NCBI RefSeq assembly: GCF_944377805.1
Contig: NZ_CALWFZ010000010.1
Coordinates: forward strand, 1-62,730
Direction of reading: 5' to 3'
From: an uncultured Mediterraneibacter sp.
GTDB taxonomy: Bacteria > Bacillota > Clostridia > Lachnospirales > Lachnospiraceae
Length of the DNA: 62,730 nt
The notes under the pieces are model-generated. The model ran no database searches, was not told the DNA's origin, and worked only from the letters and a program-made list of their open reading frames with translations. Position 1 is the stretch's first letter; the number at the start of each line of letters is the position of its first letter. Position numbers and translations under genes: made by a program. Shown in pieces: positions 1 through 62,730 of this stretch.

Positions 1-110
1 GATTCAAATATAACACAAAAGAGGCTGTCCTCGCTTTTTAATTATTCAGTTGTAACACATGTATTGTAATCCTACAGCTCCCGGGCCATTTTTCTTTGTC
101 TTTTATTGCG

Positions 111-140
111 TTCGCGAAGTGAATTTGTTATGATAACAAA
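111..140. promoter_or_regulatory. Inverted repeats upstream of rpiB
   Basis: Two perfect palindromic stretches lie upstream of rpiB: TTCGCGAA at 111-118, and TTTGTTAT/ATAACAAA around a single central base at 124-140. They could be operator sites for a regulator encoded elsewhere. No convincing -35/-10 pair was found nearby. The rest of positions 1-236 shows no gene or recognisable RNA. Confidence 0.25.
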
Positions 141-236
141 TGGAGCATCAGTGTACAGGAGAATGTGCGGCATTAAAAGTTCTGCAGTCTGTATGCTGAC
201 AGGGGATCAACAGATAGAAAAGAGGATTATCAAATC

Positions 237-683
237 ATGAAAATAGGTATTGGAAACGACCACTCAGCACTGGAACTCAAGGCGGAGATTATAGAGTTCC
301 TGAAGGAAAAGGGCCACGAAGTAACAGACTACGGAACAGATTCGGATAAGAGCTGTGACTATCCGGTATACGGAGAGATCGTGGCCAGAGCAGTGGCATC
401 AGGAGAAGTGGATCAGGGAATCTTAATCTGCGGAACAGGACTTGGCATCTCCCTTGCGGCGAATAAAGTCAGGGGGATTCGGGCCGCAGTGTGCAGCGAA
501 CCTTTTACAGCCAAAATGGCCAGAGCCCATAATAACTGCAATATCCTTGCTTTTGGCGCCAGAGTGGTAGGCGCAGAGCTGGCCAAAATGATTGTAGATA
601 CATGGCTGAATACAGAATTTGAAGGCGGGCGCCACCAGAAGAGAGTAGATCTGATTATGGAGATCGAAGAGAAAGAGCAGTAA
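237..683 (+). CDS. rpiB: Ribose-5-phosphate isomerase B
   Basis: Cytosolic enzyme interconverting ribose 5-phosphate and ribulose 5-phosphate in the pentose phosphate pathway. The 148-residue length and the motifs are those of the RpiB/LacAB family: an N-terminal GIGNDHSALELK, a central ICGTGLGIS carrying the catalytic cysteine, and RAAVCSEP followed by ARAHNNCN. LacA/LacB are related but work as pairs of subunits, and only one gene is present here, so RpiB is the better call. An AGAGGA-type ribosome site precedes the ATG. The gene lies 36 bases before the endonuclease III gene and is probably co-transcribed with it. Confidence 0.93.
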   Translation: MKIGIGNDHSALELKAEIIEFLKEKGHEVTDYGTDSDKSCDYPVYGEIVARAVASGEVDQGILICGTGLGISLAANKVRGIRAAVCSEPFTAKMARAHNNCNILAFGARVVGAELAKMIVDTWLNTEFEGGRHQKRVDLIMEIEEKEQ

Positions 684-719
684 TGCACATGACAGTTTAG
701 AAGGAGAGGAACCAGACAA

Positions 720-1355
720 ATGACAAAAAAGCAGAGAGCTTTGGAAGTAATTGAACGACTGAAAAAAGAATACCCAGATGCCGGATGCACACTGGATTAT
801 GATCAGGCATGGAAACTTCTGGTCAGCGTTCGGCTTGCGGCTCAATGTACAGACGCCCGGGTTAATGTAGTGGTGGAGGGCCTGTACGATAAATATCCGA
901 ATGTAGCTGCGCTGGCAGACGCCAGCGTAGATGATATAGAGGCAATTGTGCGCCCCTGCGGGCTGGGCAGGAGTAAAGCAAGAGACATCAGCGCATGTAT
1001 GAAAATACTCCGCGATGAGTACGACGGCAAAGTGCCAGGTGACTTTGATGCGCTGTTGAAACTGCCGGGTGTGGGACGCAAAAGTGCCAATCTGATTATG
1101 GGAGATGTGTTTGGGAAACCGGCTATTGTCACGGATACCCACTGTATACGTCTTGTCAACCGTATCGGCCTTGTAGACGGTATAAAAGAGCCGAAAAAAG
1201 TGGAAATGGCGCTGTGGAAGATCATTCCGCCGGAAGAGGGGAGCGACTTCTGTCACCGCCTGGTCTATCATGGAAGAGATGTGTGCACCGCCCGGACAAT
1301 CCCGCATTGCGACGTGTGCTGTCTGGCGGACATCTGCAAGAAAGCCGGCGTATAA
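720..1355 (+). CDS. nth: Endonuclease III (DNA glycosylase/AP lyase)
   Basis: Base-excision repair enzyme that removes oxidised pyrimidines and cleaves the abasic strand. At 211 residues it has the usual length. The helix-hairpin-helix LPGVGRKSA carries the catalytic lysine, and VTDTHCIRLVNR carries the conserved aspartate. A C-terminal four-cysteine iron-sulfur motif is present, but the first spacing is C-x7-C (CTARTIPHC) instead of the usual C-x6-C; the remaining C-x2-C-x5-C is normal. GAAGGAGAGG before the ATG is a strong ribosome site. It follows rpiB and precedes the flavodiiron gene by 45 bases. Confidence 0.93.
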   Translation: MTKKQRALEVIERLKKEYPDAGCTLDYDQAWKLLVSVRLAAQCTDARVNVVVEGLYDKYPNVAALADASVDDIEAIVRPCGLGRSKARDISACMKILRDEYDGKVPGDFDALLKLPGVGRKSANLIMGDVFGKPAIVTDTHCIRLVNRIGLVDGIKEPKKVEMALWKIIPPEEGSDFCHRLVYHGRDVCTARTIPHCDVCCLADICKKAGV

Positions 1356-1400
1356 AAGCCGGAAAGAGAAGTGAATAATAACTGAGAAAAGGAGGCAGAC

Positions 1401-3935
1401 ATGAAAAGTATTCAACTGAGAGATAATTTTTATTGGACAGGAATCATTGACGAACAGCTGAGAGTCTTTGATATTATTATGTACACGGAATTTGGAACTA
1501 CTTATAACTCTTATGTAATGAAAGCCGGAAACAAGACCGTGCTTTTCGAGACTGCCAAAGCCAAATTCTTTGACGAGTATTTAGAAAAACTGCAGGAAGT
1601 GACGGATGTGCACAAGATCGATTATCTTGTAGTAAGTCACACGGAACCGGATCATGCCGGAAGCGTGGAGAGGCTGCTTGACTACAGTCCGCAGATGAAG
1701 GTGATCGCAACAGGATGCGCGCTGGGATTCCTAAAAGAGATTGTCAACCGTGACTTTGTAGGAATTCCGGCCAGAGACGAGGATAAGATGGAGATCGGGA
1801 ATCGTACACTGCGGTTTATGTTTGTGCCGAACCTGCACTGGCCGGATACCATGTACACGTTTATCGAGGAGGAACAGATCCTCGTGACATGCGATTCTTT
1901 CGGAGCACATTACTGCCTGCCGGAAGTAGTATCCACGGAGATCAAGGAGGAAGAGGACTATCAGAAAGCCCTGAAATATTACTACGACTGCATTATCGGG
2001 CCGTTCAAGCCATTTATGCTCAAAGCGCTGGAGCGCGTGGAGACGATGGATATTTCCATGATCTGTACCGGGCATGGACCGGTACTTGTAGGAGACCGGA
2101 TCAAAGCCGTGATGAAACAGTACAGAGAATGGTCCACCGTAGTGAATCCAAACCCGAAGAAAACAGTGATTATCCCTTATGTCAGCGCTTACGGTTACAC
2201 AAAGACGCTGGCGGAAAAGATAGCGGAAGGTGTGCGAGACAGCGGAAATATTGATGTGAGATCCTATGACATGGTAGAGGCAGACGCATCAAAAGTCAGT
2301 GAAGAAATTCTCTTTGCGGACGGTATTCTGTTGGGAACCCCTACGATTGTAGGAGACGCATTAAAACCGATCTGGGATCTGACCCTTGGCATGTTTCCAG
2401 CTACCCACGGCGGCAAATATGCGGGAGCTTTCGGAAGCTATGGATGGAGCGGCGAGGGCGTTCCCAATATTACGGAACGGCTCAGACAGCTCAAAATGAA
2501 AGTATCAGAAGGGTTCCGGGTGCGCTTTAAGCCTTCGGAGGCGGATTTGGTGAGCGCTTACGAGTATGGCTACCAGTTTGGCTGTGTAGTTCAGAATAAG
2601 GAACCTGTAAAGCCCAAGAAGAAAGGGGCAAGAAGTCTTGTAAAATGCCTTGTCTGCGGAGAAATTTTTGATTCTTCTCTGGAAATCTGCCCTGTGTGCG
2701 GAGTCGGGAAAGAGAACTTCGTGTCAGTGGAAGTAGAGGAATCCGGATATACGAACGACACCAGAGAATATTATGTGATTCTCGGAAACGGCGCCGCGGG
2801 CTTCAATGCCGCTAAAGCGATCCGTCAGAGAGATAAGACGGGATCGATTGTAATGATTTCAGATGAACCTTTTGCGGCATACAACCGCCCGATGCTTACG
2901 AAATCTATCGTTGCGGGATTAAGCGCGGATCAGATAGCCATCGAGGAGCCGGGGTGGTATGAGAAAAACAGCGTATATCAGATGCTCGGAAAAAAGGTGA
3001 AATCCGTAGACATGGACGGGAAAGAAGTCTATCTTGAAAGTGGGGAGCGGATTCAGTTTACCAGGCTGATCTATGCGCTTGGAAGCGAATGCTTTATTCC
3101 ACCGATGGAGGGAAGCACACTTCCCGAAGTTGTGGCCATCCGCAGACTCTCCGATGTGGAAAAGGTGGAGAATCTGATGGAGAACGCATCAGACGCGGTC
3201 GTGATCGGCGGAGGTGTTCTCGGATTAGAAGCGGCGTGGGAACTGAAGAAAGCCGGTCTTAAAGTAACCGTGCTCGAAGTGGCTCCGGTATTGATGGGGC
3301 GCCAGCTCGACTCCGGATCTGCGGAGATCCTCAAACAGATTGCTGCGAAAAATGATGTGACGATCCGTACCGGTGTGACTGTAGCCGCCATTGAAGGCGA
3401 TGAGCATGTGAGAGGGGTGCGGCTTGCCGGAGGAGAAAACATACCTGCCCAGATGGTGATTGTCTCTGCGGGAGTTCGCGCAAACACAGAGCTTGCGAAG
3501 GCGATGGGACTTAAAACAGACAGGGCTGTGCTGGTAGACAGTCATATGGAGACGAACCTGCCCGGCGTATATGCGTGCGGAGACTGTGCCGAGTATGAGG
3601 GCTCTAACTATGCAATCTGGCCGGAAGCTGTAGAGCAAGGCAGGATCGCGGGAGCTAACGCCGTGGGCGAAGGCCTTGAGTACGAGCCGGTTGAGGCGGC
3701 GCTGACATTCCACGGAATGAATACCGCGCTGTTCGCGGCGGGGGACAACGGGAAAAACCCGAACCTGCTGTATAAGACTGTGGAATTCCGTGATATGGGG
3801 AAAGGCCAGTACCGCAAATATTTCTTCTTAAATAACAGATTATCGGGAGTAATCATGATTGGTGATTTAAGCGAGATGGCAAAGATGACAGAAGCCCTGA
3901 AAAACCATTCTTTATATCAGGATATAATACAGTAA
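1401..3935 (+). CDS. Flavodiiron protein-rubredoxin-NAD(P)H reductase fusion
   Basis: A one-chain oxygen (or nitric oxide) reductase predicted to move electrons from NAD(P)H through FAD, a rubredoxin iron and FMN to a diiron site. Domains in order: metallo-beta-lactamase-like diiron domain (residues 1-250, ligands in H80-x-E82-x-D84-H85 and a later TGHGP); flavodoxin domain (about 255-400, SAYGYTKTLAEKI); a short rubredoxin-like knuckle (about 414-432, CLVC then CPVC with 10 residues between); and a pyridine-nucleotide-disulfide oxidoreductase domain (about 455-844, GNGAAGFNAA, GGGVLGLEAA, ACGDCAEY). The 844 residues match the multidomain flavodiiron class known from Clostridia. It detoxifies O2 in the cytosol of anaerobes. 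AAAAGGAGG precedes the ATG and a strong terminator follows. Confidence 0.9.
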   Translation: MKSIQLRDNFYWTGIIDEQLRVFDIIMYTEFGTTYNSYVMKAGNKTVLFETAKAKFFDEYLEKLQEVTDVHKIDYLVVSHTEPDHAGSVERLLDYSPQMKVIATGCALGFLKEIVNRDFVGIPARDEDKMEIGNRTLRFMFVPNLHWPDTMYTFIEEEQILVTCDSFGAHYCLPEVVSTEIKEEEDYQKALKYYYDCIIGPFKPFMLKALERVETMDISMICTGHGPVLVGDRIKAVMKQYREWSTVVNPNPKKTVIIPYVSAYGYTKTLAEKIAEGVRDSGNIDVRSYDMVEADASKVSEEILFADGILLGTPTIVGDALKPIWDLTLGMFPATHGGKYAGAFGSYGWSGEGVPNITERLRQLKMKVSEGFRVRFKPSEADLVSAYEYGYQFGCVVQNKEPVKPKKKGARSLVKCLVCGEIFDSSLEICPVCGVGKENFVSVEVEESGYTNDTREYYVILGNGAAGFNAAKAIRQRDKTGSIVMISDEPFAAYNRPMLTKSIVAGLSADQIAIEEPGWYEKNSVYQMLGKKVKSVDMDGKEVYLESGERIQFTRLIYALGSECFIPPMEGSTLPEVVAIRRLSDVEKVENLMENASDAVVIGGGVLGLEAAWELKKAGLKVTVLEVAPVLMGRQLDSGSAEILKQIAAKNDVTIRTGVTVAAIEGDEHVRGVRLAGGENIPAQMVIVSAGVRANTELAKAMGLKTDRAVLVDSHMETNLPGVYACGDCAEYEGSNYAIWPEAVEQGRIAGANAVGEGLEYEPVEAALTFHGMNTALFAAGDNGKNPNLLYKTVEFRDMGKGQYRKYFFLNNRLSGVIMIGDLSEMAKMTEALKNHSLYQDIIQ

Positions 3936-3953
3936 ATACTGTTTCTGACAGGG

Positions 3954-4001
3954 TCGCCCGGATCCCCGCTGACACCGCGGGGCCCCGGGCGATAATTTTT
4001 T
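3954..4001 (+). terminator. Rho-independent terminator after the flavodiiron gene
   Basis: A long GC-rich hairpin pairs TCGCCCGG with CCGGGCGA and CCCCGC with GCGGGG around a small loop. It is followed by TAATTTTTT. It closes the rpiB-nth-flavodiiron group. Confidence 0.88.
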
Positions 4002-4022
4002 GCCTTTATCAGTAAAAAATCC

Positions 4023-4049
4023 TTGCATTTTTAGAAAATATATGATAAT
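4023..4049 (+). promoter_or_regulatory. Probable promoter of tRNA-Gly
   Basis: TTGCAT at 4023-4028 and GATAAT at 4044-4049, with a short 15-base spacer, lie about 24 bases before the mature tRNA 5' end. The spacing is below the optimum, so the exact -35 is uncertain. Confidence 0.4.
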
Positions 4050-4072
4050 ATATCACTCGTGTCAGATATGAT

Positions 4073-4143
4073 GCGGGTGTAGTTCAATGGTAGAACACCA
4101 GCCTTCCAAGCTGGATACGTGAGTTCGATTCTCATCACCCGCT
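4073..4143 (+). tRNA. tRNA-Gly (anticodon TCC)
   Basis: The segment folds as a 71-base cloverleaf. The acceptor strands GCGGGTG and CACCCGC pair perfectly, the anticodon stem CCAGC/GCTGG encloses the loop CTTCCAA with anticodon TCC, and GTTCGATTC forms the T loop. The CCA end is not encoded. A T-rich run directly after the gene can end transcription. Confidence 0.96.
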
Positions 4144-4222
4144 CTCTTTTTTTGTCAAAATACAGTGCCGCCGCTCGCGGCGTTCCTTCCTGTCTTCTTC
4201 CGGCTCAGCCGGGAATCTGCGA

Positions 4223-4251
4223 TTGTATCATTCTCCCCCCTGTGCTATACT
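4223..4251 (+). promoter_or_regulatory. Probable promoter of the DUF624-xpt pair
   Basis: TTGTAT at 4223-4228 and TATACT at 4246-4251, with a 17-base spacer, lie about 35 bases before the DUF624 start codon. No purine riboswitch was recognised in this short leader, although xpt genes often have one. Confidence 0.5.
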
Positions 4252-4285
4252 GTAAGAAATTACGCTGACAGAGGACAGAAAAATT

Positions 4286-4933
4286 ATGAGATTCAATATT
4301 ACGGATAATGTGATTGTAAGGGCGCTCTCGAAAATATGTGATATGGTCTGTCTGAACATATTATGGCTGATCTGCTCCATTCCTATTGTTACCATAGGAG
4401 CGTCTACGACTGCGCTGTATACAGTTATGCTTAAGATAATTAAAAATGAGGAAGGATACATTTTACGCGGGTTTTTCAAAGCATTCAAAACCAATTTCAG
4501 GCAGAGCACGATTATATGGATCGTACTGCTGCTTCTGGGAACTGTCTGCTGGGTGGATTTCCGGGTGTCCGGCATGATACCGGGGACGGCGGGCCTGGTC
4601 ATGAGAAGCATATTCCTGCTGGCAGGTTTTATCCTGCTGTCGGTGACGATCTACATATTTCCGCTGACTGCACGCTATGAGAACAGTATACGGGCAACGT
4701 TTCAGAACGCGCTGATTCTGACAGTGGGCAGACTCCCTTATACAATCCTGATGGCGGCGATTACAGTGGCGGCTGTGATTGCGTCTCTCTGGAACACCCT
4801 GACGCTGATGTTTGCGCTGCCGCTCTGGCTTATCATCGGAGTGTCGCTGCTGGCGTGGATCAATTCCTATATTTTGAGAAGAGTATTTGTGATATTTGAA
4901 AATAATGACAACAGTATAGATGAAGAGGAGTAG
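4286..4933 (+). CDS. DUF624 (YesL-like) membrane protein
   Basis: A 215-residue integral membrane protein with about five hydrophobic helices. Its N-terminus (DMVCLNILWLICSIPIVTIGASTTALY) is characteristic of the DUF624/YesL family, which often lies beside carbohydrate transport genes in Firmicutes and has no settled biochemical role. The central segment FFKAFKTNFRQS also fits the family. The gene ends three bases before xpt and is presumably co-transcribed with it, but that neighbour suggests no particular function. The call to the family is firm; the function is unknown. Confidence 0.8.
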   Translation: MRFNITDNVIVRALSKICDMVCLNILWLICSIPIVTIGASTTALYTVMLKIIKNEEGYILRGFFKAFKTNFRQSTIIWIVLLLLGTVCWVDFRVSGMIPGTAGLVMRSIFLLAGFILLSVTIYIFPLTARYENSIRATFQNALILTVGRLPYTILMAAITVAAVIASLWNTLTLMFALPLWLIIGVSLLAWINSYILRRVFVIFENNDNSIDEEE

Positions 4934-4936
4934 GAC

Positions 4937-5581
4937 ATGAATTTTCTGGAAGAACGAATCGTAAAAGACGGTGTGGTAAAGAAAGGAAATGTACTCAAAG
5001 TAGACAGCTTTTTAAATCATCAGATGGATATTAAACTCCTGGATGAGATGGGGGCCGAGTTCAAGCGCAGATTCGCGGACAAGCCGATCAACAAGATCCT
5101 GACGATCGAGGCGTCGGGCATCGGCATTGCCTGCGTTGCTGCGCAGCATTTTAATGTTCCTGTCGTGTTTGCGAAGAAATCGCAGAGCATTAACCTGGAC
5201 GGGGATATGTATGTGGCTGAGGTGGAGTCTTTTACTCACAAATGTATCAATCATGTGATTGTAGCCCAGAAGTTCTTAAGCCCGTCAGACCATGTGCTGA
5301 TCATCGATGATTTTCTGGCGAACGGCTGCGCCCTTCAGGGTCTGCTCCAGATTGTCCAGTCGTCAGGAGCTACGGTAGAGGGGATCGGTATTGCCATTGA
5401 GAAAGGCTTCCAGCCGGGAGGAAGGATCATCCGCAATCTTGGGTTCCAGCTCGAATCACTGGCGATTGTGGACGGAATGAACGCTGAGACCGGCGAGATC
5501 CAGTTTCGGGATCAGTCGAAGATGAACGGAAGCGCAGGAGTGGGAAAAGACAGAATATGCCGGAGCGCGACGCTTGACTGA
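4937..5581 (+). CDS. xpt: Xanthine phosphoribosyltransferase
   Basis: Purine salvage enzyme that makes XMP from xanthine and PRPP in the cytosol. The type I phosphoribosyltransferase PRPP loop is seen as [14 protein letters not shown], and the N-terminal ERIVKDG and SFLNHQMD segments match Xpt. The protein is 214 residues, while family members are typically about 190. The extra residues form a C-terminal tail after [14 protein letters not shown] with no recognisable motif, so it may be a lineage-specific extension. It starts three bases after the DUF624 gene. Confidence 0.9.
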
Positions 5582-5651
5582 AAATCTTTCTGTTATCTGA
5601 CAGAAGATACGGTAAAACGCGCGGGCCGAAACAGGGAGGAAAATACTATTC

Positions 5652-5680
5652 TGGACAAAATTCCCACCATCATTTATAAT
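5652..5680 (+). promoter_or_regulatory. Promoter of the amino-acid symporter gene
   Basis: TGGACA at 5652-5657 and a perfect TATAAT at 5675-5680 are separated by 17 bases. The pair lies about 54 bases before the TTG start codon. Confidence 0.72.
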
Positions 5681-5733
5681 GAAAATCCACTGTATTTAAC
5701 AGAATATCCAAAAAGGAAAGAGAGGAAAGAATA

Positions 5734-7137
5734 TTGTTTGCACAAATCATCAACACATTAAGCGATCTTTTGTACAGCTATATCCTGATTATCCTGCTCC
5801 TCGGTACAGGTATATATTTTTCGGTCAGAACCCGATTTGTACAGTTCCGCATGCTGTGGGAATCGATTCGCGTTGTCATGGAGCCGAAAAATGACGAGAA
5901 CGGTTTGTCTTCATTTCAGGCGCTAATGGTTTCCACTGCGTCCCGTGTAGGGACAGGCAACATTGCGGGTATATCCACAGCGATCTGCCTGGGGGGCCCG
6001 GGAGCTGTATTCTGGATGTGGATAACTGCGCTTCTTGGAAGTGCATCCGCTTTTATCGAAAGTACGCTGGCTCAGATCTATAAAAGGAAGGCAGAGGACG
6101 GAACCTGTTACGGAGGGCCGGCATACTATATTCAGGCTGTATTAAAGAGCCGCTGGCTCGGAGCGCTTTTTGCCGTATTTCTGATTCTTACCTACATGGT
6201 AGGGTTCAACATGGTAGCATCCTTTAATATTGTGGATTCTTTCCGGGCGTACAGCTTTTTCGATGCATCGACGACTCCGCTGATCATCGGCGGCATCCTT
6301 GCTGTGATCTTTGCCATCTGTATCTGCGGGGGAAGCACACGAATCTCGAAAATTACAGGAGTGCTTGTGCCGGTCATGGGGATCTTCTATCTGCTGCTGG
6401 CGCTGTATGTTGTAGTTACGCACTTTGAACTGATTCCCCGGATGTTTTCGGATATTTTCTCAAATGCATTTGACATCCATGCAATCTTTGGAGGATTTAC
6501 AGGCTCCTGTGTGATGCAGGGTATTAAGAGAGGCCTGTTCTCCAATGAAGCCGGTGTCGGATCTGCGCCGAATGCCGCTGCCAGCGCTTCTGTATCCCAC
6601 CCGGTTAAACAGGGGCTTGTACAGATGCTCTCTGTATTTATCGATACAATAGTGATCTGTTCCGCCACATCGTTCCTGCTTCTGTGCTCCGGCATTGCCC
6701 CGAGCGATGAACTTAAAGGAATGCCGTGGGTACAGGCGGCTGCGGAAGCGTCTCTGGGCCAGGCGGGAGTTATCTTTATCACAATCGCGCTGTTCCTGTT
6801 CGCGTTTACTACGCTGATCGGAAACTTCTTTTATGCCGAAATGGGGCTGGGTTATCTGTGCGATAAGAAGCCAAACAGGAATCTGCTTATTGCGCTGCGC
6901 GCAGTTGCCACTATCGTTGTATTCGGCGGTTCCATGATGGAGTTCAGCGTGGCGTGGAGCACGGCAGACGTTATCATGGGCTTTCTGGCACTGATCAATC
7001 TTCCGGTCATAATCATACTGGGCGGCCCGGCGATTCACTGCATGAGGGATTATATGAAACAGAAACAGGCCGGGAAAAATCCGGTGTTCAGGGCAAAAGA
7101 CATTCAGCTGAAAGACAAAACGGACTTTTGGAACTGA
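5734..7137 (+). CDS. Alanine/glycine:cation symporter (AGCS family)
   Basis: A 467-residue polytopic membrane transporter that takes up alanine or glycine with a sodium ion or proton. Family marks include the early GTGIYFSVRTRFVQFRM, the AGCS signature region STASRVGTGNIAGISTAI, YGGPAYYIQ, and FSNEAGVGSAPNAAAS. About ten hydrophobic helices are apparent. The start is TTG, chosen because AGAGGAAAG lies just upstream and the protein begins correctly there. The gene is flanked by its own promoter and a strong terminator, so it is monocistronic. Substrate specificity cannot be read from the sequence. Confidence 0.9.
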   Translation: MFAQIINTLSDLLYSYILIILLLGTGIYFSVRTRFVQFRMLWESIRVVMEPKNDENGLSSFQALMVSTASRVGTGNIAGISTAICLGGPGAVFWMWITALLGSASAFIESTLAQIYKRKAEDGTCYGGPAYYIQAVLKSRWLGALFAVFLILTYMVGFNMVASFNIVDSFRAYSFFDASTTPLIIGGILAVIFAICICGGSTRISKITGVLVPVMGIFYLLLALYVVVTHFELIPRMFSDIFSNAFDIHAIFGGFTGSCVMQGIKRGLFSNEAGVGSAPNAAASASVSHPVKQGLVQMLSVFIDTIVICSATSFLLLCSGIAPSDELKGMPWVQAAAEASLGQAGVIFITIALFLFAFTTLIGNFFYAEMGLGYLCDKKPNRNLLIALRAVATIVVFGGSMMEFSVAWSTADVIMGFLALINLPVIIILGGPAIHCMRDYMKQKQAGKNPVFRAKDIQLKDKTDFWN

Positions 7138-7166
7138 GCCGGAACGTTTTCTGAAGAAGAATAACA

Positions 7167-7226
7167 GAGCCTGAGATACAGCTAAAGTAAAGGTTTACTT
7201 TAACGCTGTATCTCGGGCTCTTTTTG
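7167..7226 (+). terminator. Terminator after the symporter gene
   Basis: A 16-base arm starting GAGCCTGAGA pairs with its partner ending CGGGCTC, with an inner AAAGTAAA/TTTACTTT extension. TTTTTG follows. Confidence 0.9.
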
Positions 7227-7257
7227 TTTCCGCAATTCTCCAAAACTGTTCTCTCCT

Positions 7258-7323
7258 TTGCAACTATCTCCGGATTATGTTATCCTATACATTGACATAA
7301 AGTATCCATTCCGCGTGGCGGAA
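7258..7323 (+). promoter_or_regulatory. murE upstream region: candidate promoter and inverted repeat
   Basis: TTGCAA at 7258-7263 and TATCCT at 7281-7286 with 17 bases between form a moderate promoter. A perfect TTCCGC/GCGGAA inverted repeat with a three-base centre lies at 7309-7323, in the leader and just before the ribosome site. It could be an operator or a small leader hairpin. Confidence 0.4.
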
Positions 7324-7345
7324 CTGGCATGGGAGGAATTATACT

Positions 7346-8815
7346 GTGAAGTTAAATAAATTACTGGAACGTTTGGAATACCAGGTGATTCAGGGCAGTG
7401 ACGGGATCGAAGTCACTACCCTTATCAATGACTCAAGAAAAGTGGAGGACGGCTCTGTGTTTGTATGTATCAGCGGAGCTGTGTCCGACGGGCACTGTTT
7501 TATCCCTGATGTTGCGCAGAAAGGAGCGGCGGCTGTTATCGTGGAGAAAGAAGTGGACGCTCCGGATCATGTGACCGTTATCCGCGTGGAAGATACAAGG
7601 TATGCTCTGGCGCTCATGTCCGCGGCTTATTTCGACTATCCGGCGGAGAAACTTAAGGTGATAGGAATTACCGGCACAAAAGGGAAGACTACAACGACCT
7701 ATATGATCAAGTCCATTCTTGACAGTGTCGGATACAACGTAGGATTGATCGGAACGATCGAGGCGATCATCGGTGAGGAGAAGATTCCGGCTGCCAACAC
7801 AACGCCCGAGTCTTATACGATTCAGGAGTATTTTGCCAGGATGGTGGAAGCGGGCTGCGACTGTGTTGTGATGGAAGTCTCCTCCCAGGGGCTTATGCTT
7901 CACCGTACGGCAGGTATTCCGTTTGAGATCGGGATATTTACGAATCTTGGGAAGGATCACATCGGCCCTAATGAGCATAAAGATTTTGAGGACTATAAGC
8001 GCTGCAAAGGGCTTTTGTTCAAACAGTGCAGATTAGGGATTGCCAATGTGGATGACAAGTATTTCCGCGATGTGTTCCAGGGAGCTACATGCCGTGTTGA
8101 GACATTTGGATTCTCGAAAGAGGCAGATCTTCGGGCGGAGGATGTTCAGCTTATCTCAAGACCCGGGTATCTGGGAGTGGCGTATCATGTGTCAGGCCTG
8201 ATGAACTTCGACGTAGAGATCGATATTCCGGGAACATTCAGTGTATATAACTCCCTGACAGCGATTTCTGTCTGCCGTCATTTCAATGTAGCGGTTGAGA
8301 AGATCAAAGAAGCTCTTAAAAAGGCCAGAGTAAAAGGCCGTATAGAGATGATCAAGGTATCGGATGAGTTTACTTTGATGATCGACTACGCACACAATGC
8401 CATGAGCCTGGAGAGTCTTCTTACTACTTTGAAGGAGTACGATCCGAAGCGTCTTGTATGTCTCTTCGGATGTGGAGGCAACCGCTCAAAAGACCGCAGA
8501 TACGAGATGGGAGAAGTGTCGGGACGGCTTGCGGACCTGACAATTATTACCTCAGATAACCCCAGGTTTGAAGAGCCTCAGGCGATCATAGACGATATCA
8601 AAGCAGGAATCGGAAGAACTGATGGAAAATATGTAGAGATCTGTGACAGGAAAGACGCGATCAAGTATGCCATTGCACATGGAGAGCCGGGGGATGTGAT
8701 CGTTCTGGCAGGAAAAGGACATGAGGACTACCAGGAAATCCGCGGGGTGAAGCATCCGATGGATGAACGTGTACTGATTGCGGAAGTGTTAGAGGAATTA
8801 AAAGAAGGAAAGTAA
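7346..8815 (+). CDS. murE: UDP-MurNAc-tripeptide synthetase (meso-diaminopimelate type)
   Basis: Cytosolic Mur ligase that adds the third residue to UDP-MurNAc-Ala-Glu in peptidoglycan synthesis. The Mur ATP loop is GITGTKGKTTTTY (about residues 107-119). The AANTTPES segment and the substrate motif DNPR at residues 404-407 are seen. DNPR is the signature of ligases that add meso-diaminopimelate instead of lysine. The 489-residue length is normal. The GTG start is preceded by GGGAGG six to ten bases upstream. The gene is four bases from priA and probably co-transcribed with it. Confidence 0.95.
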   Translation: MKLNKLLERLEYQVIQGSDGIEVTTLINDSRKVEDGSVFVCISGAVSDGHCFIPDVAQKGAAAVIVEKEVDAPDHVTVIRVEDTRYALALMSAAYFDYPAEKLKVIGITGTKGKTTTTYMIKSILDSVGYNVGLIGTIEAIIGEEKIPAANTTPESYTIQEYFARMVEAGCDCVVMEVSSQGLMLHRTAGIPFEIGIFTNLGKDHIGPNEHKDFEDYKRCKGLLFKQCRLGIANVDDKYFRDVFQGATCRVETFGFSKEADLRAEDVQLISRPGYLGVAYHVSGLMNFDVEIDIPGTFSVYNSLTAISVCRHFNVAVEKIKEALKKARVKGRIEMIKVSDEFTLMIDYAHNAMSLESLLTTLKEYDPKRLVCLFGCGGNRSKDRRYEMGEVSGRLADLTIITSDNPRFEEPQAIIDDIKAGIGRTDGKYVEICDRKDAIKYAIAHGEPGDVIVLAGKGHEDYQEIRGVKHPMDERVLIAEVLEELKEGK

Positions 8816-8819
8816 TTGC

Positions 8820-11063
8820 GTGTTTGCTGATGTAATTATAGACATTCAACATGAAAAACTGGATAGAATATTTCAGTATCGCATCCCCGAAAAGATTGAG
8901 GCAAAACTTGAGCCGGGGATGGAAGTCATCGTTCCGTTTGGGAAGGGGAACCGCCGGATCAGCGGATATGTGACGGGAATCACTGAGACTTGTGACTATG
9001 ATCTCTCCAAGGTGAAGGAGATACTGGAGATCTCTGAGCGGGGAATGGAGATCGAGACCAGGCTTATTGCGCTTGCGGCGTGGATGAAGCAAAATTACGG
9101 AGGCACGATGATCCAGGCGCTGAAAACAGTTCTGCCCATCAGACAGAAGGAAAACGCCAAAGTGAAGAAGCGCCTCAGACTGCTTCTTGATAAAGACACC
9201 GCAGAGCGGCAGCTTCATTATTATCTTGAGAAAAACCAGAAAGCAAGAGCAAGGCTTATGGCGGCTCTTCTGGATGATCCGGTACTGGAATATGAACTTG
9301 TGACCAGGAAACTCAACATCACGAGACAGGTCATTCGCGCGCTTGAGGAGCAGGGCGTGCTGTCCCTGGAAACGGAGCGGGTATTTAGAGATCCGGTAAA
9401 GAAGGCTGAAGGTGTGGAAAAAGAGATCACTTATACAGCGGAACAGCAGCGTGTGATTGACTCTTTTCGGAAGGACTATATGTCGGGCGGACGGGGAACG
9501 TACCTGATTCACGGCGTAACCGGAAGCGGAAAGACAGAAGTATACATGGAGATGATACAGACCGTGGTATCGCAGGGAAAGCAGGCCATCGTCCTGATTC
9601 CGGAGATTGCCCTGACTTATCAGACAGTGATGCGATTTTACCGGAAATTTGGCAGCCGGGTGTCTATTATGAATTCCCGCCTTTCAGCGGGGGAGCGGTA
9701 TGACCAGATGATGCGCGCCCGCGAGGGCAGCGTGGATGTGATGATCGGTCCGAGGTCCGCCCTGTTTACGCCCTTTCCTGATCTGGGACTGATCGTTATT
9801 GATGAGGAGCATGAACCCACTTATAAAAGCGAGCAGACGCCGCGGTATCACGCTCGTGAGACGGCTGTTCAGCGGGCCACTGTGGAGGGGGCAAGCGTAG
9901 TGCTTGGAAGCGCCACACCTTCGATGGAAGCTATGTACCGGGCGAGGAGAGGGGAGTACCGGCTCTTTGAGATGAAAAACCGGTCCCGCATGCAGCAGAT
10001 GGCGGAAGTATATACGGTGGATATGCGGGAAGAATTAAAGAGTGGAAGCCGCTCTATTTTAAGCAGAAAACTGCTGGAACTGATGGCGGACCGTCTGGAA
10101 AAGAAAGAGCAGGTCATGCTTTTTTTAAACCGCCGGGGATATTCAGGGTTTATCTCCTGCCGGGAATGCGGATATGTAGTCAAGTGTCCTCACTGCGACG
10201 TCTCCCTTTCCGTGCACAGAGACGGGATTATGCGGTGCCATTACTGTGGATACGAGAGACCGAAGGTTACAGTGTGTCCTGAGTGCGGCTCCCGTTACAT
10301 CGGGGAATTCCGCGCCGGAACGCAGCAGATTGAAGATCTGGTAAAAGAGCGCTTTCCCGGAGCAGGAGTGCTTCGGATGGATATGGACACGACAAGGCAG
10401 AAAGATGCTCATGAGAAAATTCTCTCGGCGTTTGCCAATGAGGAGGCGGACGTGCTGGTCGGAACCCAGATGATCGTGAAAGGACATGACTTCCCCAATG
10501 TCACCCTGGTGGGAGTTCTGGCCGCGGATATGTCGCTTTACACCGGAGACTACCGCTCGGGAGAGCGCACATTCCAGCTTCTTACCCAGGCAGCAGGAAG
10601 AGCGGGGCGGGGAGACCGTTCCGGAGTGGCTGTGATTCAGACTTACGATCCCGGACACTATGCTGTCAAGACGGCGGCGGCACAGGACTATGAGGCGTTT
10701 TATGAAGAGGAGATACGATACCGGGAGCTGATGGGCTACCCGCCTGTGGAACATCTTCTGGCGGTTCTTGTATCTTCCGGGGAGGAAACGCTTCTGGAAA
10801 AAGGCTGCCATTATCTGAAGGCCTATATTTTGCGGGTGACAGAAAGACTGAAGAAAAACGCGGGAGAAGCGGTGGAAGTACAGGTGATCGGCCCCGCCAG
10901 CCCCGGAATTGACAAGATAAAAGACATCTACCGCAGAGTGATCTATATAAAGTCAGAAAACTATGGGGCGCTGGTTGGGATAAAGGACAGGATTGAGCAA
11001 TATATTGAAATAAATTCAGGGTTTAATAAGATACGGGTGCAGTTTGACTTTGACCCGATGTAG
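8820..11063 (+). CDS. priA: Primosomal replication-restart helicase PriA
   Basis: DNA helicase that reloads the replisome at stalled forks. The 747-residue protein has the N-terminal 3'-end-binding domain (FADVIIDIQ...LDRIFQYRIP), a superfamily 2 helicase core with Walker A GVTGSGKTE near residue 232 and DEEH, and an eight-cysteine zinc region between helicase lobes (CRECG, CPHC, CHYCG, CPECG). The later GTQMIVKGHDFPNVTLVGV and QAAGRAGR motifs match helicase motifs V and VI. The start is GTG, with GAAGGAAAG upstream. It lies between murE and def, a common Clostridia order. Confidence 0.95.
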   Translation: MFADVIIDIQHEKLDRIFQYRIPEKIEAKLEPGMEVIVPFGKGNRRISGYVTGITETCDYDLSKVKEILEISERGMEIETRLIALAAWMKQNYGGTMIQALKTVLPIRQKENAKVKKRLRLLLDKDTAERQLHYYLEKNQKARARLMAALLDDPVLEYELVTRKLNITRQVIRALEEQGVLSLETERVFRDPVKKAEGVEKEITYTAEQQRVIDSFRKDYMSGGRGTYLIHGVTGSGKTEVYMEMIQTVVSQGKQAIVLIPEIALTYQTVMRFYRKFGSRVSIMNSRLSAGERYDQMMRAREGSVDVMIGPRSALFTPFPDLGLIVIDEEHEPTYKSEQTPRYHARETAVQRATVEGASVVLGSATPSMEAMYRARRGEYRLFEMKNRSRMQQMAEVYTVDMREELKSGSRSILSRKLLELMADRLEKKEQVMLFLNRRGYSGFISCRECGYVVKCPHCDVSLSVHRDGIMRCHYCGYERPKVTVCPECGSRYIGEFRAGTQQIEDLVKERFPGAGVLRMDMDTTRQKDAHEKILSAFANEEADVLVGTQMIVKGHDFPNVTLVGVLAADMSLYTGDYRSGERTFQLLTQAAGRAGRGDRSGVAVIQTYDPGHYAVKTAAAQDYEAFYEEEIRYRELMGYPPVEHLLAVLVSSGEETLLEKGCHYLKAYILRVTERLKKNAGEAVEVQVIGPASPGIDKIKDIYRRVIYIKSENYGALVGIKDRIEQYIEINSGFNKIRVQFDFDPM

Positions 11064-11124
11064 TGAACCGCCCCTGCGCTTATGACGGCGGTATAGAATA
11101 TACAGTGTGAAAAGGAGACGAAAT

Positions 11125-11637
11125 ATGGCAATCAGACAAATCAGAGAAATAGGCGATGAGATATTGACGAAGCAGTGCAAATCCGTTCCGAAGATGACGC
11201 TTCGCACAAAGATTCTGATCGGTGATATGCTGGAGACGATGTATGAATACAACGGCGTCGGTCTGGCGGCTCCTCAGGTCGGAGTTCTCAAAAGAATTGT
11301 GGTGATCGATGTGGGAGAGGGACCGATTGTGCTGATTAACCCCGAGATCATCGAGACTTCGGGGGAACAGACAGGAGAGGAAGGCTGCTTAAGCGTGCCG
11401 GGAAAATGGGGCATTGTGACCCGCCCTCAGTATGTGAAAGCGCGGGCGCTCAACCAGGAGATGGTACCGGTGGAAGTGGAGGGAGAGGGGCTTTTAGCCC
11501 GCGCTTTGTGCCATGAGATCGATCATCTGTCAGGAGAACTTTATGTAGACAAGGCGGAGGACGGCCTTCATGATGTCTCTTATCATGAAGAGGATGAAGA
11601 CATGGATGGAGACGAAGGAGAAGAGACGGAGGAGTAG
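11125..11637 (+). CDS. def: Peptide deformylase
   Basis: Metalloenzyme that removes the formyl group from nascent protein N-termini at the ribosome. The three deformylase motifs are present: [19 protein letters not shown] and HEIDHLSG (metal-binding His-Glu-x-x-His). I start at ATG 11125, which sits properly behind AAGGAGA and gives [11 protein letters not shown]; an in-frame GTG 18 bases upstream lies before that ribosome site. The 170-residue protein ends in a strongly acidic tail (about 20 residues rich in Glu and Asp) that is longer than in many homologues. fmt follows by four bases, a functional pairing. Confidence 0.95.
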
Positions 11638-11641
11638 AAAA

Positions 11642-12580
11642 ATGCGAGTGATCTTTATGGGAACCCCGGAGTTTTCCGTGGGAACGTTAGAAGCGCTGAT
11701 TGCCGCCGGACATGATGTGTGTCTGGCAGTGACGCAGCCGGATAAGCCGAAGGGCAGGGGCAGAGAGATGCAGGCGCCCCCGGTGAAGGAGCGGGCGCTG
11801 TCTTACAATATCCCGGTCTATCAGCCGAAAAGAGTACGGGAGTCCCGGTGCGTGGAAGAACTGAGAAAATATAACGCGGATGTGATCGTTGTAGTGGCTT
11901 TTGGACAGATTCTGCCAAAATCTATACTGGATATGACGCCGTACGGATGTATCAACGTACACGCGTCTCTTCTTCCGAAGTACCGCGGAGCCGCTCCGAT
12001 TCAGTGGGCGATTATCGAGGGAGAGACCGTGACGGGCGTCACGACAATGCAGATGGATGAAGGACTGGATACAGGCGACATGATCCTGAAATCGGAAGTG
12101 CCCATTGCCGCGGATGAGACCGGCGAGAGTTTACATGACAAGCTGGCAGAAGCGGGGGCGAAACTCTGTGTGGAAACGCTCAAGAAGCTTCAGGATCAGA
12201 CTGCGGTGTTTGAAAAGCAGGGCGAGAGCCCAACGGCTTACGCGGCGATGCTGACAAAAGAGCTGGGAAATATAGACTGGTCCCGCACGGCGGTACAGAT
12301 TGAACGGCTGGTGCGCGGCCTGAACTCCTGGCCAAGCGCCTATACGCACTGGAGTGGAAAAGTAATGAAGATATGGCGCGCGAAGGCCGAGGGAAGAGGG
12401 GCAGGACAGGATGCTCCGGGAACGATAATTTCTGTCGGAAAGACAGATTTTGCCGTACAGACAGGGGATGGTATCCTGCGTATCCTGGAAGTCCAGACGC
12501 CGGGGAAGAAGCGGATGGAGACGGGCGCATTCCTGAGGGGGAATACAATAGAACCGGGAACTGTTCTGGCGAGAGAATGA
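11642..12580 (+). CDS. fmt: Methionyl-tRNA formyltransferase
   Basis: Transfers a formyl group from 10-formyl-tetrahydrofolate to initiator Met-tRNA. The 312-residue protein starts MRVIFMGTPEFSVGTL, with the formyltransferase signature HASLLPKYRGAAPIQWAI and the C-terminal Fmt domain (LTKELGNIDWSRTA, GLNSWPSAYT). The start at 11642 is chosen over upstream in-frame codons because the family N-terminus begins there and GACGGAGGAG sits just before it, inside the end of def. It makes the formyl group that Def removes. Confidence 0.95.
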   Translation: MRVIFMGTPEFSVGTLEALIAAGHDVCLAVTQPDKPKGRGREMQAPPVKERALSYNIPVYQPKRVRESRCVEELRKYNADVIVVVAFGQILPKSILDMTPYGCINVHASLLPKYRGAAPIQWAIIEGETVTGVTTMQMDEGLDTGDMILKSEVPIAADETGESLHDKLAEAGAKLCVETLKKLQDQTAVFEKQGESPTAYAAMLTKELGNIDWSRTAVQIERLVRGLNSWPSAYTHWSGKVMKIWRAKAEGRGAGQDAPGTIISVGKTDFAVQTGDGILRILEVQTPGKKRMETGAFLRGNTIEPGTVLARE

Positions 12581-12621
12581 CGGCAGCAGTTCCGGCTCTG
12601 TGAATTCGGGAGGTTGATATT

Positions 12622-13323
12622 ATGCTTTTTTACTATTATGACTGGACTTATATTCTTGTGCTGATCGGAGCGGTGATCTGTATTGCCGCGTCGGGAAGGG
12701 TGAACAGTGTCTTTTCCCGTTATTCCAGAGTGGGAAGCCGGACAGGGCTGACCGGAAGGGAGGCTGCCGAGCAGATCCTTCGCAGAAATGGAATCTATGA
12801 CGTACAGGTAATCCATATTCCGGGGAATCTGACAGATCATTACAATCCCGGCAAAAAGACGCTTGGGCTTTCGGATACAGTATATAATTCCACTTCCGTG
12901 GCGGCTGTTGGTGTAGCGGCCCACGAATGCGGCCATGCGGTGCAGCATGCGTCCGGGTATGTGCCTCTCTCCATCAGGGGAGCACTCGTGCCGGTGGCGA
13001 ATATCGGCTCTATGGCGGCGTGGCCTCTGATCATTATCGGCCTTCTGATGAACGGCCAGACGGCGGTTATGTTTATCAACCTGGGAATTCTTTTGTTCTC
13101 TGCGGCAGTGCTCTTTCAGCTTGTGACTCTTCCGGTTGAGTTCAACGCCTCAAACAGGGCAGTGAAAGCGCTGGAAACTTCGGGAATGCTCTATCCGGAT
13201 GAGGTGGCTTCGGTGAGGAAGGTGCTGCGGGCGGCAGCGCTTACTTATGTGGCGAGCGCGGCGGCTATGATTCTGCAGCTGCTGCGTCTTATTATCATCG
13301 GAGGAAGAAGAAGGAATGACTAA
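12622..13323 (+). CDS. Membrane zinc metallopeptidase, YugP-like
   Basis: A 233-residue membrane protein of the putative neutral zinc metallopeptidase family (YugP). An N-terminal hydrophobic segment (YILVLIGAVICIAA) is followed by a soluble part with the zinc motif HECGHAVQHA and then three further hydrophobic helices. Family members lie widely in this def-fmt-rsmB neighbourhood of Clostridia, but no natural substrate is known to me. GGGAGG precedes the ATG. The end overlaps rsmB by eight bases, so translation of the two is probably coupled. Confidence 0.87.
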   Translation: MLFYYYDWTYILVLIGAVICIAASGRVNSVFSRYSRVGSRTGLTGREAAEQILRRNGIYDVQVIHIPGNLTDHYNPGKKTLGLSDTVYNSTSVAAVGVAAHECGHAVQHASGYVPLSIRGALVPVANIGSMAAWPLIIIGLLMNGQTAVMFINLGILLFSAAVLFQLVTLPVEFNASNRAVKALETSGMLYPDEVASVRKVLRAAALTYVASAAAMILQLLRLIIIGGRRRND

Positions 13324-14674
13324 AGCGATCAATGAACGGGAGATTGTTCTGGCGGTTCTGATGGAAGTGACAGAGAAAGGACAGTACAGCCACCGGATTC
13401 TCCGGGATGTTCTTTCAAAATATCAGTATCTTGATAAGAGGGAAAGAGCATTTATCACAAGAGTGACTGAGGGAACTCTGGAGCATATGATCGAGATTGA
13501 TTATATTCTGGACAGGTTCTCAAAGGTAAAAGTAAAGAAAATGAAGCCGGTGATCCGCAATCTTTTAAGGAGCGCGGTATATCAGATCAGGTATATGGAC
13601 AGCGTGCCGGACCGGGCGGTATGTAACGAATCCGTGAAACTTGCGGTGAGGAGAGGGTTTTCCGGACTGAGAGGATATGTAAACGGCGTACTCCGGGCTG
13701 TGGCGCGGGGGATTGATGCCGTAGAGTATCCAAAGGACGTGATGGAGAGAATGTCTGTGATGTATTCCTGCCCTGTGTGGATTCTAAGACTGTGGAATCA
13801 GACTTACGGTCTGGAGCAGATCGAGGCGATGCTGAAAGACTTTCAGAGGGAGAAACCGCTTACGATACGATGCTGTCTGAACCGGACGACACCGTCGGAC
13901 TTAAAAAAGCAATTGGAGGCGGAGGGGCTGACGGTAAGCGGACATCCGTACCTGTCTTATGCCCTGCAGATCTCAGGATATGACTATCTGGAAGATCTGA
14001 AGGCTTTTCGGGAGGGACTTTTTGTCGTTCAGGACATCAGTTCCATGCTGGCCGGAGAACTGGCGGCTCCGAAGAAAGGAGCGAAAGTGCTCGACGTCTG
14101 CGCGGCGCCGGGAGGAAAGGCTCTGCACGTTGCGGAAAAGCTTTACATAGAAGGTGAAGGACATGTGGAGGCACGGGATCTGACGGAGTATAAGACAGAG
14201 CTGATCCGGGAAAATATCCGGCGAACCGGACTTGACAATATTACGGCAGTGTGCCGTGACGCGTCTGTCCTGGATGAAACAAGAATCGGATGGGCTGATG
14301 TGGTGATTGCTGATCTGCCCTGTTCGGGACTTGGCGTGATCGGGAAGAAACCGGATCTGAAATACAATGCCACGCCGGAAGGCATTGAGAGCCTGATCCG
14401 TCTGCAGCGAAAGATCCTGGAGTGCGCGCAGGCTTATGTGAAGCCCGGAGGAACGCTTCTCTACAGTACATGTACGATTAATGCCGGTGAGAATATTGAG
14501 AATGTACACTGGTTCCTGAACAAATATCCGGATTTTTCTCCCGGTACTATCAGAGAGAGCCTGTGCGAGCAGCTTTCAAAGGACGTTGTGGAAAAGGGGT
14601 GCATTCAGCTCCTGCCGGGAATGCATAACAGCGACGGATTTTTTATCGCGAAGCTGACAAAACGGAGGAAGTAA
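13316..14674 (+). CDS. rsmB: 16S rRNA cytosine-967 C5-methyltransferase
   Basis: Methylates C967 of 16S rRNA with S-adenosylmethionine. The 452-residue protein has an N-terminal NusB-like RNA-binding domain (about 1-140) and a C-terminal Rossmann methyltransferase with the SAM motif DVCAAPGGKALH. It also has the two cysteines of RNA m5C enzymes, in DLPCSGLG and YSTCT. Length and order are standard. The start overlaps the yugP-like gene by eight bases, and rlmN follows six bases after the stop. Confidence 0.94.
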   Translation: MTKAINEREIVLAVLMEVTEKGQYSHRILRDVLSKYQYLDKRERAFITRVTEGTLEHMIEIDYILDRFSKVKVKKMKPVIRNLLRSAVYQIRYMDSVPDRAVCNESVKLAVRRGFSGLRGYVNGVLRAVARGIDAVEYPKDVMERMSVMYSCPVWILRLWNQTYGLEQIEAMLKDFQREKPLTIRCCLNRTTPSDLKKQLEAEGLTVSGHPYLSYALQISGYDYLEDLKAFREGLFVVQDISSMLAGELAAPKKGAKVLDVCAAPGGKALHVAEKLYIEGEGHVEARDLTEYKTELIRENIRRTGLDNITAVCRDASVLDETRIGWADVVIADLPCSGLGVIGKKPDLKYNATPEGIESLIRLQRKILECAQAYVKPGGTLLYSTCTINAGENIENVHWFLNKYPDFSPGTIRESLCEQLSKDVVEKGCIQLLPGMHNSDGFFIAKLTKRRK

Positions 14675-14680
14675 GGACTT

Positions 14681-15733
14681 ATGAAAAAAGACATCCGTTC
14701 CTGTGGATATACAGAACTTCAAAAAGAGATGGAACATCTCGGTGAGAAAACGTTCCGTGCGAAGCAGGTATACGAGTGGCTGCATGTGAAGCTCTCGGAC
14801 AGCTTTGATGAGATGACGAACCTCTCGCTGAACTTAAGAGAGAAACTCAAAGAAGAGTATGAGATCCTGCCGGTATCCCTTATGGAGCGCCAGTCATCAA
14901 AGATCGACGGCACGAACAAGTTTCTGTTTCGCCTGAAAGACGGCAATATGGTAGAGAGTGTACTTATGAAATATAAGCACGGTAATTCGGTCTGTATCTC
15001 GTCTCAGGCCGGATGCCGGATGGGATGTGTGTTCTGCGCTTCTACCATAGGCGGCCTGAAGCGTAACCTGACAGCCTCGGAGATGCTCGGACAGATTTAT
15101 CAGATTCAGAAGATCACAGGGGAGCGAGTATCCAATGTAGTCATCATGGGGACGGGAGAGCCTCTTGACAATTATGACAATTTCGTAAAGTTTATCCATA
15201 TTCTGACGGATGAGCACGGCCTTAACATCAGTCAGAGAAATGTGACGGTTTCTACCTGCGGCATTGTACCCAATATGCTCAGGCTGGCCCGGGAGGGCTT
15301 TCAGATTACACTTGCTCTTTCCCTGCACGGTTCCACCCAGGAGAAGAGAAGGAAACTGATGCCCGTCGCCAACAAATATGACCTGTCAGAAGTGCTTGCC
15401 GCCTGCGACAGTTATTTCGAAGAGACCGGACGCAGAGTAACCTTTGAATACAGTCTGGTTCACGGAGTAAATGACCGGGATGAGGACGCGGAAGAACTGA
15501 CGTCCATATTAAAGCCGAGAAACTGTCATTTGAATCTGATCCCTGTGAATCCGGTAAGAGAACGTCAATTTGTACGGCCTAGCAGGGAAAATGCCCTGAA
15601 TTTCAAAAATAAACTTGAAAAAAGCGGAATAAATGTTACTATAAGAAGGGAAATGGGCTCTGATATCGACGGAGCCTGTGGACAGCTCAGACGCCGTTAC
15701 GCGGAGGAAGAGATGACAGTGGATAAGACATAA
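14681..15733 (+). CDS. rlmN: Dual-specificity 23S rRNA/tRNA adenine-C2 methyltransferase
   Basis: Radical-SAM enzyme that methylates A2503 of 23S rRNA and A37 of some tRNAs. The iron-sulfur motif is GCRMGCVFCAST (C-x3-C-x2-C). The C-terminal MGSDIDGACGQLRRRY contains the cysteine that forms the methyl-transfer intermediate. The family segments MGTGEPLDNYDN and ALSLHGST are also seen. At 350 residues it is normal in length. It lies in the rRNA-modification pair with rsmB and is followed ten bases later by the phosphatase gene. Confidence 0.96.
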   Translation: MKKDIRSCGYTELQKEMEHLGEKTFRAKQVYEWLHVKLSDSFDEMTNLSLNLREKLKEEYEILPVSLMERQSSKIDGTNKFLFRLKDGNMVESVLMKYKHGNSVCISSQAGCRMGCVFCASTIGGLKRNLTASEMLGQIYQIQKITGERVSNVVIMGTGEPLDNYDNFVKFIHILTDEHGLNISQRNVTVSTCGIVPNMLRLAREGFQITLALSLHGSTQEKRRKLMPVANKYDLSEVLAACDSYFEETGRRVTFEYSLVHGVNDRDEDAEELTSILKPRNCHLNLIPVNPVRERQFVRPSRENALNFKNKLEKSGINVTIRREMGSDIDGACGQLRRRYAEEEMTVDKT

Positions 15734-15743
15734 GGAGACAGAT

Positions 15744-16487
15744 ATGAGGACATTTTCGATTACAGATGTAGGTATGGTACGACAGGTGAATCAGGATTAT
15801 GTCTATACGACAGATAAGCCTCTGGGTATCCTCCGGAATCTTTTCGTAGTCGCAGACGGTATGGGCGGACATCAGGCGGGAGATTATGCTTCCAAATATA
15901 CGGTAGAAGTGTTGAAAAGAGAATTGAAGATGAGCGAGGGCGAGGATGTGGAGAAATGTCTGGTCAGCGCCATCAAGACCGCCAACCGTGAGATCATCAA
16001 AGAGGCGTCCGGAGATGAACACCTGAAGGGGATGGGAACGACGGTTGTGGCGGCAACCATCATGAATCAGATGATGTATTTTGCCAACGTAGGGGACAGC
16101 CGGCTGTATCTGATTAATCAGGGAATACAGCAGCTTACAAAAGACCATTCTTTAGTCGAGGAGATGGTCAGACTTGGCGGGATCAAGCCGGAGGAGGCCA
16201 AACACCATCCTGATAAAAACATTATTACGAGAGCCATAGGCGCGAAAGCGGATGTAGACGTGGATTTTTACGAACATCGTCTGAAACGGGGAGACATCAT
16301 TCTGATGTGTACAGACGGACTGAGCAATATGGTGGAGGACGAGGAACTGTTCCACATTGTTCAGGGAGGAAGAGATATTGTAGAATCCGGTCAGGCTCTG
16401 GTGGAGGCTGCAAAAGAAAACGGCGGTACTGACAATATAGGGGTTGTCCTTGTGGAACCGTTCGCAGATGAGGTGAGTGTATTATGA
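15744..16487 (+). CDS. prpC: PP2C-type Ser/Thr phosphatase (PrpC/Stp)
   Basis: Metal-dependent phosphatase that reverses phosphorylation by the partner PASTA kinase. The 247-residue protein carries PP2C motifs: the N-terminal DVGMVRQVNQDY, VVADGMGGHQAGDYAS with the metal-binding aspartate, GTTVV, FANVGDSRLYL, DHSLVEEMV, MCTDGLSNMV and the C-terminal GGTDNIGVVLV. No membrane segment is present, so it is cytosolic. It overlaps the kinase gene by four bases (ATGA-type junction), which implies coupled translation. GGAGA precedes the ATG. Confidence 0.93.
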   Translation: MRTFSITDVGMVRQVNQDYVYTTDKPLGILRNLFVVADGMGGHQAGDYASKYTVEVLKRELKMSEGEDVEKCLVSAIKTANREIIKEASGDEHLKGMGTTVVAATIMNQMMYFANVGDSRLYLINQGIQQLTKDHSLVEEMVRLGGIKPEEAKHHPDKNIITRAIGAKADVDVDFYEHRLKRGDIILMCTDGLSNMVEDEELFHIVQGGRDIVESGQALVEAAKENGGTDNIGVVLVEPFADEVSVL

Positions 16488-18388
16488 TTAAAGAAGGAGT
16501 AGTATTAGGGAAAAGATATGAGATACTGGGGCGTATCGGTTCCGGCGGCATGGCTGACGTATATAAGGGAAAAGACCATAAGCTCAACCGGTATGTGGCG
16601 ATCAAGGTACTCAAAAGCGATTACCGGTCAGATCAGGTATTTATCAAGAAATTTTTAAGTGAGGCCCAGGCGGCGGCGGGACTGATGCATCCGAATGTAG
16701 TCAATGTCTATGACGTGGGACAGGACCGCGGTCTGTACTATATGGTGATGGAGCTGGTAGAGGGCATCACTCTGAAAGACTATATAGAGAAAAAGGGCAG
16801 AATATCTCCAAAAGAGGCTGTCAGCATTTCGATCCAGATGGTGTCGGGACTTCAGGCGGCTCATAATCATCACATTATACACAGAGATATTAAACCGCAG
16901 AATATTATCATCTCAAAAGACGGCAAGGTGAAAGTGACAGACTTCGGCATTGCCCGTGCGACGACGTCTACCCAGACGATCAGCACGAGCGTGATGGGGT
17001 CTGTTCACTACACCTCCCCAGAACAGGCCAGAGGCGGCGTGGTAGATGAGAAAAGTGACATCTATTCCATTGGTATTACCATGTATGAGATGGTGACAGG
17101 ACATGTGCCATTTGACGGAGACTCTACGGTCTCTGTGGCGCTCAAGCATCTTCAGGAGGAGATCACATCTCCCGCCGAGGAAGTATCGGATCTTCCGTAC
17201 AGCCTGGAGTGCATCATTATGAAATGTACTCAGAAAAACCCGGCGCGGCGCTATCACGACTGCGCTTCCCTTCTCGTAGACCTAAAGCGCTCTCTTGTAG
17301 ATCCGGATGGGGATTTCGTGTTTGCGGCAGGGGCAGCGGGAGCGGCCGATTCTGACCGCACAGTCGTTATGTCCACAGAAGAACTCGAACAGGTTCAGGG
17401 GCGCAGATACAGTGACGATAACGATTATGACGATGACGAAGATTATGACGATGATGAATACGACGATGACGACAGCGATGCCGATGACAGAAGATACAGT
17501 GATCGCAAACGGAGAGGAAAGAACAATGTAAATCCTGATACTAAGCGGATCATGAAAATCCTTATGATCGTTGCCGGAGTGGTGGTGGCACTGCTGATCC
17601 TCTTCCTTGTAGGCAGCGCGGCCGGATTCTTCAGCGGTCCGGGGCTGACTCAGCAGGAAGAAGAAATGGTATCCGTACCTGATTTAAGAGGGATGACCGA
17701 GGAGGAAGCCAGAAGAGAGCTTGAGGGTACAGGCCTCGGGCTGAAAGTGTCAAATGAGACCCAGCCTTCCAACCAGTACGAGGAGGGCGAGATCATGAGC
17801 CAGGATCCGGCCCCTGATCAGGAAGTAGAAGCCCATACGACCATTACGGTAGTCTTAAGCAGCGGCGAGGAAGCGAAAACAGTTCAGGTGCCCAATGTAG
17901 TCGATCGGTCGGAGGCTGAGGCAGAAAGGACCCTTCAGGCGGCGAATCTGACAGTTGTGCAGGGGGAAGCACAGTACAGCGACAGTATTGCTGAGGGAAA
18001 TGTCATTTCCAGCAACCCGGCAGCAGGAACAGAAGTGGAGGAAGGCACAGAGGTGACCATTGTAGTCAGCCTTGGAGCTGAGCCTGCCACAGTACCCAGC
18101 TTAAGAGGTAAGACGGCGTCAGAGGCCCAGTCGGCGTTACAGAACGCAGGACTCAACGGAAGCTCCAGTGAGGAGTACAGCGACAGTGTTCCGGCAGGGC
18201 AGGTTATCTCCCAGAGCATTTCCGCAGGAAAACAGGTTGATAAAGGAACAACAGTGGAGTATGTGGTGAGCCGGGGGCCGGAGACGAAGTATGTCACAGT
18301 GCCCAACCTTATCGGACGAACCGAATCAGAGGCAAGGCAGGATCTTCCGTGGAAGAAGGAACTTCTGTCAGCTTCACGATTAACCTGA
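16484..18388 (+). CDS. prkC: PASTA-domain Ser/Thr kinase (PrkC/StkP), last repeat frame-shifted
   Basis: Membrane sensor kinase that binds muropeptides or lipid II outside the cell and phosphorylates cytosolic targets. Kinase domain about 1-275: GSGGMADVYKG loop, K41 in VAIKVL, HRDIKPQN near 133-140, DFG and GSVHYTSPEQA. A very Asp-rich linker (about 312-345) precedes one transmembrane helix (about 356-380). PASTA repeats 1-3 are complete. The fourth begins VPNLIGRTESEARQ (to residue 619) and then runs into an unrelated 15-residue tail. The next frame, from 18337 to a TAG at 18450, reads AGSSVEEGTSVSFTINL, the expected end of a PASTA repeat. About 30 residues plus the frame are lost. The protein is probably still functional. 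Confidence 0.9.
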   Translation: MIKEGVVLGKRYEILGRIGSGGMADVYKGKDHKLNRYVAIKVLKSDYRSDQVFIKKFLSEAQAAAGLMHPNVVNVYDVGQDRGLYYMVMELVEGITLKDYIEKKGRISPKEAVSISIQMVSGLQAAHNHHIIHRDIKPQNIIISKDGKVKVTDFGIARATTSTQTISTSVMGSVHYTSPEQARGGVVDEKSDIYSIGITMYEMVTGHVPFDGDSTVSVALKHLQEEITSPAEEVSDLPYSLECIIMKCTQKNPARRYHDCASLLVDLKRSLVDPDGDFVFAAGAAGAADSDRTVVMSTEELEQVQGRRYSDDNDYDDDEDYDDDEYDDDDSDADDRRYSDRKRRGKNNVNPDTKRIMKILMIVAGVVVALLILFLVGSAAGFFSGPGLTQQEEEMVSVPDLRGMTEEEARRELEGTGLGLKVSNETQPSNQYEEGEIMSQDPAPDQEVEAHTTITVVLSSGEEAKTVQVPNVVDRSEAEAERTLQAANLTVVQGEAQYSDSIAEGNVISSNPAAGTEVEEGTEVTIVVSLGAEPATVPSLRGKTASEAQSALQNAGLNGSSSEEYSDSVPAGQVISQSISAGKQVDKGTTVEYVVSRGPETKYVTVPNLIGRTESEARQDLPWKKELLSASRLT

Positions 18389-18450
18389 GACCGGAACCCC
18401 AGACCGGTGATGATTCGGGAGACTCCGGCGGGAACAGCACCTCGCAGTAG
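18337..18450 (+). pseudogene. Out-of-frame 3' remnant of the kinase's fourth PASTA repeat
   Basis: In the frame one base behind the kinase frame, this stretch encodes AGSSVEEGTSVSFTI, then NLRPEPQTGDDSGDSGG and a short Ser/Thr-rich end before TAG. This matches how a PASTA repeat and its C-terminal tail end, as in repeats 2 and 3 of the same gene (AGTEVEEGTEVTIVV). It shows that an internal deletion of non-triplet size removed the middle of repeat 4, or that the assembly is wrong here. Confidence 0.75.
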
Positions 18451-18482
18451 ATACTGACGACGTTGAGGATAGAATTTGTCTT

Positions 18483-19361
18483 ATGCAGGGTAAGATTATA
18501 AAAGGGATTGCCGGGTTCTACTACGTTCATGTAGTAGAATCCGGTGTTTATGAATGTAAAGCAAAAGGTGTTTTCCGGAAAGACGGAATTAAACCGCTGG
18601 TCGGCGACGATGTGGAGATTGAAATTCTGGATGAGAAGGATATGGAAGGAAATATTATGAGCATCCTTCCGAGAAAGAATGAACTGACCCGCCCGGCGGT
18701 GGCCAATATTGACCAGGCGCTTGTCGTGTTTGCGGTGACGAAGCCAAAGCCTCATTTCAATCTGCTGGACCGTTTTCTTGTTATGATGGAGAGAAAAGAG
18801 ATTCCGGTTGTTCTCTGCTTTAACAAGACGGACATCGCAAGCGATCCCCAGATCAGGGAACTCCGGGAGATCTATGCGTCCTGCGGGTATCCGCTGCTCT
18901 TTACGAGCGCGAAGGAAGAAGAGAACATTGAAGCGCTCCGCGCTTTCTTAAACGAAAAGACGACTGCGATCGCAGGGCCGTCCGGCGTCGGGAAGTCCTC
19001 CCTGATCAATCTTCTCCAGTCGGATGTGAAGATGGAGACAGGAAGCATCAGCCGTAAGATTGAGCGCGGAAGACACACAACGAGGCACTCGGAACTGATC
19101 GTCTTCGGTGAGGATTCTTATGTTATGGACACGCCGGGATTCAGTTCTCTTTATGTGAATGATATGGACAGGGAATCACTGAAATACTGCTTCCCCGAGT
19201 TCGCGGCCTTTGAAGGCGGATGCCGCTTCCACGGATGCGACCATGTCCATGAGCCTGACTGCGCGGTGAAGCTGGCAGTGGAAGACGGGAAGATACATAA
19301 GAAGAGGTACGAAGATTACTTAAGCATGTACCGGGAGTTACAGGAAAGGAAGAGGTATTAG
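18483..19361 (+). CDS. rsgA: Ribosome small-subunit biogenesis GTPase RsgA
   Basis: Circularly permuted GTPase that helps mature the 30S subunit. An N-terminal OB fold (1-70) is followed by motifs in permuted order: NKTD at 114-117, the P-loop GPSGVGKSS at 165-173, then DTPG at 216-219. The C-terminal zinc site is C247, C252, H254 and C260. At 292 residues the length is normal. It follows the damaged kinase gene and is three bases from rpe. The ribosome site is weak (GAGGAT, rather far), so coupling to upstream translation may matter. Confidence 0.95.
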   Translation: MQGKIIKGIAGFYYVHVVESGVYECKAKGVFRKDGIKPLVGDDVEIEILDEKDMEGNIMSILPRKNELTRPAVANIDQALVVFAVTKPKPHFNLLDRFLVMMERKEIPVVLCFNKTDIASDPQIRELREIYASCGYPLLFTSAKEEENIEALRAFLNEKTTAIAGPSGVGKSSLINLLQSDVKMETGSISRKIERGRHTTRHSELIVFGEDSYVMDTPGFSSLYVNDMDRESLKYCFPEFAAFEGGCRFHGCDHVHEPDCAVKLAVEDGKIHKKRYEDYLSMYRELQERKRY

Positions 19362-19364
19362 ACA

Positions 19365-20027
19365 ATGAAGAATATTCTTGCGCCATCCATACTTTCGGCG
19401 GATTTTAAAGTGCTCGGCGAGCAGATCAGACAGACCGGCCGGGCGGGAGCTCAATATATCCACTTTGATGTCATGGACGGAATCTTCGTGCCGAGTATAT
19501 CTTTTGGCATGCCGGTGCTTTCATCGATAAAAGGTCTGACAGAACAGGTGTTGGACGTGCATCTGATGGTGACCGAGCCGATGCGTTATGTGGAAGAATT
19601 CGCAGAATGCGGAGCCGATATTATTACAGTGCATCTGGAAGCATGTGAAGATCTGTCTGCCACCCTTGAGGCGATCCACCGGTGCGGCAGAAAGGCGGGA
19701 GTGTCGATTAAGCCCGGAACCCCGGTGGAATCACTCGCGCCGTACCTGGAACAGGCGGAAATGTTTCTTGTCATGAGCGTGGAGCCCGGATTCGGAGGAC
19801 AGAAGTTTATCCCCGAGTCTCTGGAGCGGATACGGCGTCTGAGGACGATGCTGGATGAAAAGGGGCTGACTGGAGACATTGAAGTGGACGGCGGCATCTA
19901 TCACGATAACGTGGCAGACGTGCTCGGGGCCGGAGCCAATGTCATCGTGTCAGGCTCGGGTGTCTACAAAGGAAACATCGTGGAAAATACAGAGAAGTTC
20001 ATGGAGATATTAAAAAGCTATGAGTAA
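19365..20027 (+). CDS. rpe: Ribulose-phosphate 3-epimerase
   Basis: Interconverts ribulose 5-phosphate and xylulose 5-phosphate in the cytosol. The 220-residue TIM barrel shows APSILSADF, HFDVMDGIFVPSISFG, HLMV, SVEPGFGGQKF and EVDGGIYHDN, which carry the metal-binding histidines and the catalytic aspartates. GGAAAGGAAGAGG lies before the ATG. It overlaps thiN by eight bases, in the conserved rsgA-rpe-thiN order of Firmicutes. Confidence 0.95.
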   Translation: MKNILAPSILSADFKVLGEQIRQTGRAGAQYIHFDVMDGIFVPSISFGMPVLSSIKGLTEQVLDVHLMVTEPMRYVEEFAECGADIITVHLEACEDLSATLEAIHRCGRKAGVSIKPGTPVESLAPYLEQAEMFLVMSVEPGFGGQKFIPESLERIRRLRTMLDEKGLTGDIEVDGGIYHDNVADVLGAGANVIVSGSGVYKGNIVENTEKFMEILKSYE

Positions 20028-20673
20028 GAGGACTGTGATCATAAGCGGCGGAATGCTGGAAGAAGCGTTTGTATTGCCCATATTAAAAAGCGAGGAAACC
20101 GAGCTTATTATCGGCGTGGACAGAGGACTTGAGTTTCTCTATAAACACGGGATCAAGCCTGATTATATTGTCGGAGATTTTGACAGCGTTTCCCGTGACC
20201 TGGTGGTTTACTACAGGGAGGAGATGAACGTACCGGTCCGGGAATTTAATCCTGTAAAAGATGCTTCTGACACGGAGATCGCGCTTCGGCTCTGTCTGGG
20301 GCTTAACAGAAAGAGCATATGGATACTGGGCGGAACAGGAAGCAGGATCGACCATCTGTGGGCCAATGTCCAGTGTCTCCAGATCGCTCTGGCTGCCGGA
20401 GCGGACGCTCGGATTATCGACAGTCACAACCAGATACGTGTGATTGATAAAGAGGTGACCTTAAAAAAAGATGAGGCGTTTGGGAAGTACTTCTCCCTTT
20501 TTCCGCTGGAACTTCCTGTGGATGAGCTGAGTATAAGGGGAGCGAAATATCCCCTTAAGAACCATTTCCTCAAGCCAAGTGACAGCCTGTGTGTCAGCAA
20601 TGAATTCGCGGAGGATGAGGTGACCATCTCGTTCGTATACGGCAGGGTGATCCTGATGGAAACGAGAGATTAA
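20020..20673 (+). CDS. thiN: Thiamine pyrophosphokinase
   Basis: Transfers pyrophosphate from ATP to thiamine, giving the cofactor that NifJ in this window needs. Family motifs are GVDRGLEFLYKHGIKPDYIVGDFDS and DASDTEIAL in the catalytic domain, GGTGSRIDHLWANV, and a C-terminal thiamine-binding beta domain (FSLFPLE). At 217 residues it has the normal length. Translation starts inside the end of rpe (eight-base overlap). Confidence 0.92.
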   Translation: MSKRTVIISGGMLEEAFVLPILKSEETELIIGVDRGLEFLYKHGIKPDYIVGDFDSVSRDLVVYYREEMNVPVREFNPVKDASDTEIALRLCLGLNRKSIWILGGTGSRIDHLWANVQCLQIALAAGADARIIDSHNQIRVIDKEVTLKKDEAFGKYFSLFPLELPVDELSIRGAKYPLKNHFLKPSDSLCVSNEFAEDEVTISFVYGRVILMETRD

Positions 20674-20709
20674 TATGCTATTATGTTAAGATAAGGAGAA
20701 TAAAAGATA

Positions 20710-21807
20710 ATGAAGTTAGGAATTGTCGGACTTCCGAACGTAGGGAAGAGCACACTGTTTAACTCACTGACAAAAGCGGGGGCGGAATCCGCAAACTACC
20801 CTTTTTGTACTATAGATCCGAATATCGGCGTTGTGACAGTGCCGGATGAGAGGCTCAATGTATTAGGGGAGATGTACCATACGAAGAAGATCATTCCGGC
20901 GGCTATCGAGTTTGTTGATATTGCCGGTCTGGTAAAAGGCGCGTCAAAGGGAGAAGGTCTTGGAAATCAGTTCCTTGCCAACATCCGGGAGGTGGACGCG
21001 ATCGTCCATGTGGTGCGCTGCTTTGAGAACACTAATATTGTGCATGTGGACGGCAGTATCGATCCGCTGCGCGACATTGAAACGATCAATCTGGAACTGA
21101 TCTTCTCCGATCTGGAAATGCTGGAGCGGAGGATCGCGAAGACGGTAAAACTCTCGCGCAACGATAAGACAGCGGCAAAGGAACTTGAACTTCTGAACCG
21201 CTTAAAGGCGCATCTGGAGGAAAATAAACTGGCAAGAAGTTTTGCCGGGGATGATGAGGAAGAACAGGAATGGCTGAACGGGTATAACCTCCTGACGGCA
21301 AAGCCGGTGATTTTTGCGGCAAATGTCTCTGAGGATGAACTGGCGGACGACGGCGCATCCAATGAAGGCGTGCAGGCAGTCAGACAGTACGCGGAGCAGG
21401 AAGGCTGTGAAGTGTTTGTCGTATGCGCGGAGATTGAGGAGGAGATATCCCAGCTTGACGATGATGAGAAAAAGATGTTCCTGGATGATCTGGGATTAAA
21501 AGAGTCCGGATTGGAGAAACTGATCCGTGCCAGCTATCATCTTCTGGGGCTGATCAGCTATCTGACAGCCGGAGAGCCTGAAGTGCGGGCGTGGACGATC
21601 AAAAAGGGAACCAAGGCTCCCCAGGCGGCGGGAAAGATCCATTCAGATTTTGAGCGGGGATTTATCCGCGCCGAAGTAGTAAGCTATGATGATCTCATGG
21701 CCTGCGGCTCCCACACGGCAGCGAAAGAAAAAGGCCTGATCCGTCTGGAAGGCAAAGACTATGTCGTGCAGGATGGCGACATTATGCTGTTCAGATTTAA
21801 TGTATAA
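20710..21807 (+). CDS. ychF: Redox-regulated ribosome-associated ATPase YchF/OLA1
   Basis: Obg-family P-loop protein that in this subfamily hydrolyses ATP and binds ribosomes. The 365-residue protein has the P-loop [15 protein letters not shown] and the YchF-specific [12 protein letters not shown]. It also has the G3 motif [19 protein letters not shown] and a C-terminal TGS domain (about 280-365, [19 protein letters not shown]). AAGGAG precedes the ATG at a good distance. lgt begins 12 bases later and may be co-transcribed. Confidence 0.95.
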
Positions 21808-21818
21808 GGAGTGTTACC

Positions 21819-22778
21819 ATGCACTATGATATTGCCTTCCCCAACCTGGGCATCTATCTCGACCATGTGGGGAAAAACGTTACTGTCTTCGGATTTTCAA
21901 TTGCATATTACGGCATGATCATCGGGGCGGCGATCCTGATTGGGTTTCTCATCGCCACCTCCGTGGCGAAGCGGACCCGGCAAAATCCCGAGGACTATCT
22001 GGATATGGGGATTATCGGTGTCATCGCAGGAATTGCCGGCGCCCGGATCTACTATGTGATCTTCTCCTGGGATATGTACAAAGATAACCTGCCGGACATT
22101 TTTAATCTTCGCGAAGGGGGACTTGCGATCTACGGCGGTGTGATCGGCGCGGTGATCGCGGTGTTTGTCCTTGCGAGAGTGAAAAGGCTGTCTCCCTTTC
22201 AGATATTGGATACAGTGGCGATGGCGATTCTGAACGGCCAGATGCTGGGGCGCTGGGGGAACTTTTTCAACCGGGAGGCATTTGGTGAGTATACAGACGG
22301 GCTGTTTGCCATGCGGCTTCCGGTGGACGCGGTGCGCTCCGGAGACATTACAGAGCGGATGCGTGAGCATATGGAAACTATCGGTGGTGTGGACTATATC
22401 CAGGTAAGCCCCACGTTTCTCTATGAGTCGGTGTGGTGCGCCGTTCTTCTGATACTGCTCATTCTGTACCGGAAGCATAAGAAATACGAGGGTGAACTGT
22501 TTCTTCTGTATATCTTCGGGTATGCCCTGGGAAGGGTGTGGATCGAAGGCCTGCGGACAGACCAGCTCCTGATCCCGGGAATCGGATTCCCGGTGTCTCA
22601 GGCTCTGGCAGGCTGTGTTGTTGTCTTCGCCGGAGCGGCGCTTCTGTATCTTAAGAAGAATCACAGGCGTATGCCGCTTTTAAAGGGCGGGAAGGTATAT
22701 GAGCCCATGCCGGACAAAATAGAAGGGAAGAAGCCGCCGAAGAAAAAAGACAGGATATTTAAGTTCAAAGACAGATAA
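21819..22778 (+). CDS. lgt: Prolipoprotein diacylglyceryl transferase
   Basis: Membrane enzyme that attaches diacylglycerol to the lipobox cysteine of prolipoproteins, such as the sugar-binding lipoprotein in this window. The 319-residue protein has about seven transmembrane helices and the Lgt signature LGRWGNFFNREAFG. The conserved GGLAIYGGVIGA, YESVWC and GYALGRVWIEGLR segments are present. A Lys-rich cytosolic tail (PPKKKDRIFKF) ends the chain. A second, divergent Lgt-like gene lies 0.6 kb downstream. Confidence 0.95.
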   Translation: MHYDIAFPNLGIYLDHVGKNVTVFGFSIAYYGMIIGAAILIGFLIATSVAKRTRQNPEDYLDMGIIGVIAGIAGARIYYVIFSWDMYKDNLPDIFNLREGGLAIYGGVIGAVIAVFVLARVKRLSPFQILDTVAMAILNGQMLGRWGNFFNREAFGEYTDGLFAMRLPVDAVRSGDITERMREHMETIGGVDYIQVSPTFLYESVWCAVLLILLILYRKHKKYEGELFLLYIFGYALGRVWIEGLRTDQLLIPGIGFPVSQALAGCVVVFAGAALLYLKKNHRRMPLLKGGKVYEPMPDKIEGKKPPKKKDRIFKFKDR

Positions 22779-22819
22779 TCCGGGTCAAAATAACGGAGGA
22801 AAATCTTGTAATATACGTC

Positions 22820-22848
22820 TTGCTTCTTTTACAGGTATTGGATATAAT
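22820..22848 (+). promoter_or_regulatory. Probable promoter of the small membrane protein gene
   Basis: TTGCTT at 22820-22825 and a perfect TATAAT at 22843-22848 are separated by 17 bases. The leader of about 80 bases contains a GC-rich CCGGC/GCCGG inverted repeat. Confidence 0.5.
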
Positions 22849-22933
22849 GGTTGCATAGCTGACCGGCAGCCGTGCGCCCGGATTTTGCCAGCGGCCGGGA
22901 AATGCTTCAAATTACTTACGGAGGAAAAAGGAT

Positions 22934-23185
22934 ATGGGAATAGCATCACTTGTACTTGGAATCGTTTCTATCGTAATCGGGGTGTTTAGTGCGGGCAGCC
23001 TGGGATGGATCGGAGCCATCATCGGAATCATCGGTATCGTGCTTGCGATTCAGGCAAAGAAGATCCCGGAGCAGGCAGGCACGGCTCAGGCAGGATTCAT
23101 CTGCTCCATTATCGGAACAGTTCTCTGCCTTCTTACATACATCGCATGCGTAGCGTGTGTGGGATGCCTTGCGGTACTGGCATAG
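22934..23185 (+). CDS. Small two-helix membrane protein, DUF4190-like
   Basis: An 83-residue protein that is almost wholly hydrophobic. It has a first helix hairpin rich in Gly and Ile (ASLVLGIVSIVIGVFSAGSL), a short basic loop (QAKKIPEQAG) and a final helix ending in several cysteines (IACVACVGCL). The pattern of small Gly-rich helices around a short polar loop resembles DUF4190 membrane proteins, whose function is unknown. ACGGAGG precedes the ATG. It has its own promoter and terminator. Confidence 0.75.
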   Translation: MGIASLVLGIVSIVIGVFSAGSLGWIGAIIGIIGIVLAIQAKKIPEQAGTAQAGFICSIIGTVLCLLTYIACVACVGCLAVLA

Positions 23186-23201
23186 GGAGCCGGTAAGAAT
23201 T

Positions 23202-23234
23202 TATTTACAGTGAATATAAGTATTTACAGTGAAT
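23202..23234 (+). repeat. Tandem 14-base direct repeat
   Basis: TATTTACAGTGAAT occurs at 23202-23215 and again at 23221-23234, a 19-base period. It lies between the stop codon of the small membrane gene and its terminator. It may be a local duplication or a protein-binding direct repeat. Confidence 0.6.
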
Positions 23235-23237
23235 GAG

Positions 23238-23265
23238 AAAAGGGGTGTGCGTCATCCCTTTTTTG
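23238..23265 (+). terminator. Terminator after the small membrane protein gene
   Basis: AAAAGGGGTG pairs with CATCCCTTTT around a short loop, and a run of T follows. Confidence 0.75.
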
Positions 23266-23270
23266 TTTGT

Positions 23271-23370
23271 GACGGCGGCAGGACAAAGTCCGGGCCTGCC
23301 AGAGATCTTGGAAACTGCTTATAATCCCGAAATGCACCTTTTGGCGCTTTCGGTGACTTCGAACAAAACA
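23271..23370 (+). ncRNA. Candidate structured RNA element, copy A (before the lgt paralogue)
   Basis: Hairpin 1 pairs GGCAGG (23277-23282) with CCTGCC (23295-23300) around a loop containing CAAAGTCCGGG. Hairpin 2 pairs CCGAAA (23327-23332) with TTTCGG (23348-23353), continuing inward as GC-CC/GG-GC around a TTTT loop. A linker with GAGATC, TTGG and CTTATAAT joins them. Copy B before rnr has the same order, the same loop and linker words, and stems with compensatory changes. The class is not one I recognise. The element lies just after a terminator and about 40 bases before a start codon. Confidence 0.5.
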
Positions 23371-23411
23371 GGAGCGGGACTGCCTGCTTCGGATATAAAG
23401 GAGATCGTTTG

Positions 23412-24200
23412 ATGGTAATACAGATCGGATCATTTATGATTCCGTGGTATGGATTGTTTATCGTACTTGGGATAGCTGCGGGGATTGTGCTCGGATATTT
23501 TCTGATACGCGCGGAACATCTGGCGTTTGATGACTTTATACAGACTGCGTGCTTCGTGGGTCTGGGGGCAATGATCGGAGCCAAGCTGCTGTACCTTGCG
23601 GTTTCATGGAAATATATTGACTTTTCAAGACTGACAGATCTGGAATATCTGAATGCGCTGATGGGAGGCGGATTCGTCTTTTATGGCGGGCTGATCGGAG
23701 GACTGATCGGGCTGTATCTGTGCGGAAAGATCCTTCACATAGAGGTGGCGCAATACGCGCGCGCGGCCATACCGGTGATTCCGCTCGTGCACGCTTTTGG
23801 GAGAATCGGCTGCTCCGTTGTGGGATGCTGTTATGGCATGCCTTACGACGGCCCCGGGGCAATTGTGTACACAGAGTCCATCGCGGCTCCGCTGGATGTG
23901 CACCTCTTTCCCGTGCAGGCGCTGGAAGCAGCGGGATGCTTTGCGATAACAGCGGTACTGTGCCTGTATGTATCGTCTTGCAGGAAGAGAGGGAAGAGGG
24001 CAAAAAGCGTGCAGCTTTACCTTGCCATGTATGCGGTGCTGCGTTTTATTCTTGAGTTTGCCAGATATGACGACGCGGAGCGTGGAATCGAATTCGGCCT
24101 GTCCACGTCGCAGTGGATCAGTATAGGGATCTGCGTTGCTCTTATAGTGATGGAAGTACGGGGGAGAGCACGCGGCAGGACACTGTCCGGTGTGAAATAA
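23412..24200 (+). CDS. Divergent Lgt-family membrane protein
   Basis: A 263-residue polytopic membrane protein of the prolipoprotein diacylglyceryl transferase superfamily, clearly different from the canonical lgt upstream. It keeps FMIPWYGLFIVLGIAAG, GGFVFYGGLIGGLIGLY and FPVQALEA. The usual GRWGNFFNREAFG signature is replaced by HAFGRIGCSVVGCCYGMP, with a cysteine cluster. Whether it acts on lipoproteins or on another substrate is unknown. I start at ATG 23412, behind AAAGGAG; a TTG one codon earlier is possible. The structured element at 23271-23370 is its apparent leader, and a strong terminator follows. Confidence 0.8.
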   Translation: MVIQIGSFMIPWYGLFIVLGIAAGIVLGYFLIRAEHLAFDDFIQTACFVGLGAMIGAKLLYLAVSWKYIDFSRLTDLEYLNALMGGGFVFYGGLIGGLIGLYLCGKILHIEVAQYARAAIPVIPLVHAFGRIGCSVVGCCYGMPYDGPGAIVYTESIAAPLDVHLFPVQALEAAGCFAITAVLCLYVSSCRKRGKRAKSVQLYLAMYAVLRFILEFARYDDAERGIEFGLSTSQWISIGICVALIVMEVRGRARGRTLSGVK

Positions 24201-24212
24201 GAAATGTAATGG

Positions 24213-24254
24213 AAAAGAGCGGGATTTGCAGATTAGCTGAAATCCCGCTCTTTA
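24213..24254 (+). terminator. Terminator after the lgt paralogue
   Basis: AAAGAGCGGGATTT pairs perfectly with AAATCCCGCTCTTT across an 11-12 base loop. The T-run is short, but the arm itself ends in TTT. The following stretch to nifJ (24255-24532) holds a promoter and small inverted repeats such as ATGGC/GCCAT near 24317, and no gene that I can support. Confidence 0.85.
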
Positions 24255-24445
24255 CAGTATTCCCGTGCCACATGCGTCAGCTCGATTCGTTGCTAAAGCA
24301 GCTTCATCTCAATGTATGGCATCCGCCATATGCCGGAAACAACAGTGTCAGTTCATTGCAGGCAAGCTTGCGGAATTGTCCCTGTTGTTCCCGCCGCATG
24401 TTCATTCTGCACCTCAAAATATACAATAAAACGGATTGCGCTCTA

Positions 24446-24474
24446 TAGACTTTTGTCATTTTTGGCGATATAAT
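24446..24474 (+). promoter_or_regulatory. Promoter of nifJ
   Basis: TAGACT at 24446-24451 and a perfect TATAAT at 24469-24474 are 17 bases apart, about 59 bases before the nifJ start codon. The strong ribosome site AAGGAGG follows near 24519. Confidence 0.6.
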
Positions 24475-24532
24475 GAAACTACATGTGAATAAATCTATTT
24501 TTTCAATGTAAATCTTAAGGAGGAACAAGAAA

Positions 24533-27500
24533 ATGGCAAGAAAAATGAAGACCATGGACGGTAACCAGGCTGCTGCTCACGTGTCATATGCTTACACAGA
24601 AGTTGCGGCGATCTACCCGATTACACCGTCATCCGTTATGCCGGAGCATGTTGACGAATGGGCAACAGAAGGCAGGGAGAATATTTTCGGACAGACAGTC
24701 AATGTTGTGGAGATGCAGTCTGAGGCAGGCGCGGCAGGCGCTGTACACGGATCTCTGTCGGCAGGAGCACTGACGACAACATTTACGGCGTCTCAGGGAC
24801 TTCTGCTTATGATCCCGAACTTATATAAGGTTGCCGGTGAGCAGCTTCCGGGTGTGTTCAATGTATCCGCTCGTGCGCTTGCAAGCCACGCTCTTTCCAT
24901 CTTTGGAGACCATTCCGATGTTTACGCCTGTCGTCAGACCGGCGCGGCTATGCTGTGTGAGTCCAGTGTGCAGGAGGTTATGGATCTGACTCCGGTTGCT
25001 CACTGCGCTGCGCTGGAAGGAAAGCTTCCTTTTATTAATTTCTTTGACGGATTCCGTACATCCCACGAGATTCAGAAGATCGAGACATGGGATTATGAGG
25101 ATCTGAAGGATCTGGTGAATATGGATGCGATCGACGCTTTCCGCGCACATGCGCTGAATCCGAATCATCCGTGCCAGAGAGGTTCCGCTCAGAACCCGGA
25201 CATTTTCTTCCAGGCAAGAGAGGCATGCAACCCGTATTACGATGCGCTGCCGGGGATTGTTCAGAATTACATGGACAAGGTAAATGAAAAGATCGGAACG
25301 AACTATAAACTGTTCAACTACTATGGAGCAAAGGACGCAGAGCATGTGATCATCGCTATGGGTTCTGTCTGCGATACAATCGAGGAGACAATCGATTACC
25401 TGGCAAAGGCAGGCGAGAAGGTCGGAGTTGTGAAAGTGCGTCTGTACAGACCGTTCTGCGCTCAGGCTCTGATCGACGCGATTCCGGCTTCTGTTAAAAA
25501 GATCTCTGTTCTTGACAGAACGAAAGAGCCGGGAGCTATGGGCGAGCCGCTGTATCTGGACGTTGTGGCAGCTCTTAAAGGATCACAGTTTGACGCTGTA
25601 CCGGTCTACTCAGGACGTTACGGACTTGGTTCCAAAGATACAACGCCTGCTCAGATCGTTGCGGTATACCACAACGAGGAGAAACCGGTATTTACGATCG
25701 GTATCGAGGATGATGTGACACATCTGTCACTGAAGGCAAACGAGCCTCTCGTTACAACACCGGAGGGAACGATCAACTGTAAGTTCTGGGGACTTGGCGC
25801 TGACGGTACCGTCGGAGCGAACAAAAACTCCATCAAGATCATCGGTGACAATACAGATATGTACGCTCAGGCTTACTTTGACTATGACTCCAAGAAATCC
25901 GGCGGTGTTACGATGTCTCATCTTCGTTTCGGTAAGCTGCCGATCAAGTCTACATACCTGATCCATCAGGCGAATTTTGTTGCCTGTCATAACCCGTCCT
26001 ATGTGGATAAGTACAACATGGTACAGGAACTTGTAGACGGAGGAACATTCCTTCTGAACTGCCCGTGGGATATGGAAGGACTTGAGAAACATCTGCCGGG
26101 ACAGGTGAAGGCATATATAGCAAATCACAATATTAAGTTCTATACGATCGACGGTATCAAGATCGGTAAGGAGATCGGACTTGGCGGACGTATCAATACG
26201 GTGCTTCAGTCTGCGTTCTTCAAGCTGGCTGCGATAATTCCGGAGGAAGAAGCGATTGACCTGATGAAGGCTGCCGCTAAAGCTACTTACGGAAGAAAGG
26301 GCGATAAGATCGTACAGATGAACTACGACGCTATCGACGCAGGCGCGAAACAGGTTGTGGAAGTACAGGTTCCGGACAGCTGGAAAGACGCGGCTGACGA
26401 GGGTCTTGCCGTGCCGAAGGTAGATGAGAACGGCAGAAAAGACGTTATTGATTTCGTTAAAAATATTCAGGCAAAAGTAAATGCTCAGGAAGGAAATTCA
26501 CTTCCGGTATCTGCGTTCAGCGATTATGCAGACGGCTCTACACCGTCAGGATCTTCCGCATACGAAAAACGTGGTATCGCAGTGGATATACCGATCTGGA
26601 AGCCGGAGAACTGTATCCAGTGTAACCGCTGTGCTTATGTATGTCCTCACGCGGTCATCCGCCCGGTGGCTCTGACCGAGGAAGAGCTTTCAAAAGCTCC
26701 AGAGGGCATGGAGTCACTCGATATGATCGGTATGCCCGGTATGAAATTCGCGATTACAGTGTCAGCATACGACTGTACAGGATGCGGTTCCTGTGCAAAT
26801 GTCTGCCCGGGCAAGAAGGGCGAGAAAGCTCTTGTTATGGGCAACATGGAAGAGAATGCCGGCAAACAGAACTTCTTCGACTACGGAAGGGAGATTCCGG
26901 TAAAACCGGAAGTTGTCGCGAAATTCAAAGAGACAACCGTAAAGGGAAGTCAGTTCAAACAGCCGCTGCTTGAGTTCTCAGGCGCATGTGCGGGATGTGG
27001 CGAGACGCCGTACGCGAAACTGATTACTCAGCTCTATGGCGACAGAATGTATATCGCGAACGCGACAGGATGTTCTTCGATCTGGGGCAACTCCTCACCG
27101 TCCACACCTTATACGGTAACTCCGGAAGGCAAAGGACCGGCTTGGTGTAACTCTCTGTTTGAGGACAACGCTGAATTCGGATATGGTATGCTGCTTGCGC
27201 AGAATACTGTTCGTGACAGAATGAAAGGCTATGCTGCCACACTTGCTCAGGACGCGGAAGACGCGGATGTTAAGGCGGCGGCACAGGAGTACATCGACAC
27301 ATACGCATGTGGCGCGACAAACGGAACAGCTACAGACAAACTTGTTGCGGCTCTGGAAAAATGCGGATGCGATCGTATGGAGAAGACGGAACTTCTGAAA
27401 CATAAAGACTTCCTCGCCAAGAAGTCCCAGTGGGTATTCGGAGGCGACGGCTGGGCTTACGACATCGGATTCGGCGGTGTTGACCATGTGCTTGCAAGCG

Positions 27501-28084
27501 GCAAGGACATCAACATCATGGTATTTGATACAGAGGTTTACTCCAACACAGGCGGACAGGCTTCCAAGGCGACTATGACAGGAGCCACAGCACAGTTCGC
27601 GGCAGGCGGTAAAGAGACGAAGAAGAAAGACCTGGCAGGCATGGCAATGAGCTATGGATATGTGTATGTTGCCCAGATCGCAATGGGCGCTGACTTCAAT
27701 CAGACGGTCAAAGCGATCACAGAGGCTGAGGCTTATCCAGGACCGTCGCTGATCATCGCTTACGCTCCGTGTATCAACCACGGTATCAAGAAAGGTATGA
27801 GCAAGGCTCAGACAGAGGAGCAGCTGGCGGTAGAATGCGGATACTGGAACAACTTCCGCTACAATCCGGCTGCTGAAGGAGATAAATTCTTCCTTGACAG
27901 CAAAGAACCTAAGAGAGAGAACTATCAGGCGTTCCTTGACGGAGAGGTTCGTTACAACGCATTGAAGAGAGCGAACCCGGAGAAAGCGGAGAAACTGTTC
28001 GCGATCAACGAAAAAGAAGCAATGGAGCGCTATGCGTACCTGAAGAAACTGGTAGGCGTGTACGCTGCTGATACGGAAGAGTAA
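24533..28084 (+). CDS. nifJ: Pyruvate:ferredoxin (flavodoxin) oxidoreductase
   Basis: Oxidises pyruvate to acetyl-CoA and CO2 and reduces ferredoxin, the central step of clostridial fermentation. The 1183-residue single chain has all fused domains. These are the N-terminal pyrimidine-binding domain (AAIYPITPSSVMPEH), the CoA-binding and gamma domains, two 4Fe-4S clusters (CIQCNRCAYVCPHAV and CTGCGSCANVCPGKKG), and the C-terminal thiamine diphosphate domain. That last domain shows ACAGCGETPYAKL, FGGDGWAYDIGFGG and VFDTEVYSNTGGQ. Codon use is noticeably restricted compared with neighbours, as expected of a highly expressed gene. It is monocistronic between a good promoter and a strong terminator. 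Confidence 0.98.
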   Translation: MARKMKTMDGNQAAAHVSYAYTEVAAIYPITPSSVMPEHVDEWATEGRENIFGQTVNVVEMQSEAGAAGAVHGSLSAGALTTTFTASQGLLLMIPNLYKVAGEQLPGVFNVSARALASHALSIFGDHSDVYACRQTGAAMLCESSVQEVMDLTPVAHCAALEGKLPFINFFDGFRTSHEIQKIETWDYEDLKDLVNMDAIDAFRAHALNPNHPCQRGSAQNPDIFFQAREACNPYYDALPGIVQNYMDKVNEKIGTNYKLFNYYGAKDAEHVIIAMGSVCDTIEETIDYLAKAGEKVGVVKVRLYRPFCAQALIDAIPASVKKISVLDRTKEPGAMGEPLYLDVVAALKGSQFDAVPVYSGRYGLGSKDTTPAQIVAVYHNEEKPVFTIGIEDDVTHLSLKANEPLVTTPEGTINCKFWGLGADGTVGANKNSIKIIGDNTDMYAQAYFDYDSKKSGGVTMSHLRFGKLPIKSTYLIHQANFVACHNPSYVDKYNMVQELVDGGTFLLNCPWDMEGLEKHLPGQVKAYIANHNIKFYTIDGIKIGKEIGLGGRINTVLQSAFFKLAAIIPEEEAIDLMKAAAKATYGRKGDKIVQMNYDAIDAGAKQVVEVQVPDSWKDAADEGLAVPKVDENGRKDVIDFVKNIQAKVNAQEGNSLPVSAFSDYADGSTPSGSSAYEKRGIAVDIPIWKPENCIQCNRCAYVCPHAVIRPVALTEEELSKAPEGMESLDMIGMPGMKFAITVSAYDCTGCGSCANVCPGKKGEKALVMGNMEENAGKQNFFDYGREIPVKPEVVAKFKETTVKGSQFKQPLLEFSGACAGCGETPYAKLITQLYGDRMYIANATGCSSIWGNSSPSTPYTVTPEGKGPAWCNSLFEDNAEFGYGMLLAQNTVRDRMKGYAATLAQDAEDADVKAAAQEYIDTYACGATNGTATDKLVAALEKCGCDRMEKTELLKHKDFLAKKSQWVFGGDGWAYDIGFGGVDHVLASGKDINIMVFDTEVYSNTGGQASKATMTGATAQFAAGGKETKKKDLAGMAMSYGYVYVAQIAMGADFNQTVKAITEAEAYPGPSLIIAYAPCINHGIKKGMSKAQTEEQLAVECGYWNNFRYNPAAEGDKFFLDSKEPKRENYQAFLDGEVRYNALKRANPEKAEKLFAINEKEAMERYAYLKKLVGVYAADTEE

Positions 28085-28125
28085 TCCGGAGGAGCGAATG
28101 ACATAAGTCTCCATCCGTAACAAAG

Positions 28126-28159
28126 AAAACCCCGGAGATGACAGTCTCCGGGGTTTTTT
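28126..28159 (+). terminator. Terminator after nifJ
   Basis: AAAACCCCGGAGA pairs with TCTCCGGGGTTTT around a six-base loop, with TTTTTT at the 3' side. Confidence 0.93.
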
Positions 28160-28164
28160 GTATC

Positions 28165-28193
28165 TTGACCTGCCCCTGTGTACCTACTATAAT
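28165..28193 (+). promoter_or_regulatory. Promoter of the LytTR two-component system
   Basis: TTGACC at 28165-28170 and TATAAT at 28188-28193 with a 17-base spacer form a near-consensus housekeeping promoter. It lies about 50 bases before the response-regulator start. Confidence 0.8.
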
Positions 28194-28242
28194 CAAAGAC
28201 GAAACCATGTTGTGAAATTCCAGAGAGATTGGGAGAAAAAAC

Positions 28243-28950
28243 GTGTTAAAAATCGCTATCGTGGAAGATGAAGAGAACTACATCTCTGTACTGAAAGAAT
28301 ATCTCGAGCGGTATAAGCAGGAGTCCGGCGAGCAGATCGATGTCACGGTCTATCATGACGGCGATGAGATCGCCGCTTTTTACCGTGCTCAGTTTGACAT
28401 TATCCTTATGGATATTGAGATGAAGTTTATCGACGGGATGACAGCGGCGGAAGAGATCCGCAAGGTGGACTCGTCGGTCTCCATTATATTTATCACAAAT
28501 GCGCCTCAGTACGCGATCCGAGGGTATGAAGTGGGAGCCCTCGACTATATATTAAAACCGGTCTCGTACTTTATCTTCAGCCAGAAGTTTGGCCGGGCAG
28601 TGGCGAAACTCAAAAAGCGGGCCCGGAAGTGGATTACAATATCGGTCAGGGGCGGAGTTATGCGTATGGAGCTCTCTGACGTTTATTATATTGAAAGTGA
28701 AGGCCATAATCTGGTCTATCACACAAAAGACGGCAGCGCGGTGTCTCCCGGGACGATGAAATCAGCCGAGGAGGCGATGGCGGGGATGGACTTTTCACGA
28801 ATCAATAAGTGTTACCTGGTCAATCTGGAGCATGTGGACGGCGTCCAGGATAAATATGCTGTTGTGCACGGGGAAAAGCTTCTTGTCAGCCGCCCGAGGA
28901 TGAAACAGTTTATGCAGGAACTGACGAGATACTGGGGGGAGAGATCATGA
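28243..28950 (+). CDS. LytTR-family response regulator
   Basis: A 235-residue cytosolic transcription regulator of the AgrA/VirR type. The receiver domain (1-120) has the acidic pocket VEDEE at 8-11, the phosphorylated aspartate D57 in IILMDIEM, and KPVSYF with the conserved lysine. The C-terminal LytTR DNA-binding domain (about 130-228) shows ITISVRGGVMRM, YYIESEGHNLVYHTKDG and INKCYLVNLEHVDGV. The GTG start is preceded by GGGAGA. It overlaps its histidine kinase gene by four bases. A LytTR-box-like site occurs at the promoter of the glycosidase operon just downstream, a likely target. Confidence 0.92.
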   Translation: MLKIAIVEDEENYISVLKEYLERYKQESGEQIDVTVYHDGDEIAAFYRAQFDIILMDIEMKFIDGMTAAEEIRKVDSSVSIIFITNAPQYAIRGYEVGALDYILKPVSYFIFSQKFGRAVAKLKKRARKWITISVRGGVMRMELSDVYYIESEGHNLVYHTKDGSAVSPGTMKSAEEAMAGMDFSRINKCYLVNLEHVDGVQDKYAVVHGEKLLVSRPRMKQFMQELTRYWGERS

Positions 28951-30275
28951 CAATGACGGCATTTATCACAACGCTGCCTGATATACCGCGCGTAATTACA
29001 GCACTTGCACAGTGGCTGGCCTGCTTTGTGTGTATTCTGCCGCTTCACCGGAGGACTAACGGAGGACGGTTTGCCGCTTTAAGCGTCGGTTTTCTGGCAG
29101 TGCAGTGTGCGTTTCTCGTGTTGACGGACGGGTTTGACGGAATCGCGTGGAATCTGTGTATGGCCGGGGCTGTGATGCTTATGTTTCTTTACATAATAGT
29201 CTGCGCCAAAGTAAGGTGGACGACGGCTCTCTGCTGCTGCTTTACGGCATTTATCGCCTCGGAATTCGCGGCGTCTTTTGAGTGGCAGCTCTGGTGCTAT
29301 CTTCATGATTTTCTGCACTGGGACGGACTTGTCCTGATGACGGCAGTGCTGTGCGTTGTCTATGGGATACTGTTTTTCTTTATCTGGCAGCTTAATCGGA
29401 GGATAACCATTGAGGAGGAAGGTGTCTCGGTGTCGTCAAGAGACGCTGCCATTATTGTGGTGGCGGCGATTATTGTTTTCGCTGTCAGCAATCTGGGGTT
29501 CCTTCCGATTGACGTGCCATTCGCAGGGAGAGACAGTCTGGAAATATTCAGTATGAGAACGCTGGTCGATCTGGGAGGTCTCGCGATCCTTTATGCGTAT
29601 CAGATGCAGTGGAAATCGGTTCATGTGCAGCGTGAACTGGAGACGATCCAGACGATACTGGACAGTCAGTATGTCCAGTATAAGCAGGCTCAGCGGGCAG
29701 TGGATCTGATCAATTACAGGTATCATGACCTGAAGAATCATATTATTGCTCTAAGGGAGAATGTCGACACGCCGAAGCGTCAGGAGTATCTGGATAAACT
29801 GGAGCAGGAGATCCAGGACTATGAAGCGCTCAATAAAACCGGGAATCAGGTGCTCGACACGCTGCTTACGAGCAAGAGCCTGCACTGCCGGCAGCATAAA
29901 ATCGACATGACTAGTGTCATCGACGGCAAACTGTTCGATTCGATGGATGTTATGGATATCTGCTCCATTTTCGGAAATGCGCTTGATAACGCAATTGAAT
30001 GCGAGATGAAAATCAAAGATTATGATAAACGCATGATCCATGTGGATGCATTTTCCGAGAAAAGTTTTCTGATCATACGTTTTGAAAATTACTATGAAGG
30101 GAATATCAGTTTTGACAGCGGTCTTCCGGTCACGACAAAAACGGAAAAAGCGATTCACGGTTACGGATTGAAGAGTCTTCGGTATACGGTTCATAAATAT
30201 AAAGGCGAAGTTCAAATTGACGCGCGGGATAACTGGTTCAGTCTGAGAATCCTGATCCCGCTCGGAGAAATTTGA
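28947..30275 (+). CDS. GHKL-type sensor histidine kinase (partner of LytTR regulator)
   Basis: A 442-residue membrane sensor of the AgrC-like class. About six transmembrane helices fill residues 1-220, with little extracytoplasmic sequence, so it probably senses within the membrane. The cytosolic part has a coiled segment, the phospho-acceptor box YHDLKNHIIAL with H260, the N box FGNALDNAIE, and the G box HGYGLKSLRYTV near the C-terminus. Translation starts inside the regulator gene (ATGA overlap). No peptide-pheromone gene was found beside it, so the stimulus is unknown. Confidence 0.9.
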   Translation: MTMTAFITTLPDIPRVITALAQWLACFVCILPLHRRTNGGRFAALSVGFLAVQCAFLVLTDGFDGIAWNLCMAGAVMLMFLYIIVCAKVRWTTALCCCFTAFIASEFAASFEWQLWCYLHDFLHWDGLVLMTAVLCVVYGILFFFIWQLNRRITIEEEGVSVSSRDAAIIVVAAIIVFAVSNLGFLPIDVPFAGRDSLEIFSMRTLVDLGGLAILYAYQMQWKSVHVQRELETIQTILDSQYVQYKQAQRAVDLINYRYHDLKNHIIALRENVDTPKRQEYLDKLEQEIQDYEALNKTGNQVLDTLLTSKSLHCRQHKIDMTSVIDGKLFDSMDVMDICSIFGNALDNAIECEMKIKDYDKRMIHVDAFSEKSFLIIRFENYYEGNISFDSGLPVTTKTEKAIHGYGLKSLRYTVHKYKGEVQIDARDNWFSLRILIPLGEI

Positions 30276-30278
30276 CTC

Positions 30279-30328
30279 GGCGCGTGTGGTTTGTGCAAAA
30301 TATACAAATTCACACGCGTCATTTTGTT
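30279..30328 (+). terminator. Terminator after the histidine kinase gene
   Basis: GGCGCGTGTG (30279-30288) pairs with CACACGCGTC (30311-30320), with an inner TTTGT/ACAAA pairing, and ATTTTGTT follows. It separates the two-component genes from the glycosidase operon promoter. Confidence 0.75.
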
Positions 30329-30368
30329 ATATATATACATATGATAAAACAATTTATGCAGAAAACGA

Positions 30369-30415
30369 ACAGTTTGTGAAGGAATTGTAAAGTAATGTAA
30401 AAACAATGCTATAAT
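30369..30415 (+). promoter_or_regulatory. Glycosidase operon promoter with LytTR-box-like direct repeat
   Basis: ACAGTTTGT at 30369-30377 fits every position of the known LytTR half-site pattern [TA][AC][CA]GTTN[AG][TG]. A weaker second copy, AAAGTAATG (30389-30397, seven of nine), follows 11 bases later. The core promoter is a perfect TATAAT at 30410-30415 with a poor -35 (TTGTAA, 30385-30390, 19-base spacer). The boxes abut or overlap the weak -35, which is the arrangement expected for an activator-dependent promoter. Confidence 0.55.
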
Positions 30416-30464
30416 TGCGCCAGATGATGACACAACTCATCCGAAGAAAAGAGAAAGGGAGGAA

Positions 30465-33362
30465 ATGACTATGTTAGCAATTAACATGGCCGATGTGGTA
30501 AACGTATTAAATACGTGCAGACCATATCTGATTGGTTTTGGCGTTGTCTTTGTCATTGCGCTAATCGTTATTATCGCGGCGTTTAAGATGAACAAAACCA
30601 AAAGAAAATTAGTCCGCTCTGAGGCGGGTATTGCAATCCTGCTGGCACTGGTCGTTGTAGTGAATATGATCTGCTTCGGACCAATGAACAGCATGATCTC
30701 ACTGGCTACAGGAAACGGTACGATCAGTGAGGAGACATCTGCTGAGGCAACTGAGCTGGTAGAGCAGATTGCGGAGGAAGGTATCGTTCTGTTAAAGAAT
30801 GAAGACAACATTCTGCCTCTTGCTGACTCAAACAAGCTCAATGTATTCGGCTGGGCTTCTACGAATCCTTGCTATGGCGGAACAGGATCCGGTTCTCTCT
30901 CCGATGCCTATGAGACGGTGACACTGCTTCAGGGTCTGGAGAACGCTGGATTTGAACTGAATACAGAGCTCTCTGACTTCTATACAGAGTACAGAGACGA
31001 GCGCCCGGAAGTAGGTATGTGGGAGCAGGACTGGACTCTGCCGGAGCCGACTGCTGACTCTTACAGCGAGGATATGATGAACAACGCGAAAGAGTTCTCA
31101 GACACAGCGATGGTAGTCATCACACGCGTGGGCGGTGAGGGAGCAGACCTGCCGACTGACGTAAGTCAGGTGACTTATACGAACAACTCAGAGGAGTACA
31201 ACGATTTCGAGCCGGGAGAGCACTACCTCCAGCTGAGCCAGACCGAGGAAGATATGCTTGACCTGGTGTGCTCAAACTTTGACAATGTCGTTGTCGTCTA
31301 CAATGGGGCAAACGCTATGGAGCTGGGATTCCTCAATGCGTATGACCAGATCAAAGGCGCTCTGTGGTGCCCGGGAACAGGCCAGTCAGGATTCAACGCA
31401 CTTGGCTCTATTCTGAGCGGCGATGTGAACCCATCCGGTAAGACAAGCGATACGTTTGTCGCTGACCTGACCGCGACTCCGACAGCGAACAACTTCGGAA
31501 GCTTCTTCTATGACAATACAGAAGAGTTCAACATGACTCAGGTTGGTTTCACAGGCGAAGAGGAGACTGTAGCTCCGAGCTTTATAAACTATGTAGAAGG
31601 CATTTATGTCGGTTACCGCTTCTGGGAGACGGCGGCTGACGAAGGTCTCATTAACTATGACGAGTCTGTGTTATATCCGTTTGGATACGGCCTGTCTTAC
31701 ACGACTTTCACTCAGGAGATGGGAGACATCACAGAGACAGACGGAACGATCTCATTTGACGTAACAGTAACGAACACAGGCAGTACAGCAGGCAAGGACG
31801 TTGTGGAAGTATACTACAATCCTCCGTACACGAACGGCGGCATCGAGAAAGCAAGCGCGAACCTGATCGCCTTCGAGAAGACAGAGGTACTCGAGCCAGG
31901 CGCTTCCGAGACTGTAACGATCACTTTCAACGCGGAAGATATGGCGTCCTACGACTATCAGAACGCGCAGGCATATGTTCTTGAGGCGGGCGACTATGAG
32001 ATCAGTATTAACAGCGATTCTCACAATGTGATTGCGTCCAGAACATACAATGTACCTGAGACAATTACATACAGTGGAGACAACACACGTTCCACAGACC
32101 AGACTGAAGTAACGAACCAGTTCGCGGATGCTCAGGGCGATGTTACATATCTCTCACGAGCCAACGGATTTGCGAACTATGCTGAGGCTACAGCGGCTCC
32201 GGCTTCCCTGTCAATGACAGATGAGCAGAAAGCTGCATTTATCAACAACGGAAACTATGATCCGGAGAACTACAACAACGAAGATGACGAGATGCCGACG
32301 ACAGGCGCCAGAAACGGGATTGAACTGGTGGATCTCAGAGGCGTTGATTATGATGATGCTCAGTGGGATGAGCTTCTGGATCAGATGACAGTAAATGATA
32401 TGGATGAGCTCATCGCTCTTGGCGGATACCAGACAGTTGCTGTTTCAAGCATCGATAAAGTCCAGACTATCGACTGTGACGGTCCGGCTTCTATCAACAA
32501 CAACTTTACAGGAACCGGCTCTGTCGGATTCCCGTCTGCGGTGATGATCGCAAGCACATGGAACAAAGATATTGCAACGGCGTTCGGAGAGAGCATCGGT
32601 AAGATGGCTGATGAGATGGGTGTATCCGGCTGGTATGCTCCGGCTATGAACATCCACCGCTCCGCATTCTCAGGACGTAACTTTGAGTACTATTCAGAGG
32701 ACAGCCTTCTCTCAGGAAAGATCGCGTCAGCGGCAGTTCAGGGAGCAGAAGAGTACGGAGTATACGCGTACATCAAGCACTATGCCCTCAACGACCAGGA
32801 AACAAACAGAAACAGTATGCTCTGTACATGGGCAGACGAGCAGACGATCCGCGAGATCTATTTAAAACCGTTCGAGATCGCTGTGAAAGAAGGCGGAGCA
32901 GATGCCGTAATGTCTTCTTTCAACTACATCGGAACAGAGTGGGCAGGTGGATATGCGCCTCTTTGCAACACAGTTCTCCGCGATGAGTGGGGATTCCGGG
33001 GAATGGTACTTACCGACTACTTCGGTGTATACGGATACATGAACTCTGACCAGGGAATCCGCAACGGTACAGACTGTATGCTGGTTGCTTACGATACAGA
33101 GACAAACCATGTGAAAGACCAGGAGAGCGCGACAGGTGTTCAGGCAATGCGCCAGGCTTGCAAGAACATTCTCTACACAGTAGTAAACAGCCGCGCTTAT
33201 GATCCGGCAAATCTGGATACAGGTATGATGGCATGGCAGATTGCGGCGATCGCAATTGACGTTGTATTTGCTGCTATTATCATTGCCCTTGAGGTAGTTG
33301 CGATCAAAAAGTTCCGCAAAAGAAGCGCGGAAGTGATCAAGACAGAGGTTGAAGAAGAATAA
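30465..33362 (+). CDS. Membrane-anchored GH3 glycosidase with permuted domain order
   Basis: A 965-residue glycoside hydrolase family 3 enzyme, probably a beta-glucosidase or related exo-glycosidase. The domain order is reversed from usual. Two N-terminal transmembrane helices (about 19-41 and 53-75) are followed by the GH3 C-terminal domain (starting ATELVEQIAEEGIVLLKNED, about 92-410). A fibronectin III-like domain (about 425-515) and a linker come next, then the catalytic TIM barrel (about 620-920) with KHYALND and the nucleophile D851 in GMVLTDYFG. A last transmembrane helix (about 928-950) has a basic tail. This C-Fn-N order is known from a Ruminococcus albus beta-glucosidase. GGGAGG precedes the start. 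Substrate unknown. Confidence 0.87.
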   Translation: MTMLAINMADVVNVLNTCRPYLIGFGVVFVIALIVIIAAFKMNKTKRKLVRSEAGIAILLALVVVVNMICFGPMNSMISLATGNGTISEETSAEATELVEQIAEEGIVLLKNEDNILPLADSNKLNVFGWASTNPCYGGTGSGSLSDAYETVTLLQGLENAGFELNTELSDFYTEYRDERPEVGMWEQDWTLPEPTADSYSEDMMNNAKEFSDTAMVVITRVGGEGADLPTDVSQVTYTNNSEEYNDFEPGEHYLQLSQTEEDMLDLVCSNFDNVVVVYNGANAMELGFLNAYDQIKGALWCPGTGQSGFNALGSILSGDVNPSGKTSDTFVADLTATPTANNFGSFFYDNTEEFNMTQVGFTGEEETVAPSFINYVEGIYVGYRFWETAADEGLINYDESVLYPFGYGLSYTTFTQEMGDITETDGTISFDVTVTNTGSTAGKDVVEVYYNPPYTNGGIEKASANLIAFEKTEVLEPGASETVTITFNAEDMASYDYQNAQAYVLEAGDYEISINSDSHNVIASRTYNVPETITYSGDNTRSTDQTEVTNQFADAQGDVTYLSRANGFANYAEATAAPASLSMTDEQKAAFINNGNYDPENYNNEDDEMPTTGARNGIELVDLRGVDYDDAQWDELLDQMTVNDMDELIALGGYQTVAVSSIDKVQTIDCDGPASINNNFTGTGSVGFPSAVMIASTWNKDIATAFGESIGKMADEMGVSGWYAPAMNIHRSAFSGRNFEYYSEDSLLSGKIASAAVQGAEEYGVYAYIKHYALNDQETNRNSMLCTWADEQTIREIYLKPFEIAVKEGGADAVMSSFNYIGTEWAGGYAPLCNTVLRDEWGFRGMVLTDYFGVYGYMNSDQGIRNGTDCMLVAYDTETNHVKDQESATGVQAMRQACKNILYTVVNSRAYDPANLDTGMMAWQIAAIAIDVVFAAIIIALEVVAIKKFRKRSAEVIKTEVEEE

Positions 33363-33383
33363 GCAGTGCATAAATAATATAGA

Positions 33384-33423
33384 GAAAGCTGGCTCGGCTC
33401 CGTTTTAGCCGGCCGGCTTTCCT
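33384..33423 (+). other. Intercistronic hairpin between the first GH3 gene and the GtrA-like gene
   Basis: GAAAGCTGGCTCGGCT can pair with AGCCGGCCGGCTTTC around a seven-base loop with one or two bulges. The T-run after it is broken (TTTCCTTAT). It may act as a partial terminator or as an mRNA end-protecting hairpin. Confidence 0.55.
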
Positions 33424-33446
33424 TATCGTAGGAACGGAGGCGTTTT

Positions 33447-34058
33447 ATGAGTAGTTTAAAGACATGGTGGCTGGACAGGTGGGGGAGTTTTGAAGAAAAG
33501 CACCCGAAACTGGCAAAATGGGTTTACCAGATCTTTTATTTCTTCGTATTCAGTATGGGAGTGACGATCTTTCAGTACCTTGTATTTACCTTTATGCCGC
33601 ACCTTCTGGGAAAAGGGCTTGCCGGTACGGAATTCATGTGGCCCCAGATTAATATGGAGGTCTTCGGCGTGGAATTCACATGGAGCCTTCTCGGGTATGA
33701 GGTGTTAAGAGACTCTGCGGGAGCGGTTCTCATCGGCGGCGGATTAGGTTATTTCATCAGCTATGAAGTTGGGTCTTTTCTTGCCCAGTGCATCAACTTC
33801 CCGCTTCAGAGAAACATTACATTTAAGAGTAAAGGGAAACCGGTCTATCAGGCAATGTGGTACTTTATTGCCTGGATCGTGATTTCTTTGATCTGTAACG
33901 GATTCAACAATCTGTGGATGCCGATCGCGCAGCAGTATGTTGCTCCCGCGATCTACAATCTGCTCGTGACATTTATTACAGGCGGTGTATCCATGATCAT
34001 CTTCTTCTTCGTGTTTAAGATTATCTTCCCGGAAGGGGAGCCGGAGAAGAAAGAATAG
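33447..34058 (+). CDS. GtrA-like membrane protein
   Basis: A 203-residue protein with four predicted transmembrane helices. Family marks of GtrA-like proteins are the first helix region FFVFSMGVTIFQYLVFTF and the conserved NFPLQRNITFKSK after the second helix pair. GtrA proteins are thought to move polyprenyl-phosphate-linked sugars across the membrane. The region between helices 1 and 2 is longer than in minimal GtrA proteins. ACGGAGG lies upstream. It sits between two GH3 genes and ends 10 bases before the second, so it is part of the same operon. The transported molecule is unknown. Confidence 0.78.
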   Translation: MSSLKTWWLDRWGSFEEKHPKLAKWVYQIFYFFVFSMGVTIFQYLVFTFMPHLLGKGLAGTEFMWPQINMEVFGVEFTWSLLGYEVLRDSAGAVLIGGGLGYFISYEVGSFLAQCINFPLQRNITFKSKGKPVYQAMWYFIAWIVISLICNGFNNLWMPIAQQYVAPAIYNLLVTFITGGVSMIIFFFVFKIIFPEGEPEKKE

Positions 34059-34068
34059 GAGGCGCGTT

Positions 34069-36489
34069 GTGAAACATCAGGATATGATAGAAAAAATGAC
34101 ACTGGAAGAAAAAGCGGCGCTCTTAAGCGGAAAAGGCGAGTGGCAGACATGGGATATTCCCCGTCTTGAGATCCCCTCTGTTTTCTGCTCGGACGGACCT
34201 CACGGTATCAGAAAACAGGCAGGCACAGGAGATCATCTGGGATTAAATCCCTCCCTTCCGGCTACCTGTTTTCCAACTGCGGCCACAGTTGCAAACAGCT
34301 GGGACACAGAGCTTGGCGAGGAGATCGGAAAAGCGCTTGGCGAGGAGGCCTCTGCCCAGGGAGTCAATGTGGTGCTCGGACCGGGGCTTAATATTAAGAG
34401 AAGCCCTCTGTGTGGGCGCAATTTCGAGTACTTTTCTGAAGATCCATACCTTGCGGGAAAGATGGCGGCAGGGTATGTGCGCGGTATCCAGAGTCAGGGT
34501 GTCTATGCCTGCCCGAAACACTTTGCGGTGAACAGCCAGGAGCTCAGGAGAATGGCTATGAACGCAGTGACAGATGAGCGGACGCTCAGAGAGATCTACC
34601 TGACCGGTTTTGAGATTGCGGTGAAGGAAGGTGGAGCGAAAGCTATTATGACCAGCTATAATCAGGTCAACGGTACTTACGCCAATGAAAATACACATCT
34701 TCTCCGGGATATTCTCAGAGGTGACTGGGGATACGATGGGATTGTGATCACCGACTGGGGCGGCTCCAACGACCATGTCAAAGGCGTGGCGGCGGGCTCT
34801 GATCTGGAGATGCCTACTCCGGGACTTGATTCCGCAAGGCAGCTTGTGGAGGCGGTAAGATCCGGAAAACTTGATGAGAGCGCGGTGGACGAGTGTGTGG
34901 ATCGGATGCTGGAAGCGGCCTTTACTCTGGCTGAGAACGAAAACAGCCGGGAGGAATTCGACAAAAAAGCTCACCATGAACTTGCCAGAAGAGCAGCGTC
35001 TCAGAGTGCGGTTCTTTTAAAGAACGAAGGGGACATCCTTCCCCTCAGGCCGGGAACCCGGGTGGCGCTGATCGGAGACTTTGCGTTTGATCCGCGGTAC
35101 CAGGGAGCTGGTTCGTCTATGGTAAACGCAACACAGCTGGACAAGATGACGGAACTAATCGACGAGTATGAACTCGTAGTTGCGGGAACCTCAAAGGGAT
35201 ATATCAGAACAGGGGAGGCGGACGCTGTGCTCCAGAAAGAGGCGGTAGATCTGGCCCAGTCGGTTGACGTTGTGCTGTACTGCTTCGGTCTTGATGAGCT
35301 GAGCGAATCTGAGGGTATCGACCGCAGCCATATGAGAATCCCTCAGAATCAGATCGAACTTCTGGAGGCGATGGCAAGGGTCAACGAAAATATTGTGGGA
35401 ATTCTGAGTGCGGGAGCCGCTATAGAGATGCCGTGGCACCACTGCCTGAAAGGAATACTCCACGGTTATCTGTACGGACAGGCAGGCGCGGGAGCTATGC
35501 TGGATATTCTGACCGGTAAGGTCAATCCTTCCGGAAGACTCAACGAGACATATCCGCTGCGCTATGAGGATACCCCGGCATTCCGATACTTTCCGAGTGA
35601 AGAGCGCAATTCGGAGTACAGAGAAGGACTTTATGTGGGATACCGCTATTATGACACGAGCAAAGTGCGCGTGATGTATCCGTTCGGATTCGGTCTGTCC
35701 TACACTGAGTTCTCATATAAAGATCTTCAGATCGATGAGAAGGGCGTATCCTTTACGCTGACTAACACCGGCAGTATGGACGGAGCGGAAGTAGCCCAGC
35801 TTTATGTAGGTTTAAAGGACGCGAAAGTATATCGTCCCGAGAAAGAGCTCAAAGGCTTTTGCAAAGTGTTCTTAAAAGCCGGAGAGAGCAAAACGGTTCG
35901 CATTGACTTTGATGACAGGACTTTCCGCTACTGGAATGTAAGAACGAACTCCTGGGAGATAGAAGGCGGAGCCTATGAGATCATGATCGGCGCCAGCTCG
36001 GCGGATATCCGCTTAAGTGCCGGCGTTGAAGTGGAGGGTACGACAGAGGAATATCCGTATTACACGAACAGGATGCCTTCGTACTATTCCGGTCTGATTC
36101 AGCAGGTAAGCGATGAAGAGTTCACAGAACTTCTGGGCGCTCCGATTCCCTCCGGCAAATGGAGCGGAGAACTGACGGTCAACGACGCGATCTGTCAGAT
36201 GTACTACGCAAAGAGCGCGATTGCCAGATTTGCGTATAAGAAGCTGACGAAGATGAAAAAGAAGAGCGAGGATGCGGGAAAACCGGATCTGAATATTCTC
36301 TTTATCTACAACATGCCTTTCCGCGCCATCGCCAAGATGACGGGCGGCATGGTCAGCATGGAGATGGTGGAAGGCATTGTGACGATGGTCAACGGACATC
36401 TTTTCCGCGGGCTCGGACGCACGATAAGCGGCTTCTTCCGCAACAGACGGCGTAATAAAAAGTATATAAAAGAACTCACAGGCAAATAA
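34069..36489 (+). CDS. GH3 family beta-glycosidase, classical domain order
   Basis: An 806-residue glycoside hydrolase family 3 enzyme. The N-terminal TIM barrel (about 1-300) has CSDGPHGIR, GRNFEYFSEDP, KHFAVNSQE and the nucleophile D229 in GIVITDWGG. The C-terminal alpha/beta domain (about 310-560) and a fibronectin III-like domain (about 565-660, FGLSYTEFSY, TNTGSMDGAEVAQLYV) follow. An extra C-terminal region (about 670-806) ends in basic residues and contains hydrophobic stretches (AIAKMTGGMVSMEMVEG), perhaps for membrane association. No signal peptide, so it looks intracellular. The GTG start lies behind AGGAGG. It is the last gene of the GH3-GtrA-GH3 operon. The exact sugar is not predictable. 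Confidence 0.88.
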   Translation: MKHQDMIEKMTLEEKAALLSGKGEWQTWDIPRLEIPSVFCSDGPHGIRKQAGTGDHLGLNPSLPATCFPTAATVANSWDTELGEEIGKALGEEASAQGVNVVLGPGLNIKRSPLCGRNFEYFSEDPYLAGKMAAGYVRGIQSQGVYACPKHFAVNSQELRRMAMNAVTDERTLREIYLTGFEIAVKEGGAKAIMTSYNQVNGTYANENTHLLRDILRGDWGYDGIVITDWGGSNDHVKGVAAGSDLEMPTPGLDSARQLVEAVRSGKLDESAVDECVDRMLEAAFTLAENENSREEFDKKAHHELARRAASQSAVLLKNEGDILPLRPGTRVALIGDFAFDPRYQGAGSSMVNATQLDKMTELIDEYELVVAGTSKGYIRTGEADAVLQKEAVDLAQSVDVVLYCFGLDELSESEGIDRSHMRIPQNQIELLEAMARVNENIVGILSAGAAIEMPWHHCLKGILHGYLYGQAGAGAMLDILTGKVNPSGRLNETYPLRYEDTPAFRYFPSEERNSEYREGLYVGYRYYDTSKVRVMYPFGFGLSYTEFSYKDLQIDEKGVSFTLTNTGSMDGAEVAQLYVGLKDAKVYRPEKELKGFCKVFLKAGESKTVRIDFDDRTFRYWNVRTNSWEIEGGAYEIMIGASSADIRLSAGVEVEGTTEEYPYYTNRMPSYYSGLIQQVSDEEFTELLGAPIPSGKWSGELTVNDAICQMYYAKSAIARFAYKKLTKMKKKSEDAGKPDLNILFIYNMPFRAIAKMTGGMVSMEMVEGIVTMVNGHLFRGLGRTISGFFRNRRRNKKYIKELTGK

Positions 36490-36495
36490 AATGTT

Positions 36496-37350
36496 TTATA
36501 AAGGGGATGACAGATATTTTTTCGGTGTCACCCCTTTATATTTTTTAAAAGTTTTTATGAAATAACTCTCATCGTTAAATCCGCAGCTCATGCCGATCTC
36601 CGCTATGGACTGATTAGTCGTCGCCAGCTTGAAACAGGCCTGTTCCACCCGGTAGTAATTGACGTAATCGATGGGAGTGCGGTGCGTCATCTCCCGGAAA
36701 TACCGGCAGAAATATTTTGCGTTCATCCCTGCGGATTTTGCCAGATCATCCAGAGTAATACATTCGTCATAGTGTTCTTCGATCATTGCGATCACGCGCT
36801 TCAGGTGTTCGATCCTCCGGCCGTCTTTTACGGAAATGCTCTGGGTCTCCCTGTACCAGCCGTGTTCCAGAATATATCCGAAAAACTCATAGAAAGCGCC
36901 GATCACAGTAAGTTCATGTCCCTCTGCACGGGTCTTCATCTGTCCGAACATGCGCTCGGTGATCCGGGTAAGTTCTCTGTCGCAGGACGAAAAATGATGA
37001 TGAATCTCAATGGAATCGCTGCTGATCTTTTTGAGCAGGCGCTCCCCTGCCGGACTGGATGTCATCAGAGAATCCAGATTAAATACAATACATTCATACA
37101 GGCAGTTCTTTGGGATTCCCCCGTGGAGCAGCCCGCCTTTGATGAAAATAATATCCCCGGCCCCGGCGGTAAATTCATCTTCCCCTATTGTCATCAGAAG
37201 TTCTCCTTTTAAAATGCGTATCACCTCATATTCAATATGCCAGTGATAGGACATCTCATATCTGGGGTGCTTGGGCCCAACATGATAGAACTCCATCGGA
37301 AAGTCGAATGTTCCGTGTTCTTTTTCTTCTCTGTACTTAATATACTTCAT
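36496..37350 (-). CDS. AraC-family transcriptional regulator
   Basis: A 284-residue regulator with an N-terminal cupin sugar-binding domain (about 1-160; HWHIEYEVIRILKGE, GDIIFIKGGLLHG) and two C-terminal AraC helix-turn-helix motifs (about 185-284; LDDLAKSAGMNAKYFCRYFR and IAEIGMSCGFNDESYFIKTFKK). The start at 37350 is preferred because AAAGGGA lies just upstream and the family N-terminus fits; a TTG 33 bases further out is less likely. It is divergent from fucI and convergent with the glycosidase operon, so it could control either the fucose genes or the glycosidases. Confidence 0.9.
   Translation of the reverse strand: MKYIKYREEKEHGTFDFPMEFYHVGPKHPRYEMSYHWHIEYEVIRILKGELLMTIGEDEFTAGAGDIIFIKGGLLHGGIPKNCLYECIVFNLDSLMTSSPAGERLLKKISSDSIEIHHHFSSCDRELTRITERMFGQMKTRAEGHELTVIGAFYEFFGYILEHGWYRETQSISVKDGRRIEHLKRVIAMIEEHYDECITLDDLAKSAGMNAKYFCRYFREMTHRTPIDYVNYYRVEQACFKLATTNQSIAEIGMSCGFNDESYFIKTFKKYKGVTPKKYLSSPL
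36497..36546 (+). terminator. Terminator of the glycosidase operon, inside the araC 3' end
   Basis: TATAAAGGGG (36497-36506) pairs with CCCCTTTATA (36531-36540), with inner TGACA/TGTCA pairing, and TTTTTT follows at 36541-36546. The same bases on the other strand encode the last residues of the AraC regulator, including its GVTPKKY motif. Confidence 0.85.
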
Positions 37351-37386
37351 ATTATAAAATCCCTTTCTCAGCCCGAATGTCAAAAT

Positions 37387-37405
37387 GTTTCGCGAAACGG
37401 TACAC
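37387..37405. promoter_or_regulatory. LacI-type operator candidate between araC and fucI
   Basis: A perfect 12-base palindrome GTTTCGCGAAAC (37387-37398) overlaps a 14-mer at 37392-37405. That 14-mer, read on the minus strand, is GTGTACCGTTTCGC. It matches 12 of 14 bases of the operator at 42076-42089. It lies between the divergent araC and fucI genes. Confidence 0.55.
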
Positions 37406-37459
37406 CCGGATTCTATGTATTAAAAGTGAATATCTTTATATTTTTTTCTATTATAGCAC

Positions 37460-37488
37460 GAGACAAATAAAAAAAATAGTATTATAAT
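37460..37488 (+). promoter_or_regulatory. Promoter of fucI
   Basis: GAGACA at 37460-37465 and a perfect TATAAT at 37483-37488 are separated by 17 bases. The start codon of fucI is 58 bases downstream, and the ribosome site ATAGGAGG lies in between. Confidence 0.65.
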
Positions 37489-37545
37489 GATACCCAAAGA
37501 GACAAGCTGAAAAGCAAAAAGCCAAAGAATAGGAGGAATGTTACT

Positions 37546-39351
37546 ATGGCAGAAAGCAGATTGGTAGGCTCATATCCGGTAATCGGTATCAGGCCGGTTA
37601 TCGACGGAAGAAAAGGGCCTCTGGACGTAAGAGGATCCCTGGAAGAACAGACAATGAACATGGCGAAGAACGCTGCGAAACTGTTTGAGGAAAACTTAAG
37701 ATACTCAAACGGCGAACCGGTTAAGGTTGTGATCGCTGACTCCACGATCGGACGCGTCGGAGAAAGCGCTGCCTGCGCTGATAAATTCAAAAAGGCAGGC
37801 GTTGACATCACACTGACAGTTACACCATGCTGGTGCTACGGATCAGAGACAATGGACACAGATCCCATGACGATCAAAGGCGTATGGGGACTGAACGCGA
37901 CTGAGAGACCGGGAGCTGTATACCTTGCATCTGTTCTTGCCACACATGCTCAGAAAGGTCTCCCGGCATTCGGCATCTACGGACATGACGTTCAGGATGC
38001 TGACGATATGACGATTCCGGATGACGTAAAGGAGAAATTGCTCAGATTCGGACGAGCTGCTGTTGCGGCTGCTACAATGAGAGGAAAATCTTATCTTCAG
38101 ATCGGTTCCATCTGTATGGGTATCGGCGGGTCTATTATTGATTCAGACTTTATCGAGTCCTATCTTGGCATGCGTGTTGAGTCTGTAGATGAGGTTGAGA
38201 TCATCCGCCGCATGACAGAGGGCATCTACGATGAGGCTGAGTACCAGAAAGCGCTCGCGTGGGCGAAAGAGAAATGCCACATTGGATTTGACAAAAACCC
38301 GGAAGATATGCAGAGATCCGCAGAGGAGAAAGAAGAGCAGTTCGAGTTCGTTGTCAAGATGGCGGTAATCATCAAAGACCTGATGAATGGAAACAAGAAT
38401 CTCGAAGAGAAATTCTCAGAGGAAGCCATCGGACACAACGCCATCGCGGCAGGTTTCCAGGGACAAAGACAGTGGACAGACTTCTATCCCAACGGGGATT
38501 TCGCAGAGGCTGTTCTCAACACATCCTTTGACTGGAACGGAGCCCGTGAACCGTATATTCTCGCTACAGAGAACGACGTTCTTAACGGACTTGGAATGCT
38601 GTTCATGAAACTTCTCACAAACCGCGCGCAGATGTTCGCTGACGTTCGTACATACTGGAGCCCGGAGGCTGTCAAGAGAGTGACGGGATATGACCTGGAG
38701 GGCGTTGCGAAAGAAAATAATGGTATCATCCATCTGATCAACTCCGGCGCGTGCTGTCTGGACGCAAGCGGTGCCGCGAAAGATGAGAACGGCAACGGCG
38801 TTATGAAACAGTGGTGGGATGTGACAGAGGAAGACCAGAAGGCGATCATGGACGCTACGACATGGAATATGGCGGATCTGGGATATTTCCGCGGCGGCGG
38901 ATACTCAAGCCGTTTTGAGACAAAGGCACAGATGCCTGCGACAATGATCCGTCTGAATCTTGTAAAAGGTCTCGGGCCGATGCTTCAGATCGCGGAAGGA
39001 TGGACAGTAGGCCTTCCGGATGAGGTATCCGATGCGCTCTGGAAACGTACGGACTACACATGGCCGTGTACATGGTTCGCTCCAAGATGCGATGGCAAAG
39101 AAGGACCGTTCAAATCAGCTTATGACGTAATGAACAACTGGGGCGCTAACCACGGCGCGATCTCTTACGGGCATATCGGCGCTGACCTGATCACATTCGC
39201 TTCAATGCTCCGCATTCCGGTTGCGATGCATAATGTACCGGAGGAAAAGATCTTCCGTCCGGCAGCATGGAACGCATTCGGCATGGACAAAGAAGGCGCC
39301 GACTACAGAGCATGCGCGAACTATGGTGCGCTTTACAAACCATATAAATAA
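37546..39351 (+). CDS. fucI: L-fucose isomerase
   Basis: Converts L-fucose to L-fuculose (and often D-arabinose to D-ribulose) with manganese. The 601-residue protein is collinear with the FucI family from the start ([11 protein letters not shown]) through [39 protein letters not shown] and the C-terminal [18 protein letters not shown]. It carries the conserved Glu/Asp/His positions of the metal site. TAGGAGG precedes the ATG. A hairpin and the FGGY kinase gene follow, then the transport operon, which supports fucose or a related 6-deoxy sugar as substrate. Confidence 0.93.
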
Positions 39352-39387
39352 GATCTGCAACATTTGAGTTGAGTGTGAAGAGAAAGG

Positions 39388-39418
39388 AAAGGGTTGAAAG
39401 CAAAACTTTCAACCCTTT
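39388..39418 (+). other. Perfect intercistronic hairpin between fucI and the kinase gene
   Basis: AAAGGGTTGAAAG (39388-39400) pairs over 13 bases with CTTTCAACCCTTT (39406-39418) around a CAAAA loop. No T-run follows; the kinase ribosome site begins six bases later. It probably tunes mRNA stability or kinase translation. Confidence 0.75.
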
Positions 39419-39435
39419 CGTCTAAGGAGGAGACT

Positions 39436-40902
39436 ATGGAAAAGAAAGTGTTGGCATTTGACTTTGGCGCTTCCGGCGGCAGAGCCATGTGCGGAACTTT
39501 TGACGGCGATAAGATCACGATCGAGGAGCTGCATCGTTTTTCCAATGATCCGGTTATCTTAAACGGCACAATGTACTGGGATGTGCTCCGGCTTTTCTTT
39601 GAGATCAAGCAGGGCCTGATCAAGGCAAAGAAATGCGGAAAGATCGAGAGTATCGGCATAGATACATGGGGCGTGGACTTCGGTCTGATCGATAAGGAGG
39701 GGCGGCTCCTTGAAAACCCGGTGCATTACCGTGACAACCGTACGGCCGGGATGCTCGAAGAGAGTTTTCGTATGATCGACAAACAGAAGTTCTATGAGAT
39801 CACCGGTAATCAGTTTATGGAGATTAACACTGCTTTTCAGCTTCTGTATCTGCTCGGAAACAGAAAAGAACTGCTTGACCGCGTGGACAAGATGATTCTT
39901 ATGCCGGATCTGTTCAACTATTTCCTGACAGGGGCCAAAAAGGCTGAGTATTCCATCGCGTCTACAACACAGCTGTTAAATGCGAGAAAGGGCGAATGGT
40001 CCGACGAAGTGATCGAAGCGCTGCATCTTCCGAAGCATATTTTCCCGGAGATCGTTCCCACGGGAACGAAAGTGGGCGAACTGACCGACGAGATATGCAC
40101 GGAACTCGGACTCGATAAAATCGACGTCATGGCTGTAGCGGGACATGATACCCAGTGTGCTCTTGTAGCTGTTCCGGCGTCAGAGGAAGACTTTGTCTTC
40201 CTAAGCTGCGGAACATGGTCGCTGCTGGGGACAGAGCTTTCCGAGCCGATTATCAATGAGAAGTCCGAGTACTACAACATCACGAACGAGGGAGGATATG
40301 GAAGGAAGATCTCGTTCCTGAAAAATATTATCGGTCTGTGGTGCATTCAGGAGAGCCGGCGGCAGTGGATCCGGGAGGGCCGGGAATACGGGTTTGGCGA
40401 TTTGGAGATCATGGCAAAAGAAGCTCCGTCGCTTCGCTGCTTTATTGATCCGGATGCTCCGGAGTTTACCCCGGCGGGCGACGTGCCGGGCCGTATCCGG
40501 GAGTTCTGTAAGAGAACAGGACAGCCGGTGCCTGAAAGCATCGGAGAAGTGGTGCGCTGTATCAACGAGAGTCTTGCCATGAAATACCGTCATGCGATGG
40601 AAGAAATCAAAGACTGTACCGGTAAAGATTACAGCACGGTATATATGGTTGGCGGAGGCACACAGAGCGCGCTTCTGTGCCAGTTTACCGCCAATGCCTG
40701 CGGATGCCGCGTGAGCGCCGGACCTGTTGAGGCGACTGTGCTTGGCAATGTTGCCTTACAGCTTATGGCGTCGGGAGATATTTCGTCTCTTGGCGAAGCG
40801 AGGGAGATTATCAGACGCTCTCAGGACATTAAAACTTATGAGCCTCAGAACACGGCAGCATGGGACGAGGCCTATGAGAGATTTAAAAAGATTCTTGTAT
40901 AA
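39436..40902 (+). CDS. FGGY-family sugar kinase (rhamnulokinase/fuculokinase-like)
   Basis: Phosphorylates a ketose, most likely L-fuculose given the neighbours, with ATP in the cytosol. The 488-residue protein has FGGY motifs: AFDFGASGGRAM, IGIDTWGVDFGLID, the substrate loop NPVHYRDNRT, AVAGHDTQCALVAVP and VGGGTQSALLCQ. The GASGGR start and the overall pattern resemble RhaB rhamnulokinases more than Escherichia coli FucK. The start at 39436 sits behind AAGGAGG; an in-frame ATG at 39394 lies within the hairpin and is disfavoured. It is co-transcribed with fucI. Confidence 0.85.
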   Translation: MEKKVLAFDFGASGGRAMCGTFDGDKITIEELHRFSNDPVILNGTMYWDVLRLFFEIKQGLIKAKKCGKIESIGIDTWGVDFGLIDKEGRLLENPVHYRDNRTAGMLEESFRMIDKQKFYEITGNQFMEINTAFQLLYLLGNRKELLDRVDKMILMPDLFNYFLTGAKKAEYSIASTTQLLNARKGEWSDEVIEALHLPKHIFPEIVPTGTKVGELTDEICTELGLDKIDVMAVAGHDTQCALVAVPASEEDFVFLSCGTWSLLGTELSEPIINEKSEYYNITNEGGYGRKISFLKNIIGLWCIQESRRQWIREGREYGFGDLEIMAKEAPSLRCFIDPDAPEFTPAGDVPGRIREFCKRTGQPVPESIGEVVRCINESLAMKYRHAMEEIKDCTGKDYSTVYMVGGGTQSALLCQFTANACGCRVSAGPVEATVLGNVALQLMASGDISSLGEAREIIRRSQDIKTYEPQNTAAWDEAYERFKKILV

Positions 40903-40905
40903 TAC

Positions 40906-40964
40906 TTGACTGTCAAAGTGCTGTATGATTTAATTGAAATAGCAATTGCATTAGACAGAATGCA
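40906..40964 (+). promoter_or_regulatory. Promoter and inverted repeat of the LacI-family gene
   Basis: TTGACT at 40906-40911 and TTTAAT at 40929-40934 with a 17-base spacer form a good promoter just after the kinase stop codon. A TGCATT/AATGCA inverted repeat at 40947-40964, near the expected transcription start, may be an autoregulatory site. It does not resemble the GCGAACCGTT operators. Confidence 0.65.
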
Positions 40965-41000
40965 TAAAAACGGTTTGCCGACTCCCTGAAAGGAGTAAAA

Positions 41001-41999
41001 ATGGCTGCAACGATTCGCGATATCAGAGACAGAACCGGTTTATCTCTGGCAACGATTTCCAAATATCTTAACGGTGGAAACGTTCTTCCGAGAAACCGCC
41101 AGCTGATTGAAGAGGCGATCGAAGAACTTCATTATGAGGTAAACGAAATAGCGAGAGGTCTGGTCACGAACCGGACAAAGACGATAGGAGTCCTGGTGTA
41201 TGACGTCCAGTGTATTTTTGTCGGGAGAATGCTCCATCATCTGGGCCAGGCTCTTCACGAAAAGGGATATGGGATGCTGATCTGCGATTCCTGCAATGAT
41301 CTTTGCATCGAAGAGAAGAACCTTCAGTTCTTGCTGAGCAGGAAAGTGGATGGCATTTTAGTGTTTGCCGTCAGCCTGGACGGAAAGTTTCTGGAGGCTG
41401 CCAACAGGGCGGAAGTTCCGGTCGTTCTGCTTGACCGCGCATTTCGTGATAAAGAGTATGACTGTATAGAGATTGATAACAGAACGGCAATGCTCAGAGC
41501 GACAAATAAGCTGATCAGCCGCAATCACCGCAGGATAGCTCTTATTGCGTCAGATATTGAGTACACGGGCATGGAGCGTATGAAAGGATTCGACGATGCG
41601 CTCGGAGACGCCGGGATTACGGTTCCGGACGAGTATCGCGTCAGAGGAAGGCATTCTTTTGAACTCGGGTATCGTGGGATGCGGACTCTCCTGTGTCTTC
41701 CAGACCCTCCGACAGCTGTGATACTGGGGAATTATGACACTACCCTGGGCGGTATCATGGCTGTCAACGAGTCGGGGTGTAATTGTCCAAATGATATTTC
41801 GATTATCGGATTTGACGATCTGCTCATGTCCAAAGTGATCCGGCCCAAGCTGTGGATCGTCTCACAGCCTATGGAGGAAATGTCAAACCGGGCGGTTGAA
41901 ATGTTACTCAACCGTATTTCCGGCCAGGCTGAGGGAGGGCCTTTGAGGATCAGTTTCAGCGCCCAAATAAGAGAAGGAGAATCCATCAGGAAATTATAG
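41001..41999 (+). CDS. LacI-family transcriptional regulator
   Basis: A 332-residue repressor-type regulator. The N-terminal helix-turn-helix and hinge (TIRDIRDRTGLSLATISKYLNGG, about 1-55) are followed by a periplasmic-binding-protein-like effector domain (TIGVLVYDVQCIFVGRML, VVLLDRAF, IALIASDIEYTGMERMKGF, ISIIGFDDL). It lies between the kinase and the ABC importer, and operators of LacI type flank the importer promoter. It is therefore the likely local repressor, released by fucose or a phosphorylated intermediate. AAAGGAG precedes the ATG. Confidence 0.92.
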   Translation: MAATIRDIRDRTGLSLATISKYLNGGNVLPRNRQLIEEAIEELHYEVNEIARGLVTNRTKTIGVLVYDVQCIFVGRMLHHLGQALHEKGYGMLICDSCNDLCIEEKNLQFLLSRKVDGILVFAVSLDGKFLEAANRAEVPVVLLDRAFRDKEYDCIEIDNRTAMLRATNKLISRNHRRIALIASDIEYTGMERMKGFDDALGDAGITVPDEYRVRGRHSFELGYRGMRTLLCLPDPPTAVILGNYDTTLGGIMAVNESGCNCPNDISIIGFDDLLMSKVIRPKLWIVSQPMEEMSNRAVEMLLNRISGQAEGGPLRISFSAQIREGESIRKL

Positions 42000-42075
42000 G
42001 TGTTTGGGCGCTATGCACAACATAATAGTAAAATTCAATAAAAAGCAATGTCATAATTTGGCGAAAATAACGAAA

Positions 42076-42089
42076 GCGAACCGTTTCGC
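42076..42089. promoter_or_regulatory. LacI-type operator upstream of the importer promoter
   Basis: GCGAACCGTTTCGC: five-base arms GCGAA/TTCGC around an imperfect CCGT centre. It lies 21 bases upstream of the -35 element. It shares 13 of 14 bases with the downstream operator at 42175-42188. Confidence 0.7.
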
Positions 42090-42109
42090 TCCCAATAAAG
42101 TTGTATTTA

Positions 42110-42138
42110 TTGACAAAGAAAAAATGCGGTTGTATAAT
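42110..42138 (+). promoter_or_regulatory. Consensus promoter of the sugar ABC importer operon
   Basis: Perfect TTGACA (42110-42115) and perfect TATAAT (42133-42138) with the ideal 17-base spacer. It is the strongest promoter sequence in the window and is bracketed by two operator copies whose centres are 99 bases apart. Confidence 0.93.
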
Positions 42139-42174
42139 TTGTCTATACACTAAAAAATTATGAAAAAGGGAAAA

Positions 42175-42188
42175 GCGAACCGTTACGC
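42175..42188. promoter_or_regulatory. LacI-type operator downstream of the importer promoter
   Basis: GCGAACCGTTACGC lies about 37 bases past the -10 element, in the leader. It repeats the upstream operator with one change. A repressor bound here would block elongation or loop to the upstream copy. Confidence 0.7.
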
Positions 42189-42258
42189 GAAAATGAGGAA
42201 TGGGGGAATCAAAAAATAAGTGAGGCACCATGAATCATTACAAAACATCTAAAAAGAT

Positions 42259-42265
42259 GGGAGGA
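42259..42265 (+). promoter_or_regulatory. Ribosome binding site that sets the permease start
   Basis: GGGAGGA lies six bases before GTG 42272. The in-frame ATG at 42230 has only a weak GAGG, so the GTG is the better start. Confidence 0.6.
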
Positions 42266-42271
42266 AGAAAA

Positions 42272-43246
42272 GTGGAAAGTATCAAACAAAATCCTTTGGT
42301 TAAAAAGGTGGGATTTAACAGAATTGTCCTGTGTATCGTATTGCTTCTGATGTACGGTCTGTTCTGTATCCTGACAGGAGGCGCCTTTGTCGGCACGCGC
42401 CGTATCTTGAGCGCCCTGAACTATGCGTACTTCCTGGGCTTCTTATCACTGGCAGTTACGTTTGTAATTGCTACAGGAGGAATCGATTTCTCGATCGGAC
42501 CGGTTATGTTCTGCTGTGCTCTGATTGCGGGCTTCAGCTTTACGATACACGGTATCCCGATGGGAGCGGCGCTTGCGCTGAGCCTTGTGGTAGGAATCTT
42601 ATTCGGTATCTTCAACGGATACCTGGTGGCATATTGGGATGTTCCCTCATTTATTACATCCATTGCGAGCATGAATATTGCGAAAGGTGTCGCGTCTGTA
42701 TTTACAAAGACTCAGTCAGTCAGCTGGCCGCAGTCAAGCGCAGACGGAGGATGGTTCAGGAATCTGGTGACTATGGATAATATTCCGATGGGCCTGATTA
42801 TACTTCTTGCGGTCGCTGTGATCTGTGCGGTCATTCTTAACAAGACGAAGATGGGGCGTTACATCCTTTCCCTTGGCAGTAATAAAGAAGCCGTAAGACT
42901 TTCTGGTGTAAACGTCAGAAAATGGGAGATGTCCGCTTACGTTATCTGTGGTCTTCTCGTAGGTATATCAGCGATCTTCTATGTAGCTGCGTACACGACA
43001 GTACAGCCCGGTTATGGTGATCAGTACAACAATGAGGCGATTGCGGGCTGCGTTATGGGCGGCACCTCAATGGCGGGAGGACTGGCATCAATCAGCGGTA
43101 CGATCATAGGCGTATTCATCATCTCTCTTCTTCAGGAAGGGATCATGGCTCTTGGCCTTGATAAGAATCTTCAGCTTATCATCACAGGACTTATCGTTAT
43201 TGTCGCAGTATTCGCTGACGTTGTGGCAAGACGCCGGAAGAATTAG
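42272..43246 (+). CDS. Sugar ABC transporter permease (RbsC-like), first
   Basis: Membrane subunit of a ribose-type ABC importer (BPD_transp_2 family), with about ten hydrophobic helices. Family marks are VTFVIATGGIDFSIGPVMF near the second and third helices, NGYLVAYWDVPSFITSIASMNIAKG, the cytosolic coupling region LGSNKEAVRLSGVNVRKWEM, and GCVMGGTSMAGGLASI. From GTG 42272 the protein is 324 residues; from ATG 42230 it would be 338. It pairs with the second permease in this operon, which is about the same length but different in sequence. The two probably form a heterodimer. Confidence 0.9.
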   Translation: MESIKQNPLVKKVGFNRIVLCIVLLLMYGLFCILTGGAFVGTRRILSALNYAYFLGFLSLAVTFVIATGGIDFSIGPVMFCCALIAGFSFTIHGIPMGAALALSLVVGILFGIFNGYLVAYWDVPSFITSIASMNIAKGVASVFTKTQSVSWPQSSADGGWFRNLVTMDNIPMGLIILLAVAVICAVILNKTKMGRYILSLGSNKEAVRLSGVNVRKWEMSAYVICGLLVGISAIFYVAAYTTVQPGYGDQYNNEAIAGCVMGGTSMAGGLASISGTIIGVFIISLLQEGIMALGLDKNLQLIITGLIVIVAVFADVVARRRKN

Positions 43247-43299
43247 TGACGATACATGGAAAACAGTAAGTGTGATTAAGAAAGGCAAGGGTAAAGAAT

Positions 43300-44796
43300 A
43301 TGGGCGAAGTTATATTAACAATGAAAGGGATCGACAAATCTTTCCCGGGTGTTCATGCACTGGACCATGTAGATCTGGAAGTCAGAAAAGGCGAAGTACA
43401 CGCACTCATGGGAGAGAACGGCGCCGGAAAGTCAACACTGATGAAAGTGCTGACAGGTATTTATAAGAAAGATTCCGGAACAATTACATATGAAGGAAAA
43501 GAAGTAGAATTTCATAATACGCGTGAAGCGCAGGATGCCGGTATCGTTATTGTGCATCAGGAGCTGAACATGCTGGGGCATCTGACAGTTGCCCAGAATA
43601 TCTTCATCGGAAGAGAGTTCAAAAAAGGCATCCGCATCGACGACAAGAAGATGAACGAAGAGGCCAAAAAACTCTTTGACAGGATGCACATTGACATCGA
43701 CCCGAGAGAGACGATGAGCAGACTGACCGTAGGTAAGCAGCAGATGTGTGAGATCGCGAAAGCCATCTCTCACGAGGCCAAGGTTATTATCTTCGATGAG
43801 CCGTCAGCAGCGCTGACAGAGGCTGAGATCGAGGAGCTCTTCAAGATCATCCGCGATCTGCGCGAACAGGGAATGGGAATCGTATACATCTCCCACCGTA
43901 TGGACGAGATCAAGGTTATCACAGACCGGGTTACAGTAATGCGTGACGGCGCGTATGTCGGCACATTGATTACGAAAGATTCCACAAAAGACGATATCAT
44001 CAACATGATGGTTGGCCGTGTGATTTACGAGGATCCGAAGACGAAGAACATGACGCCGCCGGGATCTCCGGTAGTATTGAAGGTGGAACACCTTAATGCC
44101 GGAAAAATGGTCCGGGACGTAAGTTTCGAGCTCCACAAAGGAGAGGTGCTCGGCTTCTCGGGTCTGATGGGCGCAGGGCGTACGGAGACTATGAGAGCTC
44201 TGTTTGGAGCTGACCCAATCGACAGCGGCGACATCTATGTCAACGGCAAAAAAGTTATAATCAGGAACCCGCAGGACGCGGTCAGATGCGGAATCGGGTA
44301 CCTGTCCGAGGACAGAAAAAGATACGGTATTGTTGTACAGAAGACAGTTGCCGAGAACACAACTATGGCGGATCTGGACGCATACTCCAACGGACCGTTC
44401 ATCAATAAAAAGAAAGAACGCGAAGTCGCCAAGAAATTTGTAGACTCTCTTTCTACAAAAACTCCGAGCGTAGATCAGCTTGTTGTGAATTTGTCAGGCG
44501 GTAATCAGCAGAAAGTCGTCATTGCAAAATGGCTTACAAGAAACTGCGATATTCTGATCTTCGATGAGCCGACGAGAGGTATCGACGTAGGAGCCAAGAA
44601 TGAGATCTATAAGCTGATGAACCAGCTTGCGGCAGAAGGCAAGGCCATTATAATGGTTTCCTCAGAGATGACCGAGATCTTACGTATGAGCGACAGAATC
44701 GTCGTTATGTGCGAAGGTAAGAAGACCGGTGAGCTGGATATTTCCGAAGCTACACAGGAAAATATCATGAACATGGCTACAAGAGAGATAGAGTAG
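43300..44796 (+). CDS. Sugar ABC transporter ATP-binding protein (RbsA-like)
   Basis: A 498-residue double-cassette ATPase that drives the importer. The first cassette has Walker A GENGAGKST, signature SRLTVGKQQ and Walker B VIIFDEPSAAL. The second has the degenerate Walker A GLMGAGRTE seen in this family, signature LSGGNQQ and ILIFDEPTRGIDVG. RbsA/MglA/XylG family membership is certain; substrate cannot be read from the ATPase. It lies between the two permease genes, with the second starting 10 bases after its stop. Confidence 0.93.
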   Translation: MGEVILTMKGIDKSFPGVHALDHVDLEVRKGEVHALMGENGAGKSTLMKVLTGIYKKDSGTITYEGKEVEFHNTREAQDAGIVIVHQELNMLGHLTVAQNIFIGREFKKGIRIDDKKMNEEAKKLFDRMHIDIDPRETMSRLTVGKQQMCEIAKAISHEAKVIIFDEPSAALTEAEIEELFKIIRDLREQGMGIVYISHRMDEIKVITDRVTVMRDGAYVGTLITKDSTKDDIINMMVGRVIYEDPKTKNMTPPGSPVVLKVEHLNAGKMVRDVSFELHKGEVLGFSGLMGAGRTETMRALFGADPIDSGDIYVNGKKVIIRNPQDAVRCGIGYLSEDRKRYGIVVQKTVAENTTMADLDAYSNGPFINKKKEREVAKKFVDSLSTKTPSVDQLVVNLSGGNQQKVVIAKWLTRNCDILIFDEPTRGIDVGAKNEIYKLMNQLAAEGKAIIMVSSEMTEILRMSDRIVVMCEGKKTGELDISEATQENIMNMATREIE

Positions 44797-44806
44797 GGAG
44801 GAAAAC

Positions 44807-45820
44807 ATGATGGCAAATAAATCGGTAAGCAAGACGGCCGGCACGAACAGATCATTCATTGACAGAATGGGAGGACAGAAATTCATCGTCCTGATCATCG
44901 TCATTGCAATGTTTATCTTCTTCAGTGCTATGAGCCCGGGATTTAGAAAATATACAACTGTAGTAAGTATTCTGGATTATTCCTATTATATCGCGCTGAT
45001 GGCGATCGGGGTAACGTTCCCGCTTCTGACAGCCGGCGTTGACCTTTCCATCGGAACGGGACTGATCTGCTACTCTTTGATTGGCGGTTATCTGATCGTT
45101 CACCAGGACTGGCCGGTAGCGGCGGGTATGCTCGTTACGATTCTGATGGGAGTGATTTTCGGAGTGATCAACGGATGTCTGGTGGCAGTGATGGAACTGC
45201 CGGCATTCCTGGCAACACTGTGTACCTGCATGATCACCCGCGGATTCGGAGCTTTCGTTGTAGGCGGTTATGGTATTCCCTGGCCGACGGCTACAGCTCC
45301 GGGGGGATGGTTCAGAAACATATTTAAGATCCAGGTGGGAGGCCAGAATATCCCAATCGGATTTCTGTGGATCATCCTTCTTGTAATCGTTATGAGCTTT
45401 GTGCTCAACCATACGAAAATGGGACGTTATACACGCGCGATCGGAAGCAACAAAGAGGCGACAAGACTTTCCGGAGTCAACGTAAGATTCTATCATGTAA
45501 TGGCTTATGTAATCTGCGGTTTGTTCGCAGGACTTGCGGCAATCGCTTACTCAGCGATCTTCGCGACAGTACAGCCGGGAAGCGGCGCCGGATTCGAGCT
45601 TGACGCGATCGGCGGAGCGATCGTAGGCGGAGTGTCTATGACAGGTGCGGTAGGAAGCATTACAGGAACACTCATAGGAGTATTCGTCATCTGTCTTCTG
45701 AAGACAGGCCTTCCGTTTATCGGACTGACAGCGAACTGGCAGCAGATCATTACAGGTCTCGTCCTGATCGCGGCCGTGCTCTTCGACATCCTCAAGAGGA
45801 AGAGAGAGGCGGGTAAATAA
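44807..45820 (+). CDS. Sugar ABC transporter permease (RbsC-like), second
   Basis: A 337-residue membrane subunit of the same importer. The N-terminal 25 residues are polar (NKSVSKTAGTNRSFIDRMGG), then about ten hydrophobic helices follow. Conserved segments are ALMAIGVTFPLLTAGVDLSIGTGLI, NGCLVAVMELPAFLATLCTCMITRG, AIGSNKEATRLSGVNVRFYHV and GGAIVGGVSMTGAVGSITG. GGGAGG precedes the ATG by five bases; a second ATG follows immediately. A non-terminating hairpin separates it from the binding-protein gene. Confidence 0.92.
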   Translation: MMANKSVSKTAGTNRSFIDRMGGQKFIVLIIVIAMFIFFSAMSPGFRKYTTVVSILDYSYYIALMAIGVTFPLLTAGVDLSIGTGLICYSLIGGYLIVHQDWPVAAGMLVTILMGVIFGVINGCLVAVMELPAFLATLCTCMITRGFGAFVVGGYGIPWPTATAPGGWFRNIFKIQVGGQNIPIGFLWIILLVIVMSFVLNHTKMGRYTRAIGSNKEATRLSGVNVRFYHVMAYVICGLFAGLAAIAYSAIFATVQPGSGAGFELDAIGGAIVGGVSMTGAVGSITGTLIGVFVICLLKTGLPFIGLTANWQQIITGLVLIAAVLFDILKRKREAGK

Positions 45821-45839
45821 ATTTATTCACTGTGATAGA

Positions 45840-45885
45840 TAACAGCCGGGAGCTGTTGATGCAGAAAATCTGCTACCGGCTGTTA
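45840..45885 (+). other. mRNA hairpin between permease and binding-protein genes
   Basis: TAACAGCCGG (45840-45849) pairs perfectly with CCGGCTGTTA (45876-45885), with an inner GCAG/CTGC hairpin. No T-run follows. It probably protects or processes the transcript so that the binding protein is made in excess of the permeases. The rest of 45886-46056 shows no gene. Confidence 0.7.
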
Positions 45886-46056
45886 CTATAGAAACCAATC
45901 AAATGGCAGGCTATGCCGGGAAGATCAGCGTATCGATGTGCATATCTGTCAGTATATGCGGGTATATTATGCACGGTACCTGAATATGGACAGATGCATT
46001 GAGAGAAGCGTATCTTTCAAAATAGCCGAAAAAATTATTTCAGGAGGATATGAAAT

Positions 46057-47178
46057 ATGAAAAAGAAAGTTTTAGCAGTATTACTCGGCGGATGCATGGT
46101 AGCCGGACTCTTAGCAGGATGCGGCGGCGGAAGTGATAACAGCTCAAGCGACAATGCTTCATCAGACGACAGCTCCTCAGGCGGCGGAGACTATCACTTT
46201 GAAGTTGTAGTAAAGAGCTTCCAGTCCACATACTGGCAGGCAGCTATCCAGGGAATCGACGCAGCAGTTGAGGAACTTGGAGTTACAGTAAATACAACAG
46301 GACCGAATGCTGAGTCTGATATTGCTGACCAGGTTAACATGCTGAACAACGCAATCAGCCAGAACCCTGACGGTATCGCTCTTGCGGCTAATGACCAGGA
46401 AGCTGTTCTTGATTCTCTTGAGGATGCTCTTGCAGCAGAGATCCCGGTTGTATGCTTCGACACAGGCGTGCCGAATGCTCCGGAAGGATCAGTTATCGCT
46501 ACAATCGCTACAGATAACGAGTCTGCGGGTGCCGTTGCAGCAGAGAATATGTATGAAGTAATCAAAGACTACATCGCTAACGCAACAGAGCCGGTAAGAA
46601 TCGGCGAAGTTAACCAGGATGCTACATCAGCTAACATCTCCGGACGTGGTATGGGATTCATCAACAAGATGAAAGAGCTCATCGAGACTGATGGAAAGAC
46701 AGTAGCGGTTATCGGTAACCAGTTCTATGTAGATCAGGTAGAGAACAACGGTGATGAAGGATCAGCAGACGTTATCATCGAAGTAGCAGTTCCGGCTCAG
46801 ACAACAGTTGAGCTGTCCGCTACAGAGGCTTCCAACATCATGAACAAAGAAGACACAATCGCTATCTTCGGCTCTAACCAGGTTACAGCAGAGGGTGTCC
46901 TCACAGCTAACCAGAACTTAAGCGTACTCGCAGCTACTCCTGAAGAGGGTATCGTTGGTGTAGGATTTGACGCTGGTGCTACTCTGAAAGCAGCAGTTGC
47001 TGACGGAACACTTATCGGCGCTGTTACACAGGCTCCTGTTGACCAGGGTAACCTTGCTATCCACGCTCTGTATGACTACTGCGAAGGCAACGAAGTAGAA
47101 GACATCGCTACAGACAGCTACTGGTATGATGCAGAGAACATGGAAGAAGCGGACATCGCTCCTAACCTGTACGACTAA
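46057..47178 (+). CDS. Sugar-binding lipoprotein of the ABC importer
   Basis: A 373-residue extracellular solute-binding protein of the RbsB type. The signal peptide has a lipobox LLAGC with the lipid-attached cysteine C22, followed by a Ser/Asp-rich spacer (about 26-45) and the periplasmic-binding fold. Visible parts are FEVVVKSFQSTYWQAAIQGIDAAV, MLNNAISQNPDGIALAA, VVCFDTGVP, a long IATDNESAGAVAAENM and GVGFDAGATLKAAV. Fucose is the likely ligand from context. CAGGAGG precedes the ATG. Codon use is biased toward a small set, consistent with high expression. A strong terminator follows. Confidence 0.93.
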   Translation: MKKKVLAVLLGGCMVAGLLAGCGGGSDNSSSDNASSDDSSSGGGDYHFEVVVKSFQSTYWQAAIQGIDAAVEELGVTVNTTGPNAESDIADQVNMLNNAISQNPDGIALAANDQEAVLDSLEDALAAEIPVVCFDTGVPNAPEGSVIATIATDNESAGAVAAENMYEVIKDYIANATEPVRIGEVNQDATSANISGRGMGFINKMKELIETDGKTVAVIGNQFYVDQVENNGDEGSADVIIEVAVPAQTTVELSATEASNIMNKEDTIAIFGSNQVTAEGVLTANQNLSVLAATPEEGIVGVGFDAGATLKAAVADGTLIGAVTQAPVDQGNLAIHALYDYCEGNEVEDIATDSYWYDAENMEEADIAPNLYD

Positions 47179-47240
47179 TCGATATTGGTCCGAAAAAAAT
47201 TACGTGCATATGGATTGATTGAACAACAATTGATCTGAAT

Positions 47241-47275
47241 AAAAAAGGAATCGGGAAATTCCCGGTTCCTTTTTA
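47241..47275 (+). terminator. Terminator after the binding-protein gene
   Basis: AAAAAGGAATCGGGAA pairs with TTCCCGGTTCCTTTTT; the arms carry their own A and T runs. The fucU gene starts 35 bases later, so it is reached only by read-through or by a promoter of its own that I could not identify. Confidence 0.9.
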
Positions 47276-47309
47276 AAAGAAAAAATATTATAATGAGGAG
47301 GATGGAATC

Positions 47310-47750
47310 ATGTTAAAAGGAATTCCAAAAATCTTATCACCTGAACTTTTGAAGGTATTGGCTGAGATGGGACACAGCGACAGACTCGTCATCTCGGACG
47401 GCAACTTTCCGGCCGAATCTATGGGAAAAGACGCCATTGTGATCCGCTGCGACGGACATGGAGTGCCGGAACTTCTCGATGCGATTCTTCAGGTATTTCC
47501 TCTGGATACTTATGTGGAGCACCCGGTTAATCTTATGGAAGTAATGCCGGGAGACGATGTGGAGACGCCGATCTGGGATACTTACAAAGAAATCATCAGA
47601 AAATATGATGACAGAGGAGATGCTGCTGTGGGGAACATCGAGCGCTTCGCGTTCTATGAGGAGGCAAAAAAGGTATATGCGATCATAGCTACGGGTGAGT
47701 CGGCACTCTACGCGAACATTATGCTGCAGAAGGGTGTTGTTACTGACTGA
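47310..47750 (+). CDS. fucU: L-fucose mutarotase (RbsD/FucU family)
   Basis: Interconverts the alpha and beta anomers of L-fucose so that the isomerase gets the form it uses. The 146-residue protein shows the family segments LKGIPKILSPELLKVLAEMGHSD, LVISDGNFPAES, VIRCDGHGVPELLDAIL and the C-terminal TGESALYANIMLQKG. The conserved His and Asp of GHSDRLVISDGN form the active site in this family. AGGAGG precedes the ATG. Together with fucI and the importer it makes fucose the most likely substrate of the locus. Confidence 0.92.
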   Translation: MLKGIPKILSPELLKVLAEMGHSDRLVISDGNFPAESMGKDAIVIRCDGHGVPELLDAILQVFPLDTYVEHPVNLMEVMPGDDVETPIWDTYKEIIRKYDDRGDAAVGNIERFAFYEEAKKVYAIIATGESALYANIMLQKGVVTD

Positions 47751-47782
47751 ATGATTTTAAGATGACGGATGGAGGAGACGAT

Positions 47783-48226
47783 ATGCTGGAGCATGTAGAG
47801 ATTATTTTTGAAGATATGAAACCGATGATGAAGAAACTCAAGAAGAAGAATTATCAGACCAATATGGAAGAGTTTCTCAGCAGGCACGGACACTATTTTC
47901 AGGAGATGACCGCACAGACGGAGAATGCGGAGGATAAGGACGCTGTGGCGGATGAACTCGCCCGTGTGTTTGCCGGGAGTGTGGAGAAAGCGTACATATC
48001 TCCGAAAAAGGGCAAAATTGATCCTGTTGTGCAGCTCGATCTGAATTTCTTCATGATCTATTATGTCTTTCCCGCCATCCTTAAAACAGAGCATGAGGAC
48101 GCCCGCCTGATCGCGGATCATCTTCGCGATGAATGGAGCCGGCGCTTTAAAGACAGCGATATTCAGTATACGGATTATGATTCGCTGTACGCGGCGTTTC
48201 GCGAGAAGATATTCGGAATCCTGTAA
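47783..48226 (+). CDS. Conserved-looking protein of unknown function
   Basis: I do not recognise this protein. It is 147 residues, soluble, charged and apparently all helical, with MLEHVEIIFEDMKPMMKKLKKKNYQ at the start, a FLSRHGHYFQEM segment and a hydrophobic LDLNFFMIYYVFPAIL in the second half. The start at 47783 sits behind GGAGGAG; an ATG at 47762 is upstream of that site. It lies 32 bases after fucU and may be co-transcribed with it, or may belong functionally to the secG side. Good coding frame and ribosome site make the gene itself likely. Confidence 0.75.
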   Translation: MLEHVEIIFEDMKPMMKKLKKKNYQTNMEEFLSRHGHYFQEMTAQTENAEDKDAVADELARVFAGSVEKAYISPKKGKIDPVVQLDLNFFMIYYVFPAILKTEHEDARLIADHLRDEWSRRFKDSDIQYTDYDSLYAAFREKIFGIL

Positions 48227-48232
48227 TCCGTC

Positions 48233-48261
48233 TTGCAAAGACGCGCCAACTGTGTTAGAAT
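48233..48261 (+). promoter_or_regulatory. Promoter of secG
   Basis: TTGCAA at 48233-48238 and TAGAAT at 48256-48261 have a 17-base spacer, 31 bases before the secG start codon. Confidence 0.65.
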
Positions 48262-48291
48262 AATCGTGGTTTATCCGCAGGAGGTGTAAGT

Positions 48292-48534
48292 ATGGATATT
48301 TTGAAGATTGTAATAACGATCATCTTTGTTATAGACTGCATTGCATTGTCAGCGATCATTCTTTTACAGGAGGGTAAGTCAGCCGGACTTGGTACGATCA
48401 GCGGAGCGGCGGACACATATTGGGGGCAGAACAAAGGCCGTTCTATGGAAGGAGCTCTTGTGAAAGTCACCCGTGTTCTGGCGGTACTCTTTATTATACT
48501 GGCCGTTGTACTGAACCTTGGAGTATTGAACTAG
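48292..48534 (+). CDS. secG: Preprotein translocase subunit SecG
   Basis: Small membrane subunit of the SecYEG export channel. The 80-residue protein has two transmembrane helices (about 4-22 and 57-76) separated by the family's Gly-rich loop. Diagnostic parts are LSAIILLQEGKSAGLGTISGAADTYWGQNKGRS and VTRVLAVLFIILAVVLNL. GCAGGAGGTG precedes the ATG. The secG-rnr-smpB order is common in Firmicutes, though here a terminator and a structured element lie between secG and rnr. Confidence 0.95.
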   Translation: MDILKIVITIIFVIDCIALSAIILLQEGKSAGLGTISGAADTYWGQNKGRSMEGALVKVTRVLAVLFIILAVVLNLGVLN

Positions 48535-48569
48535 TATCAAATGCACTATATCAGAAGATAATAATTACT

Positions 48570-48606
48570 AAGCACTCTATACGGATATAGAGTGCTTATG
48601 TTTTTG
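48570..48606 (+). terminator. Terminator after secG
   Basis: AAGCACTCTATA (48570-48581) pairs perfectly with TATAGAGTGCTT (48586-48597) around a CGGA loop. TTTTT begins four bases later, at 48601. Confidence 0.82.
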
Positions 48607-48700
48607 TACCGGCGACGAGCCAAAGTCCGGGCGTGCCCGAGACCCTGGCGGAGCTTACAATCCCGGAACATGCCTTCTGGCACTTCCGGTGATTCTGACA
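48605..48700 (+). ncRNA. Candidate structured RNA element, copy B (before rnr)
   Basis: Hairpin 1 pairs GGC-ACG (48611-48617, one bulged G) with CGTGCC (48632-48637), around CAAAGTCCGGG as in copy A. Hairpin 2 pairs CCGGAA (48663-48668) with TTCCGG (48684-48689) and continues as TGCC/GGCA around TTCT. The linker has GAGACC, CTGG and CTTACAAT. Against copy A, several stem pairs change on both sides, which keeps pairing. It ends about 23 bases before rnr and starts right after the secG terminator. Confidence 0.5.
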
Positions 48701-48723
48701 GAAAAGATACGGAGTAATAAGAT

Positions 48724-50835
48724 ATGGATCAGACATTTGAGAAGAGAAAGAAAGTAATACTGGATTTCATCAGCGACGACCTGTATGTTCCCATGAAGAT
48801 TAAAGAGATAGCGGTCGTACTTCAGATCCCGAGAGAGCAGCGATCTGACCTCAAAGAGATACTCGACGCTCTTGTGGAAGAGGGGAAGATCACCTTATCC
48901 AAAAGAGGGAAATACAGCAAGGGACATGCGGTTCATCTGAAAGGTACCTTTCAGGCCAATGCCAGAGGTTTCGGCTTCGTCTCGCCTCAGGAAGGCGGCG
49001 AGGATGTATTTATTCCGGAGCAGAATATATCTGGCGCTTTTCAGGGGGATGAGGTGGAGTACATCGTTGTCTCTTCCCCGTCCGGCAGACGAAAAGAGGG
49101 AAAGATTGTGCGCGTCCTCTCCCACAGTATTGTCCGCGTTGTCGGCCTGTATGAAAAGGTCCGGGACTTCGGCTTTGTCCGCCCGGACAACCAGCGGTAT
49201 CTGAAGGACATTTATATCCCTTCGGGAAAAGAGATGGGAGCAATGACTGGTCATAAGGTGGTCGTGGAGCTTACCTCTTACGGGGAAGAACATTTGAAGC
49301 CGGAGGGAAAAGTGACAGAGATCATCGGGCATGTCAATGATCCGGGCACAGATATTCTCTCTGTCGTGATGGATCTGGGGATCCCCACGGAATTTCCGGA
49401 GAGAGTACTCAACCAGGCGGTACGCGTCGGAAAGGCGGTAAGCGAGGCGGACCGCGCGGGAAGAAAAGACCTGCGGAACTGGCGTATGGTTACAATCGAC
49501 GGAGAGGACGCCAAAGATCTGGACGATGCGGTATCTCTGACTATGGAAGGGGAAAACTACCGTCTGGGCGTGCATATCGCCGATGTTGCCAATTATGTAC
49601 AGGAGAGAAGCGCGCTCGATAAGGAGGCCTTTGAGCGGGGAACGAGTGTGTATCTGGCGGACCGGGTTATTCCCATGCTTCCTCATGTCCTGTCCAACGG
49701 CATATGCTCTTTGAACGCGGGGGAGGACAGGCTGGCCCTTTCCTGTATCATGACACTGTCTCCTTCCGGCGAGATTATTGATCACGAGATCGCGGAGACA
49801 GTCATCAATGTGGATAAAAGGATGAGTTACAACGGCGTGGCGAAGATCCTGTCAGGGGATGTATCGGAGTGCAGGGAGAACGAGGCGTTTGTGCCAATGC
49901 TTCTTCGGATGAAGGAACTCTCCGATCTTATCCGAAGCCGGAGGGGGAGAAGGGGATCGATTGATTTTGATTTCCCTGAGACGAAAATTATCCTTGACGG
50001 GCAGGGGAGGCCTGTCGATGTCAGGCCCTATGAGCGAAATGACGCGACGAAGATCATTGAAGACTTCATGCTGATGGCCAATGAGACAGTGGCGGAAGAG
50101 TATTACTGGCGGGAAATTCCGTTTCTCTACCGTACCCATGAAGTGCCGGATGAGGAGAAGATACGTCAGCTATCGGCCTTTGTCAATAACTTTGGGTATC
50201 ACATCCATGTTCGGGACGAGGTGCGTCCGGGGCAGATTCAGAAGCTGCTGGATAAAACAGAGGGCACGCCTCAGGAGGCGATGATCAGCCGTCTGGCTCT
50301 GCGGTCTATGAAACAGGCAAAGTATACGACGGAGAATACGGGGCACTTCGGGCTGGCAGCTAAATACTATACGCATTTCACATCCCCTATCAGACGCTAT
50401 CCGGATCTCCAGATCCACAGGATTATCAAGGAGAATTTAAGAGGGAGGCTGAATGAAGAGCGGATGGCTCATTATGCCGGCATCCTGCCGAAATCGGCGT
50501 CACAGTGCAGTGACCGGGAGCGCAGGGCCGAAGAAGCCGAGCGCGAGGTTGTGAAGATGAAAAAGGCTGAGTACATGAGGGATCGTATCGGGGAAGAATA
50601 TGAAGGCGTGATCTCCAGTGTGACGAAATGGGGGCTCTATGTGGAACTTTCCAATACGGTGGAGGGACTCGTCCATGTAGCCGATATGCGTGATGATCAC
50701 TATGAACTCTGTGAGCAGAGTTATGAGCTGACAGGGGAGCATACGGGGAAAACGTATAAACTCGGACAGACCGTGCGGGTGCGTGTGACGGACGCAGACA
50801 AGCTTCAGAAGACAGTGGATTTTGAAATAATATAA
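48724..50835 (+). CDS. rnr: Ribonuclease R
   Basis: Processive 3'-5' exoribonuclease that degrades structured RNA and works with SmpB/tmRNA on stalled mRNAs. The 703-residue protein has an N-terminal winged-helix region (about 1-65), cold-shock RNA-binding domains (about 70-210), the RNB catalytic domain (about 240-570) with VTIDGEDAKDLDDAV holding the metal-binding aspartates, and a C-terminal S1 domain (about 620-703, GEEYEGVISSVTKWGLYVEL). FTSPIRRYPDLQIHR is the conserved late RNB motif. ACGGAG lies upstream. smpB follows by 45 bases. Confidence 0.95.
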   Translation: MDQTFEKRKKVILDFISDDLYVPMKIKEIAVVLQIPREQRSDLKEILDALVEEGKITLSKRGKYSKGHAVHLKGTFQANARGFGFVSPQEGGEDVFIPEQNISGAFQGDEVEYIVVSSPSGRRKEGKIVRVLSHSIVRVVGLYEKVRDFGFVRPDNQRYLKDIYIPSGKEMGAMTGHKVVVELTSYGEEHLKPEGKVTEIIGHVNDPGTDILSVVMDLGIPTEFPERVLNQAVRVGKAVSEADRAGRKDLRNWRMVTIDGEDAKDLDDAVSLTMEGENYRLGVHIADVANYVQERSALDKEAFERGTSVYLADRVIPMLPHVLSNGICSLNAGEDRLALSCIMTLSPSGEIIDHEIAETVINVDKRMSYNGVAKILSGDVSECRENEAFVPMLLRMKELSDLIRSRRGRRGSIDFDFPETKIILDGQGRPVDVRPYERNDATKIIEDFMLMANETVAEEYYWREIPFLYRTHEVPDEEKIRQLSAFVNNFGYHIHVRDEVRPGQIQKLLDKTEGTPQEAMISRLALRSMKQAKYTTENTGHFGLAAKYYTHFTSPIRRYPDLQIHRIIKENLRGRLNEERMAHYAGILPKSASQCSDRERRAEEAEREVVKMKKAEYMRDRIGEEYEGVISSVTKWGLYVELSNTVEGLVHVADMRDDHYELCEQSYELTGEHTGKTYKLGQTVRVRVTDADKLQKTVDFEII

Positions 50836-50880
50836 AGCGGGCCCGGTGATGATCCGGGCTGCGCGGCTAAGGAGAGTAAG

Positions 50881-51345
50881 ATGGCAAAGGCAGAAAGAAA
50901 ACTTATCGCCAACAATAAAAAAGCGTATCACGATTATTTTATTCTTGAGAAATATGAGGCGGGGATCGTTCTTCACGGCACAGAGGTGAAGTCGCTCAGA
51001 ATGGGAAAATGCAGCATAAAAGAGGCGTTTATCCGCGTGGAGTCCGGCGAGATGTATATTTACGGCATGCATATTTCCCCGTACGAGAAGGGGAATATAT
51101 TTAATAAAGATCCTCTGAGAACGCGCAAACTGCTCCTTCACAAAAAAGAGATTCTTAAGATCTTTGGGAAGATGAAGGAGCAGGGGATTACGGTAGTACC
51201 CCTTCAGGTATATTTCAGCGGCAGTCTCGTCAAACTGGAGATAGGTCTGGCAAAGGGAAAGAAGCTTTATGACAAGAGAGCGGATATAGCAAAAAAGGAT
51301 CAGAAGCGGGAAGCGCAGAGAGACTTTAAAGTAAAAAATCTGTGA
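50881..51345 (+). CDS. smpB: SsrA-binding protein SmpB
   Basis: Binds tmRNA and brings it to stalled ribosomes for trans-translation. The 154-residue protein has [31 protein letters not shown] at the start, [11 protein letters not shown], the [12 protein letters not shown] loop and the basic C-terminal tail [22 protein letters not shown] that enters the mRNA channel. Length and motifs are normal. It is downstream of rnr, its functional partner. The tmRNA gene, often nearby in other bacteria, is not seen in this window. Confidence 0.97.
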
Positions 51346-51379
51346 TAATTACAAGTGATGAATTGAGGAGAGAGAAACG

Positions 51380-52216
51380 ATGATACAGGATATACAGCCT
51401 CATTATCTGGACAATCAGTACACGCCGGAGGCGCCGGATAAGGAGAGTTTCGCGTTATATTACAGAGACCATGCCGTGCTGCTGAAGAAAACAGAGGAAG
51501 GAATCACATTCCCGCGGTTTCGGGAGCTGGAGCGGCTCAATGAGGAAATTTATTCGGACTGTACATACCTTTTTTCTGTGGACGACAACAGGTACTACCT
51601 CGTCCGGGGAATCAACCGGGAACCCCAGTCGGAGTTCACGATGGAGAACGTAGAGATATTCAGAAGAGCAGCGCCCAGGTATCACGCGTTTGCGGGGATC
51701 ACGGGGTATCAGCTCTATAACTGGTATAAGAACCGCAAGTACTGCGGACGGTGCGGACATATGATGACTCCGGATACGAGAGAGCGTATGCTTCGCTGCG
51801 GGGAGTGCGGCAATATGGAATATCCGAAGATCTGCCCGGCTGTTATCGTTGGGGTGACAGACGGGGATCGCATATTGATGTCAAAATATGCGGGCAGATC
51901 TTATAAACACTATGCGCTGCTCGCCGGTTTTACTGAAATTGGCGAGACAGTGGAGCAGACTGTGGTCCGCGAGGTGATGGAGGAAGTGGGGCTCAAAGTC
52001 AGGAACATCCGATATTATAAGAGTCAGCCCTGGGCGTTCACCGATACGCTGCTCATGGGATTTTACTGTGATCTGGACGGGGAGGATACGATCCGGCTGG
52101 ACGAAAATGAACTGTCTACAGCGGAATGGTTCCACCGGAAAGACATTCCCGATCCCGTTTCTCTGGAAAGTCTGACAAATGAGATGATTATACAGTTTAA
52201 AAACGGCTCCGTCTAA
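51380..52216 (+). CDS. nudC: NudC-like NAD(+) diphosphatase / RNA decapping Nudix hydrolase
   Basis: Hydrolyses NADH (and, in characterised homologues, removes NAD caps from RNA). The 278-residue protein has an N-terminal NudC-type domain, a four-cysteine zinc ribbon (CGRCG...CGECG), the linker EYPKICPAVIVGV and a Nudix box GFTEIGETVEQTVVREVMEEVGL. The SQPWAFTDTLLMGF segment after it is the SQPWPFPxS-type signature of NudC enzymes, slightly altered. GAGGAGAG precedes the ATG. Gene order gives no further hint beyond the RNA-turnover neighbours rnr and smpB. Confidence 0.9.
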   Translation: MIQDIQPHYLDNQYTPEAPDKESFALYYRDHAVLLKKTEEGITFPRFRELERLNEEIYSDCTYLFSVDDNRYYLVRGINREPQSEFTMENVEIFRRAAPRYHAFAGITGYQLYNWYKNRKYCGRCGHMMTPDTRERMLRCGECGNMEYPKICPAVIVGVTDGDRILMSKYAGRSYKHYALLAGFTEIGETVEQTVVREVMEEVGLKVRNIRYYKSQPWAFTDTLLMGFYCDLDGEDTIRLDENELSTAEWFHRKDIPDPVSLESLTNEMIIQFKNGSV

Positions 52217-52281
52217 TGTATAATGATAAGAGAGATTATTTATCAGGTTAATATACTTATATAACAAGGAGGAATACTTAA

Positions 52282-52704
52282 ATGAGAGCAGAATTTGACG
52301 AAAGTCTCGTGACAGGCAACGAGATGATTGATTCGCAGCACAAAGAGCTGATCGATAAGATCAATAAACTTCTGGACAGCTGCGAGACAAGCAAGGATAA
52401 AGTCGTGGCAGTCAAGACACTGGATTATCTCGCCGATTATACAGAATTTCACTTCGGAGAGGAAGAGAAGCTTCAGGCGTCCATTGACTATCCCGGGATC
52501 GCAGAACACAAGAAAGAACATGACAAACTCCGAGAAGTAGTAAAAGATCTCTATAACATGCTGGAGGAAGAGGAGGGGCCGTCTGCGGCGTTCGTAGAGC
52601 AGGTAAACAAAAACATTATCGAGTGGCTGTACAGACACATCAAAGGATTCGACCGGTCGGTGGCAGAGTATAAATTCATGAACGAGAGCAGCGAGAGGCT
52701 GTAA
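52282..52704 (+). CDS. Bacteriohemerythrin
   Basis: A 140-residue four-helix protein that binds oxygen at a non-heme diiron site. Iron ligands are visible in order: DSQHKELIDKIN, EFHFGEEEKLQAS (His-x3-Glu), GIAEHKKEHDKL (His-x4-His type) and, near the C-terminus, YRHIKGFDRS (His-x4-Asp). Possible roles are O2 sensing, storage or delivery to detoxifying enzymes. AAGGAGG precedes the ATG, and a TATAAT at 52219-52224 may be its -10. It faces the rubrerythrin gene across a shared bidirectional terminator, so two diiron oxygen-handling genes are convergent. Confidence 0.92.
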   Translation: MRAEFDESLVTGNEMIDSQHKELIDKINKLLDSCETSKDKVVAVKTLDYLADYTEFHFGEEEKLQASIDYPGIAEHKKEHDKLREVVKDLYNMLEEEEGPSAAFVEQVNKNIIEWLYRHIKGFDRSVAEYKFMNESSERL

Positions 52705-52741
52705 AATCAAAATTCCGGTAAATTATTCTGATAAAAGTGAT

Positions 52742-52781
52742 AAAATCAGCAATGAGCCCTCATATGCTCATTGCTGATTTT
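52742..52781. terminator. Bidirectional terminator between hemerythrin and rubrerythrin
   Basis: AAAATCAGCAATGAGC pairs with GCTCATTGCTGATTTT around an eight-base loop. The A and T runs on either side let it work for both convergent genes. Confidence 0.9.
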
Positions 52782-52795
52782 CATGATCTGTACTG

Positions 52796-53395
52796 TTATC
52801 CGATTTTGTAACATGCCATCTCATACGGGATGAAGTAGCCCTGCTCATGCCGGCACACAGGGCAAACCGGTGGAGCCTGCTTCCCCTCGTGTATATACCC
52901 GCAGTTAGTGCACATCCATTTGGAATCTGCCTGGGGCTCATAATAGGTGTTTGCCTCCAGCATTTCTGCCAGACGGGCGAATCTCTGCTCGTGAATATGC
53001 TCGATTTCGGCGATCTGATAGAAGGCGGAAGCCGCCTCAGCAAAACCCTCATTCTTTGCGGTGTCGCCAAATGCCTGATAGACATCCGCGTATTCTTCGT
53101 GTTCATTGTGCTCGGCTGCGCGCAGCAGGCCGGGCAGACTTTCCTGCTGATCTATCGGGTAGGTTCCATCGATATGAACCGTCTCTCCTGACAGATCTTT
53201 CAGCAGATCGTAGAACCGTTCTGCGTGGGCTCTCTCCTGGTCGGCGGTGTATCGAAAGACCGCGGCTATCGTGAGCATCCCTTCTTCCTCCGCGCGTTCC
53301 GCGGCTATAGTATAGCGGTTGCGCGCCTGGCTCTCTCCGGCAAACGCCCGCATAAGATTTTCCTTTGTTATACTTTCAGAAAAAAGAACAGTCAT
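52796..53395 (-). CDS. rbr: Rubrerythrin
   Basis: Peroxide-reducing diiron protein of anaerobes. The N-terminal ferritin-like domain (about 1-145) has ESQARNRYTIAAERAEEEG and FRYTADQERAHAERFYDLL, with a second set of iron ligands in FYQIAEIEHIHEQRFARL. The C-terminal rubredoxin-like domain (about 157-190) has CTNCGYIHEG and CPVCRHEQGYF. The 199-residue length is usual. AAAAAGGAGTG lies before the ATG on the minus strand. It probably takes electrons from rubredoxin-type carriers such as those of the flavodiiron system. The gene symbol follows common use. Confidence 0.94.
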   Translation of the reverse strand: MTVLFSESITKENLMRAFAGESQARNRYTIAAERAEEEGMLTIAAVFRYTADQERAHAERFYDLLKDLSGETVHIDGTYPIDQQESLPGLLRAAEHNEHEEYADVYQAFGDTAKNEGFAEAASAFYQIAEIEHIHEQRFARLAEMLEANTYYEPQADSKWMCTNCGYIHEGKQAPPVCPVCRHEQGYFIPYEMACYKIG

Positions 53396-53455
53396 GGTAT
53401 ATACACTCCTTTTTTAATAAGCAGTATGTACCATGACCTGTAAAATTATACATTT

Positions 53456-54472
53456 CTAATTAAATCCGATCAGTCGTCTTGCCACGCTGTATGCGAGGGA
53501 AGAGACTTTTCTTCCGGGACGCCCCGGAAGATTCATCGTCTGTCCGAGGATACCGTAACGGATCTTCATATAGGTTTTATAGTCCTTTTTCTTCAGATAA
53601 TCCCAGAGCTCTTTTTTCTTGACCAGATTCTCCTGCTTTTTGGAGCGGATGCACAGAATCGAGGAGACGGTCATCATGATGGCCAGATAGTTGACCATGT
53701 ATTTTCTCAGCCGCTTGCTTGTGATCATGCGGAGCTCATACATGGAGATCATAGTCTTTGTGACAAAGAGCTGCTGGTCAATCCTCCCGATCATAACTTT
53801 CTCGTTGACCGACTGGTCTTCGCGCCCGATGAAGTATCTGTAGAAGTCTGTGTTCAGATAATACAGTGTACGCACATGAGGCAGCGGATAATAGACATAA
53901 ATATTATCTACATAGAACGTGTGCTTTGGCAGTTTGAGCTGGCAGAGCTTGAGCATTTCCGTGCGGTAAATGACAGAGTGCATCAGAATATACTGATCCA
54001 GGCGGAAACGTCCGATGTCGTCCCAGCGGAAAATCTGGTTTTCCGGCAGCACGTTATTGTATCGAATAACTTTTTTATGCTCCATGCCGACTTTTTCATA
54101 TACATAGTTGGAAATAATCATATCCACATGCGAGTCAGCCTCCACAAACCCTTTGACAGCCTCAAGAATCTTGAGAAGCGATTCTTTGTCCACCCAGTCG
54201 TCGCTGTCCACTACTTTAAAATATATTCCGGACGCGTGTTCCAGTCCGCAGTTTACAGCGTCACCGTGTCCGCCGTTCTCCTTACTGACCGCTTTTACGA
54301 TAGAGGGATATTTCTCCTGATAACGCTCCGCGATCGCCTGGGTTCCATCTTTGGACCCGTCGTTTACTACAATAATTTCTACATCTTCTCCTCCGACAAG
54401 GATGGAGTTGATTGCTTTTTCCATATAAGCTTCCGAGTTATAACACGGAATTGCAAATGAGATGTATTTCAT
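53456..54472 (-). CDS. Family 2 glycosyltransferase
   Basis: A 338-residue GT-A type glycosyltransferase acting at the cytosolic face of the membrane. The N-terminal catalytic domain shows FAIPCYNSEAYMEKAINSIL, EIIVVNDGSKDGT, SKENGGHGDAVNCGLEHASG and the metal-binding KVVDSDDWVD. The C-terminal third is basic with a hydrophobic stretch (LAIMMTVSSILCI), perhaps for membrane association. The ATG at 54472 sits behind GAGGAGGGAA; a start 15 bases further out would be before that site. It is isolated and divergent from pfk; the acceptor is unknown. Confidence 0.9.
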   Translation of the reverse strand: MKYISFAIPCYNSEAYMEKAINSILVGGEDVEIIVVNDGSKDGTQAIAERYQEKYPSIVKAVSKENGGHGDAVNCGLEHASGIYFKVVDSDDWVDKESLLKILEAVKGFVEADSHVDMIISNYVYEKVGMEHKKVIRYNNVLPENQIFRWDDIGRFRLDQYILMHSVIYRTEMLKLCQLKLPKHTFYVDNIYVYYPLPHVRTLYYLNTDFYRYFIGREDQSVNEKVMIGRIDQQLFVTKTMISMYELRMITSKRLRKYMVNYLAIMMTVSSILCIRSKKQENLVKKKELWDYLKKKDYKTYMKIRYGILGQTMNLPGRPGRKVSSLAYSVARRLIGFN

Positions 54473-54636
54473 GCGTTCCCTCCTCACAGTCTCGTTTTTA
54501 TTTGCTGCTGTGCCGTGATTCCGCTTTATTATACCATTGTTTTACGTGTATTGTAAAATTTATTTTTTTCAGATATAGTAGAGGTATCGATTTTATGATT
54601 AAGAAGCGGTAAGGTTTGCCCAAAGGAGGAAATGCA

Positions 54637-55863
54637 ATGAAGAGAAATGTGATAGTAGGCCAGTCGGGAGGACCGACGGCTGTGATCAACGCGAGTCTGT
54701 ACGGGGTGGTGTATGAGGCGCTGAACCGGGAGGATGCCTGCGGAACCGTGTATGGCATGATAAACGGAATCGAGGGATTTCTGAACGATCAGGTTATGGA
54801 CATGGAGCCTCTTGAGATTTCCGGGGAACTGGAACTGATCAAAACGACGCCGGGCGCCTATCTGGGATCGTGCCGGTATAAACTGCCGGAAGATCCGGAA
54901 GACGAAGTATATCCGAAACTGTTTGATAAGTTTGCCCGGTACGGGATCGGGTATTTCTTCTACATCGGCGGGAATGACTCGATGGATACGGTGAGCAAGC
55001 TGTCGCGCTATGCCCGGAAGATCGGAAGCGATATTCGCTTTATGGGAATTCCGAAAACTATTGACAATGATCTGGTACATACGGATCACACACCGGGATA
55101 CGGAAGCGCGGCCAGGTATGTGGCCTCCACCGTCAGGGAGATTGCGCTGGACGCATCGGTATATGACAACAAAAAATCTGTAACCATCGTGGAGATCATG
55201 GGACGCCATGCCGGATGGCTTACGGCAGCGAGTGTGCTTGCCAGAAAGTTTGAGGGGGATAATCCGGTGCTTGTCTATCTCCCGGAGGTGGCCTTTGACC
55301 CGGAGAGATTTCTCAGGGATGTGAAGGCGGCTCTGGAAAAAGTTCCGAATCTGGTTGTCTGCATATCCGAGGGCATTAATGACGGAAAAGGAACATTTAT
55401 CTGCGAGCTTGCAAGCAGCGTGGGAGTGGACACTTTCGGGCATAAGATGCTGACCGGATCCGGTAAATACCTTGAGAACCTGGTAAAAGAGAAGATCGGA
55501 GTCAAGGTGCGTTCCATCGAGCTCAATGTGCCGCAGAGATGTTCTTCGGCCATGCTCTCCGGCACCGATCAGAAGGAAGCTATTGCCTCGGGTGCCTACG
55601 GGGTAAAATGCGCTATCGAAGGAGCAACGGGAAAGATGATAGCCTTTCGCCGTCAGCCGGGTGAGAATTACCGTGCGGACTATGTGATGGAAGACGTCAA
55701 TGCCATCTGTAATCAGGAGAAAACAGTTCCCCGGGAGTGGATCACAGGGAATGGTTCGGATGTGGGGCAGGAGTTTATCGATTATGCCCTTCCGCTCATT
55801 CAGGGAGAAGTGAAAGTGCCGTCAGAAGACGGACTTCCTCTTTTCGCATACCGCAGATTTTAG
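54637..55863 (+). CDS. pfp: 6-phosphofructokinase, diphosphate-dependent type
   Basis: Phosphorylates fructose 6-phosphate in glycolysis. The 408-residue protein shows GQSGGPTAVINASL, the GGNDSMDT loop (G111-G112-N113-D114), and GIPKTIDNDLVHTDHTPG with K140 and the catalytic D143. ATP enzymes have Gly at the D114 and K140 positions (GGDGS, PGTIDND). The Asp/Lys pair is typical of PPi-dependent enzymes, so diphosphate is the predicted donor. This would allow a reversible reaction. The start at 54637 sits behind AAAGGAGG; an upstream in-frame codon overlaps that site. The csp-like protease gene follows by 47 bases. Confidence 0.9.
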   Translation: MKRNVIVGQSGGPTAVINASLYGVVYEALNREDACGTVYGMINGIEGFLNDQVMDMEPLEISGELELIKTTPGAYLGSCRYKLPEDPEDEVYPKLFDKFARYGIGYFFYIGGNDSMDTVSKLSRYARKIGSDIRFMGIPKTIDNDLVHTDHTPGYGSAARYVASTVREIALDASVYDNKKSVTIVEIMGRHAGWLTAASVLARKFEGDNPVLVYLPEVAFDPERFLRDVKAALEKVPNLVVCISEGINDGKGTFICELASSVGVDTFGHKMLTGSGKYLENLVKEKIGVKVRSIELNVPQRCSSAMLSGTDQKEAIASGAYGVKCAIEGATGKMIAFRRQPGENYRADYVMEDVNAICNQEKTVPREWITGNGSDVGQEFIDYALPLIQGEVKVPSEDGLPLFAYRRF

Positions 55864-55910
55864 CGATAACGGCATCGCCTGCCGCATAAGATGCAGACAG
55901 GAGGTGCGAT

Positions 55911-57665
55911 ATGAGTCAGAAGATCGAAAATCTGCTGAATCTGGCGCTGGAGGCGACTCAGGAAGAACGGGAGCGCTCCGGCGAACTGGAGACAGGATAT
56001 GACCTGGCAACAAGGGAGTGGGAACTGATTCTGAAATACTCAGGTGATCCGGAAACGATAAGGCCGCTTACTGTATCGCTGAGTGAACTTCTCGGGGGCT
56101 ATGCGATTGTGGTGGTGAAAGAAGAGAGGATAGAAGAACTTTCAGCGCTCCCTGAAGTAGAGTTTATCGAGAAGCCGAAAAGTCTGTATTTTCAGTCGGA
56201 GACAGGCAGGATAGTCTCGTGCATCGACTCGGTGCAGTCTCAGCCCTACTCACTGAGCGGCCAGGGCGTTCTGGTCGGGATTATAGACAGCGGAATTGAC
56301 TATGAAAACCCTGATTTTAGAAACGAGGATGGCTCCACGAGGATCGCCGCGCTGTGGGATCAGTCTGTCCCGGGAAGTCCGCCTGACGGATATGACCGGG
56401 GGAGTGAGTACACAAGAGAACAGATTGACGAGGCTCTAAGAGAAGAAGACCGGGAGATCAGACGGAGGCTGATTCCGAGTACTGATGTGAGCGGGCACGG
56501 CACGGCAGTGGCAGGGATCGCCGCGGGAAACGGAAACGGCAGTGAGGGGAGGAGATACCGGGGAGCCGCTCCCGAGGCGGATCTTATCATTGTCAAGATG
56601 GGGACGCCCCGTCCGGATGGATTTCCACGCACAACAGAGCTGATGCTGGGAGTGGACTATGCGGTCAGAAAAGCGGCCGGGCTGCGCCGGCCGATTGCGG
56701 TCAACATCAGTTTCGGAAACACCTACGGTTCTCATGATGGAACGTCTCTTCTGGAGCGTTTCTTAAACGATGCGGCAAACATGTGGAAAACCGTGATTTG
56801 TGTGGGCAGTGGAAATGAGGGCACGTCTGCCGGGCACGCGGCGGGCAGAGTGCGGGATGATGAGGAGACGGCCGTTGAACTGGCGGTACAGGAAAGAGAA
56901 CCGTCTTTGAGCGTGCAGATCTGGAAATCTTATGTGGATGAGATTGACATTTCCGTGGTCAGCCCGTCCGGAGAACGAACGGGCCCGTTCATAGAGCGGC
57001 CCGGACCGCAGAGGTATCTTCTGGGGCGTACAGAACTGCTGGTCTATTACGGGGAACCGAAACCGTACAGTGTAAGACAGGAGATCTACATTTCCTTTCT
57101 TCCCCGTCAGACCTATGTGGACAGCGGCGTGTGGCGGATCATCCTGACGCCGAGAAACATTGTCAGCGGGAACTACCAGATGTGGCTGCCCTCCCAGGCG
57201 GCGCTGAATGTGGGAACAGCATTTCTTCTTCCTGACAGTTCCGACACACTTACAATTCCCTCCACGGCACTGCTTGTCATTACGGTGGCAGCCTATGACG
57301 CGAGGACGTTTACATATGCAGATTTCTCCGGGAGGGGAGCCGGGAACTCCTCAGGGGATATATATGCGGGGGATGAAAGCCCTAAGCCTGATCTGGCGGC
57401 GCCTGGCGTAGAAGTGACGGCTCCGGTGCCGGGAGGCGGCTACCGGACGTTCTCCGGGACTTCTTTTGCGGCTCCGTTCGTCACCGGAGGAGCTGCTCTT
57501 CTGATGGAGTGGGGAATCGTAAGAGAAAATGACCCGTATCTGTATGGCGAGAAGGTAAAGGCATATCTGAGACGGGGCGCAAGGCAGCTGCCGGGATACA
57601 GAGAGTGGCCGAACGCGCTTCTGGGATATGGGGCGCTGTGCGTGCGGGAGAGTCTGCCGGTATAA
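55911..57665 (+). CDS. S8 family subtilisin-like protease, Csp-like
   Basis: A 584-residue serine protease of the subtilase family. An N-terminal prodomain-like region (about 1-95) precedes the catalytic domain with D126 (GIIDSGIDYENP), H196 (VSGHGTAVAGIAAGNG) and S518 (FSGTSFAAPFVTGG), so the triad is complete. An inserted beta-rich domain (about 310-455) lies between the His and Ser regions, as in clostridial CspB germination proteases. There is no signal peptide or membrane segment. A role in spore germination is an inference; housekeeping proteolysis is possible. CAGGAGGTG precedes the ATG. Confidence 0.85.
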   Translation: MSQKIENLLNLALEATQEERERSGELETGYDLATREWELILKYSGDPETIRPLTVSLSELLGGYAIVVVKEERIEELSALPEVEFIEKPKSLYFQSETGRIVSCIDSVQSQPYSLSGQGVLVGIIDSGIDYENPDFRNEDGSTRIAALWDQSVPGSPPDGYDRGSEYTREQIDEALREEDREIRRRLIPSTDVSGHGTAVAGIAAGNGNGSEGRRYRGAAPEADLIIVKMGTPRPDGFPRTTELMLGVDYAVRKAAGLRRPIAVNISFGNTYGSHDGTSLLERFLNDAANMWKTVICVGSGNEGTSAGHAAGRVRDDEETAVELAVQEREPSLSVQIWKSYVDEIDISVVSPSGERTGPFIERPGPQRYLLGRTELLVYYGEPKPYSVRQEIYISFLPRQTYVDSGVWRIILTPRNIVSGNYQMWLPSQAALNVGTAFLLPDSSDTLTIPSTALLVITVAAYDARTFTYADFSGRGAGNSSGDIYAGDESPKPDLAAPGVEVTAPVPGGGYRTFSGTSFAAPFVTGGAALLMEWGIVRENDPYLYGEKVKAYLRRGARQLPGYREWPNALLGYGALCVRESLPV

Positions 57666-57731
57666 GCGCGTTTGGCTGTCAGAGGGAGAATCACGCCGGA
57701 GAGAAACGTCCAGGGGAATACAGTAAATGAT

Positions 57732-57760
57732 TTGAGTGATCCGCATAACTGTGATACAAT
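57732..57760 (+). promoter_or_regulatory. Promoter of the ABC exporter pair
   Basis: TTGAGT at 57732-57737 and TACAAT at 57755-57760 with a 17-base spacer, 39 bases before the exporter start codon. Confidence 0.72.
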
Positions 57761-57798
57761 AGTTTCATACTTTGTACAGACAGAATGCGGGAGATATT

Positions 57799-59574
57799 AT
57801 GAAATCACTTCTCATCTATTTAAAAGATTATAAAAAGGAATCCATAATGGCGCCTCTGTTCAAAATGCTGGAGGCGTCTTTTGAATTGCTTGTTCCGCTT
57901 GTCATGGCGGCGGTGATCGATGTGGGTATCGCGGGATCAGACAGACCTTATATTATGCGAATGTGTTTTGTGCTGGTCGCGCTGGGGCTGATCGGGCTTG
58001 TCTGCTCAATCACAGCGCAGTACTTTTCCGCGAAGGCGGCGGCAGGATTCGGAACGGGCGTCAGACATGCGCTGTTTGAACACATTCAGAGCTTCACTTT
58101 TACAGAGATGGACACCATTGGCAGCGCCACGCTGATCACTCGGATGACCAGTGACGTTAATCAGATGCAGTCCGGTGTCAACCTGGTGCTGCGGCTGTTT
58201 CTGAGATCGCCCTTTATTGTATTTGGGGCTATGATCATGGCTTTTACGGTGGATGTGAAGGCGGCATGGATATTTGTCATAGTGATCCCGGTTCTCTCAG
58301 TGATTGTATTCGGGATTATGCTGGTCACGATGCCTCTCTACAGGAAGGTGCAGGAGAGACTGGACCGGGTGCTGCTCACGACAAGAGAGAACCTGGCGGG
58401 CGCCCGGGTGATCCGGGCGTTTAATAAAGAAGACGAGGAGAGAGCGCGGTTTGCGTCGGCAAACCAGGAGCTGACAGACACGCAGAAGTTCGTGGGCCGG
58501 ATCTCCGGACTGATGAACCCTATGACTTATATTGTGATCAATGGAGGGATTATTGCCCTGATCTATGCCGGCGCGGTGAGAGTGAACACAGGGGGACTGA
58601 CGCAGGGCGAGGTGGTGGCTCTGATTAACTATATGTCACAGATTCTGGTCGAGTTGGTGAAACTTGCCAATCTGATTATTACTGTGACAAAGGCGGCGGC
58701 CTGCGCGAACCGGGTCGAGAGCGTGCTCAGAATCCGTCCCGGTATGCGGGATGGAAACACAGAATGGCCGTCTGATGCGGAAACTTCTGGGCCAAACGGA
58801 GGATCAGACAGAAGAGACGGACGTGTTCCGGCAGTTGAATTCTGTCATGTGTCTTTGAAGTATGAAGGAGCCGGAGGGGAGTCGCTGACAGACATCAGCT
58901 TTCGCGCGATGCCCGGCCAGACGATTGGAATTATCGGAGGCACCGGATCCGGGAAGAGTTCCCTTGTCAATCTGATTCCCCGGTTTTATGACGCGTCTTC
59001 CGGACAGATCAGAATCTTTGGAAGAGAGATTCAGGAGTATCGTGCCGGGAGTCTGCGCGCCCATATCGGTGTAGTTCCCCAGAAAGCGACTCTTTTTAAA
59101 GGTACTATAGCGGAGAACCTCAGATGGGGAAATGAAAACGCGTCTCAGGAGGATCTGGAGGAGGCGCTTGAGGTCTCCCAGGCGAAAGAGTTTGTGGAAC
59201 AAAAGGCAGACGGGCTTGAGTTTCAGATCGAGCAGGGAGGACGCAATCTGTCCGGAGGTCAGAAGCAGCGTCTTACCATCGCCCGGGCGCTTGTGAGAAA
59301 ACCGGATATCCTGATTCTGGACGACAGCGCCTCAGCTCTTGATTTTGCTACGGACGCGGCTCTTCGCGGCGCCATTCGTTCCATGAAGGAAAGCCCGACG
59401 GTCTTTATTGTGTCTCAGAGAGCGTCGGCGGTACAGTACGCGGACCAGATTATCGTGCTGGATGACGGGAAGGCAGTTGGAACAGGAACTCATGAAGAAC
59501 TTCTTGCCTCCTGCCCGGCTTACAAAGAGATCTATTATTCTCAGTTTCCAAGGGAGGCGGTATCAAATGGCTAA
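57799..59574 (+). CDS. ABC exporter half-transporter with degenerate ATP site
   Basis: A 591-residue fusion of a six-helix membrane domain (about 1-310) and an ATPase (about 350-591). Walker A is GGTGSGKSS near 383 and the signature is NLSGGQKQR. Walker B is ILILDDSASALD, with D509 where the catalytic glutamate normally sits, and IVSQRAS replaces the switch-histidine loop. This is the pattern of the non-catalytic partner in heterodimeric exporters such as BmrCD and TM287/288. The start at 57799 follows GCGGGAG. It overlaps the second half-transporter by eight bases. Substrate unknown; drugs, peptides or lipids are possible. Confidence 0.9.
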   Translation: MKSLLIYLKDYKKESIMAPLFKMLEASFELLVPLVMAAVIDVGIAGSDRPYIMRMCFVLVALGLIGLVCSITAQYFSAKAAAGFGTGVRHALFEHIQSFTFTEMDTIGSATLITRMTSDVNQMQSGVNLVLRLFLRSPFIVFGAMIMAFTVDVKAAWIFVIVIPVLSVIVFGIMLVTMPLYRKVQERLDRVLLTTRENLAGARVIRAFNKEDEERARFASANQELTDTQKFVGRISGLMNPMTYIVINGGIIALIYAGAVRVNTGGLTQGEVVALINYMSQILVELVKLANLIITVTKAAACANRVESVLRIRPGMRDGNTEWPSDAETSGPNGGSDRRDGRVPAVEFCHVSLKYEGAGGESLTDISFRAMPGQTIGIIGGTGSGKSSLVNLIPRFYDASSGQIRIFGREIQEYRAGSLRAHIGVVPQKATLFKGTIAENLRWGNENASQEDLEEALEVSQAKEFVEQKADGLEFQIEQGGRNLSGGQKQRLTIARALVRKPDILILDDSASALDFATDAALRGAIRSMKESPTVFIVSQRASAVQYADQIIVLDDGKAVGTGTHEELLASCPAYKEIYYSQFPREAVSNG

Positions 59575-61342
59575 TGTAGAGAAGAGAGCGGGCCAGGGGG
59601 AGACTTTGAAGAAAGTGTTCCGCCATCTGGGGAAATACCGCATATTTGTCCTGTTTTCCATTGTGCTGGCCGGAGTTTCTGTCGCGCTGACCCTTTATGT
59701 GCCGAAGCTGACGGGATATGCGGTGGACTATATAATAAGCGAGGGGAACGTGGATTTCCCCGGCGTGTTCAAAGTGATGATTCAGATCGGGATCTGTACA
59801 CTGATTACAGCTCTTGCACAGTGGCTGATGAATATATGCAATAATAAGATGACATATCAGGTAGTGCAGGATATACGCAATGAGGCGTTTCGTAAGATTG
59901 AGATTCTACCTCTCAGATATATAGACGGACATCCTTACGGTGAGGTGGTCAGCCGTGTGATCGCGGATGTGGATCAGTTCGCGGACGGACTGCTCATGGG
60001 ATTCACACAGCTCTTTACAGGAATTGCGACGATCGCCGGGACGTTCGGATTTATGCTTTCTGTCGATGTGTCGATCACATTTGTCGTAGTGCTGATTACT
60101 CCGGTCTCCTTTGTCGTAGCTAATTTTATCGCGAAAAGAACGTTCTCCATGTTCCGGTTACAGACGCAGATCCGCGGGGAACAGACAGGACTGATTGACG
60201 AGATGATCGGAAACCAGAAGGTAGTGCAGGCGTTTGGCAGAGGGGAGAAGGTGACGGAGCAGTTTGACGAGGTGAACAATCGTCTTGGAAAGGCATATCT
60301 GAAGGCGACCTTTTTCTCCTCTATTACGAATCCGTCTACCCGGTTCATAAACAGTCTTGTCTATACGGGAGTGGGAATTGCGGGAGCGTTTGCCGTAGTA
60401 AACGGATCTCTTACAGTAGGACAGCTCTCCAGTTTTTTGAGCTATGCGAATCAATATACGAAGCCGTTTAATGAAATCTCGGGTGTTGTGACAGAGTTCC
60501 AGAATGCAGTGGCCTGCGCGAAGCGGATCTTTGACCTGATCGAGGAAGAGCCCCAGACGCCGGAGCCGCAGGGTGCGGCTGAACTCGGAGATATCCGCGG
60601 TAACGTGAAGGCTGAGAAGGTGGACTTCTCTTATGTTCCGGGGCAGGAGTTGATCCGGAATTTTAATCTGGATGTGAAGCCGGGAGAGCGGATCGCTATC
60701 GTTGGTCCTACGGGCTGCGGCAAGACGACGCTGATCAATCTTCTGATGAGATTCTATGATGTTGACCGGGGAGCCATCTCTGTGGAAGGCGTAGATATCC
60801 GGGAGATGACAAGGAGAAGCCTGCGGGCCGGATACGGCATGGTGCTTCAGGATACATGGCTAAAAACGGGAACTATACGGGATAATATTGTGATGGGGCG
60901 TCCGGACGCCACGGAGGAAGAGGTGATCGCTGCCGCCAGGGCATCTCATATTCACAGCTTTATTATGCGTCTTCCAAAGGGGTATGACACATGGATTGCC
61001 GAGGACGGAGGAGGGCTCTCCCAGGGGCAGAAACAGCTTTTGTGCATTGCACGCGTTATGTTGTGCCGACCGCCGATGCTGATATTAGATGAGGCGACAT
61101 CCTCCATTGACACGAGGACAGAGCTGAAGATACAGGATGCTTTTGCCAGACTGATGGTGGGCAGGACGACATTTATCGTGGCTCATCGGCTCTCGACGAT
61201 CCGGGAGGCGGATGTGATCCTTGTGATGAAAGGCGGCAGGATCATCGAGCAGGGGAATCATGAGAGCCTTCTCGCAGAGGGTGGTTTTTATAAACATTTA
61301 TATGAGAGTCAGTTCGCGCTGACAGGACAGGAGGGTGCGTAG
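59567..61342 (+). CDS. ABC exporter half-transporter with canonical ATP site
   Basis: The 591-residue partner of the preceding gene. Membrane domain about 1-330 and ATPase about 345-591, with Walker A GPTGCGKTT, Walker B MLILDEATSSID with the catalytic E509, and the switch IVAHRLSTI. Its signature is GLSQGQKQL, with Gln for the usual Gly. The start at 59567 lies behind AGGGAGG and within the end of the first gene, and matches the family N-terminus; longer in-frame extensions upstream only read through the partner gene. The pair fits an asymmetric heterodimeric exporter. Confidence 0.92.
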   Translation: MANVEKRAGQGETLKKVFRHLGKYRIFVLFSIVLAGVSVALTLYVPKLTGYAVDYIISEGNVDFPGVFKVMIQIGICTLITALAQWLMNICNNKMTYQVVQDIRNEAFRKIEILPLRYIDGHPYGEVVSRVIADVDQFADGLLMGFTQLFTGIATIAGTFGFMLSVDVSITFVVVLITPVSFVVANFIAKRTFSMFRLQTQIRGEQTGLIDEMIGNQKVVQAFGRGEKVTEQFDEVNNRLGKAYLKATFFSSITNPSTRFINSLVYTGVGIAGAFAVVNGSLTVGQLSSFLSYANQYTKPFNEISGVVTEFQNAVACAKRIFDLIEEEPQTPEPQGAAELGDIRGNVKAEKVDFSYVPGQELIRNFNLDVKPGERIAIVGPTGCGKTTLINLLMRFYDVDRGAISVEGVDIREMTRRSLRAGYGMVLQDTWLKTGTIRDNIVMGRPDATEEEVIAAARASHIHSFIMRLPKGYDTWIAEDGGGLSQGQKQLLCIARVMLCRPPMLILDEATSSIDTRTELKIQDAFARLMVGRTTFIVAHRLSTIREADVILVMKGGRIIEQGNHESLLAEGGFYKHLYESQFALTGQEGA

Positions 61343-61344
61343 AG

Positions 61345-61839
61345 ATGATGAGAATGAGTACACTGTGTTATATTGAGAGGGAAGGGAAATATCTGATGCT
61401 CCACCGCACGGTGAAAGAAAATGACGTAAACAAAGACAAGTGGATCGGTGTAGGTGGACATTTTGAGTATGGTGAGAGTCCGGAAGAATGCCTCCTGCGG
61501 GAAGTAAAAGAAGAGACGGGATATACGCTGACCTCCTGGAAATACAGAGGTATGATCACATTTGTGTACGGGGAAAATACGGTGGAATATATATCTCTTT
61601 ACACAGCGGACGAATTTACCGGTGAGCAGACTGAGTGTGACGAGGGAGTGCTTGAGTGGGTGGATAAAAAGAATATCCCCTCTATGGAAATCTGGGAGGG
61701 GGATGAAATCTTCTTAGACCTGCTGGATACGGAGCGGGAGTTTTTCTCATTGAAACTTGTTTATGACAGGAACAATGTGCTTCAGCATGCGGCTCTTGAC
61801 GGAGTTCCTCTGAAAATTCCGTCATCTGGAAAATATTAA
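61345..61839 (+). CDS. Nudix hydrolase (8-oxo-dGTP diphosphatase-like)
   Basis: A 164-residue MutT-type hydrolase. The Nudix box reads GGHFEYGESPEECLLREVKEETGY, complete in every catalytic position. The flanking STLCYIEREGKYLMLHR and the C-terminal WVDKKNIPSMEIWEGD resemble the 8-oxo-dGTP diphosphatase-like proteins of Firmicutes, though other nucleotide substrates are possible. It starts three bases after the exporter stop, with GGAGGG somewhat distant, so it is likely translated by coupling. Confidence 0.85.
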   Translation: MMRMSTLCYIEREGKYLMLHRTVKENDVNKDKWIGVGGHFEYGESPEECLLREVKEETGYTLTSWKYRGMITFVYGENTVEYISLYTADEFTGEQTECDEGVLEWVDKKNIPSMEIWEGDEIFLDLLDTEREFFSLKLVYDRNNVLQHAALDGVPLKIPSSGKY

Positions 61840-61876
61840 GAAGCGGAGATGCAGGAGCGCGAAAGGAGATAAAATC

Positions 61877-62449
61877 ATGACAGAGACAGGCGTAATACAC
61901 GGAAGGTTTCAGGTGCTCCATCTGAAGCATATGGAATATCTTCTGGCGGCTAAGATGAGATGCAAAATGCTGTATGTGGGGATCACTCATCCGGACATTT
62001 CGGCGTATCCCGCGTCTTCGCCGCTGGATGAGCACGGTACGACAAAGACGGATAATCCCCTGACGTATATTGAACGGTATGAGATGCTCCGGGATGCTCT
62101 GCTGGATTTCGGAGTGAAACGGGAGGAGTTTGAAATCATACCGTTTCCGATCAGCAGCCCGGATATTCTGATACAGTACGCACCGAAAGACGCGGTGTAC
62201 TATATGAGTATCTGCGGGGCGTGGGATGAGGAGAAATATCAGATTCTTCGCTCCCTTGACCTGAATGTGGAGGTTCTCTGGAGAAGAACGGATGAAGAGA
62301 AGGGAATCACAGGAACAAGGCTGCGCGGTATGATCGCCAGAGAAGAGGACTGGCAGCAGCATATGCCCAGGACTGCGGCGGAATATCTGACGGAACACGG
62401 GATTGATCAGAGAATTCGTCAAATGTACTATACATACGGGGGGAAGTAA
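61877..62449 (+). CDS. Nicotinamide-nucleotide adenylyltransferase-like protein
   Basis: A 190-residue nucleotidyltransferase of the NadM/NMNAT class, which would make NAD from NMN and ATP. The N-terminal GVIHGRFQVLHLKHMEYL is the family's GRFQPxHxGH site, here with HLKH, so the glycine of HxGH is replaced. The C-terminal GITGTRLRGMI matches the ISSTxxR phosphate-binding motif in altered form. A LTYIERYEMLRDAL segment also fits. AAAGGAG precedes the ATG. The two altered motifs mean the substrate may differ from NMN. Confidence 0.75.
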   Translation: MTETGVIHGRFQVLHLKHMEYLLAAKMRCKMLYVGITHPDISAYPASSPLDEHGTTKTDNPLTYIERYEMLRDALLDFGVKREEFEIIPFPISSPDILIQYAPKDAVYYMSICGAWDEEKYQILRSLDLNVEVLWRRTDEEKGITGTRLRGMIAREEDWQQHMPRTAAEYLTEHGIDQRIRQMYYTYGGK

Positions 62450-62532
62450 AGTCCAAAAATCCGCATGCTTAAGGCTCGGCAAACAGTCCGATATCAGGCG
62501 GCAGGAAAGTAAACAGAAAGAAAAGCAGGGAA

Positions 62533-62607
62533 AAGAGAGCTGTCAATGCATAAATGACAGCTCTCTTCAGACTGTAGACAAAGTCCTCGGTTTACGCCGG
62601 GGCTTTT
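62533..62607. terminator. Tandem hairpins at the right edge (bidirectional terminator region)
   Basis: The first hairpin pairs AAGAGAGCTGTCA (62533-62545) with TGACAGCTCTCTT (62555-62567), 13 perfect pairs. On the minus strand it is followed by TTTTCCC, so it fits termination in that direction. The second (62580-62607) pairs AAAGTCC with GGGGCTTT over a looser stem and ends in a T-run for the plus strand. Together they would insulate convergent genes. Confidence 0.6.
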
Positions 62608-62651
62608 CTTCTGTGGTTATCAACATTCCAATTATCTTCTCTCTTTTTATA

Positions 62652-62730
62652 TTAAAAACTCACTAAATTTCTGATTATCTTTTCATAAGCTGGTAAATGT
62701 CGGTATAGCCTGTATTTTAGGGCTTTATTG
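62652..62730 (-). CDS. Possible C-terminal end of a minus-strand gene
   Basis: On the minus strand an open frame enters from outside the window and encodes NKALKYRLYRHLP and then AYEKIIRNLVSF before TAA. The composition (basic, helical, ending in a hydrophobic stretch) is protein-like. A minus-strand terminator hairpin follows about 85 bases later, which supports a real gene end. With only 25 residues visible I cannot name the family; the placement of a hairpin pair next to it would also suit the end of a transposase gene. Confidence 0.35.
   Translation of the reverse strand, partial: NKALKYRLYRHLPAYEKIIRNLVSF

Follow-up and report, generated by a model that had tools for sequence, protein, structure and literature searches.

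Two short segments resemble each other within the window, a stretch of 62,730 nucleotides of DNA from an uncultured Mediterraneibacter sp., one located upstream of an LGT-family gene and the other upstream of an RNase R-like gene. A preliminary description had left three options for them (a cis-regulatory leader, a small RNA or a structured repeat) and we asked which kind of element they represent. We consider, with a probability of roughly 70%, that both derive from a mobile repeat of ~90 nt, non-autonomous and strand-specific, that would insert behind terminators and be recognised as a folded strand. The simpler statement that they belong to a mobile repeat targeting terminators is very likely to be correct.

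Two copies of a dispersed repeat

As presented in Table 1, the window contains an lgt copy (copy 1) and an rnr copy (copy 2). The similarity of roughly 70% initially described between the two stretches is real, with 65 identical positions out of 90 (72%), and it goes beyond chance, since a 22-base core searched with up to 3 mismatches was found at 29 places in the 2.28-Mb genome of origin and at none for the reversed control. Both copies lie directly 3' of a terminator-like hairpin with a T-tract, as had been noticed; the terminator of the lgt copy (locus L048) is absent from the list of a simple terminator scan and passes our hairpin test. The distance of 20-45 bases to a start codon was correct for rnr (29 nt) and too short for lgt (53 nt). 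The lgt copy is decayed, with 28 of 33 family pairs retained, and 30 of 33 are retained in the rnr copy.

Table 1. Features of the two copies and their surroundings in the window. R1 and R2 are the models described in the text; the R1 scores of both copies come from a model whose training set (26 copies) includes these two.
Feature	Position	Strand	Evidence
Terminator hairpin and T-tract, apparent insertion target of copy 1 (lgt)	23238..23268	+	Visible in sequence
Element copy 1 (lgt copy), 90 nt	23269..23358	+	R1 97.6 bits at 23263-23361
Copy 1, domain 1 hairpin	23269..23322	+	R2 43.4 bits at 23263-23322
Copy 1, domain 2 hairpin	23323..23358	+	Family fold and pair count
LGT (prolipoprotein diacylglyceryl transferase) family gene, downstream of copy 1	23412..24200	+	ORF; Pfam LGT, E 1.2e-41
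Terminator hairpin (48569-48598) and T-tract, site of copy 2 (rnr)	48569..48605	+	Simple scan; conserved in relatives
Element copy 2 (rnr copy), 89 nt, one deletion	48606..48694	+	R1 102.1 bits at 48600-48697
Copy 2, domain 1 hairpin	48606..48658	+	R2 62.2 bits at 48600-48658
Copy 2, domain 2 hairpin	48659..48694	+	Family fold and pair count
RNase R-like gene (rnr), downstream of copy 2	48724..50835	+	ORF; Pfam RNB, cold-shock and S1 domains

The model R1 was built from 26 of the 29 pattern copies (alignment A2). It gave 56 matches in the genome of origin, and some of these are short forms that resemble, by eye, deletions between two GGCGAC words. Across 61 genomes, R1 matched 24, each of which carries 1 to 56 copies and belongs to the 37 genomes sampled from this genus; no match was obtained in the other 13 of these 37 or in any of the 24 genomes from other families. 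An exact-pattern scan of GTDB genomes returned 90 stretches, carried by Mediterraneibacter, Mordavella massiliensis, [Ruminococcus] torques, Ruminococcus turbiniformis, Faecalimonas umbilicata, Lachnoclostridium, Clostridium sp. Marseille-P3244 and an uncultured Lachnospiraceae bacterium. Mediterraneibacter is a genus of Lachnospiraceae, the family to which we assign the window. Of the three options, the structured repeat is the one supported.

To describe the copies of the genus we used a set of 124, comprising 94 of 105 search matches (6 duplicate loci and 5 copies cut by contig ends were dropped) and only 30 of the 56 R1 matches of the genome of origin. In the consensus of 120 of these copies, the T-tract is followed at once by the initial G, and GATT marks a sharp 3' end; close to the 5' end, the NN of GYRNNGGC is hypervariable from one copy to the next. 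In M. glycyrrhizinilyticus, the median identity among 32 copies reaches 95.6%; three copies are identical, and the flanks are unrelated (27% identity). Among the 30 copies from the genome of origin, the median is 78% and the highest value 96%, so these copies are older.

A covarying two-hairpin fold across Lachnospiraceae

The initial proposal of two hairpins was borne out by the family consensus, in whose fold two hairpins, set flush against each other, take up all 90 nt (-46.2 kcal/mol, z = -6.2). Domain 1 (54 nt) is composed of GYR/UAC and GGCG/CGCU, an internal loop ACGA/GAC, GCCAA/UUGGC and a bulged-A hairpin with a CUUG loop, and domain 2 (36 nt) of AAUC/GAUU, CCGGAA/UUCCGG and GUGCC/GGCAC with two bulged U. 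The stems themselves had to be redrawn. The first one (GGCAGG/CCTGCC) differs from the family stem and forms in the decayed lgt copy only, whose own minimum-energy fold deviates from the family consensus; its rnr version requires a skipped base, and other bases are paired in the family fold. The second stem is real and longer than it had been drawn, being part of a 15-pair hairpin in which the window copies present two both-sided differences (A-U/G-C and C-G/U-A). The adopted fold was derived from the consensus and from distant members, two of which (L270 and L231) share the domain 1 fold and lie behind terminators by eye. RNAalifold on the 26 copies of the genome of origin gave a different, weak fold and did not return the family fold.

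The covariance-model search that had been suggested revealed further homologues with covariation. In 14 sequences picked for diversity, so that the counts are selected (alignment A5), both-sided changes were observed at 8 pairs, compared to 2.9 after shuffling (0 of 500 shuffles). Across Lachnospiraceae, in 65 distinct rows of an alignment made from 76 chosen loci and fitted to the model (A6), 16 pairs and 117 cells showed such changes, compared to 8.3 and 51.6 after shuffling (0 of 500 for both). The loops are conserved as well, with ACGA in 51, GAC in 52 and CUUG in 46 of 60 rows. Judged by eye, the element grows by modules: tandem or nested copies, as well as copies whose domain 1 has an additional hairpin, were seen at L331 (two copies ~490 nt apart), L330 and L336.

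R2, a model of domain 1, matched 139 of 348 Lachnospiraceae genomes and 133 of 333 genera; up to 15 candidates were scored per genome, and copy numbers are thus lower bounds. In a phylum-wide sample, 3 of 398 genomes matched, all of them Lachnospiraceae. The genus consensus had no match in a plasmid collection, and one exact pattern had 0 matches in viral contigs. Among 50,697 records of a phage collection, 10 (H1-H10) match the form of the element found in other genera, 5 of them over at least 80% of its length; phage genes and bacterial flanks are pooled in these records.

Association with terminators and empty sites

Using a strict test (hairpin of -6 kcal/mol or better and at least 5 T in 7), a terminator precedes 115 of the 124 copies, in comparison with 3 of 372 random positions and 132 of 372 random T-rich positions. 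With a loose test, these numbers were 119 of 124, 19 of 372 and 159 of 372, and 5 of the 124 copies fail even this test. The terminator appears to be what the element targets for insertion, hence its presence ahead of both window copies. In other genera, copies were found immediately 3' of terminators belonging to an FMN riboswitch (L293:1308-1501), a T-box (L311:1217-1501) and a purine riboswitch (L296:1684-1501, minus strand), where they could alter regulation. Several other genera also possess a second subtype, beginning TTATTCCCGCG, for which a terminator is often not evident, so that terminator targeting is less secure as a rule holding throughout the superfamily. By eye, copies of this subtype in L323 and L325 (around position 1500) appear inserted within the loop of an inverted repeat.

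Relatives of the genome of origin mostly present these sites without the element. At the LGT-gene site, R1 found the element in 1 of 20 loci, that of the own genome. Of 19 relatives, 17 were read by eye. In 13 of them the upstream gene and a terminator-like hairpin are both in place and nothing is inserted; 3 have no terminator and 1 has a different upstream gene. At the secG-rnr site, R1 found the element in 2 of 30 loci (own genome and L127), and 21 of the 29 loci read by eye carry neither the element nor the second repeat described below. As an example of an empty rnr site, L118 and L120 read TTTTT-CT where the window reads TTTTT-[G...GATT]-CT. Comparing empty and occupied sites across relatives, rather than within one species, we observed no target duplication beyond a possible TT. 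Nor did inspection of the consensus by eye show a terminal inverted repeat, the other trait expected of a MITE.

Another interspersed repeat, family B (loci L399-L427), begins GTGCGATACGCCCGG and matches in 30 of 58 genomes of the genus. We took 28 of its 30 loci, 9 of which have no start motif; among the 19 left, three being known rnr sites, 18 have a terminator-like hairpin in front of the repeat. Family B occupies the same secG-rnr point in four loci, L109, L119, L123 and L136, the last two being the sources of the query; L108 and L124 resemble such sites by eye. One family B stretch has a fold z of -7.4. Many family B loci carry GTGCTTGCAC followed by A, which is by eye the apical hairpin of the first repeat (family A) in other genera, and this common motif suggests a single superfamily. 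Since terminators are common to two repeat families and group IIC introns, a shared safe-harbour strategy is suggested.

Mobilisation, rival explanations and related systems

In the mechanism that we favour, the element would insert directly 3' of the hairpin of an intrinsic terminator, at the end of the T-tract. It would probably be recognised as a folded strand, chiefly through domain 1, which holds the ACGA/GAC internal loop and the CUUG hairpin; whether single-stranded DNA rather than RNA would be the recognised form, we hold evenly balanced. A candidate enzyme acting in trans would join the folded strand to the T-rich strand that lies exposed next to the hairpin of the terminator. The inserted copy would be unselected and decay, the fold being kept in those lineages that spread.

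The decay of single copies bears on these steps. In 119 distinct copies of the genus, 3618 of 3905 pairs are kept, compared to 3594.7 expected if both sides had changed independently, and 131 G-T and 151 A-C cells were counted over 31 pairs. Kept pairs close to the expectation of independent decay and similar G-T and A-C counts indicate that single copies look nearly unselected, even if the slight excess of pairs may reflect selection on some of them. Across Lachnospiraceae, helices 2 and 3 contain 6 G-T and 17 A-C cells, a count from which 7 weak matches of A6 were dropped, and in a small control the acceptor stems of tRNAs at the same loci (14 of 18 tRNAs) contain 7 G-T and 0 A-C. A selected RNA helix tolerates G-U, and since G-U is not favoured in the element we lean, short of a proof, towards a folded DNA strand rather than RNA.

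We found no mobilising enzyme among Y1 transposases, reverse transcriptases and the ORFs beside copies. The latter formed 13 recurring clusters of 3 to 9 loci with no mobility gene, which we take to be common paralogous or conserved families. That families A and B, both with a CUUG hairpin containing a bulged A, form a superfamily of folded-single-strand elements landing at terminators, mobilised by machinery other than Y1 transposases and reverse transcriptases, is a tentative and rather doubtful extension. If true, it would amount to a new system of transposition, or to a host enzyme active at terminators that has gone unrecognised.

Terminator targeting makes a retro-element akin to a miniature group IIC intron, with its RNA mobilised in trans by group IIC machinery, worth considering, as the group IIC-type introns of the genus (RF02001; L229, L230, L232 and L233) also lie behind terminators by eye and the own genome has one group II reverse transcriptase. 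However, the introns of the genus match Rfam intron models and the element does not, no domain V was seen in it, and its 5' end GYRNN equals GUGYG, the 5' motif of group II introns, by chance only. Of 16 genomes checked, the majority picked for a high copy number, 7 have no RVT_1 match, and one genome with 43 R1 matches (G012) has no group II reverse transcriptase match; together with helices that do not favour G-U, these results make such an origin unlikely. Slightly less probable still, in our judgement, is mobilisation by a Y1 (HUH) transposase (IS200/IS605 or RAYT type), which would make the repeat a REP- or PATE-like element. Elements moved in this way have bulged end hairpins and insert strand-specifically without duplication, and the repeat similarly has imperfect bulged hairpins near both ends, AAAG just before hairpin 1, strand specificity and no clear duplication. 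Y1_Tnp also has matches in most genomes of the genus (49 of 58). Nevertheless, it shows no association with the element over 348 Lachnospiraceae genomes, 195 of which match Y1_Tnp (79 of the 139 genomes with the element and 116 of the 209 without it; odds ratio 1.06, p 0.83). The own genome has no Y1_Tnp match, 10 of 33 high-copy genomes have none either, and R1 found a copy at L270 only among 30 Y1 loci. Two genomes (G247 and G258) match neither RVT_1 nor Y1_Tnp.

The idea of a leader or promoter element acting on the downstream gene draws on the covarying structure, on a possible co-option of single copies and on promoter-like words, CTGCCA-18-TATAAT in copy 1 and TTGCCC-18-TACAAT at the same place in the genus consensus. 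The -10-like word is nevertheless missing from those elements of other genera that were read and carry the ACGCG start. The gene neighbours are unrelated and their orientation is mixed: among the 106 copies that have a downstream gene no more than 600 nt away, 70 are co-directional with it and 36 face a convergent one, in comparison with 126 and 90 for control gaps. Presence of the element at the same gene varies between relatives, the sites being mostly empty, and its copies decay symmetrically with near-independent pairs. Taken together, these observations leave the cis-regulatory option very improbable, and the small RNA option found no support either. The mobile repeat landing behind terminators thus remains our preferred reading.

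Group IIC introns are the closest comparison for the target; they were reportedly the subject of work by Robart et al. in 2007. A terminator stem-loop is part of their target recognition (PMC7161350). Like the element, they lie behind intrinsic terminators in a strand-specific manner and need the hairpin beside the site; unlike the 90-nt element, which has no intron match, they are far longer ribozymes encoding a reverse transcriptase. According to PMC3049150, the pneumococcal BOX, RUP and SPRITE repeats are likewise short, structured, interspersed and non-autonomous, but all three have terminal inverted repeats and BOX and RUP also target duplications, none of which was seen in the element beyond a possible TT, and SPRITE resembles a terminator whereas the element follows one. 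The element also differs from REP/REPIN sequences, which are inverted REP pairs, in having two different flush hairpins, a terminator target and no Y1 association. REP/REPIN with their RAYT transposases are short bulged palindromes, non-autonomous and probably moved as single strands.

The Rfam check confirmed that the element matches no known class: there was no match at gathering score, and at E values up to 10 both stretches gave chance-level matches only. Rfam has no entry for this repeat, which is present in ~40% of the sampled Lachnospiraceae genera and can pass for a riboswitch or an sRNA. Our search of the published literature found no described equivalent. The supplements of PMC8040213 list 3161 candidate structured RNAs, and an unnamed listing of the element among them is possible. 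A small structured interspersed repeat is a known kind of element; what makes this one new is its target, its fold and the absence of known machinery.

A resemblance of the motif CAAAGTCCGGGC to the CR-I region of RNase P was also considered and rejected, as the order within the partner segment differs and Rfam gives no match. A promoter as a feature of the element was rejected too, a good one being present in copy 1 only. This predicted sigma-70-like promoter (window 23296-23325) matches the consensus at 10 of 12 positions, and its co-option is possible. Finally, the LGT-family gene behind copy 1 lies ~0.6 kb from another LGT-family gene (21819-22778), to which it is weakly similar (23% identity).
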